A DNA stretch of 64,000 nt from Bryum argenteum (taxonomy: Eukaryota > Streptophyta > Bryopsida > Bryales > Bryaceae), in contig CM073331.1 in NCBI GenBank assembly GCA_037043015.1, positions 5,777,305-5,841,304 on the forward strand, given 5' to 3'. The notes under the pieces were generated by a model that did no database searches, was not told where the DNA came from, and saw only the letters and a list, made by a program, of their open reading frames with translations. The position numbers were made by a program, and so were the translations under genes. Shown here piece by piece: positions 1 to 64,000 of the stretch (its first letter is position 1; each line of letters starts with the position of its first letter).

Positions 1-135
1 GTTCCATAACATGGGTTTATCATACAAGCACGAGGTATTTAGCTATACCATAGAACTTTTTATAAAAAAAAACCAAATTAAAGCAATTTTCTCGGCTCCA
101 CTTCTCATCAACATCCATCCCCTAACTCCGCTCCG

Positions 136-162
<27 letters not shown>
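136..162. repeat. Poly-A run (27 A)
   Basis: There are 27 consecutive A bases. It could be a simple homopolymer or the tail of a decayed retroposon; no target duplication or body supports the second reading. Confidence 0.9.
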
Positions 163-167
<5 letters not shown>

Positions 168-449
168 CACAAGATTCCATTTGCTTACCCCCATGATGAT
201 GTCCTCATGGCTAAAACAAGAGAGGGGGGCTCACTAGCCACCTCACAAGTGATCTCGGGCAATGGGAGGGCGCCCCAACACCCCCAATCCTAGTTGTCAT
301 TTTCTCCCTTTTCTTCCCGAAATACTGCCTTTGCTTTGCTTTTCTTTGTGGGCACAAGTAAGTAGGGGTGTTCCCTACCACCCCATGTTTAAATATCCAA
401 TTTTAAATGCCAAAAGACCCAAAATCATAGGCGAGATACTATGAGTGAG

Positions 450-884
450 AGCCCTTTTTTACGTGGGGGAGTCAAGGCCAACATATCTCCTAGCCACTTC
501 AATTTTGAGCCCCCAATCGGACCTCTTGGGAGAACCCATTAATTAATTGATAAAGTGGTGGCTAATTCCTTTTGGAGAACACATTAAATAATTTAGGAAG
601 TGGGGGCCAATTCCCTCATGTGCAAGGCCCTCGGGGCTGACTTATGGAAGGAAAAACAAGCCCATAGGGTCAATTTGTATTATTAGCTACATTCCATGCT
701 TTTGATTTGTTCACAGTAAATTATTTTAGTGAAATGAGATTAAGAGATTGCCTCTAACCATCAATTGGCCTTCCATCTTTGGAGTGTCAACTTTTGGAGT
801 GTGAGGTATGTCATAACTTGTTCCCCACCCATTATATCATAATTTCAGAAAATTGGCCTTGACTCCCCATGTAAAGCCCTTAGG
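450..884. repeat. Loose inverted repeat, possible decayed foldback element
   Basis: The arm at about 450-478 (key words GGGGGAGTCAAGGCCAA) is roughly the reverse complement of 856-884 (TTGGCCTTGACTCCCC). About 20 bases pair well and the rest has decayed. No clear target duplication is visible, so class and ends are uncertain. Confidence 0.4.
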
Positions 885-1450
885 GTTGATTTCAAGAATT
901 GGACCCATCACAAGAGAGGATTCGACCACAAATTAGCCCCATCAATGGCTTGGCCGCTCATGTAAAGCAACCCTGATCCTCATCCAATGGAAAGTGTTGG
1001 AATGGCTAATGAAGAAGAGGTGTGTTGTGACTTAAGAGCACAACATCAACCAAGGACAGTACGAACAATATGTTGGTTCCTACCTAGCCATTATTACAAG
1101 GGAGGTAATCAACATGCTATTCCCCCAAAGGGTTCTTCCTACGAAGTAAACCCATGTAGCAAGGTCTAAACTTTCTACCATAGTTAAGTAAACTAACGTG
1201 GTGAGTACCAATCGGCCAAGGAGAATGAAGCGGACAACCTTCTCATTGGTGGTCACGAGAGCTATCGGCCCAAACCAAGACTTTTTGCGCTCGCATTGTT
1301 CTAGACGATGATTATGACATCTCATTTTAACCCTAAAGTTTTTTTTTTAAGGTTTAACTTTGAAAACCGGTCATTAAATCTACAAAATTGTGCGGAAATT
1401 ATTGTGTAGTTCTTGACACATTATAATATAGTGCATACATTCCCAAGGAG

Positions 1451-1468
1451 TATATATATATATATATA
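1451..1468. repeat. (TA)9 microsatellite
   Basis: Nine consecutive TA units in intergenic DNA. Confidence 0.9.
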
Positions 1469-2865
1469 GCATATATACCTAGATACATTCATGCACGCTC
1501 TGATTATTCTTTTAATATAGGGAACAAAACAACTTCAAACCATTTTCGGATGATGTAGTGTATCTTATGTGGATGCAAAATGAGCCTCTCTCAAAAAGTA
1601 GAATTAGAATTTAGCAATATTGCTTTTATCTAATATGGTAAGTCATCCACTTGGTATTGAAAACAAACCCTAATTGGGTCATATAAGGGACAAAACCCCA
1701 TGGGGGGATGAAATATTCTACTAACTTGGGTGAGGGCTAAAGAGACCAACCTCGTTGGGGGGGACCAAACTCCCCTTTCCAGCATGTCACAATGGCAAAC
1801 CCTAAATTTGAAAAATCATACATTTTGAACTCAAAAAACACTTAATGGGAAAAAAAGCCGGACTGCGGGAAAAAAAAAGCACGGCAGTTGCATGCGCGAC
1901 TTAAAATCGAACTATACCCACTAAATGCGATGCAAGAAAACAATGGGGGGAGGGGTCCTATAACAAACCACTGTGAAAAGCTGGTGGTGCGCCTCGCCTT
2001 GCATGGGGGTGCGACAGATTTTCAAATTCCTCTCCGATCTTGTAAGGGGCTCCAGCGATTTTTAACAGAGCTTCCTTGTCTCCAAGCTTTTGGTTGCATG
2101 GGTTGTTTATTTATGATGATAAAGGCATGGACCTCCCCCCCCCGCCCCATAAATGGTCGTGTTCATTTTCTTGCCGGGAGTCGGAGTCAACAATTATCAT
2201 GATCATTTAATGGGGAACGAGAACGAAGGCGGTGCGTGCAATGGGCCGGTTATAAATTCTAGTCAAGAAAAATTTGATGGTGCAATTCAACGGACTCGCG
2301 TTTTATTGAGTTATTGATACAATCGAGTTATTAGCGATCAGGTCACCCACTTGACCGGTAGTTTTTATTCGTGGGGTTGTGGTGATTGATCAAAAGTCAG
2401 TGCTCTGCGATGCCATTAACCCCTCCTTCCCCCCCCCCCCGGGAGTTACTCCTCCGAGAAGAGGCCCACCCCCTCCCCTCCCCGCTTGTATTATAGGTGC
2501 ACATGTCATAAATTGCCACTTTAAAAGCTTCAAGGTGTTGCATGCATACATCTTTATCTTCATGCAACTCTAACTTTTGTTTCACCAAACAACTTTTGCG
2601 TAAGCGCACTTTCTTCTAAAAAAATAACAAAAATCTCCTTTGATTATCTTCTATTCCAATGCACGGATGCTTTTAAGTAACTCTTGCATATAAATCTTTC
2701 ATGCAACTCTAATTCATTATTCCAAAGTTTTGTTTCACCAAACAACTTTTTGTAAGTGCACTTTCTTCTAAAATTAAAAAATAATTAATCTCCTTTTATT
2801 ATCTTCTCTTCCAACACACCTCTAGGATATTTCTAGACATGCTCAATGCATCTTATACAAGGTTT

Positions 2866-3090
2866 GGGAAGTTTTTTGACTTTTACTAGCTAATAATCGG
2901 CATTTCCCACACCTAATCAGTTTTTCACAGATCTCTTCCGGCAATTTCCTTATTTTATACTAAGAATAGAAATTTATTTGTAATTTTCATCGGTTTTTAG
3001 TTGGTGGTTTCAGGAATGGATCGGCCACTGAGCTAAATCCATCGGCTGATGATACACTAGCCGTCGGTTTTTCCCGATCATTGATATTCT
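2866..3090. repeat. Dispersed repeat family A, copy 1
   Basis: About 220 bases match 7969-8190 in the same orientation, sharing words such as GGCATTTCCCACACC, CAATCAGTTTTTCACA by correspondence, and TTGTAATTTTCATCGG, with scattered substitutions and small indels. Intergenic, no coding capacity seen. The family is not one I recognise. Confidence 0.75.
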
Positions 3091-3099
3091 TATATATAA

Positions 3100-3574
3100 A
3101 GAAAGTGGAGTAATTCAATCTACCAAGAAATGTTTCAATTATATGTTGCAGTTACTTTCTTTTTTAAAGAGGGACATTGTTTAAGTACTAAAAATACAAC
3201 TAATGCGCCAAGGCTCAAGAGAAGCTCATACGGAAAAAATTAAAAATTAAAATCGAGACATTTCAATTCACAATCAAATGAAATAGTGATGAAGAAAAAG
3301 CTCCCTAAGTGACGCCAAAGTGAATAGAGTGTTTGTTCGACCTATTCTTGGATTTATTGCCTAGAGGTCACACAACATTAGTTGTGGAACTACTAACCCT
3401 TCTTGGAGTGAGTGAATCATGGTAAAATTTAGACCTACGACCACCTCACTAACAACTTGTGAGCCTCACCACGACTACGGTGCCTTGGTAATTAACATTG
3501 TAGAGCCTTCTAAAAGCATAAGTATGAACACCGTTCTCCACACATACGATAAATGAAAAGGAAATGTTATATCT
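3100..3574. other. Gene-free stretch
   Basis: I see no exon, RNA gene or clear repeat here; the sequence is AT-rich intergenic DNA between two dispersed repeats. Confidence 0.5.
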
Positions 3575-3685
3575 TACTTTCTCCCACTGTTGTTATGTCA
3601 TGTGGGCATATCATCAAGTTAGGGTAGGTCAAACGGACACTATATTCACGCCAACCCATAGGGGTTTGGTATTTTTCCTTCTTCT
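3575..3685. repeat. Dispersed repeat family B, copy 1
   Basis: A unit of about 100 bases runs from CACTGTTGTTATGTC through GGGCATATCATCAAG, GGTCAAACGGACAC and TTCACGCCAACCC to GGGGTTTGGT. Close relatives lie at 7468-7565 and 19425-19515. More diverged or partial relatives lie at 4908-5000 and at 12300-12335 and 12478-12595, inside an intron of the PIGN gene. The central word weakly resembles a Pol III B box, but I cannot call it a SINE. Confidence 0.7.
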
Positions 3686-3773
3686 TCTTACTTTCTTCGA
3701 CACATTTTAATGCAAATTTCTACGAAAATATACTCTCACGACAATAGAAATCAAGATCTTATCCTTATTCCTT

Positions 3774-3943
3774 GAGCGTCCAAAACAACAAAACGGAGAT
3801 GCATTATGTTTTTTATTTATTTTTTTGTTCGCTAACAATATTCGAAGTAATTGGGTGTCCTCCAAAACAACAAAACGGAGATGCATTTTGTTTTTGTGTT
3901 TTTTTGTTGTTCGCTAACAATATCCGAAGTAATCCGGTGTCCT
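3774..3943. repeat. Two-copy tandem repeat, about 85-base unit
   Basis: The words GTCCAAAACAACAAAACGG, GAGATGCATT, TTCGCTAACAATAT and CGAAGTAAT occur twice in order, with the copies starting about 3778 and 3859. The second copy differs by small T-rich indels. It is a simple local duplication and not coding. Confidence 0.8.
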
Positions 3944-3999
3944 CCAATGAGCTCGATCAAGGAGTAGTTATAAGGTGGTACCATAATTCCTAGTTTTTA

Positions 4000-5185
4000 C
4001 AAAACTAGACCCTACTTGAGCATCGAAATTTAAAGCAAAGTGTGTGAAGGGCTTGCAATGACAGTTCAACAAGACATAACCGATTGCAACAAACTTACTT
4101 GCATGGCATACCCCCAATAATCGAATCCGCTAAAATTCTTTCCTTTTCGCAAATCTCAATGAAAGTAGAAAAATCGTGCGGAGACCGGCTTTGCGGCGGG
4201 GGTGCAGTCTTCCGCTGACGACGGTTAGTGCCCCTTACTAATACCCGCGATTATAAAGTCAATATCATTCATCGTACCGGCCTTATCAAATTAATCAATC
4301 AATGGGGAAAGTGGGTCATTATACAAGATATTGAATTTCGCAACAAACTAATGAACATTCTTTAGAGTCCGTAATTATAATCTCTGGGTGCGCGACAACA
4401 TGACTACCACCACCGCAAGCCTTTGTAACTTAAAGTGCATTGAGTTGACATTGCGGATATCAAGTGATGATATAGCGTCATGTTTTCGATGATGAAATCC
4501 TCTTTTATGAGGACATGAAGCAACCCTTCTTTTTGGCTCCTTTTTTTGAGTCTCTCGATAAAATCTATACAATTAATCAACATTTTGTTAGTTATTACGA
4601 TTTTTACGAAGAAAATTTTGCCAATATGATCACAAATCTATGATTGATAAAAGGAAATATTGTAATATGGTATAACTATTAGAATACGGAAGTTGTAGTT
4701 CATGAAATGAAGCACAAACGCAAACTTAAGGAAGATAGCTTGTATATGGGGTTTTTCATATTTCTATTTAAAGTAGAAACCAACTATGGTTTGAGTGTCC
4801 ACCCTTTAGCATTACAAACGAACACTTCATTCACGCCGACCCCTTAAAAAGGCACCAAATTTTCGATCTATCTATCTAATTTCCACCCCATAGAGGGGTT
4901 AGTAATCCTACACCATTGTCGTTATGTCATCAAGGTCGGTCAATTATACATGACCTAATTCACGCCTACCCCACAAGGAATTGGTGTTCTCAATTCTCGC
5001 TGGGGTCATAGTGTATAGAATTAGGGATGAAGTTGGCACTTTTGTCACTTAGTACGTCAACCTTCATTCTCATTCCTTCTCCACAACATAAACTCGTCCA
5101 ATTTGATTAACATATGTTTGATGGGTTTACAAACATTCATAAATTTGCTTTACTAATTGAATGGGGTTGGTTCAATTTTGTCCTT
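4000..5185. other. Gene-free stretch with a diverged family B copy
   Basis: No gene is visible. At 4908-5000 a diverged relative of dispersed repeat family B can be read (ACACCATTGTCGTTATGTC ... TTCACGCCTACCCC ... TTGGTGTTCTC). The remainder shows nothing I can name. Confidence 0.5.
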
Positions 5186-5189
5186 TAGG

Positions 5190-5265
5190 GTTGAATGTAA
5201 GATTATTAAGTGCTCCCAAGATTTGGCTTTAAGTGGAGCTGCAGCCATTGTTAAAGTTTTAATAA
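5190..5265. repeat. Dispersed repeat family C, copy 1
   Basis: About 70 bases match 18487-18560: GAATGTAAGATTA, CTCCCAAGATT, GCTTTAAGTGGA and CAGCCATTGTTAA correspond in order. Intergenic; unknown class. Confidence 0.6.
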
Positions 5266-5601
5266 CTATAGGGGAGTTATATATGAATCAAATAATAAAA
5301 CTCCGGAGTCCAGCAGGGTTTTAATGAATTGCAATAACAGCCCCTAAATGAGAGCTCCTCAAACTGATTCATCATTTAAGGATTTAAATCATCCCATGTG
5401 GCATCATCTTGATTAATCAATATTATTAATCGGTTACAATCCTAACTTGGAGTTAGTTTTCTTGGTTCTTGATGTCACTAATCTTTGTGTGTTAGTGGAC
5501 TCTCTTTATAATAATGATAATGGTTAGTTTCTTTCATTTCTTCTTCTTTTACCTTTGTACGTAAAAGACATTTGGATTTTATTATGTTTATCCCTTGTTG
5601 C

Positions 5602-5830
5602 GAAATAGTCTAAGTCACAAAATTTGACTTTTCTTTAGATTAAGCTCAAAAATTCTCTATCTAAAAGATTCAATCGTAAGATTTCAAAGTTCACTTGACA
5701 ATCTTCTCACATACCAAATTTGAACCGTTCATTCTTTCTCATTTGTGAGATGATAATGGTCAAAGTTGGGTGAGTTTTTCTTCTGTGGGAACCTCCAAAA
5801 CTCGTTTCGGGTTTTAAGGAAAGATAAGGG
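5602..5830. repeat. Dispersed repeat family D, copy 1
   Basis: About 230 bases match 7183-7421 in the same orientation: GTCTAAGTCACAA, TTTAGATTAAGCTC, TCAAAGTTCACTTGA, TAATGGTCAAAGTTGG and TTTCGGGTTTTAAGGAAAG occur in the same order. I judge identity at roughly 85 percent by eye. No coding capacity. Confidence 0.75.
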
Positions 5831-7182
5831 TCAAGATCGATGCTTGTAAGGGGAAACCTAGGAGGGTCATTGGAATGAAAATTGCCCTCCGCGCCCGCTA
5901 TTGTGCCTTGGAAACTCCACTTGGCGTTGTTTTTTTATTTACTTGTCGGACTTCTTCTTAGGCTTCTTACGTCATTGTCTTGTTCTATATTGGTTTGGAT
6001 TAGCTCATTGGATATGAGTTGTGCTCAAATGTATCCATGGAACGTAGTAATTACAATAATAAAAAAGTGATTTCATTTCACCAACCACAACATTTGATGT
6101 GGAAATTCACGATATGGACAGGGTATCCCCATGTTGGTACTTACTAGCGTGACTGCCCCTCCATACTCCCTACCCGGTCAAAAAACGGCCATTATTATTT
6201 TTTAAAATTTTTGAGGCCTCCAACCACTTTTTTAAAAATTATGAGTTTGGAAATGGGATCTAAGACCCCATTTTACCCTTCGTGGCATGATGGGTGACAT
6301 CCACCATTCAAAGATAGGGGGAAAATTTACCCCCCAAATTTTTATTTGGTCGGGCAGGGTTGTGGGGCAAGAAGGCAAGCACGCTGGTAAGTATGAGCGT
6401 GGGGGATGTCTCGCCAAATCGGTGATTCACACCCACCTCGGTACAAATCAGATACTTCTGTGGCACTCACTTTTCTACTAGTGATTGGAAAATCGGTTAT
6501 CATCGCGGCCTCCAAGTCACGATGCTTCGAAGAAAAAGCCACTAGTCGATCAAGAATTTCATTTTTCAACCAATCACATTTCAAGAACCGATCACACTTG
6601 AGATTTCTCCTTATGCATGGAATTCTCCACCGGCCCAAAGTACGAGAAAGATTATGTTGAACACTTTTGGGTGGTGTCCACTAACCCTTTAGAATAGAAT
6701 AAAATTCAAATGAAGACTTAGGGGGTGACAGTTGTGCAAAGGAAGAAAGAGGGGGCATCTTTAATGGCTTTGTTTTGTTTTGTGGTGTGGGGCAATTGAA
6801 TTGAAGGGGAATTCAAATGGAGTGGCACTTGAATGATTAGCAATGTCTTTGGCCAAAATCAAGGAAAAAAAGCAACAATCCCTCTTTCCTGCATGTCGAG
6901 CTACAAACCAAGGGGACGGTATGGTAGGCACGCCCCCAAAACATGCATTGCCTACAATTGTGCCCATTTTATGGACCCTTCTCTTCTAAGGGAAGGGGGG
7001 CACAATAGCCTCATATTACAACTCACACCCTATCACACTTGTTTGTTGGGGTCCATGGAAGAAGATTCCATGTCTAGTGTGGAGTTTGAACCTCATTATT
7101 CTCTTTTTCTTTAGTGGGTTTACCCTCAATTAGCATTATTCAAGTTTGGAAGGTGAGTAAATTAACCCCTAAATTTCCTTGT
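5831..7182. other. Gene-free stretch
   Basis: Several short open frames overlap on both strands but none has family similarity, flanking splice sites or consistent codon character. I see no RNA gene and no clear repeat in this stretch. Confidence 0.5.
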
Positions 7183-7421
7183 TGGTCTAAGTCACAAGAT
7201 TTGACCTTCCTTTAGATTAAGCTCCAAAAATCTCAATCTAAGCATTATTTAGAAGATTCAACCGTAAGATCTCAAAGTTCACTTGATGTTCTTCTCACGT
7301 ACCAAATTTGAGCCGTCCATTCTTCCTTGTTTGTGAGATTATAATGGTCAAAGTTGGCTGAGTTTTTCTTGTGTAGGAACCTCAAAAACAGGTTTCGGGT
7401 TTTAAGGAAAGTTAGGGGTTA
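7183..7421. repeat. Dispersed repeat family D, copy 2
   Basis: Second copy of the unit at 5602-5830, with an extra short insertion (AAGCATTATT region) and scattered substitutions. Confidence 0.75.
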
Positions 7422-7467
7422 AGCATTGTTTTCTTGTGTGAGTAGGAGGTTGGTTGTAACTAGTCCT

Positions 7468-7565
7468 ATACCATTGTTGCTATGTTCTGTGGGCATATCA
7501 TCAAGGGTAAGTCGAACGGACACTTTATTCATGCCAATCCTCTCGGGTCTGGTGTTCTTCTTCTT
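7468..7565. repeat. Dispersed repeat family B, copy 2
   Basis: Matches 3575-3685 (CATTGTTGCTATGT, GGGCATATCATCAAG, AAGTCGAACGGACAC, ending GTCTGGTGTTCTTC). It lies directly downstream of a family D copy, so B and D may be parts of one longer element. Confidence 0.7.
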
Positions 7566-7968
7566 TTGGTTGTAACTAGGTTTGAGCTTGGTTGTGACTA
7601 AGTTTGAGGTTGATGTGTATAGACTGTTCATTTGTCATATCTTTGGATGTTGAGACTACTAATCCCTCTTTAGGTGAATCTTATTTAGCCACTAGTGCTA
7701 CAAAGATAATTTTTTCATTTGAGTATGTACGCAAGAGCATACTCTCTGTTGTAAAAGAAGTAATCATTACTCTTATGCTTATGGGTGGTGATCATGGTGA
7801 AAGTAGTTAGGAGCAAATTTGGGGCTTAACTTTCTTTCCAATGAACAAGTAATACTTAACTCTCATATCTACACATGATCAATCAATCATGAGAATTCTA
7901 AAGTAATGTTCAAACTCAAAGTACTTGAAGGTTTACTCCTTTAAGTTTTTTGATTCCTACATCTCTAG
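7566..7968. other. Gene-free stretch
   Basis: A 68-codon open frame at 7604-7810 has no recognisable similarity and no splice or conservation support, so I do not call it. Nothing else is visible. Confidence 0.5.
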
Positions 7969-8190
7969 CAAGATTCGGGACGTTATTTGACTTTTACTGG
8001 CTAATAACCGGCATTTCCCACACCCAATCAGTTTTTCACAAATCCCTTTCGGCAATTGCCTTACTTATACTGAGAATAGAAATTTACTTGTAATTTTCAT
8101 CGGTTTTTAGCCAGTGGTTTAATGAATAGACCGACCCCTGTGCTAAATAATACACTAGTCGTCGGTTCTTCTCGATCATTGATTTGCAGT
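7969..8190. repeat. Dispersed repeat family A, copy 2
   Basis: Second copy of the unit at 2866-3090, in the same orientation and with moderate divergence. Confidence 0.75.
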
Positions 8191-8558
8191 TTGAAATTCA
8201 AAATTGGGCTTGGAAAGTACATTGTAGACAAACAACATCAATATGAATCGAGATGATGAATGAGTTTGATATGATACTTGTGGCCTAATGTGACATTTGA
8301 GGAGTTTGTTTTAATATGCAATAGTCATAATGATCTTGTACTAACAAGCAATAGAGTTGCTAACTCAATTTCTAGAGTCAATTCTCATAATGCATGTTTC
8401 AAAACCAAAACAATGCGATCACATATGGTGTTAATATGTTCAATTAGGATAGTTGTGCATTTGAGCTCATTATTCAGGGAATGTAACCTTGTCTACATAA
8501 GTAGGGTGCCCATATGACTAAAATAAAGCGACACAATATCCACCTTCAACTTTTTATA

Positions 8559-8720
8559 CTCCCTTTGTCTCAAAGAAATACCTTTGTACGCTTCAAAAGT
8601 TTGTCTAAGAGTAATACCAAGATTTGATATTAATAAGTAATTCAGACCATTCCAACTATATGAAGGAGTAATCTAGACCACTTTTGTAAAAATCATGGTG
8701 TATTTCTTAGACGTAGGGAG
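8559..8720. mobile_element. Stowaway-like MITE (Tc1/mariner type)
   Basis: The termini are inverted repeats: CTCCCTTTGTCTCAAAGAAA at the left and the diverged complement TTTCTTAGACGTAGGGAG at the right. TA flanks the 162-base unit on both sides (8557-8558 and 8721-8722). CTCCCTYYGTCY termini with TA target duplication define Stowaway elements. There is no coding capacity, so it would need a mariner-like transposase supplied elsewhere. Confidence 0.85.
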
Positions 8721-8768
8721 TAGTTACAAGTTCAAACAAAAAGTATCCATCAATTTAGCCTTATCTAT

Positions 8769-8848
8769 TTAACCCTTAAACGTCAAGCCCCTCCGAAAAT
8801 ACACTGGAAACCAAGCCCGAGGGGCATGCTCTGAAGTTTAAGGGTTAA
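8769..8848. mobile_element. TTAA-flanked miniature inverted-repeat element, 72-base core
   Basis: TTAA at 8769-8772 and 8845-8848 encloses a 72-base core. The core has inverted ends CCCTTAAACGTCA (8773-8785) and TGAAGTTTAAGGG (8832-8844), with one mismatch. The inside contains the word CCGAGGGGC shared with the related elements near 40.4 and 44.8 kb. It may be an internal-deletion derivative of the same family. Confidence 0.75.
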
Positions 8849-8902
8849 CCTTTGTATTTGGTCTAAATATCACGTGTTTTTCCCATGAAGTAAAAACGTG
8901 AC

Positions 8903-9883
8903 TTAACCCCTAAACGTCCCTAGTGTCGAAAAACGACATTTTGGATGAAGGGCAGAAACTTTGAAGAGCCATAACTTCTTCACCCGGACTCCTTCTTTGA
9001 CAAAATCACTTGGGTTGAGTCCCGAATTAAGTCTAGTTTGTGTGGTACAAATTGCAGACTCATACAATGAAGTATGAATTAATGGCATGCATTTTAGTGA
9101 CAACAACTATTGGTTTTGAGATTTCAAACATTGGGCATGTTTCACCATTGCAAGCCAATTATGCAAAACCAAAAATAGTTTTTCATGAATTTTTTTTACA
9201 TAAGTATGATCTTTAGATGTATTCTAACAACTTTCTAGTTGCAAGTTTTTCGATCCAAATAACTTTGCTAGTGGATTTGCAATGATGTTTCTACAATGAA
9301 AAAAGTGAAAAAATGGATGATTTTTGAGGAGCTAGATCTCCTTCATCCACCGTTAGATTTTGACTTTATTCTTTGGGATAGATTCGAATCATAGTCTATT
9401 TTAAGTGGTAGAAACCTTAACCTAATTGAAGATGTATTGAAGATAGGGCATGGATTTGAGTGCAAAGGGTCTAGTTTTGGAATATTTTTCCTTCGTAAAT
9501 TTTGAGGCAGTTTTCACCATTGGAAGGCTACTATTTGAGCCAAGATATTTTTTTGATGAATTTTTTTGGTACAAAAGTGTTTTTGAGATGAAGATGAACA
9601 ACTTTCTAGTTGGTGACTTTTTGATTGCAAATTTCATGTTGGTAGTATTTTCACTTCAAAGTGAAAATGATGGTATTTTGTAGCCTGTTTTGCGCACTAA
9701 TACGTTACGATCTCCCAATCTATGAGGTCCCATGAGTCAAGTTTTGGCCCAAATGATCTACTACAAGTCTATTACAAGTTTGTACGGTTAAGATCTGAAT
9801 AGCTTATCTTTATTTTCATCTATATCACTTTTTTTGAAAATGATTTTTTGGCCAAAAATACCCCAAGGACGTTTAGGGGTTAA
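8903..9883. mobile_element. TTAA-flanked DNA transposon, 973-base core with perfect 13-base TIRs
   Basis: TTAA at 8903-8906 and 9880-9883 flanks perfect inverted termini CCCCTAAACGTCC (8907-8919) and GGACGTTTAGGGG (9867-9879). TTAA targets with CCC...GGG ends are the hallmark of piggyBac-type elements, but no transposase is encoded, so it is non-autonomous. A 77-codon frame at 9450-9683 on the plus strand has a similar open frame in a related copy (19955-20188). Inside there is a loose internal duplication: CACCATTGCAAGCC near 9139 and CACCATTGGAAGGC near 9516. Confidence 0.75.
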
Positions 9884-10011
9884 TCTCCAGACTCCGTCAT
9901 GGATGAAAATTATCGACGATTCATTCAAAGGCGACATCCATCCACACGTAAAACCTGTGAAGAGGATCCTTACACAGCACGTGTGAACAGGACCCAGAGG
10001 GGCACCCCTCA

Positions 10012-10421
10012 TTAAAGCCCTTCCAGCGACAATATCATAGTCCGTCAGTTACGAACTAACCAAATCACTAACTCACGAACTTACGCTTTTTTTGAAAACT
10101 GCACTAAGCGGGACACTCCACTCTATTTCCAAGGCAAGCCTGTCACTGTCAGTTAGCCTAACCAATTCCGAGCCCCTAACCATTTCCACTTGTACAGTGC
10201 ACCCCGCCCCCGCGCTTTCCATCCATCAGTTTTCTAACAATCCGATCATTCTAATGCGAGTCGTGGGAGGCGACGGGAGGTTCAGCTGAAGGTGGTCGTT
10301 AGGACGGGAGAAAATTAGAGGTTAATCGGAATTAGTGTTGCTGCTGGAGTGGCGGTCCCGGATTGCGATGGTGTTTGAGGAGCTTTGTGGTGTTTAGGGT
10401 TTATAGGGATTGGAGGAGTCA
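10012..10421 (+). promoter_or_regulatory. Upstream region and probable 5' UTR of the PIGN gene
   Basis: This is the interval between the end of the repeat-rich flank and the PIGN start codon. It is less AT-rich than the sequence before it. I can see no convincing TATA box or named element, so promoter position is an inference from gene order only. Confidence 0.4.
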
Positions 10422-13400
10422 ATGGAGCGGCGAGAAGTGGCGCTGGTGGTGCTGGGATTGGTGCTTCACCCTCTGTACATGCTCAGCATTTTTGATATCT
10501 ACTTCAAGTCGCCAATTGTGAGCGGCATGGAGCCGGAGCCGCTCGGCATTCCGCCTCCTGCTAATCGCCTCGTACTCTTTGTAGGTACTAACAATTTGCT
10601 GCATTCACGAATTGGTCGAAATCAAGCTCCTCTCACTGGAATGAAATTGTGTCACCTGATTTGTAACCGTCCTGAAGAAGTGCAGCAGAGAACAGTACTT
10701 TGCATTCAAATTTGATTCATTTCAGTAATGTTATATTTACATTTTGAACAAATTTTGAACATTTTGAACAAAGCACATAACGTAAGAAACAAATGAGCAG
10801 GAAGGGTACCAATTGCTGCCGAGAGATTCATTAACCTGTTGAGTTCATTCCAATATGAAATCAGCTCACTTAATTATTACTCTGTAGAATCTGTCTCCTA
10901 AATAAGGAAATTTATGTCTGGAAGAAATTAAGATTTTGGCATAGTGATATTTAAAACCAACGTCTCTGTTCAACTTAACAACCAGGTGTGAGCTTGTGCT
11001 CATTCTTGAGCTGAAGTTAATGTGTCATGTACTATGGTTCGTGACCAAATTTCAATATTCTCACGATGCATTAAGATATGAGGTTTTAAAATGCAATGCA
11101 TGTTGCTTCTGATGGCACCTACGTATCAACGAGAGGTTATTACTTACAAATGCCCCTTCAAACAAACCTTTCCACCAAAAATATACAAAACATTGTCATT
11201 CTGTTCGAACCTCAACATTCCTGTTATGAAATATGGATTGTTTTTCAAAGATAAAACAATTCCTTATGAAAGCTCAAGTTGTTGGTATAGGTCTCTCTGC
11301 ACTAAAGGTCTGAGCAATGGAGATGAGCAGATGATATTAATATAGAAGTCTTTGGAAGCTTCAGTACACAAGTCGTCCATTGGCCATCTGGAATGGAGAG
11401 ATTGTTTTGGTTGTACATACTTATAAGAGTAGAACTGATCTGTCTCGCTAACGAATGCCTTCTTTTTGAGAGAATCGCATAGGGGGTTAATAGTTGCTAG
11501 CATAAGTTTGCACAAAGTCATGTGCACTATATCGATTCATTCTAGTTCGTCGGTGGAGTATCAATCACATACTGTTTAAAGCTCAAAATTGTTTGTTTAT
11601 CCCTGTTTTGGTGGAATGCGTTGTAACACAGCGGATGGCATGCGAGCTGACAAGTTTTTCGAGATGGGCAAAGACGGCAAACCTCGAGCCCCATTTCTGC
11701 ACAACATCATGCACAACAAAGGTCGATGGGGCGTTTCTCATGCAAGGCCACCGACTGAATCCCGCCCCTGTCATGTTGCCATTATTGCTGGCTTCTATGA
11801 AGACCCTAGTGCTATCACCATAGGTAAATAAATAGTCATGGATATCTATCTGCAATTCTGCTAATTCTTAAGTGAAACCATGGTCGATTTAATGTCTATG
11901 TTGCTATCTTCTGGTACCTTTCTGGATTGAATAATATGGAAGCGGCCACTGCATTCAGGTTGGAAAGCGAATCCGGTGAAGTTTGATTCAGTTTTCAATA
12001 GGAGCAGACACACTGTTGCATTTGGAGCTCCAGACATCGTTCCCATCTTTTGTGGGGCGCTGCCTCATACTTACACTGATTCTTACCCTCCCGCGTTTGA
12101 AGATTTTGCTACTGGTAACGTACAGTATCATTCTTTCTCAATCTTGTGTATTTGTAGTTTAGCCAACTATGGGTGGACCTCATTGTTGGACCTCGTTGCA
12201 TGTGTACCCTGAAAGTACTTTGGGATGACATTGTTACTACTAAATAGGTAGGAACTAGTATAGGAACTGGGAACTAGTATAAAATCCATCATAAGGGGGG
12301 TCAGTAGTCTTACATCATCAGTGTTGTGTCATGTGGGCATATAAATGGAAGGATATGGCTCTAGGACATTCTTGCCAAACAAGCAAGAAGTTGCTGTTCT
12401 TCTTGTTACATGTCCATTGTATTTCAGGAACAGGTTTCTAGGAACCTGTGTCAATTTCAACATGATAAGGATCTATAATCCTACACCACTACTGTTATGT
12501 TTCGAGGGCATAAATATCAATGAATAGATAGACCAATAGCACACCTAACTCACGCAATGCTCCAAACAAACCTGGAGTTCTCCTTCTTCTTGAGCCAATC
12601 CATCTTTTCTATGTTGCTGCGGATATTCTAGAAGTTGCTTGTATGTTGCTTGCTATGCAAATGTAAATGAATTGATCTATCTCTGCTCTGTTGTTACGGT
12701 TGTTCTTGAACATGCTTGCTATTTGCAATCAAGCACATTGGTTAATTATCACAATAATATGAATCTTCACAGATGCATCTTTTCTTGATGAATGGGCGTT
12801 CGAGCGACTGAAGATTTTTCTGGACGAGTCTAAGACAGACGCCCAGATTCAGAAAGACATCAAAGGCGATGGACTGATAGTGTTCCTGCACTTACAGGGG
12901 TGCGACACAAACGGGGCTGACCACCTGCCCTACTCGGACATATACCTGAACAACATCAACCTTGTGGATCGAGGCGTTGAAAGCACTGTGAAGCTCATTG
13001 AGGAGTATTTTCCTGATGGAGGAACCGCATATCTTTTCACAGCTGATCATGGCATAAGCAACAAAGGTATATTCATATCTTTACATTGAAACTTAATGCC
13101 TTTAATATGTTTATATTCTGCAAAAGTGGCGCTTTTAGGGGGTTAGAATTTAGTAAAAAGGAAGGGTCATATCATAGGGATGATGATATTACAGAGAAGG
13201 AATTGGAATTGGTGCACTTTAATGCCATGGGAAGTGCCACTTTGGAAGCGTAACCAAACAGGCCACCAAACTGGCACGTTGGGACGAGATGGCAGTCTTG
13301 ATATGTCAATTTGGCAATTAAAATATTGCCATTTGGATGGAATCGTTCATATGGTCATTCTTAAGTTACTTGTTAATTCTCCTCTTACTGGTTATTAGTG

Positions 13401-16400
13401 TCCTCGTTTCTCAGGCAGACATGGCGATGGAGATCCACAGAACACAGAGACTCCTATTGTTGTTTGGGGCTCAGGTGTTCGTGGACCTGAAAAGGCTGCC
13501 CCGGAGGATGCTGTTGATGATGGTGTGGCCTTTGTTGATCAACATACTCATCATGAGAAAACGCCGGACTCTTGGGGACTGAAGAATGTTGAGCGCACGG
13601 ATATCAACCAGGGCGATATTGCTCCCCTTATGGTAATTTATAATCTGCATCTTGTGATAAATAAATCCTTGGATAAATTCTTGTTGCTTTTTTTGCTTTT
13701 TGTTGATTTACGTGTTTGTATGTGTTTTTGGCAGTCGACACTTTTAGGACTTCCGATTCCACTCAATTCAGTTGGTGCGTTGCCAGTCGACTTTTTGGCT
13801 CTTGGCAAGGTTAGCTTTCCTGACATCACCTGCAACATGGCTAACTCCTCAGATGCACGAGATTAGGCTGCGAAAGGCACAGATAGTGTACGGTATTGAT
13901 GATTATAATTTGGAGTCTGTATAGCTCACAGTCATCTGTGAGGTGGAGTTCAAATTCCATGTTGATGTGGTGCCACCACATTATGGTAGGTTCTTGGATT
14001 GGACCATATGTTATGGTACCCCTCGAAGGCCTTCATGGATGTCATGTCTGTTGTTTCTTTTAGTCACTATTAACGCCGTCTTGCTACAATACATAATCGG
14101 CCCTGATTCGGCCTCTGGTTTCAAAGGGTTAATAAGTGAACATACAATGTAACATAAGTAACCTAATCCCAATCAACTTGTTGTTCATAGGTGCAAAATT
14201 GGCACTCTATTTCGTTTGTGCTCTTTCCTTCTGTAGTTTATATCTCAAGTTGGCTCTTGCTGTGAGATGAAGGGTAGTTCAACCAAGTTCTTGTATCTGC
14301 AGAAAATGCAAGCAATGGCCATGTTTGGTAACGCGAAGCAAGTGCTCAATCAGGCCCTCCGCAAGTCACGTATCCAACCTGTTTTCATATTTCCAGATGC
14401 TTCTGCAGATAACTAAAATTGACGATCGTCTTCTTTCGACCGTTGCTATGATAATTGGTTGTAAGGGCCATATCAAGTTGAATAGTGTTCATTGTTCCCT
14501 AACCATGGCACAGAGCTGAAACAAGCATCGACGATATTCTTCAAGCCATTTGTGCGACTAGTGGGGTACAAGACCACACTGAATCACATAGAGCAATTGA
14601 TATCTGGCGGCCAGTTTGAGTCAGCCTTACTGTCTTCTCAGGAGCTAATCAAGCTTGCTCTTGAAGGCCTGCAATACTTCCAGACATACGACTGGTCATT
14701 TCTCATGTCTACAGTCATCATGGGTTACTTGGGCTGGATGGTGCATGTGTTCCTACACATCTTGCAGTCTTATACCAACTTCCCTCTCTATTCTCGTAAG
14801 AAGAATCGACGTAAGCAAAGCAATGAAATCGGAGATGGAATGGTAAGGGCTACTTTTGCCCGTCACATATCTGCCATCTCTTGAAATCTGGTCCGAATGA
14901 TAATATAACTCCTGAAGACAATTGTCGATCTAGCATATACTTTGTGTTTGGATTGAAACAAATTAGCTTGATCAAGTTAATTCCAAAGCTGGTGATCAGG
15001 AGATCCGCTACCTGGGCTCGTCAATAGTGTTCTTATGAATCTGTCATCTCTTTAGGTGGAGGTCTTGCGAGCCTCATCAAGGTTTTCCGATCTGAAGAAA
15101 CTTGTTAACATACTGTGCACTTTGTGTTTTATCTGGATATCGCTTAGCATGATCAAGTTAGACGCTGAATAGTGTAGCTTCAATATAGTAAGCCTATTGA
15201 TCTACTGATTGGCAATTTAATGCTGCAGGTACGGCTGGCAGGAGGATTACTGATGGGAGCATGTTCTCTGCTACTTTTGATTCAAAGAGCTCCATTCTTA
15301 TATCATGCGTACCTTGGGGTAGCTGTCTTTTTGTGGACAGAGTTTTTTGCAAACACCGCACTGCTGCAAAATCTTGTTAGCGTGATTCAATCTACACAAG
15401 TGTCCTGGCTACCGCAAGTCCTTATCACTGCGTTGACATCTTTCCTTGTCCTGGAGCTTCTGGTAAGAACTTAGCTTTTCGTATAGAAGTACATTGTTGG
15501 GCATTAGACTTTTGGTGTTAGCATGTCTCGGATCTTTGTACATAAGCTGGTGTTATTGTGTTTTGCAGGTGGCAAGCTTTTTCCGCAGAGCGGTTTACAC
15601 AGTGATATTCTTAGTTGCGGGAGTTGTAGGCGCAGTTGTGGTCTCCTGCAATATGCGGAACCTATCGATGGTCCCTGCATTTGTGTGGATTTCCTGTTGG
15701 TTTCTATCAGTATTTACTTTGATGCCAACGAAAATTAGTGACAATCCTGCTCTCGTGTGAGTGCTCTTGTACATCATTTGCTCCTAAAGCTTGTGTATAT
15801 CTTTATACTATCGAATCAGTATTCCAATATGAGTACTCTGATACATCTTTTTCATGCTTTGAAGGAGTAGAAGTGGGCATTTTTTTTGCTTGAGAGACTC
15901 ACAGTCATCGTCTGCAGGGTAGGAAGCGGAATGGTGGTGATTGCGGTTGCCATTTTCGGTCGGTGGATTGACTACAACTACTGGTCTGTTCCTTCCTTGA
16001 AGCTAAAATTTTGTGGACCTTATTCTAAGCTGGATAAATCATGGTCTCTATTTTCTATTCAGGTAATCTATCTAAGTTAATTAATATGTCGTAATGAGAC
16101 ATTATGTAACATGATTGCTAAGAGTAAGGTAGACATACCCTTTATCGAGCAGTTCCCAACGCTGTATAGTTGGGCCTATACGAAATGTTTTCATTTCTAT
16201 CACCAAGTTGATAGATGAATATGTGTAATATAGGTGTTGATTTTAGATCATGAATGGCATTTGAAAGTTACAACATCTATATTTGGAAACTGTTTATTCT
16301 TGTTGATCTATATTGCAATCTCTATGTCAAATGACTGCTCTCATTTGGACTAGATCTATAACCTATGTATCCATTGAACATTTTCACAATCACTCGTTTC

Positions 16401-18295
16401 TGGAGTAGTTGCTCATAGGTTTGTCTACCTTACGAATTTATTGGCATCATGACTTTGAGCAGATTTTGCTGGTGCTGATGGCCTCCTCCATGGTGTGGGT
16501 CACAACATCATACCGGGCAAAAAAGAAAGGCCCGCCTCTAGTTCATCAGCTTATCAACTGGTCTCTAGCAGGAGTGTCTATTGTGCTGCCTGTGAAGTCA
16601 TCTTCAGCCATGCTTCCTCGATTGATATCCATCTTCTTGGGCTTCGCCCCTCTCTTTTTACTCCTTTCCATTGGGTACGAGTGACCTCCATATTTCCTCT
16701 TATGCTTTCATTGCTGGAAATGTATAAGGTTTTCTTATTCGATGTTTTGTATTTTCTGTTTTTAGGTACGAAACGCTTTTCTATACGGCACTTTGGTTGG
16801 TCCTCCTTTCGTGGATCGTTGTAGAGTCTGTGGTGTGTCACTCCGTTGTGCCGAGTCCATCCCCAAAATGGGAAATGTCAAAGTCCAACTATCTGCTGCA
16901 ACCGACTGGCCTAAAAGCTTCGAAGGCTGATCATTCAATTGAGCTTCAACACACCAGGGTTGCGCTTTGCTTTGTAAGTGTCTTTTTCTCTGAATAGCAG
17001 CTGACTAGATGACGTAATTCTTGTCTTTTACTACATAAATGACACTTTGAGGTTGTTTGTTCATTATGACTACGGCGAATGTGTGGCGAGACTAGAACTT
17101 CTGTTGTCTTTGTATCAGAGAACCCACTGTGCAATATGGAATGGAAAGTAGCACGTGGCTTAGTGGATGCGGTAACAATTAAATAGGTCCCGGTGTTCGG
17201 TTCTGGGTTCTCAAGTTGATTCTTGAACTCAATTTGCTGTTTTCTGGCAGCTTGTATTGGTCAACGTCGCATTTTTTGGAACCAGAGACATGGCCAGTGT
17301 AGCCAGTTTCGAAGTCTCCTCAGTTCGTTATCGTTTTATTACAAATTTTGATGTAAGCACTTCTACCAAATCTCAGCCTTGTTTTCTTGCTGACTTTTTC
17401 TAGACATAGAAATTTGGGGTTACGTTTCTTATGTACTCATTGTGAACAAGCAATCGTTTGTTTCTCATACGAATTCCAACTTGCTTAGTAAAATATCTGT
17501 ATAGAACAGAGACAATAAATTTATTATTGAGATGCTTGAAGTGTGAACAAGCAGACCACTAAACGCATCCATAATTGATGGTATTGTCCAAAAATTTGAA
17601 CGCAAATGATATCATCATTCTCAAGAGCGTGGCCTCACAAGAAAATGACTGGTTTTCTTTACCTTTTCTGAATGCAGCCGTTTATCATGGGAGCACTTCT
17701 GCTCTGCAAGATTTTTGTACCATTCGTTCTCGTCACGTATGTACTCTTCTTACACCAACATCAACTCCATTAGATTGCATACAATCAATTCGTTTATTAG
17801 ACCATATTGATAGGAGGCAAAACACAAAAATCAATAGTAGTCTGCCATTACTACAACACAGTGTCATAGTGGCCAAGCAATGCAGATCACCTCGTTTACA
17901 TAACAATCGATTTTATACTGTTTGCTTCGTTACAGGTGCGCATTTAGTGCAGTCACAAGGTTGCTGGAGCTTCCACGACTTGGCTGCTACTTTATTGTCC
18001 TTTTACTTTCTGATGTGATGACGATCCGCTTCTTCTTCCTTGTAAGTGCATTTTCTGGGAACCAAGTACTTTATCTTTATTCGTGGGTTTTGTGATCTTT
18101 TACAATATTGTAGGAACCCTCGTATATTGCTATTTCAATGTATATTCTATCTGATTGCAGGTCAGGAATACAGGAAGTTGGCTGGACATTGGACAGACCA
18201 TAAGCCGCTTCGGCCTCGCTTCGGCCCAAGTGACGTTTGTGTTGGTTCTCAATATTCTGTCACACTGTATATCTCAACCCTACAAACTAAATTAA
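10422..18295 (+). CDS. PIGN: GPI ethanolamine phosphate transferase 1 (PIGN/MCD4)
   Basis: Adds phosphoethanolamine to the first mannose of the GPI-anchor precursor in the ER. Seventeen exons end at 10584, 11823, 12114, 13066, 13632, 13809, 14369, 14842, 15462, 15756, 16062, 16674, 16973, 17352, 17736, 18041 and 18295. Exons 2 to 17 start at 11632, 11959, 12773, 13415, 13735, 14303, 14514, 15229, 15569, 15918, 16409, 16766, 17251, 17678, 17936 and 18161. All introns are GT-AG and the sum is 2,937 bases, giving 978 aa, the usual family length. The N-terminus has one signal-anchor helix followed by IFDIYFKSP. The luminal alkaline-phosphatase-type domain keeps [15 protein letters not shown] (nucleophile Thr), [14 protein letters not shown] and RHGDGD. 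The C-terminal half is a run of membrane helices with [14 protein letters not shown] sequence near the end. One oddity is Cys where family members have Gly in RPGHVA. Intron 3 carries family B repeat pieces. The start fits the family N-terminus. Confidence 0.96.
12300..12595. repeat. Dispersed repeat family B pieces inside PIGN intron 3
   Basis: Two pieces of family B can be read: about 12300-12335 (GTGTTGTGTCATGTGGGCATA) in part, and 12478-12595 (CTACACCACTACTGTTATG ... CTCACGC ... GGAGTTCTCCTTC). They are more diverged than the intergenic copies and do not disturb the splice sites. Confidence 0.5.
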
Positions 18296-18679
18296 CTGTA
18301 GGTTATAATCAACTCCTATACCCTAAATGTAAATTCCAAAGAAATATGCAGAATGTAAACGTGTACAATAAAATTATGCCAATTGAGCAATAGACTTTCA
18401 TAAAGAAGTGTAATTCTTTTCATTTGCAAACATTTAACAACTTGTAACACTAAATGATCCTACTGGTTTGACTTGTCCTTTATGGTAGATGTAAGATTAA
18501 GTCCTCTCAAGATTCTGCTTTAAGTGGATCAGCCATTGTTAAGTTATAATAGAGCCCACTAGCACAGAAGTGGGCTCATTATTCTCTTCTTCTACTCATC
18601 CATTTTGTTTATAAGTAAAAGGAGGGCCACCATGTGTCCATGGAATGGAATCCACCTTTTGTGCTTGCTCAAAGTTGTT
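18296..18679. other. PIGN downstream region with dispersed repeat C
   Basis: Probable 3' UTR and intergenic DNA. At 18487-18560 it carries the second copy of dispersed repeat family C (copy 1 at 5190-5265). No gene seen. Confidence 0.5.
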
Positions 18680-20640
18680 GGCATGAAGTTTCTGCCCTTC
18701 ATCCAAAATGTTGTTTTTCGACACTAGGGTAGTTTAGGGGTTGTGTATCATTTATTAATGCCCTAATGTATTTAATGATCAAGAGGTGCATCTTCATGAC
18801 AAAAAATGCGACTTGGTATTAATGAGCTCCCAAGTGGTGAAAGGTCATCAACATTGTTAATTGTTCAACGATTACTTGGTTTACGTGGGTATTATTATTC
18901 ACAATGAGCGCCAAATGACATGTGGTTTTGAGCATTTGACCAATCTAGTATTTCAACTTTTTCCGTGCATTTTCTTTGTTGCAAACATGCATTTTCATTG
19001 TAATGGAATTGCTTACAATGAGTAGTAAGCATTTGACATAATTAAATCCTAGAATTTTCAAGCAATTCACCCTAGTTAAGCATAATACTTGAATAAGAAT
19101 TTCATTTTCTATAAAATGTGGGAACCTAAGTAAAAATTGACCCTCAATTCTTTCAATTTTTATCTTTTTTTTCCAGAATTCATAGGCAACGGTATCATAC
19201 TATTTATATTTTGAGTTTGCTTGTCTTAATAGTATAATGTTAAAACATAACAAAATGTTTCAAAAGCTAAGATTGTGATGTTAATTGTAACAAAAATATG
19301 TTACAAGGATTTTGGATGGTTTGCTTTGAAATGTTAAAAAATTCCAATAACATGATTCTAGGTGTGATCACACCAATTTCGATTCCATTATGATGATATA
19401 CTTAACCTTGGTTCCAATGTCACATGCCATGGTTGTTGTGTTCCGTTGGCATATCATCAAGGGTAGGTCGAACGGGTATTTTATTCACGCCAGACCTACA
19501 AGGGTTTGGTGTTCTTATTTATTTTTCACATGCAATGTGCCACCCTTGATGAAGTTCAATAGCTTTCCAAGTTCAGCTTTTCTCTAGTAAAAATTACAAA
19601 GTAATAAATTATAGTTCTACTGGTAACATTCCAAGCTCAACATTGCTACTTGACAAAGATGGCAATTCGTTGCGAATGTTTAACCATTGCAAGCCAATTA
19701 TTTGAGATTGAAAATAGTTTTTCATCAATTTATTTCTCATGAATATCATCTTAAGATGATTCTTAGAGACTTCCCAGTTGAAAAGTTTTTTGATCCACAT
19801 ACTTTTGCTATTGTATTGGCAATGATGTTTTGTCACTCAAAAAAGTAAAAAAACTAGATGATATTTGAGGAGCTATAATCCCTTCATCCACCGTTGGATT
19901 TCAACTTTATTATTTGGGCTGGCTTCAATTGGAGTCTATTTCTGGTGATAAGGCATGAATTTGAGTGCAAAGGGTCTAGATTTGCACTATTTTCCCTATG
20001 TAAAATTGATGGCAATCTTCACCATTGCAAGGCTATTATTTGAGTCAAGCAATTTTTTTGATAATTTTTTTTTGGGCAAAGGTGTTATTGAGATGAAGGT
20101 GAACATCTTTCTTGTTGATGATGTTTTCATTGCAATACATATATTGATAGCATTTCCACCTCAAATTGAAAGTGATGAAATTTTGTAGTTTGTTTTTAGT
20201 ACTGATATGTTACAATCTCCCAATCTATGAGGTTCCATGACTCAAATTCTGGTCCACATGACCTACGACAAGTCTATTACAAGTTTGTACGGTTGAGATC
20301 TTAATAGCTTATCTTCATTTTCATTCATGACACTTTATTTGAAAATGTGTTTTTTGGCAAATGATAGGTTAGGACGTTTAGGGGTTGAGATCATACTTAC
20401 GTAAAGAAATTTATGAAAGACTGTTTCTGATTTCACATATTTGGCTTGCAATCAACATGCCCAATGTTAAAAAACTCAATAAGAAAAGTTGCCTTCGTTA
20501 AAATGCATGTCATCAATTTAGTTTTCATCGGATGAACTCGCAAACGTCACCACTCAAACGAGATTTGATTTGGAACCCACCGCAAGTGATTTTGCCAAAA
20601 ATGAAATTTGAATGAAGAAATTATTACTCTTCAAAGTTCC
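18680..20640. mobile_element. Scrambled relatives of the TTAA-flanked element
   Basis: The stretch 19650-20395 aligns directly with 9110-9880, ending in GGACGTTTAGGGGTT, and includes an open 77-codon frame at 19955-20188 similar to that at 9450-9683. The segment 18680-18738 and the segment about 20400-20640 resemble the reverse complement of the left part of that element (8905-9200). The left terminus and the flanking TTAA are not intact. I read this as nested or rearranged old copies. A family B copy sits at 19425-19515. Confidence 0.6.
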
Positions 20641-20681
20641 AACTTTTAATACAACATAGAGTTTTTTTGACATCAAAGACG

Positions 20682-21038
20682 TCTACACTAAAAATTATAT
20701 TTAGTGTCGGATGACAATTGGTGTAGTTACCACCATCATGCTCCAACACTATTAATGAACTTGTGAACAATTAGTGTATTGGGGGCCACCATTTCTTAAT
20801 GACAACCTCCCTTTTAGTTGCCAAAGTTGCAAGTTGGATAGTCAATTGAAGGCTAACACTAAATCAAAATCTAACACTAAATGTCAACTTCTTAATTTTC
20901 CATACTCTAATACTTACTATTGATCACAATTGGTGTTGGTATTATCAATTAGAGTTGCTACAATTCTACCCTGGTTGACAATTGGTGTTGTTGTTCGTGT
21001 TTAGTGTCCCCAACACTAAATATAATTTAGTGTAGTGA
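20682..21038. mobile_element. CACTA-like foldback element, about 357 bases
   Basis: The right end reads ACACTAAATATAATTTAGTGTAGTG, of which the last bases TTTAGTGTAGTG are the complement of CACTACACTAAA. The left end reads CTACACTAAAAATTATATTTA with a damaged first few bases. Internal sub-terminal words ACACTAA and TTGGTGTT recur, as in CACTA elements. No transposase. The target duplication is not readable because the left end is damaged. Confidence 0.6.
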
Positions 21039-21911
21039 TGAACAGCTTATTAAGTTCGACGACATTCATCCACGCTCATCCAACCTCGTCTCTCTGCTTT
21101 GGCTTAGGGTTAGGTTTCAAGCTCATTCTCGAAGCTTCAATTGCCATGTAGCTTTCGATCACTGCAACTCCGCCATTGCCCAGAGCTTCTCCTTCGTTCC
21201 TCGGTACCACGAGTAACTCTCACAGTAAATCGTGTCTCCATTTCGAATGACATCCTGATTGCAGCATTTCAATGAATAAATTGTACTGAACGAATTGTAC
21301 TGACTGTAGGTCTCTCGGGAAGAACAGAGGTATTATTCTTTTGTGTGAAGCCCATTGTGAGGAGTTAATTCGGTGCAACACTGAGGAAGCAGCAATAGAG
21401 CGCTCGCGGTATGTATATTCATCGCGATAATTCTTTACACCGGAATCTCCCACCTCCACTTGTGCAGAGTTTGTATCGTGGTGATCCTGCGAGGACTGTT
21501 TCTCGATCGGTTCTATTGATATTGATTTCGGTTCCGTCAACAATGAAGAGTTACAAGTGGCAAGCTTAATCTCCATTTTTCCATTGTCCAGATATTGTAG
21601 TCTTAAGATAAGAAATTTAGTAAGCTGATCAACCGATTTCAACTACACATCTGTTCATGTTTGCTTCTCTGATCCTGCGGTCGGGGCAAGAAAATTGCGT
21701 TTTTTGCATTCATATTACTTGTGAGGCTTAGCTTTATTATTGAAATAGAAATTTCACTTACCTCTGTAACAATCATAAGATGCTTTGAGAGCAGTTGTAA
21801 AATTTACCGTCGGGAATGATCGTGAGCTGAACAATGTGTCCATGGTCTGGGTTTCGCAGGGTTTTAGGGTAAGGAAGGGGTCTACTTGAGAAGGAGAGCT
21901 TCGCAAGAGCA
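21039..21911. promoter_or_regulatory. Upstream region of LSM8
   Basis: About 870 bases before the LSM8 start. A minus-strand open frame of 140 codons (21220-21642) begins with TTG, resembles nothing I know and has no splice partner, so I do not call it a gene. No promoter motif can be named with confidence. Confidence 0.35.
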
Positions 21912-23266
<1,355 letters not shown>

Positions 23267-24865
23267 CAGACCCTCATCATCATTTAAGGTTTGAGACCAA
23301 AACATCTCGTTCCATTTGCGTAGTTCCAGTCTTCTTCATTTTACGAACTGATGAATGCAATGTCAATCGCGTCATAGAATGGTAAGTTGTGTTCGTACTC
23401 CTCTACTTTTCGAGGCTTTATGACTGGAAGGTCTTACGGTGGTGACTTGATGTGATTGCAGCGGTCATCATGAACTTGGACCTAAGCCATGCTTGATGTG
23501 GAGCTTATGTGAATCATATAAATATCTCCTTTTTAAACGCCAGACAAATTGAAGTTGAAGATTTGCGAGTTGCATAGTTTGTTGCTGATAATAGGCAGGT
23601 ATCACGAGTTTGAGAGGTGGTGAAGGTCAGATAGTGTATCAACTTTTGTAGCATGATAATAGCAACAGTATATTCCCTTACGGGTAGGTTTGAAATTGAA
23701 GTCAGGGTAGGAATTTTGTACCTGTGGTCAATTGCGTATGTATTCTAGTTCTCCTTTTGAACCCTAGAACGTCGGGGCCGACCATCTTGGAACGTCGGAG
23801 TCCACCACCTGTGGATGATGAGGGCCTTCATGCCTATTACTGTGGGCATGCTGGAAGGCGAGAATCAGCGCATCAAGAGAGACTATTTCCAGTGAACTCA
23901 TGATGCACGAGGTACTAATAGCAGTCATCAGTCTTGGAGAGTTTAAAACTAATACAGTGTTTGCCGGAACAACGTTGATTTCTATGAGATCAGGATGGCA
24001 GGAGATTTTCCGAGAATATGGGCAGCATCGGAAAATCTGTATGATCTCGACTTGGATTGGTTACCGTGTCTAGAATTTCTTCAAGCTGTAAGTGTAACTT
24101 GTAAGGAAAACAACTTCGGAACTTCTACTACACAAGTATTTTCGCACGAGTGACCTTGTAAATCCAGCCTGTGAATACAGCGGTTTGCAATATTTGCTGA
24201 AAACAGTCATAAAACACATCTGTATGCTATGAGTTTTACAACATCTCACTACAAGCTCTATATGCTTTTAATCAAACTAACTCCCAATTATGCACTCTCA
24301 TGCAGCTGTGTAAGGAATCCAAAATCAAGGCGTACTTCCTAATTTCTGGTTGGTGAGCAATACGGGCAGGAAAATCTCTTGCTGTATAATATGTACTGTT
24401 CAGGGAATCATTTGCTTGCCCGCGACCACGAGGCTGTTTGATTCTGCCAATGCACTGTGAATGAAACCTCTCAGAACATTCTACAGAAATCCTATAATGG
24501 TTTGAATCCGATAAACCTGGTGGCTCCGATGATCATAATCCAGGCAATCAGGTTCAGAAGTGACTAGAGGGAAGGGAAACTCCAAACTTCTGGGATACAA
24601 TGTCCAGCAGTGATAATTTGACAAAGCCAAAGCTAATATATTAAAGTCGCAATTCCACTTCAGTACTTTATAAAGAAGATTCTGCACAATTTCACTAACA
24701 TTCTAAAGACTAAACCTCCATGCTTAAATAATCCCTCTTGTTCGTCTTGTTCGTCAACTGCAAACCAATTCTTGGTCTCTACAAACTCCATCTTAGAAGG
24801 AATATACCCAAAATTGAACTAGCATTCTTACAATTTCTTTAGATTCGCTATTCTCAACATGAGCA
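23267..24865. other. Convergent intergenic region between LSM8 and the reductase
   Basis: Contains the 3' UTRs of both flanking genes, position unknown. A tiny plus-strand frame near 23818-23897 (MMRAFMPITVGMLEG...) has no support beyond being open. No RNA gene or clear repeat seen. Confidence 0.5.
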
Positions 24866-26153
24866 TTAGAAGGACATCTCTCCGCGGCATTTCTCGCCCC
24901 AAAATTTGCCATGGGGGAAATCATTGGGAGGGTGAAGCGCCAACCACACCGCAGTCATGGCGCCCTCGGCAGCAGAGTTCGTGCCTTGGCCGCCAGTCAT
25001 GCCAGTTCTAGTGTACCCCGGGCTAAAGCTATTGACATGGATCTTCTGATCAATTAACTCGCGAGCTAGCACACTCATGTACCCGTTCAATGCCATTTTG
25101 GAAACACAATATGCCCCTGGCCAGCCTCCCGGTCCCTTGCCGCCCTTCTTCTCTCGCAAGTAAGATTCCACAAACTCGTCCACCTTCTCCTCTGTCAATC
25201 CTGCTCTGTTTGAGAATTCCGCCCGGTAATGGTTCCCAAGTAGCTGGACATCAATAATCACACCATTAGTAAACTCCACACTACTGCATATCCATGGTTG
25301 AAACACTAGTAGTGGGCAACATCCAATGAAACGACCAAGCAAAGAGCTACATCCTCAGAGAGCATGAAGGAAAGCGAAGGTGGCTTACACGCAATTGGCC
25401 CAGTCCAGAAGAAGCCATGATAATCCGCGCACCAGGTCTCAGAATCGGCACCACCGCTTTCGTCACCTTCTTCACACCATAATAATTCGTTTCCAACGTG
25501 GTAGTGATCGTCTCCAGAGTCTCCTCATTATACAAAACCCCCGCATTGTTGATCTGCAGGCACCAATGAAATCCAGTCTCTCAAACATTGAGCATACATA
25601 CCCTCGAGCTATGGATGGTAAGAGCTAGCATACCAAGATGTCGGCACCGCCGTAGGTTTCCTGGAGCCAATTGGAGAAAGCAAGCGCGGAATCGTTACTG
25701 GTGACATCTAGAGGATGGAAGGTGAGGAACTGGTCGTGCGGAGGACCTAATTCCTTCTTCAACGATTCCACTGCCTGTGAGCCTCGGGTGGTGTCTCGCG
25801 CTGTCATTACTGTGGTGAGCCCATTTCGTGCGAGTTCTCGAGAAATCTCAAACCCTATGCCTTTGTTCGCTCCTGTGACTACTGCCACTGTGCTCGCTGA
25901 CCACCACCTGAGCAAAGCAAAGCAAACCACCTCTAGCATTGATTCAATCAAGCGTGCTTTTCCTTCATTCTGGTTCCAAGTTCGACTAGAAACAAGCCTG
26001 ACTTCGAACAAAGCAGTGATCTGTTCTGTAGAATTATGTTCCGGGTTCAAGGGATGTGTTCTCTGTTTTAAATTCTTGATTCGAGTGGCAAAGAAGGTGT
26101 GGAATGGATTGATTGGGAGCAGGTGGGTACCTCAATTCAGCGGCACCGACCAT
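24866..26153 (-). CDS. NADPH-dependent short-chain dehydrogenase/reductase (carbonyl reductase / SDR2b type)
   Basis: Cytosolic reductase of carbonyl compounds with NADPH; the exact substrate cannot be told from sequence. Exons on the minus strand: 26153-26131, 25907-25634, 25553-25389 and 25243-24866, total 840 bases, 279 aa. Introns are GT-AG after reverse complementing. The protein begins MVGAAELRWWSASTVAVVTG. The cofactor motif is TGANKGIG, the Asp and Arg around MTARDTTRG fit NADP use, NNAG supports the fold, MASSG holds the catalytic Ser, and YCVSK holds the catalytic Tyr and Lys. A family-typical insertion lies between the Ser and Tyr motifs. The RWWS start is shared with plant neomenthol dehydrogenase-like and SDR2b reductases. 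All catalytic residues are present, so it is likely active. Confidence 0.92.
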
Positions 26154-26310
26154 TGTCACCAATTTTTTTGTTGAAAGGCGCGCTGAGGACGGATTGATCG
26201 GTGAATCTGTGCGATCGCGAGCTTGAAGGTTCGGAGGCGCATGTGGGTTGCAAGCGTCACCTTGAATGAGGTTGGTGGTGCAGAAGCAAACGGAAGCTTA
26301 ATGTGCATGT

Positions 26311-26945
26311 TTGAATATGATGGCCACTTGTCGCTTGCTCATTTTCTTCTCAGCACAGGAAATCTGTATGGAAGTTACCAATGAAAGTAATTTTTGTGTA
26401 TGGGGAAATTAGTAGAAAGTCAGAGCAAGTGGAATCATCATTTTTGGACTCTCCTAGAGTGAGTTATGAATTTTTGAAGTTGGAGATATTGGTGTTCCTG
26501 AAATGGTGTCCTAAAGTGATACCGTATGCCGAAGTAAGCCGGAGGGGCTTGATTCCAACATAATCTTCTCCGTGGCTCTCATTGTACTCAGCTTTTCACT
26601 CATATTTTGATATCATACTTAATGTCATACTTAATTTGCAACTTTGAATATGATGGCCACTTGTCGCTTGCTCATTTTCTTCGTGGTCAATTCTCAGCAC
26701 ATGGAAGTTACCAATGGAAGTAATTTTTGTGTATGAGGAAATTAGTAGAAAGTTAGAGCAAGTGGAATCATCAATTTAGCTCTTCAGTGAGCTATGAATT
26801 TTTGAAGTTGGAGATATAGGTGTTCGTGAAATGGTGTCCTAAAGTGACACCGTATGCCGGAGTAAGCCCGAGGGGGCTTGATTCCAACAGAACCTTCTCG
26901 GTGGCTCTCAGTGTACTCAACTTTTCACTCATATTTTGATGTCAT
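26311..26945. repeat. Two-copy tandem duplication, about 330-base unit
   Basis: Copy 1 (about 26311-26620) and copy 2 (about 26643-26945) share TTTGAATATGATGGCCACTT, CATGGAAGTTACCAATG, GAAATTAGTAGAAAGT, GAAATGGTGTCCTAAAGTGA and CTTTTCACTCATATTTTGAT in order. A weaker relative of the middle part can be seen near 59680-59740 (TTTTTTTGAAGTTGGAAATA). Confidence 0.75.
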
Positions 26946-27165
26946 ACTATTACCTTCTTATGATGCATTTAAAAAGTGAAATTTTACAATCACAATTTGT
27001 ATGGATGATTTTTGTGGTAGGTAGTTTGGGGTTGTACACAACCTTGTAGGAAGTTGCAAGCTCATCATGATTGGTTCATTCACGATGCCCAAGTCCAAAA
27101 GATGTTGTGATCCAATTTTGGGATGCCCGTTTCAGACCCCATGGGCTTTAAAGGATTAAGACTTG
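26838..27165. mobile_element. Decayed relative of the TTAA-flanked element at 40378-40687
   Basis: The words CCCGAGGGGGCTT, TACTCAACTTTTCACT, AAAGTGAAATTTTACAA, CACAATTTGTATG, GATGCCCAAGTCCAAAAGAT and TTTCAGACCCCATGGGC run in the same order as in 40378-40687. The ends have decayed: the right end reads GGGCTTTAAAGGATTAAG, and the TTAA flanks are no longer intact. Confidence 0.65.
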
Positions 27166-27590
27166 GCGGGGAAGCATAATTCATGCACCCTCTCCTAAGG
27201 CAAGGGCACCCGATAATGTCGTACCTCATTCAATTTTGAGACCACTTTAGACTGAAAGTTTTGCAATATGAACCAATGCCATCAGTAAGGATTTAAAAAT
27301 GTGATGTTCACTCTAAACTACTTTGTATACAATATCCAAATCATAGATTTTTTGGTACTATAGAATCCTCTTATACTTCCCTACAAAAATATCCAAAGTT
27401 TCAACTACTGTATTCTTGAAATACAAGCGCATCATCAAATCACTACTTTTAGGTCCCTACCGTCTAATTCATATCGCGGTTTGCATGTACCACCATAGCA
27501 GGTTCGTTCATAAATAACTCTACTTAAGAAAAAAACGTAAAAATTAGAAATTACAAGCCAAGAGGAACGAAAAGTTGGGAAATTATAAGT

Positions 27591-27698
27591 AACTGCAACA
27601 GTCAACTAGAAGTGTTACTGCAATAGTCAAGTGGATGAGTTATTGCAACAGTCCAAGTGGATGAATTACTGCAACAGTCAAGTGGATGAGTTACTGCA
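27591..27698. repeat. Short tandem repeat, about 27-base unit
   Basis: The unit TGCAACAGTCAAGTGGATGA with a GTTAC linker occurs about four times with small changes (GTTACTGCAATAGTCAAG, GTTATTGCAACAGTCCAAG, ATTACTGCAACAGTCAAG). It lies upstream of PEX6. Confidence 0.8.
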
Positions 27699-28159
27699 AA
27701 GCCTCCGCTTCATCTCTCCCCTTTGCGTAGGATTTTCCAAAAAACAAAAGAACGAATTTAAAGAAAATCTATTTCTGGTAGACGGACCTTACTTTTTCAA
27801 GAAAAATAAATATTCGTTCGTTGAGGACCGAACCTGCTATGGTGGTACGGTATGGATACACCGTAATAGTATGCCAAGCAAGATAACCATACTAACACCG
27901 CGCGAACTTTGTAGCTCGATTGTCAAGTTTACAACATTCGATTGTTTTTTCATCATTGGAATGTCTGCTGCATCGTGAAATTCTCGTTATAGCAATCCGG
28001 TTGCATCCAATTTTGCGATCATCTTCGATTTTTTCTTTGGTGCCAATTATTGTTCCGGACATGAGCACGAGCTGGATTGAGGTGGATTGTAATCTGATGA
28101 AGGTTAAATTTGTGACAATGATTTCCTGAAGAAAGAGGCTGTGCAAGCATTCGCTAGCT

Positions 28160-34389
<6,230 letters not shown>

Positions 34390-34961
34390 TGATCAGAATA
34401 TTTCTCAGCAACTTTGACTGGATAGTCTTTGTAATGACTACACCCATTATACTCAATGGCCACATTTACACTTGTATCTGCTTTGTACCTGTTCCCTGAC
34501 TACACTCTAAACATCAATACGAATGATTCATCCAATTGATGACTGCAGCGACGTTGAACCGATATAATTCGAAGTTCAATATTCAACGTGAGTTGAGTTG
34601 CAGATCCGATAAAGCGAAGAATAGGGTTGAACTCTTATGAGCGAAGTAGGAAAATATAGCACAGTGATAGTGGCTTGTCCTTATTTCTATACTAAGAAAA
34701 GGTTTATTTTTTGGCCCGAAAAAGCTCCAGGTTGAGGTCGGAACGTGCATATTGCTCGCTCTCTGTGCCTGCATTCCAGATGGTCGCAAACATTATCAGC
34801 ATCATGAAATTACATCTTATTGAAGACTAGAATATCAGCAATCGTGAAGTCATAAATTCAAAGTGCCCGACTTCTCAACTCAATTCTAATGCAGAGGCGG
34901 TAGCAGAGAAGGCACTGGCACCATTGGAAAAAGGAAAAGGATAGAACAAAAAAGGAATAGA
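34390..34961. other. Convergent 3' region between PEX6 and SKA2
   Basis: About 570 bases separate the PEX6 stop (+) from the last SKA2 codon (-). The 3' UTRs of the two genes may overlap. A minus-strand frame at 34583-34789 could in principle hold a further SKA2 exon, but I see no similarity. Confidence 0.5.
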
Positions 34962-36202
34962 TCAAGTAGGAAGTAAAAGTTGATTACCAGCATCGAAATC
35001 ATCCGTCTGTTGATCCCACTCCTCAAGTGTCTAGCAGACACGCAATTGCAGATAAATGAGAACTAAGAAAGCAAACCACGTCTTCTCCCAAGCAATAAAC
35101 ACTCAAACCTGAAAGCACCCTTGCTTGCGATACAAGGGTGTTTAAAGGGCTGAACTGAGATGCTCTAAGCGTTACAATAAACGTGAGTGTTGTACCTTGG
35201 TGAACGATGAGTAGACTGAATCGTCTGAGTCCGGGAGGCCTGCCCGAGCTTGTAACTGACATAGCAGCTGTCTGTTGTTCACAAGAGTAGTCCTCGCCGA
35301 ATCAATGACATCCTGCAACCATGTAAATGATTCCATGTTCTTGAATGAGATGGCAACCCTGACTTACGTTCTCTTGTGAAGGTAGGTTAGTTACAAAATC
35401 GATATGTATTCCCACAGTACACGCAGGGATGCTATTTTACCTGTTTGGCTGCTAAAAGCTTGTTACATTCCTCTCTGAGCAACGGAAGCTCGTCTTGCAA
35501 TCTTTTCGTGCGAGCAATTAACTTCAAAGGATTTGCCTACTTGGATGCAATCAAGAGAGAAGGAATAAGTACAAGTAGTTGATTAAAATCACGACGAACG
35601 ATGGGATGTAATTCAACTTACATTGCCTGGATGAGTTACTTCGAACTCATTTTCCAACTTGTTATTCACAAGCTGCGCGATTGCAACATGGAAATCGTAA
35701 GAATCTAAACGACAATCGCTAAGTGATGCGGTACACAACTCACTTCCATTCAACGTGCACTCTAACCTAAGATTCATTCCCCACAGGCCAAAATGTGACA
35801 TGAGTGCATTTACAGACAATCTCTCGAAGACTACATTCGAATCGAGATGCCTTACAAAAATAGACTACTGACTTTACACCACTTCCTCTCCATCACTCTA
35901 AATACTAGTCTTAACTAATAAGAAAGTCTAATCTCAAGCGTAGCTGGTATGAGTCTCCATAATTTACTGAATCAACTAGTAATGCATTCCTCGGAACATC
36001 AATGGCCTCGCATGAAAAAAAGCATAATTTGTTGCACTCTGTTCCGAAGAACAATCGATCAGTCTACGATTTATAAAGTACATACGATCCTTTTCCATCG
36101 TGAATTCTAGAACGGGCTAACCTGTAGAATAGTATCTGCCTTAGCGAAGTGAAACTCCAGCGTCTTAATTGCGCCCTGAAAACCGCTATCCATGCGATCC
36201 AT
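34962..36202 (-). CDS. SKA2: Spindle and kinetochore-associated protein 2 (SKA2) homologue
   Basis: Small coiled-coil subunit of the SKA complex, which couples kinetochores to spindle microtubules in mitosis. Minus-strand exons: 36202-36122, 35672-35622, 35536-35441, 35312-35196 and 35021-34962, total 405 bases, 134 aa. All introns are GT-AG and all break between codons. The protein reads MDRMDSGFQGAIKTLEFHFA, then NNKLENEF, HPGNANPLKLIARTKRLQ, the helix LREECNKLLAAKQDVIDSAR and LPDSDDSVYSSFTK, closely following plant SKA2. The last exon starts with EWDQQ, where relatives have a conserved E-W; the final residues GNQLLLPT are less certain, because a donor-like GGTAAT lies within them and a further exon is possible. 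An upstream in-frame start in the same exon exists, but the family start fits MDRM. Confidence 0.85.
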
Positions 36203-37533
36203 TTTTGGAGCCACCGGTAACCCTACACCCAATTGAGACTGGCGCACCACCACACCATGTCCAAAATTCCTTCGCAAGCACCAGAGATTGATCTGTAACA
36301 ATCACACACTACTGAAATTCAACTACGTCGCCTTCCCGGGACGATTTCTTGAGCGTATTTCGATTCACAGCACTCCGTTTCCTTTCGAATGCTCTTGGCG
36401 CTCAGCGGTCATAGGTACACAAACTCATCACCGTCTAACGCTACAACGAATGAAATTATCCCAATTGAATGGATGAATGCTTCTTCTTCCCGCTGTCTGG
36501 CCGCCTTTTTGAAAGTTTTCGCGCCAGAAACGTGACGAATCTTCTCTCGCAAGTCTCCATTTTCAAGAAGCGATAGATTGTTTACACGAGTTGTTTAAAT
36601 TGTGGATTGTGCCGACTTGCGCATGAATCACTATAGGTGGGTAATTATCGAGGTCTGTCTCTGTTGTTACGCTCTCTGTCGAATCAAAGCTTGGTGAAGT
36701 TCGTGAAGTTTTTTGAGAGCTAATGCTGCGGGTGTTGTAAGATTGAACTCGATTACGAAGTTTACAATTCAATCACAAGAATTGTGTTCGTTTATTCCAA
36801 AACTTAATCCATTTCAAAGACGAACCCTAATTTATATCAAGATGGGTTCGCATAGAGCACAGTAATCAGCATTGGGGAGGCTGTGAAAGGATTGAGAGAT
36901 TCTAGGGTTTCGAAGCAACAGTTTTGTTGCTGTGACTACTGGTTTTCAAAGGTGGTTTCTATTGGCAAAGAAGAACCGCATAGGATTGGAAGTTGATGTT
37001 TATGTTGCGGAGGAGCGCATGTGCGGGACTGACAAATCTTTCACGGTGAGTTTGTAGCTTCTACGATTAGAACAATTGAACTGGTTTCGTTCACAAATCG
37101 GGACTTCTTCGTTCTTTAAGGGTCGAGATTGCGTGTTGCTCGGGTGTCGGACTAGTTCTTGGTCCATTACGAGCAGAGCTTTTTAGCAATCACTGTGATT
37201 TTTGCTGTGGTCTCTTGTCTGCGTTGATATTGAGCTTCAAGTTAGAGTTAAGACCAATAAGCCATAATTTGACCTCATGCTTTTCGAAGAGGTCATATCG
37301 GAGTTTGTATCTTCTTTCCAAGTGACACTAGCAGTGCTCTATTCTTAGTGACCTACAAGTTGTTTCCATCTTACTTATATTTAGTATGGATTCGCTAATC
37401 AAAGTGATCATTACAGAATCACGAGGCTTGAAAGGGTTTCGAGTAGATTTTCATACTTGATAGATAGTTTGAAGTGTGTGTATCCTGAATTTGAATCGTA
37501 TGTGATGCAGTATGGGGAGGTGACGAGAGAAAG
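36203..37533. promoter_or_regulatory. Shared divergent promoter region of SKA2 (-) and the SNM1-like nuclease (+)
   Basis: About 1.3 kb separates the two start codons, which point away from each other. It must hold both promoters and both 5' UTRs. The donor-like and acceptor-like words near 37000-37520 suggest a 5' UTR intron before the SNM1-like start, but this is not proven. GC is higher near 36450-36560 (GGCCGCC, TTTCGCGCCAGAAA). The last word resembles an E2F site (TTTCGCGCC), which would suit cell-cycle genes. Confidence 0.45.
36512..36525. promoter_or_regulatory. E2F-like site
   Basis: The word TTTTCGCGCCAG occurs between the two divergent genes. TTTSGCGC is the E2F/DP consensus, common upstream of S-phase and mitotic genes in plants. 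Function here is inferred from the motif and from the kinds of genes beside it (kinetochore subunit and DNA repair nuclease). Confidence 0.45.
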
Positions 37534-39583
37534 ATGGGCGTGGAAACAAAGAACGAGTTTCCATTTTCGGTGGATACATGGACACCAACGTCGCAGAGAA
37601 AGCCGTTTCATTTCCTCACCCACGCTCACAAGGATCACACGGCGGGCATCGATGCCCATGGCACCTTTCCAATCTACTGCTCTTCTGTGACGCAGAAGCT
37701 TGTTTGCGTCCGCTATCCGAAGGTAAATCCCCCACCTACTTGCACTTTTTCCGTCTTCATATAACACCTTCAGCTTTTTTGATTTTTTTGGAAATTTGTG
37801 CCAGCTCAATCCTTCCATTTTCAAGTGCTTGGAGGTTGGAGAATCCGACTTCCTGGGCGATTTTACTGTGACCGCATATGACGCGAATCATTGCCCTGGT
37901 ATGTGCACATTGACCATTCTTTTCAAATTTTAATGGCACGAAAAGGATGATATGAAAAGAATGGACATGTGTTCATAGCCTTATTAGATTATGTGGGCTT
38001 GTGCCAGGTGCAATCATGTTGTTATTTGAAGGCTCCTTCGGGAATGTGTTGCACACTGGCGATTGTAGGCTTACATCGGAGTGCCTAAACCAACTGGCGC
38101 ATTATATAAGTGGCAGCAGCAGAGTTTTGGATTGTGTTTATCTAGATTGCACTTTTGGAGCGCAGCCTATGGTCTTGCCATCGAAGGAAGCGGCAATCGA
38201 GCAGGTAAGAGTTCAATTTCATCCGTCGTTCCTTTTATACAATGTGATGTGTTACGATGCTGACGAATTTTTGACAGGTCAAGAGATGCATTTGGAACCA
38301 CCCAAGCGAGGCGAAAGTATACTTGGCGTGCGATATGTTGGGGCAAGAACCATTGTTGGAGGCTATTGCAAGGGATTTTAACATCAAGATTTTTGTTGAC
38401 AAGGATCGCGTCTCAAAATACTATGCAGACCTGGAAGTTCTAGCTCCGAACTTCGTAACAACTGATAGGGAATCCACACGCTTTGAGGTACTAGCTCTGT
38501 GCATTTCTTGCTGGATGGTTGCAATCTCTTGGCTATTGGTAGTATGATTCCGGTGAAAGGATGATTCCGGTAGGTTGATAGAGGTCGGTCTACTACTATG
38601 CACAAATGTGCTTACTGTGCTTCAGCTTTTCATTGTTCGGATGAATTTTTTTGCAGATTTGTGAAAGCTATCCCAGGTTTTATGAGAAGGCTTTGGAGAC
38701 GCTGATACAGGCAAAAGTCGAGGGCAGAGTGCAACCTCTCTTCATACGACCATCTACGCAATGGTACGTATTTGACGATAAATTCCATGGAGAAGCATCA
38801 CCCACTCCTGCAGCGTTTTCCAAGTATGGATCTCCAATCAAACGTCGAAGTGCAGCATCGTTTTTGACTCAAGCTACAAGGGATGAGTTCGGGGTGTATC
38901 ACGTCTGTTATTCGATGCACTCCTCGCAAATTGAGTTGAAAGGAGCTTTGAGGTTTCTCAACCCAATCGAAGTGATCTCCACAACTCCTCATTGTGGAGA
39001 TCTTGAAGGGAACTCACCCCCCATGTCGATCGTGGAGGCAACACAGCAGTGTATATTGGAGGATCGAGAGTTTAAGAAAGGAAGGAGGGAATACTCTTGT
39101 AGTCCAGTAAAGCCGAATGTAGAATCACCGTGTAAGCCTATTCCCCTATTTGGGCTTGGTCAATACGTTCTACCTCCTTTAACTCCCCCTTCTTCACACT
39201 TTAGAACATCTTCAGCTCCCCTCCCCCCACCCGCTGATAGTTCACATTTTAGAACATCTTCAGCTCCACTACCCTCAACCACTGATAGTTCATATTTTAG
39301 AACATCTTCAGCTCCCCTTCCTTCACCCGCTGACAGTGCCAGCCGAGGTGTGCCAAGAGCCAAAAGGCTATTCGTAGACACAGAAGTTGCAGATTCAAGT
39401 AGAAGTGTAAGCACCTCTCCTAAGCACCTTAGGTCTGTAAGCTTGCCAGTGACGGTCCCTCATGAGGACATTCATTCGCATACTGTGAGGTCCAAGAGCC
39501 TCTCTAGACTTCCTTCCCGAAGAAAATTTAGGGTGCCCGAGCCTCTGCCTTCATTACAGGAGATGATACGAAATGGCGAGTGA
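37534..39583 (+). CDS. SNM1/Apollo-type DNA repair nuclease (metallo-beta-lactamase with beta-CASP domain)
   Basis: Predicted 5' exonuclease of the SNM1 family acting in nuclear interstrand crosslink repair or end processing. Exons: 37534-37722, 37805-37898, 38008-38204, 38278-38487 and 38657-39583, total 1,617 bases, 538 aa, all introns GT-AG. The N-terminus reads FPFSVDTWTP, then the zinc site THAHKDH, DANHCPG, LHTGDCRL and the fourth-motif Asp in YLDCTFG. The beta-CASP part holds YLACDMLGQE, IRPSTQWY and YSMHSS. It follows the plant group of Arabidopsis At1g19025 more closely than SNM1A. After the fold comes a low-complexity Ser/Pro tail of about 150 residues with three 16-residue repeats. 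All metal ligands are present. Broken copies lie at 44.8-46.2 and 47.7 kb. It is divergent to SKA2. Confidence 0.92.
39191..39334. repeat. Three 48-base tandem repeats in the nuclease tail
   Basis: Units start at 39191, 39239 and 39287 and encode SSHFRTSSAPLPPPAD with changes (SSYF, PSTTD, PSPAD). The unit is a multiple of three, so the frame is kept. It lies outside the catalytic fold. Confidence 0.9.
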
Positions 39584-40377
39584 GGCTGGGGAACTCGAAT
39601 GCTAATGAGGTCGCAGGTGACTACAACACAGACAGCAATATTCAACATCAGAAGGTAGGTTGTGCCTCTTTGATGATGGATCATGATGATCTGACCTTTT
39701 CCATAAACGTATTGAATTTGATCTCTGGTTTCTGAACTGAGGATGGTGTTACGCTCTTGGCTGCAGGAGCTTCTGAAGCTGAGGACGGGGTTTATTAGCC
39801 CAATTATTGAAAACTACAGGAGTGGCTTATACGACTGCTATTCATTGTGAGCTGGAGGGAGGTTTTCTTGCACTTCTGTGTGGCATGGACAGCCTGAGAG
39901 TGAAGTGCTGCACTGTACTTGCAAAAGGAGTAGAATTCCTTGATTGGTGAAGGTTTCGGTTGCAGCCTCTGTTTCGGATTTAGCATTGCATTAATTTAGG
40001 TCTTAAGACTATTCACAGGTTGGTCAACTTTCGCCTGGAGTAGATCTTGTTAGCACGGAATGCTGAAAATCAGGAAATTTTTCTGACGGTTCATATTTAT
40101 TCATGTTATTTTAGACGCTTCTATCACGTCATCGTGTGCCGATACGGTACCGAGCTGCCGTCAACAAAAGGTAGTGTCCAAGAGTCCGAATGAATTTCAG
40201 GTTCAATACTGTCGTAAGGGACGTCCTTGAGAGTTGGTGGTAGCCTGGTAGGCAAAGTTGGTTCCAGGTTGACTTCAGGAGAAGACTCTATTTCTTTGAC
40301 TGTATAGCGACTTTGACTCTATTGCTAATAAAAAAATTCTTAGAAGAGTGAAACTTTTGGGCCTGGGCAGTCTCGAA
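39584..40377 (+). other. 3' flank of the SNM1-like gene
   Basis: Probable 3' UTR, possibly with an intron, followed by intergenic DNA. Its interest is that a diverged copy of 40015-40365 is found at 45745-46090, so the duplicated block extended beyond the coding region. Confidence 0.55.
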
Positions 40378-40687
40378 CCCTGAAACGCCCAAGCAAGCCT
40401 GAGGGGCTTTTTTTTCCCAATTGGATCTGCTTTCTAGATTTCGTTGTACTCAACTTTTCACTTATATTTTGATGTCAAACTGGTCACCTTCTTACAATGC
40501 ATCCGAAAAGTGAAATTTTACAATTCTAATCACAATTTGTATGAGTGATTTTGTACTTGTGGTAGGTAGATTGGGGTTGTACATTACCTTATAGGAGATT
40601 GTAAGCTCATTCATGATGCCCAAGTCCAAAAGATGCTGCGATCTAAGTTTTGAGCTGCTTATTTCAGACCCCATGGGCGTTCAAGGG
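40378..40687. mobile_element. Decayed TTAA-type inverted-repeat element, about 310 bases
   Basis: The left end CCCTGAAACGCCC and right end GGGCGTTCAAGGG are inverted (right end reverse-complemented: CCCTTGAACGCCC). They are flanked by eroded target words CGAA (40374-40377) and TCAA (40688-40691). The duplicated copy of this region near 46100 lacks the whole insert. The left sub-terminal word GCCTGAGGGGCTT is shared with related elements. No coding capacity. Confidence 0.7.
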
Positions 40688-40691
40688 TCAA

Positions 40692-41158
40692 AGATGGGCA
40701 GCGACCATAATATGGTCCATGGGGCCATTAAAATATAGATAAAGAAGGGGACAGGAGGAATAATATGACGACGAGTAGAGTACAGTGGAAGATCAACAGG
40801 ATCAATTTACCCGAAAGACCGGTCCGGCACTGGTTATAATACAATATGTAAGTAACTCGTGTCAAGAGGGTTCACAGCATGCAAGGAGCCTATTCTAATA
40901 TAATCTAGATTAGATAGGAATCTGAAAAGGAGTGGACCGAGGGATTGTAATGTACATACAAGCAATGAATTCACCGTCTTTTCATTGCGAAAAATATTAT
41001 AAAATCTATGAACAGGAATTAGAAAATGGTAGTGAAGCGCGCCTTCGCTGACGACGTGGCGAAACCCTCGCCAGGAATAACTTGCAGCTTGCATGCGACT
41101 GCCCACACATCCAAAGATCTTCAACGACACGAAAATTGTTCTGAGAGACGTCCCTCTC
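40692..41158. other. Convergent intergenic region between the nuclease and AP2 genes
   Basis: The first 100 bases or so match 46105-46200, another piece of the duplicated block. Nothing else can be named. Confidence 0.5.
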
Positions 41159-43099
41159 TCAATGTAGGTACAGTCGAGAACCTGCTACAATGGAAACTTG
41201 AGAAACTTGGGAAACCTGATATAGGTTTTGAGTTTCACATGCATCCCCATTGATCTGGTTGCGCCAATCGTATGTAGGAAATATTTGTGTACCGAGCATG
41301 TGGAATCCAGTCGACGAAGAAGGCGATGCTTCATGTGATACGTTGATTATCAAGGACGTCTCGTCTTCGGAGTTAGAGTCTGTCCTCTGCCCGTAGAAGG
41401 GCTCTAAGAGATCGTCGATGTCATCCAGGGGCTCTAAGGTATCGTCGATGTCATCCAGGGGCTCTAAGGTATCGTCGATGCATATGTCACCGAGGTTGAT
41501 AATTCCGTCCAGCCCGCTTTCGTCACTTTCTCGAGAATCTGATCGAGGAAGCCCGCTTTCGTCACTTTCTCGAGAATCTGATCGAGAAAGCCCGCTTTCG
41601 TCACTTTCTCGAGAATCTGATCGAGAAAACCCGGGTGATGCAATTGTTTCCTGCAAGGAACACTAGCAACACCATAAACTCGGAGGTGAGTTGCTTGCCC
41701 TATCGAACACTAGTGCAGAACCATGGTTAAATCATTGGGTTGAAATACTTCAGTAGTATTTCGACATAGTGTTTCAAGCATACCCTATGTTTACCGGTGT
41801 TTCGATCTTGTTGGAACCCTTTCAAACACGATCGGCAATACTAGTGTATAATATCAGTTGAAACACTAAAAACTGGTCGAAAAGTTGTCTCCACACAGTC
41901 ACCATAGCGTTTCGATAGATTTGTCAACCATGATTTTGCACCAGTGGCGCGCGAGGACTACAAGAAAAGTTATCGCAGAATTCATGGGGTGGGACACTTA
42001 CTGCAGTTAGGACTGGTGATGAGGGTGGGCTGGTGGAGGGGTGCGGCGCGTTATCCGCCAGCCACTTGGCTCGCTCCGTGACAGCTTTGCGCTTCTCTTT
42101 CCCTTCCAAACCCTCCAACGATGGTTGTGTCTTCAGGAGCTCCGGACTGTCAGGAAAATTATAAGAACCTTTATGATAGTAGTACATCACGGCGTCAACA
42201 GCGCGAGCAGCTTTGTAATCGGACTTGTATTCGCCGAACGACGCCTTGTTCTTCATCTTCTCCTCCTCTGCCGGCAGCCGCGTCTCTGCCGACCACGTAC
42301 CCCGTTCCGGGCGATATCGAACTCCCTTGTACTCGGACTTGCAGTTGCCCTTCTGTTCCCTCGGGGGTTGAACTGCCTTGCGTTGCTTCTCTGGGGGAGG
42401 CGGTAGCTCAGGCGGCACCTGAGGCAAAGCACCATACAATCTTCGCTTCGACCCGCATCTAGGGCGCCATCCTAGCTGAGTATCGACAATATCGAGTTGC
42501 ACCTGCCAGACCACGGCTGTTGGCACTATAGGACCCTTCCAGATGATACCGGGACTGTCATCGTCCTTTTTGATCAGGTACTCAAAAAGATACTTGCTCC
42601 ATTGGTCACACTCGTACTCCTTCCTCTCAAACCCCGGGAGTTTCTTCAACGAAGTCGCACCGATATGGTACCCCATCGACTTCTCTGCGTTGCAGATCTC
42701 GAGACTACTCAATCGAAACGAATGACTACAGGTGGACGGAGTGGCCTCCGGGTACTCCACATCTTTGAACAGAAATTGATCTGGCTTTGGACAATCTCTG
42801 CCACAAATATCTCTGCCACTATTACTCATTATTTGAAGATGTTGGTACACGTCCCCCAAACTCCGACGCTCATCGTCGGGTTGCCAGTCGAGATTCTCCT
42901 GCGTCGTCCCCCACGACGGCAACTTCGTCAAGAGCTCATGGATCACGGCCTCGTCCTGCGAGATCACTGCGGCGCATACAATCACTCTCTGGACACGAAA
43001 CCGATGTTCTTCAAAGCTTGCATTCCAGATGTACTGATTCAATTGAGGAAGAAAAATCTTGCTCAGATGGTCACCGTCGATGCGGGTGGAATCGGACAT
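41159..43099 (-). CDS. AP2/ERF-like domain protein with an unrecognised N-terminal region
   Basis: Probable nuclear DNA-binding protein. Minus-strand exons: 43099-42002 and 41650-41159, total 1,590 bases, 529 aa, GT-AG intron between codons. Residues 1 to about 230 (MSDSTRIDGDHLSK...) match no family I know. Then come a proline and basic linker (PELPPPPEKQ) and an AP2-like domain at about 255-320: EYKGVRYRPERGTWSAETR, FGEYKSDYKAARAVDAV, GSYNFPDSPELL. A short insertion (EEEKMKN) lies between the strands. After it, KGKEK-type basic sequence leads to the intron. Exon 2 encodes three 13-residue Ser/Asp/Glu repeats and then acidic Asp-Ile repeats. The AP2 exon is paralogous to that at 51.6-52.0 kb and shares its downstream intron position and phase. 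A further 3' exon cannot be excluded. Confidence 0.75.
41401..41480. repeat. 30-base tandem repeat in exon 2 of the AP2 gene
   Basis: The plus-strand unit GCTCTAAGGTATCGTCGATG plus TCATCCAGGG occurs from 41401, 41431 and 41461, the last partial. On the coding strand it encodes the acidic decapeptide DDTLEPLDDI. Unit length keeps frame. Confidence 0.9.
41512..41636. repeat. 39-base tandem repeat in exon 2 of the AP2 gene
   Basis: Three copies start at 41512, 41551 and 41590 and encode SRSDSRESDESGL on the minus strand, with a single Ser to Pro change. The acidic serine-rich unit looks like a casein kinase 2 target region. Length is a multiple of three. Confidence 0.9.
41708..41946. mobile_element. 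Inverted-repeat MITE inside the AP2 gene intron
   Basis: Left end CACTAGTGCAGAACCATGGTT and right end AACCATGATTTTGCACCAGTG are inverted repeats with a few mismatches. CACTAGTGCAAAACC-type ends also occur near 43150-43345. The flanking three bases do not match (GAA and GCG), so the class is uncertain; the CACTA start suggests an old CACTA-type MITE. It occupies most of the 351-base intron. Confidence 0.65.
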
Positions 43100-44085
43100 G
43101 GTCGATGAATGTCTGGCACAATAGCACTCAAACCCTCAGATTCTATAAGCACGAGTGCAAAACCATCGGTTGAAACACTGTCGAGACTTCCAAACACCAC
43201 AAACAAAATCTTGCAACCACTCGGATTCTTTTGTGTACTAGTGCAAAACCAACGCTTGAAGAAACACGACGGAGACTTTTCAAACCCTTTAACCACTCAG
43301 ATTCTTTACTCACTAGTGCATGCAAAACCACGGCTGAAACACTGAGAACTTTCAAATACTAGTGGATGGAGAGTGCTTGAACCGCTTTTTTTGCACTTCT
43401 GATGCTCTCCTTTCGATTCTTGCCTTAAAAAGACCTGCAGTTACTTGTTCGAATCGAGAGAACAGAAGGCAAAATGCCGACAGTCGGTAGCTCTAGGGTG
43501 AAAAGGGGCCCCACACTGCTGATGAGGTCGTTCAGGCTACACGGCTCTGAAAGATCCATAACTGAGAATAGTCAGGGAGCTTGGACAAGTTCAGCCGTAT
43601 GATCGATCCAAGGGCTCAAGCTATTGATTCTCTATTGTCTTTTTTATTGATTGGAAGGACATGAATAATTTGACTTCCGCGTAGGACTGTACTCGACATA
43701 CTGTTCGTGCACAACCCACAACGAAGCTTCCAGCGAAGGTTCCGATGAGGGTGTGTGTGTAGCAGCCGGACACTAATTTCATCCGGGTTCTCCCTTGGAA
43801 TTTCCAAATATGGAGGGGCCTAATAAAAGGGTGCCCTTATAAAGGGCCCCGTAATATATTATAGGTTCCCATATTTTAGAACTTATGGTCTCTTGTCCAG
43901 TGTGCTTTTTTGAGAACGGATAGTGCTTACTGAAATGAAAGACCAGTATTTCTCATTAGAAATGGGATTTTCCCAATAGAGAGGTGATTTTCACAATAGA
44001 GAGGTGAGTGATTCTTCATATTCTTCCTTTGATAGTGGCCCATGATTTTTCAAAGTCATCTGTAGTGAAATCTTGGGGACCAATC
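43100..44085. other. Upstream region of the AP2 gene, with repeat units
   Basis: At about 43150, 43238 and 43312 there are three units related to CACTAGTGCAAAACCA followed by GGTTGAAACACT. They match the termini of the MITE in the gene's own intron. This suggests tandem or nested MITE ends in the promoter. No exon seen. Confidence 0.5.
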
Positions 44086-44088
44086 TTA

Positions 44089-44389
44089 GGGCCACTTTAT
44101 ACTTGGGGCCGGATTGAGGGCCGACCCGAATTCTTCAAATTTCAACCAATAGGATGGCTCGATTCTTTCAAATTGGGCCCAAGGGCTTTATACTAGGACC
44201 CGACCAAAACTTCACTTTATCCTATGTGGCATCCCACGTGGCACTGTTTTGGCGCCAAAATGTTCGGGCCCAAGTGATGCAATTGGGACAAGGTTTACAA
44301 AGTCTCGAACTACCCAATTTGGGCCCAAGCCCTAGTCGTCGAATCCGGCCCAGCCTCCAGCCGGCCCTGGCCTCTGTATAAAGTGGCCC
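44089..44389. mobile_element. Tourist-like MITE (PIF/Harbinger type)
   Basis: Perfect 14-base inverted ends GGGCCACTTTATAC (44089-44102) and GTATAAAGTGGCCC (44376-44389) are flanked by TTA on both sides (44086-44088 and 44390-44392). GG(G/C)C ends with a TTA target duplication are the hallmark of Tourist/Harbinger elements. The inside is rich in GGGCC words and non-coding. Confidence 0.88.
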
Positions 44390-44809
44390 TTAGGGCTCAT
44401 TCCTATGTGAGACCCCTCTATGTAATTCCATTGTTGAAGCGAGCAGAAAATTTATGGGCCACTAGCAAGGAAAGATTATGAACAACCATTCCACATGTCT
44501 TCCCTTAAGATCCAAATTTCAGTCTTCCATTTGAGGGAATAGTGGTCCTCCATTTGGCAAAGCACTATTCATCCTCAAAAAGGCAGATACAAGAGGACAA
44601 AGCCTCCAAATCTCTATTACGGGTTCTCATTTTATTTCAAGGGCTTGCCACCTCCCCTTGGCGAGCCCTTGAAATCTTCCATGCTCCCATAAAACTAATT
44701 GCAGGTTGGGTTGCATGAAAATGGCCTACTTTACATAGACACTCTTAAATTTCCGGGGACGGGTCTCACATGGGAATTCGCCCTTACCCGAGTACGAGAA
44801 TATTGTCAC

Positions 44810-46200
44810 ACTGGAGGATCGGGAGTTAACCCTTAAACGTCAGACCCAGCCCGAGGGGTTGGGTTTTTTTTTAGAGAATCTTGCTCATAACTTACACTCC
44901 ATTATACCAAATGGAATTTTAAAAATTCCAAACTGAGCACCTTAAAGAGATCTATACTTTCTTAAAATAGAGCTCACGCAAATTAAAAATAGAATAATGC
45001 TAAAAGTGGAGTTTTGAAAGAGATTTTGGGTGTGGTATCAGGACAGCATATGACGTTTAAGGGTTAAAGAAAGAAAGGAGGGAATACTCTTGTAGTCCAG
45101 TAAAGCCGAATGTAGACTCACCGTGTAAGCCTTTTCCTTATAAGGAATTGGTCCGGGTACGTGTTACCTCCTTCTCCTTCCAATTCTTCACACTGTAGAA
45201 CAATCATCTTCAGCTCCCCGAATAGTGCCAGCCGAGGTGTGCCAAGAGCCAAAAGGCTGTTTTGTAGCCACAGGAGCTGTAGATAATGTTGCCACTCCTA
45301 TGCACCTTAGATCTGTAAGCATGCCAGTGACGGTCCCTCATAAGGACACTCATTCTCATAACGTGAAGACAGTTCAGGATACCCGAGCCTCTTCCTTCAT
45401 TTCAGAAGATGATACGAAATGGCGATTTTAATTTATCATATTTTTTGACAAAAAGAAAGGGTAACTTTTACTGCAGGAGAAAAAAAGTGTTCCAAAGCTT
45501 ATGTCTCGGACTGTCCGGCGAAGCCAGACCAGAGCCCAAGCCCCGAGGGGTGTTAGATGTAAGTAGCAAAAAGCAGACTAAAATACAATCATAGGACAGA
45601 GTCACCACACTCTAAGAAGTTCCAAGAAGGGCGATTGTCTCTTCAAATACCTAGAATTTCGTTCCGGCACCAAGATTCTTTGAGTTGGAGGAGAAGAAAG
45701 TTTTTTTTTCTCCGACGTCTTAGTAACGAAATGTCGATTTTGACAGGTCGATTGACCTTCGCCTCGAGATCCTGTAAGCTTGGAGTGCTAAAAACCAGCA
45801 AATTAATCTGATGGTTCATATTTATTCATATTATATTTGACGCTTCTGTCAAGTTATCGTGTGCAGATACGGTTCCCTTTCACTGGTACCGAGCTGCCCT
45901 AAACAAAAGACAGTGTTCAAGAGACCGATCAAATTTCAGGTTCAATTTTTGTTATACGGGATGTCCGTGTAAGTTTATTGAGAGTTGGTGGTAGACAAAG
46001 TTGGTTCCAGGTTTACCTCAGGAGAAGTCACTTTTCCTTTTACTGTATGGTTATTATTGACAGAAATATTCTTATTAAAGTGAATTTTCTGGGCTTGGGA
46101 CGTCCCTAAAGCTGGACACCAGCATCATAAAATATTCCATCGAGCCTTTAAAATATGGATTCAGAAAACACAGGAGAGATAACATGATGACGATGTGAAG
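44810..46200 (+). pseudogene. Broken copy of the 3' part of the SNM1-like nuclease gene
   Basis: 44811-44829 plus 45064-45430 align with the last exon of the nuclease (39058-39600): GGAGGATCGGGAG, AAAGGAGGGAATACTC, AGTCCAGTAAAGCCGAATGT, GTGACGGTCCCTCAT and GATGATACGAAATGGCGA are shared. 45745-46090 matches the parent's 3' flank and 46105-46200 matches the sequence after the 40.4 kb element. The reading frame is lost through indels, the tandem-repeat tail is missing, and a 234-base element interrupts the copy. Not functional. Confidence 0.85.
44830..45063. mobile_element. TTAA-flanked inverted-repeat element, 234 bases, with proven empty site
   Basis: Perfect 13-base inverted ends CCCTTAAACGTCA (44830-44842) and TGACGTTTAAGGG (45051-45063) are flanked by TTAA on both sides (44826-44829 and 45064-45067). 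The intact paralogous exon near 39061-39082 reads GGATCGAGAGTTTAAGAAAG, with a single TTAA and no insert. This shows that TTAA was duplicated on insertion. No coding capacity. The end structure is piggyBac-like (CCC...GGG beside TTAA). Confidence 0.9.
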
Positions 46201-47037
46201 TATAGTATAGTAGTATAAGATCGAGGAGTTTCTATAATGGAGCTCTAATAATCTTTTCTCATGGGTAAATAATAGTTTCCCCATACAATAGGACCATGTA
46301 CTCGCTCCATACATTATATTTTGTCACTTTAGGACACTCTTTCAGAAACACCTATATTTCTGACTTCAGAAATTTATAACTCATTGTAGAACATGGTTAT
46401 CGAGTACAAAGTACAAAATACAATATGTTTTGTACAGATGTACAAATACAACGTTAGAGTACAAGCTCAAGCTCAAGTAAAGTGATACAATTTCATGCTC
46501 AATATCTATTTCGAGAATTTCAATTGCGACTCCTTTGCCTAGCTACCAAGCATGCATGCCTGCGAGCTCGCTTGGATGACCTGCATGCGATTTGATTAAC
46601 TCGCCCTTCTCATCACTTTCTGATTTGATCCTTCAGAGCTTCATCAGCAAGACCCGTGATGGCTCTTGGGATTCAGACGATGAGCACATAGTCTATGCCA
46701 AAAAACCCTATCAAGTATATAAACGACGAAAGCTGCACCAGATTGAGCATGTAGAGAGCTGTGGAGGTTCGGATCTAGTTCCGCCATGACGGCATCAAGA
46801 AGTACGACGCCACGAGAAACAACACAATAAATATCTTCTTCGTCAAACCAACAGGCAGTGGGAGCGCATCAGACGCCAATGCCTTGCGAGCCCTCTTGCC
46901 CATCAGCGGCTGCTTCTCATTTTACTGATCCTTGCTCACACTGATTCTGCGTCCTCTTCATCCCGCTTGAACCAATTCTGCTGGAAGAGTTGAGTTTTAT
47001 GAATTGTAGGAATACACTGCCACAAGAGATCTCCGTC
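46201..47037. other. Intergenic stretch with possible exon debris
   Basis: On the plus strand 46638-46789 is an open frame with an acceptor-like AG before it and a plausible charged sequence (TRDGSWDSDDEH, YKRRKLHQIEH). On the minus strand about 46920-46783 encodes a basic stretch and a hydrophobic segment (KKIFIVLFLVASYFL) followed by a stop, like a tail-anchored C-terminus. Neither could be extended to a full gene or assigned to a family. I report them only as possible fragments. Confidence 0.3.
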
Positions 47038-47319
47038 CACTACTAGAAAAGAGGGGGGTAAGCAATGTGACAAACATTGCTTTTTGTGCAAACATTGCTT
47101 ACTTGGGCAATGTCTTGGGGCATGCTTTAGCACCCCTCCCAAGAAAATAAGCAATGTTTCAACCTCAAATCTATTAAATTGTAGATCTTAGGTTGAAGAC
47201 ATTGCTTATTTTCTTGGAAGGGGTGCTAAAGCATGCCCCAAGACATTGCCCCAAGTAAACAATGTTTGCAGAAAAAGCAATGTTTGCCACATTGCTTAAC
47301 CCCCTCTTTTCTAGTAGTG
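47038..47319. mobile_element. CACTA-type foldback MITE, 282 bases
   Basis: Almost the whole element folds back on itself: CACTACTAGAAAAGAGGGGG at the left pairs with CCCCCTCTTTTCTAGTAGTG at the right, and AAGCAATGT, GCATGCTTTAGCACCCC and AAGAAAATAAGCAATGT pair inside. CACTA ends suggest the En/Spm group. Flanks are GTC (47035-47037) and ATC (47320-47322), a 3-base duplication with one change. A transcript through it would form a hairpin of about 130 pairs. Confidence 0.8.
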
Positions 47320-47657
47320 ATCTCTGGCATCAAAAGTCAGTCGCACTTTGCACAATTCATTGCACAGTCCAATGCACAATCGATTGAGATAAAATTGGCA
47401 ACGTATAAAGGCATCTGCAAACCTTACCATTTAAACCTTAAAGACTAACCCCAATCGATCAGAAGCAAAGCCAGTCCAATTCTTGACGAGGAATTGAATT
47501 CGGCTGAAAGGGCTCGTTAGCTTGTAGCAGGCGGCAGCAGCAGGCAGCGACACCGAGGAGCGTGCCGTTCGAAGCTGACTGGATGCGACTTGGACAATCT
47601 TCAACAATCTTTGGATGAATATGTTTTCTTTCTCAGTTTCTGTACTTCGGTCAAGTT
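47320..47657. other. Gene-free stretch
   Basis: I see no exon, RNA gene or repeat that I can support here. Confidence 0.5.
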
Positions 47658-47790
47658 TTGGATTTTATTGTGTTTATCTCAATTGCACTTTTGAAGCGCA
47701 GCCTACGGTCTTGCCTTCGAAGGAAGCGGCAATCGCACACGTAAGAGTTCAATCCCACATGTGTTTAATTCCTTTTATACAATGTGATTA
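47658..47790 (+). pseudogene. Fragment of exon 3 of the SNM1-like nuclease gene
   Basis: Matches parent 38133-38250 across the exon 3 to intron 3 boundary: TGTGTTTATCT, TTGCACTTTTG, AGCGCAGCCTA, TCGAAGGAAGCGGCAATCG, GTAAGAGTTCAAT and CCTTTTATACAATGTGAT. The codon for the metal-binding Asp (GAT in YLDCTFG) reads AAT here, giving Asn. It lies after the exon 5 copy, so the order is scrambled relative to the parent. Not functional. Confidence 0.85.
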
Positions 47791-48010
47791 ATATGTATGG
47801 GGAGTTCCTAGTTCTCATCCTTTGTTCCTCGTTCTCCATCTCCCAACTCCTCTTCTTTGTTTCCATCATTTGTTCCCGGTCTTCATCAATTGTTCCTAGT
47901 TTCCATCATTCGTTCTTGGTTCTCATTATTTGTTCATCGTTCCCATCCTCCGTTCCTACTTCCTATCCTATATTACTTGTTCGTAGCACCCATCCGATAA
48001 CCTCTTGATC
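47790..48010. repeat. Pyrimidine-rich imperfect tandem repeat
   Basis: Variants of TTGTTCCTAGTTCTCATC recur about eight times with spacing near 20-25 bases (GTTCCTCGTTCTCC, TTTGTTCCCGGTCTTCATC, ATTGTTCCTAGTTTCC, ATTCGTTCTTGGTTCTC). Strong strand asymmetry (C and T). Not coding. Confidence 0.65.
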
Positions 48011-49946
48011 TCCTCTTCACTCCTTTGCTCCCATTTTCATGTTCCCTATTCCTTGTCCCTTTGACTCTTCGTTACATTATTGGGATCAGATTATAGACTC
48101 ATAACAATAAAATATCACTTATGAAAACTCTTCAAAATCCTGAAAACTCTTCATGCCATGTATACATGACCAAATAATGATGGTGACCATGACCATGATG
48201 TCATGCAACTACAAGCACTACAAGCATGTAGTCTGAAAGATGATCCGACAATTACATTCTCAAAACGTTGAGCTTGAAAGATTTTGATGGAGTTTTTAAT
48301 CAATGGAGTTTAGAATCATCTAGGAAAGCGCTGGGCTTTTCGGGGTGCAAGGTTAACTTGTTGCAATCGAGCATATCTTGATGTGTGTGAGAAAATAGTA
48401 TAATATAGCCAGTGTTGGTAGGGTGAAGTTCCATTGGGAGAATACATGAACTTGTCGTATTCACGGATCGAGTCAACAACTTCTTCACCTTTTGTAATGG
48501 CCGTGTTGACTCGCCGCACCGAAGATCAACCCCCTCCTCTATCAAACGCCGCACTTACTATTGTAATCGTACTCAAGTGACACGATCCCCACATCCCCTT
48601 TCCGTCCTAGATTCCGTTTCAGTCCGTGGACGACTTTGAAGCTGGCGGATCACCAAGGTGTTAGGTGTTCCAGTGCAGACTATCGTAATTTCTAGATTGG
48701 CTAGATGGTCGGTAGCGTTTAGGGTTTCTAGCTCCAGACATGATGCGTGGGCCTTCATCGCCAGTGAATTTCATGGCCACAGTTTGAGAAGAAGAGCGGC
48801 GGTTTGAGAAGAGGAGCTTTGATCCTTTTTCGAGGAAAGAGGCGTTACCGACTATTTCGAGCCAGATTGATGCTCTCCAGAGAATTTCGTGATCATTTCA
48901 ACAACTTGATTACGGTTTAGAGATTACTCAGTGGGGTTTTCATTACCAGTACTGTTGTGATTTTGCATTCAAGGTGGGGTTCGATGAAACAGAGCTGCAG
49001 CATCTTCTATATCAGTACGGCGCGGCTACATACTGAGGTACAGATTTCAACCTTTGAAGCAGGAAATCTAATCTTCTTTGGTTGAGGTTCCTTCAATATT
49101 AAATCTTAGAATATGTCCTTGTTTTATTTTTCATTTGCCTGAATCATCGGCGGGGCTCACCTCTTCAAGACGTCGCATTCTACTCGTATGTTGTGCAAGA
49201 GGGGAACTTAGCAGACTCTCACATGTAGACAAATCGTAGAGTAGGACATTATGCGTATTACCCTGTTTTAGAGCTTTAGCTAAAGTGTGAGATCGACAAG
49301 ATTCACAATTTAACTGGTGAGTTACGATTTGTGCACGTTTAGATCTGGATTGTTTACGAAAGATTAAGTTTTGGCTTTACTTACAGCAGATGATTGAATC
49401 AACATGATGATTACTTTCTATGTTGGGCCTTAATTAGGTTTTTTGACGCATGTGAATGTCGTGCACATTGAGTGCTTGCGTAACCTTGGCGTTTGCACGG
49501 ACTGTTTGATTCATGTTTTAGGGGTTGTCTGGCTTTGTGGTGTGGTGTGAGAGGTGGTTTCAGAGCAATTCTCATGGGAGTTAGTTGTATGTGGGGTTTA
49601 GGAAATTAAAGTTTGTTTGGATTTGGGAAATGTCAAAGATTGTGTCGTGTGATCGGTGGCTTTGAGAATTTTAATGTGCGTTGTTGGGAATAAATTTATC
49701 TGATTGTCTTGTAATGTTTCCAATGTGTGCAGAATGTGCTGTAACCATGTTCAAGAAGTAGAGCTTGAGACGAATATTATATTTTGCATGTGAAGATCAA
49801 CCATACTATTCCAGTGATGATCACAAGTGGTGTATAGGAGCCTTGTGCCCTTGTGTATAGAGTCTGTGTTGCATGAGCTGTGTTGATAAGTTCACAAGGC
49901 GGAGGTTTGGAAGCCGAAATAAGTTTCCTTCAGCGGTATTGCAGTC
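48011..49946 (+). promoter_or_regulatory. Upstream region and probable long leader of the kinase-AP2-receiver gene
   Basis: No gene is visible; small open frames on both strands have no family match. The kinase gene start at 49947 is preceded by several in-frame and out-of-frame stops, so the coding region does not extend upstream without an intron. A 5' UTR intron is possible, but I cannot place it. No named promoter element is seen. Confidence 0.4.
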
Positions 49947-52900
49947 ATGGCTAGCATGGAGTCTTACCTTCGCGATGCAGCGGGGAGCATGGAGGCTATA
50001 AATGAGATGTTTCCTTTCCTAAAATTCAACATTAAGCAATGCACCTATTTAGGTGACAAATTTGGTGTGGTCATTGATAGCGCAAGGTTGTTCTTGGAGG
50101 AATCAAGAAATAAAGAGGTCGTCGGAACTACTTCAAGAGAAGACAACACCGATTTTGTTAAGACCTTCGAGGTGCTAGTGGTATTGGGAAAGCAGATTGA
50201 GAGCTTTGTCGAAGGTTGCTGCGAAACAAAATGGATCCAAGCTGCAATGGTGTTAACAAACATGTCGGAGTATGTTTCATCTCTAGGTTTCAGTCTGTAT
50301 CTGTGCAAGGTCGCGTTTAAGAAGGATAAGGCGGCTTTCGAGAGCCATACAATGGATGAAGTTGATGGCATGAAGAAATGTGATGCAGAGGGTGTAAAAG
50401 CGGAAGCATCTATGGATGCCGAGGACCTGATCGAGAAAGTGACAGTGGCACTGAATGAATTACAAGGAGAGGATCGAGATTTAGCCACTTATCTACTTCA
50501 AAGACTTTTGGAGATTAAGCGTACTCCGAGCTCTGGAAGTGGAACCTATTTGAGCCAGTTGTTTGCTTGGCTAAAGTCTGGAAAGCAAGTAGGAAGAGGT
50601 GCTTCAGCCACTGTATACGAGGCGATGTGGCTTGGAACACGGGTTGCAAGGAAGACATTTGAAGGACCTGAGAACGTGGAGTTTGACAAGGAAGTTAAGA
50701 CCTTAGCACGATTATGTCATCCCAATATCACATCCATGTTTTGTTGTACAAAAAACAAGCGAAATTGTTCCATCATCATGGAGCTGATGGATGGAAATCT
50801 TTGTCAACTAATCAATGAAAGGTGGGGCGATGATGGCGAGTGGCGTCCATTTCCCATAATGGAAGCAGTGAACATAATGCTTCAAATAGGTGAAGGAGTG
50901 AATTATCTCCACAATGAAGGCATTGTGCACCGTGACTTGAAGTCTGGGAACATTCTCTACAAGAGCGTAAAGGTGAAGAATGTTGCAACTGAGTATGTTC
51001 ATGTCAAAGTGGCTGACTTTGGAATATCCAAGGAAAGGGATACGAATACCACATATTCAGATCTAACTTGCAATACTGGAACCAACAGGTGGATGCCACC
51101 TGAAGTCATTAGATTGTTGGATGGAAATCAAGAAGTCTTGTGTTCGAGTACTGTTCAGTTGCCAAAATATCCATTCAAGCTTGACACTTACAGTTTTGGA
51201 CTCGTGTGCTACGAGATCCTCAGTGGCAACCTACCTTTTTGGGAATACGAGAATGCGATGGAGGTAAAGAGGAGGATATTGAAAAAGGAGCGTCCAAGAT
51301 TACCAAGTGAATGCCCTCTTATGTTGAAGGCTTTGATTGAGAAATGTTGGAGTCATGAGCCTGAATTGCGACCAACGTTCGGCGTGATCTGTAGGGAGCT
51401 GACGTATATAAAATACTTGTTAATGACAGGTAATGATAACCAAACACAGGATAGCCTGGTTATTGTTGATGTTGCAGCCTTCAATGTCCATAAGTTGCCA
51501 TGTGTTGTTTCAATATGATTGAATTTCTTGACACACGAGTGTGAATTTGTAACAGGTAGATCAGTGAACCAACACGTGGATGATAGTCGAACGCGAGAGA
51601 ATATTGCTGACAGCAAAGATATGGCGGGAGCGGGGCTATCCTTTCTGGACATAGCAGGAAGTTCGTTCTACACGGCGCCGGAGAAGCAATGCAAGGGAGT
51701 TCAATCCCCGCGCATTTCCAAAAACTTCAAGTACAGGGGAGTGCTGAACTATCAGAGTGGTCACGAAGGTCATAGAAAATGGGCGGCACGGACGCGGGTG
51801 CTGAACAGAGATGTGTTGCTCGGCACCTTCACGTCCGAATATGAAGCTGCTCTAGCGATCGACATCGCGAGATTCTACTACGGCAAGGTCTCTTTTAACT
51901 TTCCTGACACTCCCGAGCTCCTGAAGGAACTCCCCTCGTTGAAGGGTTTGGAAGGAGAAGAGAAGCTCAAAGCTGTCAAGGACCTCGCCAAGCGGATGGC
52001 AACCGATCCCTCCACCAACCACCCTCCACACCACTCTATAAGTGCTGCAGTAAGTGTCCAACGCAATTATCTGTCTCCCTTTCTTATGGTCCTCTCGTCA
52101 TTACTGGTTATATCAGGGTTGAACCATTTGTTGAGACGCTTCGGAGACAGTATTGTAATTAGTTTTTACACTAGAGTTCCATTCAAACTGCCTCGAGGCT
52201 CCTTGAAAGTATGCAAACCTCACTAATTCCTTCATTAGTTCTAGTCCATGACTTTTATCAGGAAAAACTCTGCCAAGAGGGGTTTGTATTCTCATCTTGC
52301 CTCATGGGCAGCACGTCAGGTTGCATGGAGCGAGGGCTGGGATAGAAGCGCTCTGAATCGAAGCGGTCTACGAAGAACTTCCAGTGGCCCTCCTCGCATC
52401 GATAGCTTGATGATGGCCGATTTGGATCAGTCGAAGAGTGTACCAAGCCTTCATTCGACGCCCCCTGTAGTTGACAAGAAACTTCCTGCCCTTTTATTGG
52501 CAGAAGACAACAAGGTAAGTTCCGCATCACCACAGTCGGTCACTTCCTGTTGTTGTGAAAGTAGCTCGGTTACCAGTTTAAATGTTCCTTTGGAATAATT
52601 TGAAAGTGTAGTATCATTGTACTTGAACCTCACAATCCAACGATGTGTGTGCATTTGCGAAGGTTAATGTTATGGTCGCCTTATCGATGCTCAAGAAACT
52701 TGGGTTATCAGCCGATGTTGCGTACAATGGAATGGAGGCGATCAAAGCGCTGCAAGCAAAGGAATACGATCTGGTATACCTCCTTCATAATTCATGCTGA
52801 TTTTTGTTTATCCCTTCCGAAATTCAACCATCTAGCCGATCTATCTTGCCATATGCTACATGGACCATGTTTGAGGATGATTTTGGGTGTTTTGAGATCT

Positions 52901-53300
52901 GATGTTGGTTCGTCTTTGGCAGGTGTTGATGGATATATGCATGCCAGTGTTGGACGGGTTAGAGGTGACAAGACGGATTCGTCGTTACGAGAGCTTAGGC
53001 TACTGGGACGAGGAAAGCACTCTGACACCATCCGATCGAAACTATTCAGGATCACCAGGTGGCGTGGAGGATATCTATACTCCAGTGAAGCCTTTCTGCA
53101 AACAGGCACGGCCAGCTACCGACAAGGTGATGAAACGGATACCCATCATTGCCATGACTGCCAATGCACTCTGCGACTGCGAAAGGCAATGCTCTGCGAC
53201 TGGAATGGACAGCTTCATGACCAAGCCCGTGACATTCAAAAAACTCAAAGATGTGCTCTCTCTACATCTTCCTCCCAAATCCTCGCTTCCATCCCCTTGA
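49947..53300 (+). CDS. Protein kinase - AP2/ERF - response-regulator receiver fusion protein
   Basis: Five exons: 49947-51429, 51556-52049, 52320-52514, 52663-52773 and 52923-53300, total 2,661 bases, 886 aa. Introns are GT-AG and frame is kept throughout. Residues 1-190 are helical, like the leader of some plant kinases. The kinase domain (about 210-490) has GRGASATV, the Lys in VARKTF, HRDLKSGN, ADFGISK, MPPE and DTYSFGL, so it should be active. The AP2 domain (about 540-615) reads FKYRGVLNY, KWAARTRV, LLGTFTSEYEAALAID, VSFNFPDTPELL. After a Ser-rich linker, the receiver (about 710-880) keeps AEDNK, the phospho-acceptor Asp in VLMDICMP, AMTAN and TKPV, and resembles AHK5. The AP2 to receiver junction depends on the acceptor at 52319, so that join is less certain than the kinase to AP2 join. 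Role is unknown; it may link phosphorylation or phosphorelay to gene control. Confidence 0.75.
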
Positions 53301-54471
53301 TATAACCCTACCTGTACCTATACATGCTCTTTCATGGAGCTTGGAAGTTTCGGAGCTTCGAATGACAGCGGCCTTGGAGAGATAAGCTTCTCTCTTGGCC
53401 ATGTGCTATTGACCTAGGATCTGATGAGGTCTATTGTAGACCATTTTGAACTGTAGGTGAGGAAGAGAGTATAATCCCATGCATTTGATAGCCATACTTG
53501 TGCAGAGAGAGAGAGGGAGGGAGGAGGGAGTTCCTTTACGAACTGATACTAACAGAAGTTGTGTAACATTGAACAGAGTACTGTGCTCAGTCTCTGTTTT
53601 CTGGTTATCTGGTTATCTGGGTGCATCTCTGTAGATAATTCTTTTGATCTAAGTTAATACGGAGTGTTTGAGGCAATTAAAATGAGTCCTCTCTTTCTTT
53701 CTTTTTGAGGTGCCATTCTTTCGCCCTTGTGTGGATGTTATCAGGAGGAATATCTCAAAAAGCCATGCACCTCGGAAATAATTGGGTCCCCACTGTTTAG
53801 GAAATAGCACATGTTTTGCTCTAGTGAAGGATTGGAAGTCATAGGGGAATTTCAATATAAGGTAACTTGTTTGTAACTCTTTTGTAACTCTTTTGTAAGT
53901 AAACTTTTTTGTAAGTAAACTCTTTTGTCATCGTCCCCATTGCTCTTCTAGGGTATATGGTCTGGTATAATTATGATTAGTGGGGTCACCTAAAACACCC
54001 ACAAAATTGAATTATGAGATTTTAGATAAATTAGCTCATTGGGTAGGGTAGTGGTCTAGGATTTTAATTTTGGCAAATTTGGGAATTGAAAGCCATAGGT
54101 GTAAATAAAAATTGCACACTCTAAAATGTTGTACATTGGTGTATACGAATTTGATTTTGGAATTTTGAATGGATCTCGTGGACTCGTGGTTGGCATGTCG
54201 CTAGTGTGTGGTTTCTGGTCTTGTGCGGTTTTTGAGCATCATACCATGGCATGATGAAATTTAACCATTAGACGTAGGTAGTAGATGTAGCCTTGTAATG
54301 TAATAAATAATGACTGGTTCAATATTGATTAATACATAAATGATTAGTTCAATTTATCTATACATTAATACGTACCTGCACATGTTCCTTTGACACGTTC
54401 GACCTTGTAATATCACCCTTACCACCTCTATATTATCACCCCTCTTTCCTTCGTATTATTGCACTACTAGA
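53301..54471. other. 3' flank and intergenic DNA
   Basis: Probable 3' UTR of the receiver-domain gene, with a GA-rich patch near 53506-53528, then intergenic DNA. A short tandem array of TTTGTAACTC and TTTGTAAGTAAACT lies at about 53867-53932. Nothing else seen. Confidence 0.5.
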
Positions 54472-54671
54472 ATTTGACCCCATTTGCTACGTTTGTGATT
54501 TCATAAAAGACACGTTTGGGGAGTAGCTTAAACCAATACATTTTATCTCATTTTTGATGAAACGTAGCTTCTCAAACTCCATTGTAGCAAAAACGTGCAA
54601 GAACGTAGTTTAAGCTACTCCAAGAGACGTGGTCTTTCATGAAAACACAAACGTAGCAAATGGTAGTAGTG
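54472..54671. mobile_element. CACTA-type MITE, 200 bases
   Basis: Ends CACTACTAGAATTTGACCCC and ATGGTAGTAGTG are inverted, with further pairing of CATTTGCTACGTTTGTG and CACAAACGTAGCAAATG. Flanking TTG on both sides (54469-54471 and 54672-54674) is a perfect 3-base target duplication, as expected for the CACTA group. The body also pairs (AGTAGCTTAAAC with TAGTTTAAGCTACT). No transposase. Confidence 0.88.
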
Positions 54672-57429
54672 TTGTGTTCAATGTTTTGTACTATTGAGCC
54701 AAACTTTGTAATATCATACATAACATTTGTTTTAATACCCCTTCAAAAGTTGCATAATCACATGCCCTCTCTATATAAGTATATTATCTCCCCCTGTTCT
54801 ATATTTTCATCTATATGACTTGTATACTATTATCCCTTCAACCTCTCTAATCTCTGTAATTGAATGTTATACAAGAATTGTATTCAATCTCTATTAATAT
54901 TATTGTACCCAATTGTTTCTAATATCACACAAAAACTTCTACACCCAACCTTTGTGTTATCACCCCTCTTACCTTTGTATCATGAACTATCCTAGGATAT
55001 AATTTGTACTATCACTCCTCCAACCTTTCGTTTAGTAAACTCGACATTTGCATTGTTGTACCAATATCTATTTTATCACACCAAAACTTTCATAACATCA
55101 AAATTGACCTTTTATTATAATATCACACTCCAATCTCTATATTATCACACTCAAATTACTACTTTGTACTTGATGTTTAAAAATCCTATTAAATAAGCAC
55201 AAATCAAGTAATGCTACATCACTAGAGCGGGTTCTCTTACTTTAGTTCAATATATAACTAGATATTTTGAAGCTAGAGTTTCCAATGTTCTTCTTAATTT
55301 TGTACATGATTCCTACCTTACAATTTCCTACCTTCTCCTTACTTTTGTACAGTATTCCTAAGAAAGAATGTGACACGTGTTAGTTTGTGATTCGCTTAAA
55401 AACAACATTTTTGAGACATTTTGCTCCCAAAACAACAAGGGAATTTAGGGGTTCAAGCATACCTTACTAGGGGAATTGCCGCAAAAGAAAGAAATTGATT
55501 ATTCATTCTTAGATCCAGTACATATACCAAATCTCACATACTTTCAAGTCAAAGATAAACTTTCTTTGGAACCACACCCAATGCCCTAACATTGAGGATT
55601 TCTTTCCTCTTGTTGATTGATCAAAGTCTTGATCAATTATAGGAGGTTTCCAAAGGAGGCTAGTCTTGAATACAAGAGTTTAAGTGAATGATTTGGTCAA
55701 ACGTTGCAAATTTATTACCAATAATTTGTCCTTTGAAGGTTTGTAGGACTCAAATCACATGTTTAAAAAGAAATATAAAAAAGACATTTGATTCATCATG
55801 GGATGTTCTTGTTTACCTACACAAAATTTTGGAAAGAAATTGCATTCATCATATACATTCAAATTTGGCACAATTACTTTGTGGCAAGTGTATCTTGAGG
55901 TAGAAAAGTAAAGAGGCAAAGCATTGTATTGCAATCGGCACAACAAATAACATGGTTTTCTCGGTCTTGAAGATCCCAAAAGCATAGTGTACAACTTGCA
56001 GCATTAAAGGTCTGCTACCGTCACACGCCGCCCCCTTTGGATTTAATTCGTATGAATACATAAGGAGCATGTATACAGAATACGATGTATACAAAACATG
56101 TACGAATATACATACATCAGGTTTTTTTGAAAAGGAGCGTGACATGAGGCCAACCGGCGTGATGCATTGTTGTTTTTGTTTTCGGCAGTGGGCGAGAGCT
56201 CATAAGCTTCGCATTGCTCTAATGTCTGACAGAGAAGGCAACATTTGCGCAATGCCAAGCTTATTGGGCTGATTTGTTCCTTCGTCGGGTTGCTGCGACC
56301 TAGCATGCATCGTTCGAACTTCACAGCCCTATCGTACTGGCAAGTCATGTTTCCGGACTACATTAGGTTTGCTTGCAGCTTGTAGTGCAGCTCACAATCG
56401 GAAGTCTTCAGCAAGTAGTGCGATGGCGAGAAGATGGGCCCTGAGCAGATGCTCCGGTTCTTGCATTCGGAGCAAGGGCAAGAGAGCGCCACCTTGGAAG
56501 ACGCCAAGACTCTGCTTGAGCTTCATGGGGAGAGGATTAGACGATTAGTAAGTTGTTGATGCTCCATAGCTTGGCTATGAATCGAAGAAGGAGGACTTTC
56601 TTAGCTTCATACTCAACCCTAAGCTCAATGGCGCCATCACCAACCACCGACGTACTACTCTCACATTCCTCACCGATTGCTTGTTTCTTGCTCGTTTCTT
56701 CAATTTAATTGCTCTCCTGTTTCGTTGCTTCGCTTGAGTAGCCTCCCGCTTGCTTCTGATTAGGATCGACTTGCTGGTCTCACCACCATTGTTCGTCCGA
56801 ACCGATGAAAGGAGTTCAACAATGGCTATCTTGATGGAGATCGTGATTTAGCTTGGTGCGCGACAGCTTCAAGATTAAAGAATATATGATAGTTTAAGGA
56901 CTATTCTCTTGTAGTGGAGGTGGCTAAGACAATGCTCTCTCGAGTGGTATCGTGTTAGGCTCGTTGCGCGAGAGCTTTTTAGCAACTGTCTTGGAAATTA
57001 CGCCGAAGTTGATAACCTTGCGCTCGCTTCTGATTAGCTTCCATTTGCTTAGTCTTGCTGGTTCACCACCATTCTTCGACTAATTGCTGGATGCTTAACA
57101 ACTTGCTTTTTGAGTGCTTGGATCCTAGTTTGGTGTGACAATGGCTTCGCGCTAGCTTCTGATTGAAATTGATTTGCTTGTTTTTGCTAGTTTGACGACC
57201 ATTTTTCGAGTCTGTGCTCGCATTAGAATATCATGTGCTAGTCTCACCACCACTTTTCAAACAGTTGCTGTTGTTTCTCTTGAATGTTTCTAGCTAGTAG
57301 TGGTAGTTCGATGTGTCTGATTTCAACAAACCCAAAGGATTTGAAGGTAAGATAGTGTTTGTCTTCGGGATTATGGTTGTTTCTGTTCAGTTTTCAAACT
57401 GCACTTTCTTTACAGAAGTTTACTTGCAG
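54672..57429. other. Gene-free AT-rich stretch
   Basis: 54675-55190 is made of imperfect repeats of words like TTTGTATTATCACCCCTC. The part from 56150 to 57300 is less AT-rich and has open frames on both strands, but none is recognisable. The word CATGTGCTAGTCTCACCACC near 57231 returns near 59012. Confidence 0.5.
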
Positions 57430-58195
57430 GATGGTTACGCATCATTGAAGGGCTTTCCGAAAACCTTGTGGGTGGCTCTCTTTGTTGAGGGTACTCGATA
57501 TACAAAGGCGAAGCTTCAGGTTGCACAAGAGTTTGGTACTAGCTCAGGACTACGTGTTCCCAAACACGTACTCGTTCCTTGAACAAAGGTAGCTCTAGTC
57601 AATCTTTTAACATTACACGACCTCACAGGACCATTTATGTATAGTCTTTTACTGCACCTGAATAATTATATGATTTGGTTGCCCTCTGTAGTCAACTGAT
57701 ATTGGTCACGTGACTCTAGGGATACGTATCAGATGTGGAGAATTTGCGGGATTTTGTACCAGCAGTTTATGATATAACTGTAGCTGTATCAAAAGAGCCT
57801 CTGAGTCCTACCATGATCCGGATCTTCAGAGGGGCAACCATTTGTAGCACTCTCCTCTATCTGTGACCGCTACATTAATCTCATCTATTTCATAGTTTCG
57901 CTTCTTATAATTGGGCTCATGCCACAGGTGAACGTGAGTTTGAGAAGAATTCCTATGTTGGAGATTCCACAGGGCGCCGAAGGGATTGCCAATTGGTGCC
58001 ATGATGCGTTCAGAATCAAGGTATTTCTCGGCAGGCATGGAGTTCTCCTTAAATATTTGTACCGGTCGACACCAGATGGCCAATTAACATAACTATCTCA
58101 TTGTGCAGGATGAGCTGCTGGACCTGCATGAAAAGGAGAACACTTTTGGAGAAGACTTGTATATTCCAATCCCACGAGCTTTGAAACCCCTCATT
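57430..58195 (+). pseudogene. 5'-truncated LPAT2-like acyltransferase pseudogene
   Basis: Four exons of the C-terminal half of an ER 1-acyl-glycerol-3-phosphate acyltransferase can be read: 57430-57588 (DGYASLKGFPKTLWVALFVE, the EGTR motif, then AKLQVAQEF and PKHVLVP), 57720-57835 or so (GYVSDVENLRDFVPAVYDIT), 57928-58020 (GIANWCHDAF) and 58109-58195 (DELLDLHEKENTFGEDLY). The codon after VLVP, where relatives have Arg (PRTKG), is TGA, consistent with a CGA to TGA change. The upstream exons with the catalytic H-x4-D motif and the final membrane exon are not found. I judge it broken. Confidence 0.85.
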
Positions 58196-60820
58196 GTAAG
58201 CGGATCTTTCTCGTTTCCTTTTCCTCCATGTAGGGACTCTCACCGGGAGTGTATTCAAGTATCTTAGATGCCCTTAAACTACACACTAGGGTTCATGGCC
58301 CTCGTTATATGGGTACCCTCAAGGCCCTCAACCAGCGACTTGGTAGAAACCAATACTAGTATGGCGTACTTATTATTGGATTCATTGAAATACCACTAGA
58401 TGGTAATGACTACCTCTTTCGCGTCTTATTGCTCGATACGCATTCATACAGGCTGCTGTACTATTCGGATTTTTTTGATTGTGTCACTGTCACTCTGTAA
58501 GTTCTAGATTGTGAACTCAAGGTGAATAGCTCTCTCGCATCAAGAGTGAGAGAAAATATGGGCTTACAGTGAGAGTTCGTGGATTGAATTTCAATTTGAT
58601 TGGTTTTGAGACCTTGGAACGCCAGTTTTGTTTCGTCTGTGGAGGTTAACGGCTATCTCGCATCACGATTGCTGTAGGTATTTCTAGAAAGTAGCTTTTC
58701 GATCCTCGTGACTTGCAAACTCAGATACAGTCAAAACGAAGCATTCAATTTCAGCGATTCTTAATTCTTAATTAGACCACAATCGTGGGACGAATCAGAA
58801 ATTGAACTTAGTCAGTATAAGACCATAATCGTCTGACGAATCGTCTGTATCTTTGTACTACATGTTCACAGTAGTTGATCCTTAGTCATGTGACAAAGTG
58901 GTCATAGTTTTTCCGGTTGTACCAGTGCTGTGAGCACCACGAGTAGCAACACATACGAGTAGAATCAGCTGGAAGGACATTCTTGGATTTGATCGTTGTA
59001 CGTTTGATAATCATGTGCTAGTCTCACCACCACTTTTCAAATAGAACTTGTTGTTGTTATTCTTGTTTCGAGTTGAGGCTTATGACTACCTCTTTCGCGT
59101 CTGATTGATCCCTGTCTGATTGCTGGATACGTCCGAGTATGAGTATGTGCAGGCACGAGGATTGGGCGAACAGTTCATTTATTGAATACTTCAATTGAAA
59201 GTGGATGTCATATGAATATTTGTTGAGTGGAAGTACAATTCTTGAAGTTTCTGTCGCTGTTACTTTCTTATTACTGTGTTACTTGTTGAATTGCTCTGTT
59301 ACTGCTTTGAGAACGCTCACTTCTTTTTATATTGTAGGAGTATACTTGGGGCTAAAAAATGTGCATGACTGCATCATTTGATGATAAGATATTGTGCTTG
59401 CTCAATATTGAAACTGTAGCAAAGTAACTGAAATTCCATAAAAGTGCAGCATATCCTTTTCTTTTGTGTAGAGTATGTTTCCCCATTTCAAAATGAGTGT
59501 AGAACCGTGAGAACGTTGTTGGATGAAAGGACACTTCTGGTAAGATGTCTAATAATGGAGCAATTTTCAGCATAGAATCTGTTTGGGGATGTAACAGGTG
59601 GAAGGAATTTATGTGCATGCAGTAAAATCGTTCGAAAGTGTATGATTGGCATCATCTTCTTTGGAGACCCTTATGAGAAGTTCTGTTTTTTTGAAGTTGG
59701 AAATACAGATGTTGCTAAAGAGTTGCCCTAAACTTATGGCTTGTAATGTGGTGAGTAGGTGATATTGAAGTATGCAGATTGAAAACAATGTAAAATATAC
59801 TTGTGCGGGAAAAATTGTACAGCTTCATTGTGGGAGTTGGTCTATCTTGGACCACTCCATTGTAGGTGATAAATGAAGTCCAAAGTGCACCGTAATCTTT
59901 TGTGTAGTAAACATGTAACCATTTCAAAATAAAAGGAGCACTTGGACTACTTGGTGGCATGAAAGACCACTTACTTCTCAAGTCAAGTGGAGATGGAATC
60001 GAAATACCCTTGAACCATAATCAAAGATAAAGGGCAATTTAAATACGTACAATTTGTAATCTAAAGAACAGAGGCAAGGCATCAACTATTTGAAGGACAT
60101 TGTTACATGAGACATGAAAGAGTACACGTATATGGAACATAAGAAGGGCACTTTTATATGAATTGCACCCATGCACAAACTCTTACCATGAACTCCACTG
60201 TACATACCATATTAACAAAGTGCATGCATTTGGATCAAATACTAGAAAACATGTTCAATGCCATTTCTTGGTTGGAGAGATGTGACAAGTATACAAAACA
60301 CAATTTCTGAGTCATAAGTGATGTAAACTGATGAACAAAAGTCACCAAGAATGGCTCAAATGCAATACCGACAAGGAGTGACGGTAAACACAAAGTACAA
60401 TCACATACAAAAACATGTGAGAAGTGTCCTTTACAACATAGTATCACTAGTGACACTAGACCTAATCCCTTGAAGGTATTATATACATGCACATTCCAAT
60501 CTTCAATGTACCTATACTATACAATGTAGGTGCCATTCCAAGGCACCATTTCTGAAATACCTGCAAATCCCACTTTACAATTCATAACAAATTGTAAAGG
60601 AGTCCACATTCCACAAGTGATACTTTCACTTAATATAATTGGATGTTATACCCATGCACAAAATCCTCCTCACACGCTTTTAATACTTGAGCTCTTATTG
60701 AGCAGTCCACCTTATAATTACGATTGCTACAAATGCACGCATCGCTCCGTCATTTGCTGGCGCCATCGATCGCCCGATCCAGGCTAACACTTCAGTAGGG
60801 TTCCGCGAGAGTGAGCGTAG
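58196..60820. other. Gene-free stretch with local duplications
   Basis: TATGACTACCTCTTTCGCGTC near 59085 repeats 58407-58426, and CATGTGCTAGTCTCACCACC near 59012 repeats 57231, showing old local duplication. A weak relative of the 26.3 kb tandem unit is seen near 59680-59740. No gene is recognisable. Confidence 0.5.
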
Positions 60821-61262
60821 GGTTTCGCGAGAGCGTCAGTCGTAATTTTGAATTACCATTTGACAAGGTTTCGCATGCATCATGCCGGTATTGCTGCAAA
60901 ATTGAGAAATTGAGATTCATGATAGCTCGAAGAAGAAGGCTGCTCAATAAGATTCGGACCGCCTGTTTAGTTCAAGATTAAATCCCGAGGTTCCGGATGC
61001 ACATTATTGTCTATGACGCTTAAGAGTCTGGAGCTTGAGAATTTAAGTAGCCAGGGTTTCGCGAGAGCGTGAGTCGTAATTTTGAATTGCCAAGGTTTCG
61101 CATGCATGCCGGTACTGCTGCAAAATTGAGATTCATGATTGCTCGAAGAAGAAGGTTACTTAATAAGGTTGGCACCGCCTGTTTAGTTCACGATCAAATC
61201 TCGAGGTTCCGGATGCAATAAATTCTCTATGCCGTTTAAGAGTCCGGAGATTGAGAATCCGC
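60821..61262. repeat. Two-copy tandem duplication, about 234-base unit
   Basis: Copy 1 starts near 60821 and copy 2 near 61055. Shared in order are GGTTTCGCGAGAGCGT, GTCGTAATTTTGAATT, AAGGTTTCGCATGCAT, CTGCAAAATTGAGA, CTCGAAGAAGAAGG, GCCTGTTTAGTTCA, GAGGTTCCGGATGCA and TTAAGAGTC. Moderately diverged. Confidence 0.85.
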
Positions 61263-61325
61263 AAATTTTAGTGTAGCCGCAAAATCAAAGCCAGCAAGGG
61301 AAGAAGCATAACACTGCTCCGCGCG

Positions 61326-61600
61326 TTTAGTTTGCGATCGATTGACTCCATGATGGCAGGGGAGGAGCATCTCAGGGCTCCGAGGGCATGTTTAGTTTGC
61401 GATCGATTGACTCCAGGATGCCAGGGGAGGAGCATCTCAGGGCTCCGAGGGCATGTTTAGTTTGCGATCGATTGACTCCAGGATGCCAGGGGAGGAGCAT
61501 CTCAGGGCTCCGGGGGCATGTTTAGTTTGCGATCGATTGACTCCATGATGCCAGGGGAGGAGCATCTCAGGGCTCCGGGGGCATGTTGAGTTTGCGATTG
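61326..61600. repeat. 65-base tandem repeat, four copies plus a partial
   Basis: Units beginning TTTAGTTTGCGATCGATTGA start at 61326, 61391, 61456 and 61521, with a fifth partial copy at 61586. Each contains CCAGGGGAGGAGCATCTCAG with one or two base changes. The near identity shows recent expansion. Confidence 0.95.
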
Positions 61601-61684
61601 AGTCTCGATTGCATCTCCAGCGTACTACGGTTGCGCGTGATTGGATATCCATCTCTCTTAACGACGCGTGACGCTGGTAAGAAG

Positions 61685-62220
61685 GGACGAATATGTCACT
61701 CAAGGTATAAATTATGACTGCAATCGGAGATAGAGCCTGCCGTGGTACGAATTGAGTAGCTGCTCCTCGAGTGGCACAGCGTCAGTCGCTCATGATCACG
61801 CTATCAAGCTTCCTGGCAATCCGAAAGCTCGGCTGAGACATATTGAGGTTCCGGGTGACCTTGAGTTTGCAATGAATCAGATTCGATCATGAAGCTTCAG
61901 GATCCGCGAGCTTAGAGCTGTAGAATCCATGATCGATGCCAGAGAAGAGAAGGACGCATGCTTAGGGAACTCGCGAACTGTTCTCCATTTACACTCCAGC
62001 ATTTTGGATCCAGCACAATTTCTTACCATCAAGCTCTCTTACTACCTCCGTCTCTATCTTCGTTACTGTTGGCAGCAGTACGCTTATCTAACTTATCTGA
62101 CCCGAGGGAACAAAAATGGCACTCAAGGTATGTAATCTAATGCTGAGCCTGCCGTGTTATTAATTCTGTAGTTGCTCTGTGAGTGGCACCGAGCGAACCT
62201 CCTCTGATCTCGCGGTCAGG
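61685..62220. repeat. Direct duplication about 425 bases apart
   Basis: The stretch 61690-61800 (CACTCAAGGTAT, GAGCCTGCCGTG, AGCTGCTC, GAGTGGCAC) corresponds to 62115-62220 (CACTCAAGGTAT, GAGCCTGCCGTG, AGTTGCTC, GAGTGGCAC). Diverged; no coding content recognised. Confidence 0.6.
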
Positions 62221-64000
62221 TCCCCTTACGATCCGAAAGCGTGGCTACGGCACCAACCACGGGCGTCATTTTACAGGGATGATCGATCATTTTGTCGCGC
62301 CATGCATCCCTCGGCCGTCTGATGAGTTTTATATCTTCTGGTAATCGAAAACTAAAAAGTTACAGGCGGTATATGCCTTGAGCATCAACATCAACATGGG
62401 AACAGGGGAGTCCAGTAACCTGCTAATCAAAGAACTGTGGCCTCCTCAAGCGGAGGTACGTAACTTTCCTTGCTATAAAATCATGCTCATATCTCGTTGA
62501 GCATACATTTTCTCATGATCGATCATGAATGGCTTTATCAATGGATTCAAAGCATGATTGCCTCGCGCAATCAGATTATATCCTCAAAAGTGTTGGTGAG
62601 TACACATTCGGATTTGGAGTTACGATTCCTTGGGTCACTCTTGCTGGCCTCCACTCTATAGTCGACTCCAGTCCCGCACTTGGATAATTTCATCCTGAAA
62701 ACCTTGTGTATGCATTCTGCAGGCATTTGATTGTGTGGACGGTGTCGATTCGATTGGAGCAATATGCGTACGGATGCTCATTGGTCGGGTGCGAGCAATC
62801 CCAACATTAAACCAGGTGCCGTTTCTTCTCAGATCAAAAGTCTTATCGAAAGAGTTCAACTTATGAACTTATTGGAGGAAGTGAAAGAGAAGGGTGCAAT
62901 GAAATCTCCCATGCACCCACTTGAACCATGAAGTCGCTCAAAGAATCTTTGAGCGGTGAAGAACCAAGAATCTCCAATAAGTTCGAAAGGAATAAAGAGA
63001 GGGTTGTGAAGAAAATAATGTGCTCTCTTAGATCGTGACAATATTATTCGACATCCAAGAAGGCCACGGGGTATTTACAAGAAATGAACTTATTCAATGG
63101 ATTACAAGGAGTGACGAAAAAAGGCACAAGGAATCTTGCTAGCACTTTCATCGTTAAGACCATCAAGCTTCTCAACTTTTCAACTATTTGATGAAGGAAG
63201 GTTATATACAAGAATCAATCATTTCATAATCTGAGTCTACCTTCCTAGATGAATCAAGAGAAAGGGTATATCATGGGCAAAAAGACGAAGAACATATGCA
63301 AGAAATGAAGCTACTATTCAAATCATGACTTTACAGCGGGAATTTGTAGATCCAAGAAGGGTGTGGGAAATCAACCTAAGTATTACTTATCATACGGATT
63401 CTCACTAGGGAATTAGATATCAAAAATTAAATATCCAAGGGCGCCGAGAATGCTCCGTACCTATTTTCAACAATGTTCAGCTTTGGCTTACAAAAACATG
63501 AACCTAGCATCAAAGATGCTCGAAGAAAAACGATGACGAAGAACGAAGGATGGTCAATTAAAGATCCTGCATGCACAGCGAGGATGCTCAATAAGTCTAT
63601 ACTCGTCAGAGTAACGAAGGGATTGTATCGAGCCTGGACATCGATACCCGCTCGACTTAAATTCGCCAAAGCCGCTGCGTGACCAGAGCTTCCCTGCCAG
63701 ATACCCGGAGAGATCAGCCTGCTGATACTCTTCAATCACAACGTGTTCCATCTCTACAAGGAAAGAAAAGGTCCACAGCGATTTGGCAAATACGAGTACT
63801 AGGATCCTCAAGATTGTAACGAGGCCCTAGTATTGCTGATCGGTCCGGTCTCTTGTGCAGTGAAGCAAGCTGATGATCGATCTGTCCCCTAATTAGCTTC
63901 CTTGAGCATCAATCATACAATGACGTCAACAGCAGCATAAATTCACACAAAAGGTACATTTAACTCCACCTTTTCATCTTGTTGGCTCGTCGCTTATGTG
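62221..64000. other. Gene-free stretch at the window end
   Basis: A short plus-strand frame at 62396-62458 (MGTGESSNLLIKELWPPQAE) ends at a donor-like GTACGT and could be an exon, but nothing recognisable follows. The minus-strand frames at 63427-63811 show no family match. A gene crossing the right edge cannot be excluded. Confidence 0.4.

Follow-up and report, generated by a model that had tools for sequence, protein, structure and literature searches.

A chimeric moss gene joining an MLKL-type kinase exon, a diverged AP2 exon and a receiver copied from HK5

A protein kinase, an AP2/ERF domain and a two-component receiver follow one another in the same direction on one stretch of moss DNA, which raises the questions of whether they form a single gene, how they came to stand together and what a protein of this composition might do. 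The stretch, here called the window, is 64,000 nucleotides long (C11:5777305-5841304) and belongs to a genome of which 258.8 Mb on 25 contigs were searched. A preliminary description of the window had read the three domains as one frame of 886 codons running through GT-AG introns from an ATG at 49947 to 53300, and when the model was rebuilt the start, the end and the frame came out the same. The kinase, AP2 and receiver motifs named there were all found in the sequence; Pfam detects the kinase and the receiver, and the AP2 domain is recognized by profile search and by a structure model.

The gene (49947-53300, forward strand) consists of five exons at 49947-51429, 51556-52049, 52320-52514, 52663-52773 and 52923-53300, with the stop codon at 53298-53300. 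The kinase exon comes first and is followed by a divergent AP2 exon and three receiver exons, the introns of 126, 270, 148 and 149 nt all being GT-AG and in phases 1, 0, 0 and 0. Since each part is homologous to other sequences in the same genome, chance is excluded as an explanation of the arrangement. A longer model of 911 aa, in which exon 3 starts at 52245, was dropped since its acceptor differs from that of the HK5 gene described below; it differs from the final model only by 25 extra residues ahead of exon 3. This 911-aa model was used for the Pfam, PDB-sequence and protein searches, and residue numbers above 659 are its own. A third model of 940 aa, with the exon-2 donor read through to 52211, is open as well and is possible if the GTAAGT donor is ignored. 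This donor is conserved at loci L050, L051, L012 and L013 and reads GTGAGT at L014.

The kinase exon and the AP2 exon

Exon 1 (49947-51429) contains 494 complete codons, including a kinase found by Pfam (PF00069, E=5.1e-45, 911-aa model). An AlphaFold2 model of the exon, with a mean pLDDT of 84.7, predicts a four-helix bundle, brace helices and a kinase, the bundle helices lying within residues 2-124, the brace helices at 136-191 and the kinase at about 203-493. When a profile of 41 sequences, hand-chosen from loci and search matches, was compared with the PDB, it matched 6lba over positions 20-496 (E=7.9e-77) and 6ka4 over positions 20-494 (E=1.5e-71). In the PDB these entries carry the names 'Protein kinase family protein' and 'F22L4.1 protein', and we take them to be Arabidopsis MLKLs. 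Based on the profile match and the predicted helices, exon 1 is assigned to the MLKL type, with a predicted four-helix N-terminus, a brace and a kinase. Fold searches with the whole exon 1 model, which did not probe the four-helix bundle, gave kinases only and no MLKL chain among the best 50 rows of each, and a single-sequence search with residues 1-199 gave no MLKL chain, the best match being Linocin-M18 (E=0.0035). The kinase motifs are present at K236, E249, 328-335 (HRDLKSGN) and 357-359 (DFG), and the catalytic Lys K236, the HRD Asp D330 and the DFG Asp D357 are invariant in 41 of the 41 aligned sequences. With these catalytic residues intact, the kinase does not share the pseudokinase character of the Arabidopsis MLKLs.

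Exon 2 (51556-52049) begins with a linker that is common to all five close copies of the gene and resembles NQHVDDSRTRENIAD, followed by the AP2 part with its core at about 51729-51905. The Pfam AP2 family (PF00847) matched neither the 911-aa model at E<=1 nor the isolated exon-2 piece at E<=10, so that the exon lies below the curated cut-off of the family, and it is not among the 74 genomic matches to PF00847. A profile built from 19 related pieces of this genome matched WRI1 (8.8e-14), ERF096 (7.2e-13) and AtERF1 (8.9e-11) in the PDB. The structure model of the AP2 part is of moderate confidence (mean pLDDT of 69.1), and in a Foldseek search with it ranks 1-8 were all AP2 chains, including the best match, 7et4 (E=3.7e-4, rmsd 7.0), and 1gcc (E=0.058, rmsd 1.9). 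Profile and model together identify the exon as a homologue of the AP2/ERF domain with a predicted AP2 fold. Seven Arg and Trp residues of ERF96 are reported to be involved in DNA contact or binding (R16, R19, R21, W23, R31, R39 and W41; PMC7593309). By a by-eye mapping that is uncertain around an insertion, two of the seven (R16 and R31) are kept in the window gene, and by the same mapping four are kept in L012. DNA binding is the weakest part of what the preliminary description had proposed for the protein.

The receiver exons and the junction with HK5

The receiver is spread over three exons. Exon 3 (52320-52514) encodes a linker of the HK5 type and the start of the receiver with the acidic pair (LLLAEDNK), exon 4 (52663-52773) encodes a further part of it, and exon 5 (52923-53300) contains the phospho-acceptor Asp (LMDICMP), the Thr (AMTAN) and the Lys (TKPV), completing the set of residues expected of a receiver (acidic pair, Asp, Thr/Ser and Lys). 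Pfam identified it as PF00072 with E=1.2e-19 (911-aa model), and the best PDB sequence match across the receiver was 4euk, an Arabidopsis histidine kinase 5 chain (E=6.6e-38). Among the public matches listed for residues 500-911, the best was HK5 of Physcomitrium patens, with 72% identity. Receiver and linker share 94-99% identity with exons at C11:5713471-5714449 on the minus strand, which belong to an HK5 gene of the AHK5 type lying about 115 kb from the window gene. A tblastn search with P. patens HK5 recovered residues 1-1079 of 1089 at this locus, in pieces and with gaps, and the gene looks complete. The window receiver and its upstream linker were thus copied from the 3' end of the moss HK5 gene; the copied stretch does not contain the histidine kinase and ATPase parts found in HK5/AHK5.

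In the DNA alignment the join falls at about 52168-52183, within intron 2 (52050-52319). To its left, the window is 90.9% identical to the kinase-AP2 copy L050 over 47336-52181, an alignment that takes in an upstream region common to both (47336-49946, comprising the 5' UTR and presumably the promoter). To its right, the window is 96.0% identical to the HK5 3' end over 52172-53745, and homology to the HK5-derived 3' flank (53301-53837) stops at about 53837. The intron combines the native donor of the AP2 gene at 52050 (GCA/GTAAGT, the slash marking the boundary) with the native HK5 acceptor at 52320 (CAG/GTT). As both are in phase 0, the exons join in frame and a remnant of an HK5 exon at 52172-52211 is left unused inside the intron; in the P. 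patens HK5 protein P0002 the sequence runs uninterrupted across the same boundary (SLK/GLWKENG). In L050, the closest copy, a stop stands ahead of the AP2 donor, and this gene seems to end after the AP2 part. A simple insertion of an HK5 fragment into a kinase-AP2 gene was considered and rejected, as the sequence past 53837 does not return to L050.

On this evidence the window gene is almost certainly a chimera. Both sequences flanking the junction occur elsewhere on the contig, which is what would be seen if two genes had been misjoined in the assembly. The chimera, however, differs by several percent from both parents (on the left overall, on the right in introns and flank) and is therefore a separate copy rather than a misjoin, so that an assembly artefact is extremely unlikely. 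The locus might instead encode a kinase-AP2 protein and, as a separate product, a short response regulator of the orphan kind that starts within the HK5-derived exons. In-frame ATGs do occur upstream of the receiver (IDSLMMADLDQ), and the receiver is constrained by itself (see below), but the native phase-0 donor and acceptor already give a single frame and make a new promoter unnecessary; we regard two products as very improbable. Translation of the fused three-domain protein is, in our judgment, likely.

Constraint on the three parts

In the kinase exon, pairwise dN/dS among the five close copies ranges from 0.22 to 0.38, and a three-copy likelihood estimate gave an omega of 0.32 (p=1.7e-6 against 1). 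Eight omega tests were made in all, six on AP2 sets and one each on the linker and the kinase exon. Across the three fusions with an AP2 part, the estimate for the AP2 exon was 1.88 (126 codons; p=0.017 uncorrected, as one of the eight tests), and for L012 and L013 it was 0.63 (p=0.12). The p values of the AP2 sets were 0.017, 0.057, 0.028, 0.12 (L012 and L013), 0.026 and 0.041, with 0.91 for the linker, and after correction for eight tests an AP2 omega above 1 is not significant.

The receiver coding exons differ from those of the HK5 parent at six of 684 sites (none of the 111 sites in exon 4), five of the changes being synonymous and one nonsynonymous, compared with 17 of 405 sites in the introns and 21 of 434 in the 3' flank. 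The single nonsynonymous change lies on the chimera side, as the parent, P. patens and Ceratodon all have Ser at this position. Divergence from HK5 at synonymous, intron and flank sites amounts to 3-5%. Assuming equal rates on both branches, an unconstrained chimera would be expected to show about 8-12 nonsynonymous changes over 524 sites (8.5 with a dS of 0.033, and 11.5 with about 4.4% from introns and flank), and the Poisson probability of the one observed on an unconstrained chimera branch is 0.0019 to 0.00013. These counts indicate that the receiver has been under constraint since it was copied. Gene conversion confined to the exons would be an alternative, and it seems unlikely because introns lie between them. 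Given this constraint at the protein level, the receiver piece is probably translated. Constraint together with so little change is as compatible with a functioning receiver as with a bait.

The same data bear on whether the gene is a young, non-adaptive rearrangement that is little or not transcribed and will decay. Its age would agree with this, the region is rich in duplications, and an AP2 omega near or above 1 could reflect relaxation. The frame and splice sites are nevertheless intact, the kinase omega is 0.32, and the receiver has too few nonsynonymous changes for a neutral copy; we consider a decaying rearrangement rather unlikely.

One core with different C-terminal parts

The N-terminal domain has 21 matches in the genome, five of them at 84-100% identity. 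These five are the window gene and four sister genes whose exon 1 is 86-97% identical to it, and all five have intron 1 in common, as well as the beginning of exon 2. Intron 1 (51430-51555) is in phase 1 and reads CAG/GTAATG...GTAACAG/G in the window gene; the donor in the sister genes is CAG/GTAA in three and CAT/GTAATG in L057. Four kinds of payload follow this common part. Besides AP2 with the HK5 receiver in the window gene, we found AP2 in C11:5901617 and C11:5913545, which brings the AP2-bearing copies to three, an OST-HTH/LOTUS domain in C11:5854914 (PF12872, E=9.6e-6, over the cut-off) and a CDPK-type kinase in C8:5482709 (PF00069, E=6.7e-69). The last of these has 'VRGFGLA' against 'ATDFGLS' in CPK3 and looks inactive, as the DFG Asp is replaced by Gly. 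The LOTUS payload has a relative at C2:2829112 (79%) and the CDPK-type payload has two, at C5:3227563 and C5:3211063 (75 and 77%), and none of these loci is near a match to the N-terminal domain. Paralogues of the AP2 payload lie on C11 itself, at C11:5922572 and within the window at 41924-43135 on the minus strand, where a stand-alone AP2-like gene has an open frame of 403 codons, 51% identity to the payload and a sub-threshold PF00847 match (E=8.1e-5). The AP2 copies may include independent captures or gene conversion, L011 being nearer to L012 than to L010 in sequence.

In six more distant members, about 2.5 kb downstream of the kinase were read. Pfam matches in pieces from four of them, which are linked to the kinase by adjacency only, were to DUF7025, GIL1/IRKI, a second kinase and a kinase fragment below the cut-off; the other two had no clear downstream domain by reading. 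Judged from the close copies, the C-terminal part is replaceable in this family, where it can be AP2, LOTUS or a CDPK-type kinase.

Public proteins were searched with residues 500-911 (2674 matches) and residues 1-660 (471 matches), the best 120 being taken from each; roughly 8000 best candidates were scored in each search, and the proteins were 0.55-1.75 times the query length. Among the matches listed for residues 1-660, the best were the Ceratodon purpureus kinases P0124 and P0126, with 57 and 58% identity. The N-terminal domain is present in 55 of the 240 proteins listed, and 18 of these 55 also have a non-kinase Pfam domain, namely GIL1/IRKI (4), DUF7025 (3), NB-ARC (3), PF05049 (3), PF00139 lectin (2), Hsp70 (2) and phytochrome (1), where the names NB-ARC, lectin, Hsp70 and phytochrome are those we take the Pfam accessions to stand for. 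In Ceratodon P0147, P0155 and P0156, the related N-terminal domain and kinase precede NB-ARC, as in the moss kinase-NLRs (Pkn-NLR/PNL), whereas no NB-ARC (PF00931) was found in the window gene at E<=1 (Pfam, 911-aa model). Ceratodon P0143, presumably the published PHYCER/CerpuPHY1, has a related N-terminal domain and kinase (47% and 57%), in this case placed C-terminal to phytochrome. A relative with kinase, AP2 and receiver together was not found among the matches listed; at E<=1e-5 none of the 240 proteins had an AP2 match, and none combined kinase and receiver. The AP2 piece alone gave no match at E<=0.1 among 2088 candidates of 0.55-1.75 times the query length.

These sister genes bear on the role that the preliminary description had given the protein, that of one chain combining HPt input to the receiver Asp, Ser/Thr phosphorylation and DNA binding. 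The receiver motifs are retained and constrained after copying, the kinase motifs are intact and the AP2 fold is predicted to be retained, all of which such a chain would need. Against it, the AP2 domain is below Pfam detection and, as mapped by eye, has few of the ERF96 contact residues, its estimated omega exceeds 1 while the kinase is constrained, and sister genes hold unrelated payloads at the same position. The single gene model with three domains is supported, but we consider the integrated chain of input, kinase and transcription factor unlikely, and less likely than a kinase whose captured domains serve as baits or docking sites, given that the chimera is recent, that the C-terminal part is replaceable in the family and that the by-eye mapping recovers two of the seven contact residues.

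Proposed function and comparison with known systems

Open-licence literature, covered by titles and abstract openings, gave no kinase-AP2-receiver proteins, no moss kinase fusion proteins and no payload exchange on a moss MLKL core. Kinase fusion proteins, moss kinase-NLRs and integrated decoys are already known kinds. The paper on Sr43 describes a kinase that looks functional and is joined to a further domain; ectopic recombination is inferred, the added domain is proposed to act as an integrated decoy, and according to the paper such kinase fusion receptors appear unique to Triticeae (PMC10260397). Pm13 is described as an MLKL with an active-type kinase, whose authors left unclear whether the fused N-terminal domain has an executing or a perceiving role (PMC10951266). 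In mosses, kinase-NLRs and expanded NLR-integrated domains have been reported, and a P. patens kinase domain gave a modest and variable cell-death response (PMC11218826).

As these sources describe them, the Triticeae kinase fusion proteins (Sr43, Lr9, Pm4 and Pm13) resemble the window gene in combining a functional-looking kinase with a fused domain. By sequence, the window gene likewise has one apparently functional kinase fused to a different domain, and its origin by ectopic joining can be traced through the junction, through HK5 as one parent and through a sister gene of the other parent, the kinase-AP2 gene. It differs from them in coming from a moss, in its MLKL-type core and in payloads that vary among sister genes. 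With the plant MLKLs (6lba, 6ka4 and Pm13) it has the four-helix N-terminus, brace and kinase in common over nearly all of exon 1, and compared with the aligned 6lba chain it has intact catalytic motifs and an additional C-terminal AP2 domain and receiver.

We favor, by a small measure, the explanation that this chimera acts as a kinase fusion protein whose added domains are integrated decoys. Its origin lies in a duplicated MLKL-type kinase gene, already equipped with a captured and diverged AP2 domain, which was joined within an intron to recently copied sequence from the 3' end of the neighboring HK5 gene. For pathogen effectors directed against ERF-type factors or against the His-Asp phosphorelay, the AP2 and receiver modules would serve as baits or docking sites. 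An effector that bound or modified a bait would alter the linked kinase, which would phosphorylate itself or its partners, and the four-helix domain would be freed and oligomerize, with local cell death or a defence response as the outcome. Docking of HPt proteins may be a further role of the receiver, which could in this way sense or dampen the phosphorelay. By analogy with the Sr43 model and Pm13, the payload is taken as the bait, the kinase as the switch and the four-helix domain as the executor; this decoy mechanism is plausible, though we place it slightly short of even. More tentatively, mosses may have a class of intracellular immune receptors independent of NLRs, with an active-kinase MLKL-type executor and exchangeable host decoy domains (ERF-type AP2, HK5 receiver, LOTUS and CDPK kinase), in which the HK5 receiver baits phosphorelay-attacking effectors and which arose independently of the cereal fusions.

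The way in which this kinase gene carries captured domains resembles the proposed carriage of bait domains by some cereal disease-resistance genes. If the proposal is true, kinase fusion receptors with integrated decoys would have evolved in mosses too, on a different core, and their payloads would point to the host pathways attacked by moss pathogens, the phosphorelay included. Whatever the function, the mode and tempo of gene assembly are open to direct study at this locus, because a single contig contains the HK5 parent, a sister gene of the second parent and the breakpoint of the most recent capture.

Sister kinase genes

Synonymous divergence between exon 1 of L051, a sister kinase gene, and that of the window gene was 0.20 in the N-terminal part and 0.06 in the kinase part, and this unevenness suggests gene conversion between copies. 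A further sister gene (L056/L031 with L074, C11:5854914-5860500) is fused to an OST-HTH/LOTUS domain, immediately preceded by a PEKQxKxVQ stretch resembling AP2 genes; it looks as if LOTUS had substituted for an AP2. The sister gene L057 (with L075, C8:5482709-5488500) carries a CDPK-type kinase domain in exon 2, where the DFG motif has become GFG.

Repeats and AP2-like genes around the locus

DNA comparison of window 9912-14369 with L048 1-3747, downstream of the histidine kinase gene HK5, gave 72-85% identity, in pieces. This is another local duplication shared by the two neighbourhoods. Shortly past the end of the HK5 copy lies a MITE-like inverted repeat of about 185 bp (window 54480-54663, 75% self-complementary). 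The (-) strand holds a stand-alone AP2-like gene (window 41924-43135); its open frame spans 403 codons, of which the N-terminal half is unassigned. The gene has relatives at C11:5922572 and C2:13273755, where a second open frame (..LQExxASPG..), similar in both, follows farther along.

Module position in Ceratodon proteins

The Ceratodon proteins P0132, P0134, and P0143 contain the same kind of N-terminal domain and kinase, here located C-terminally in lectin-type and phytochrome proteins. Fusion of the module thus occurs at either end.
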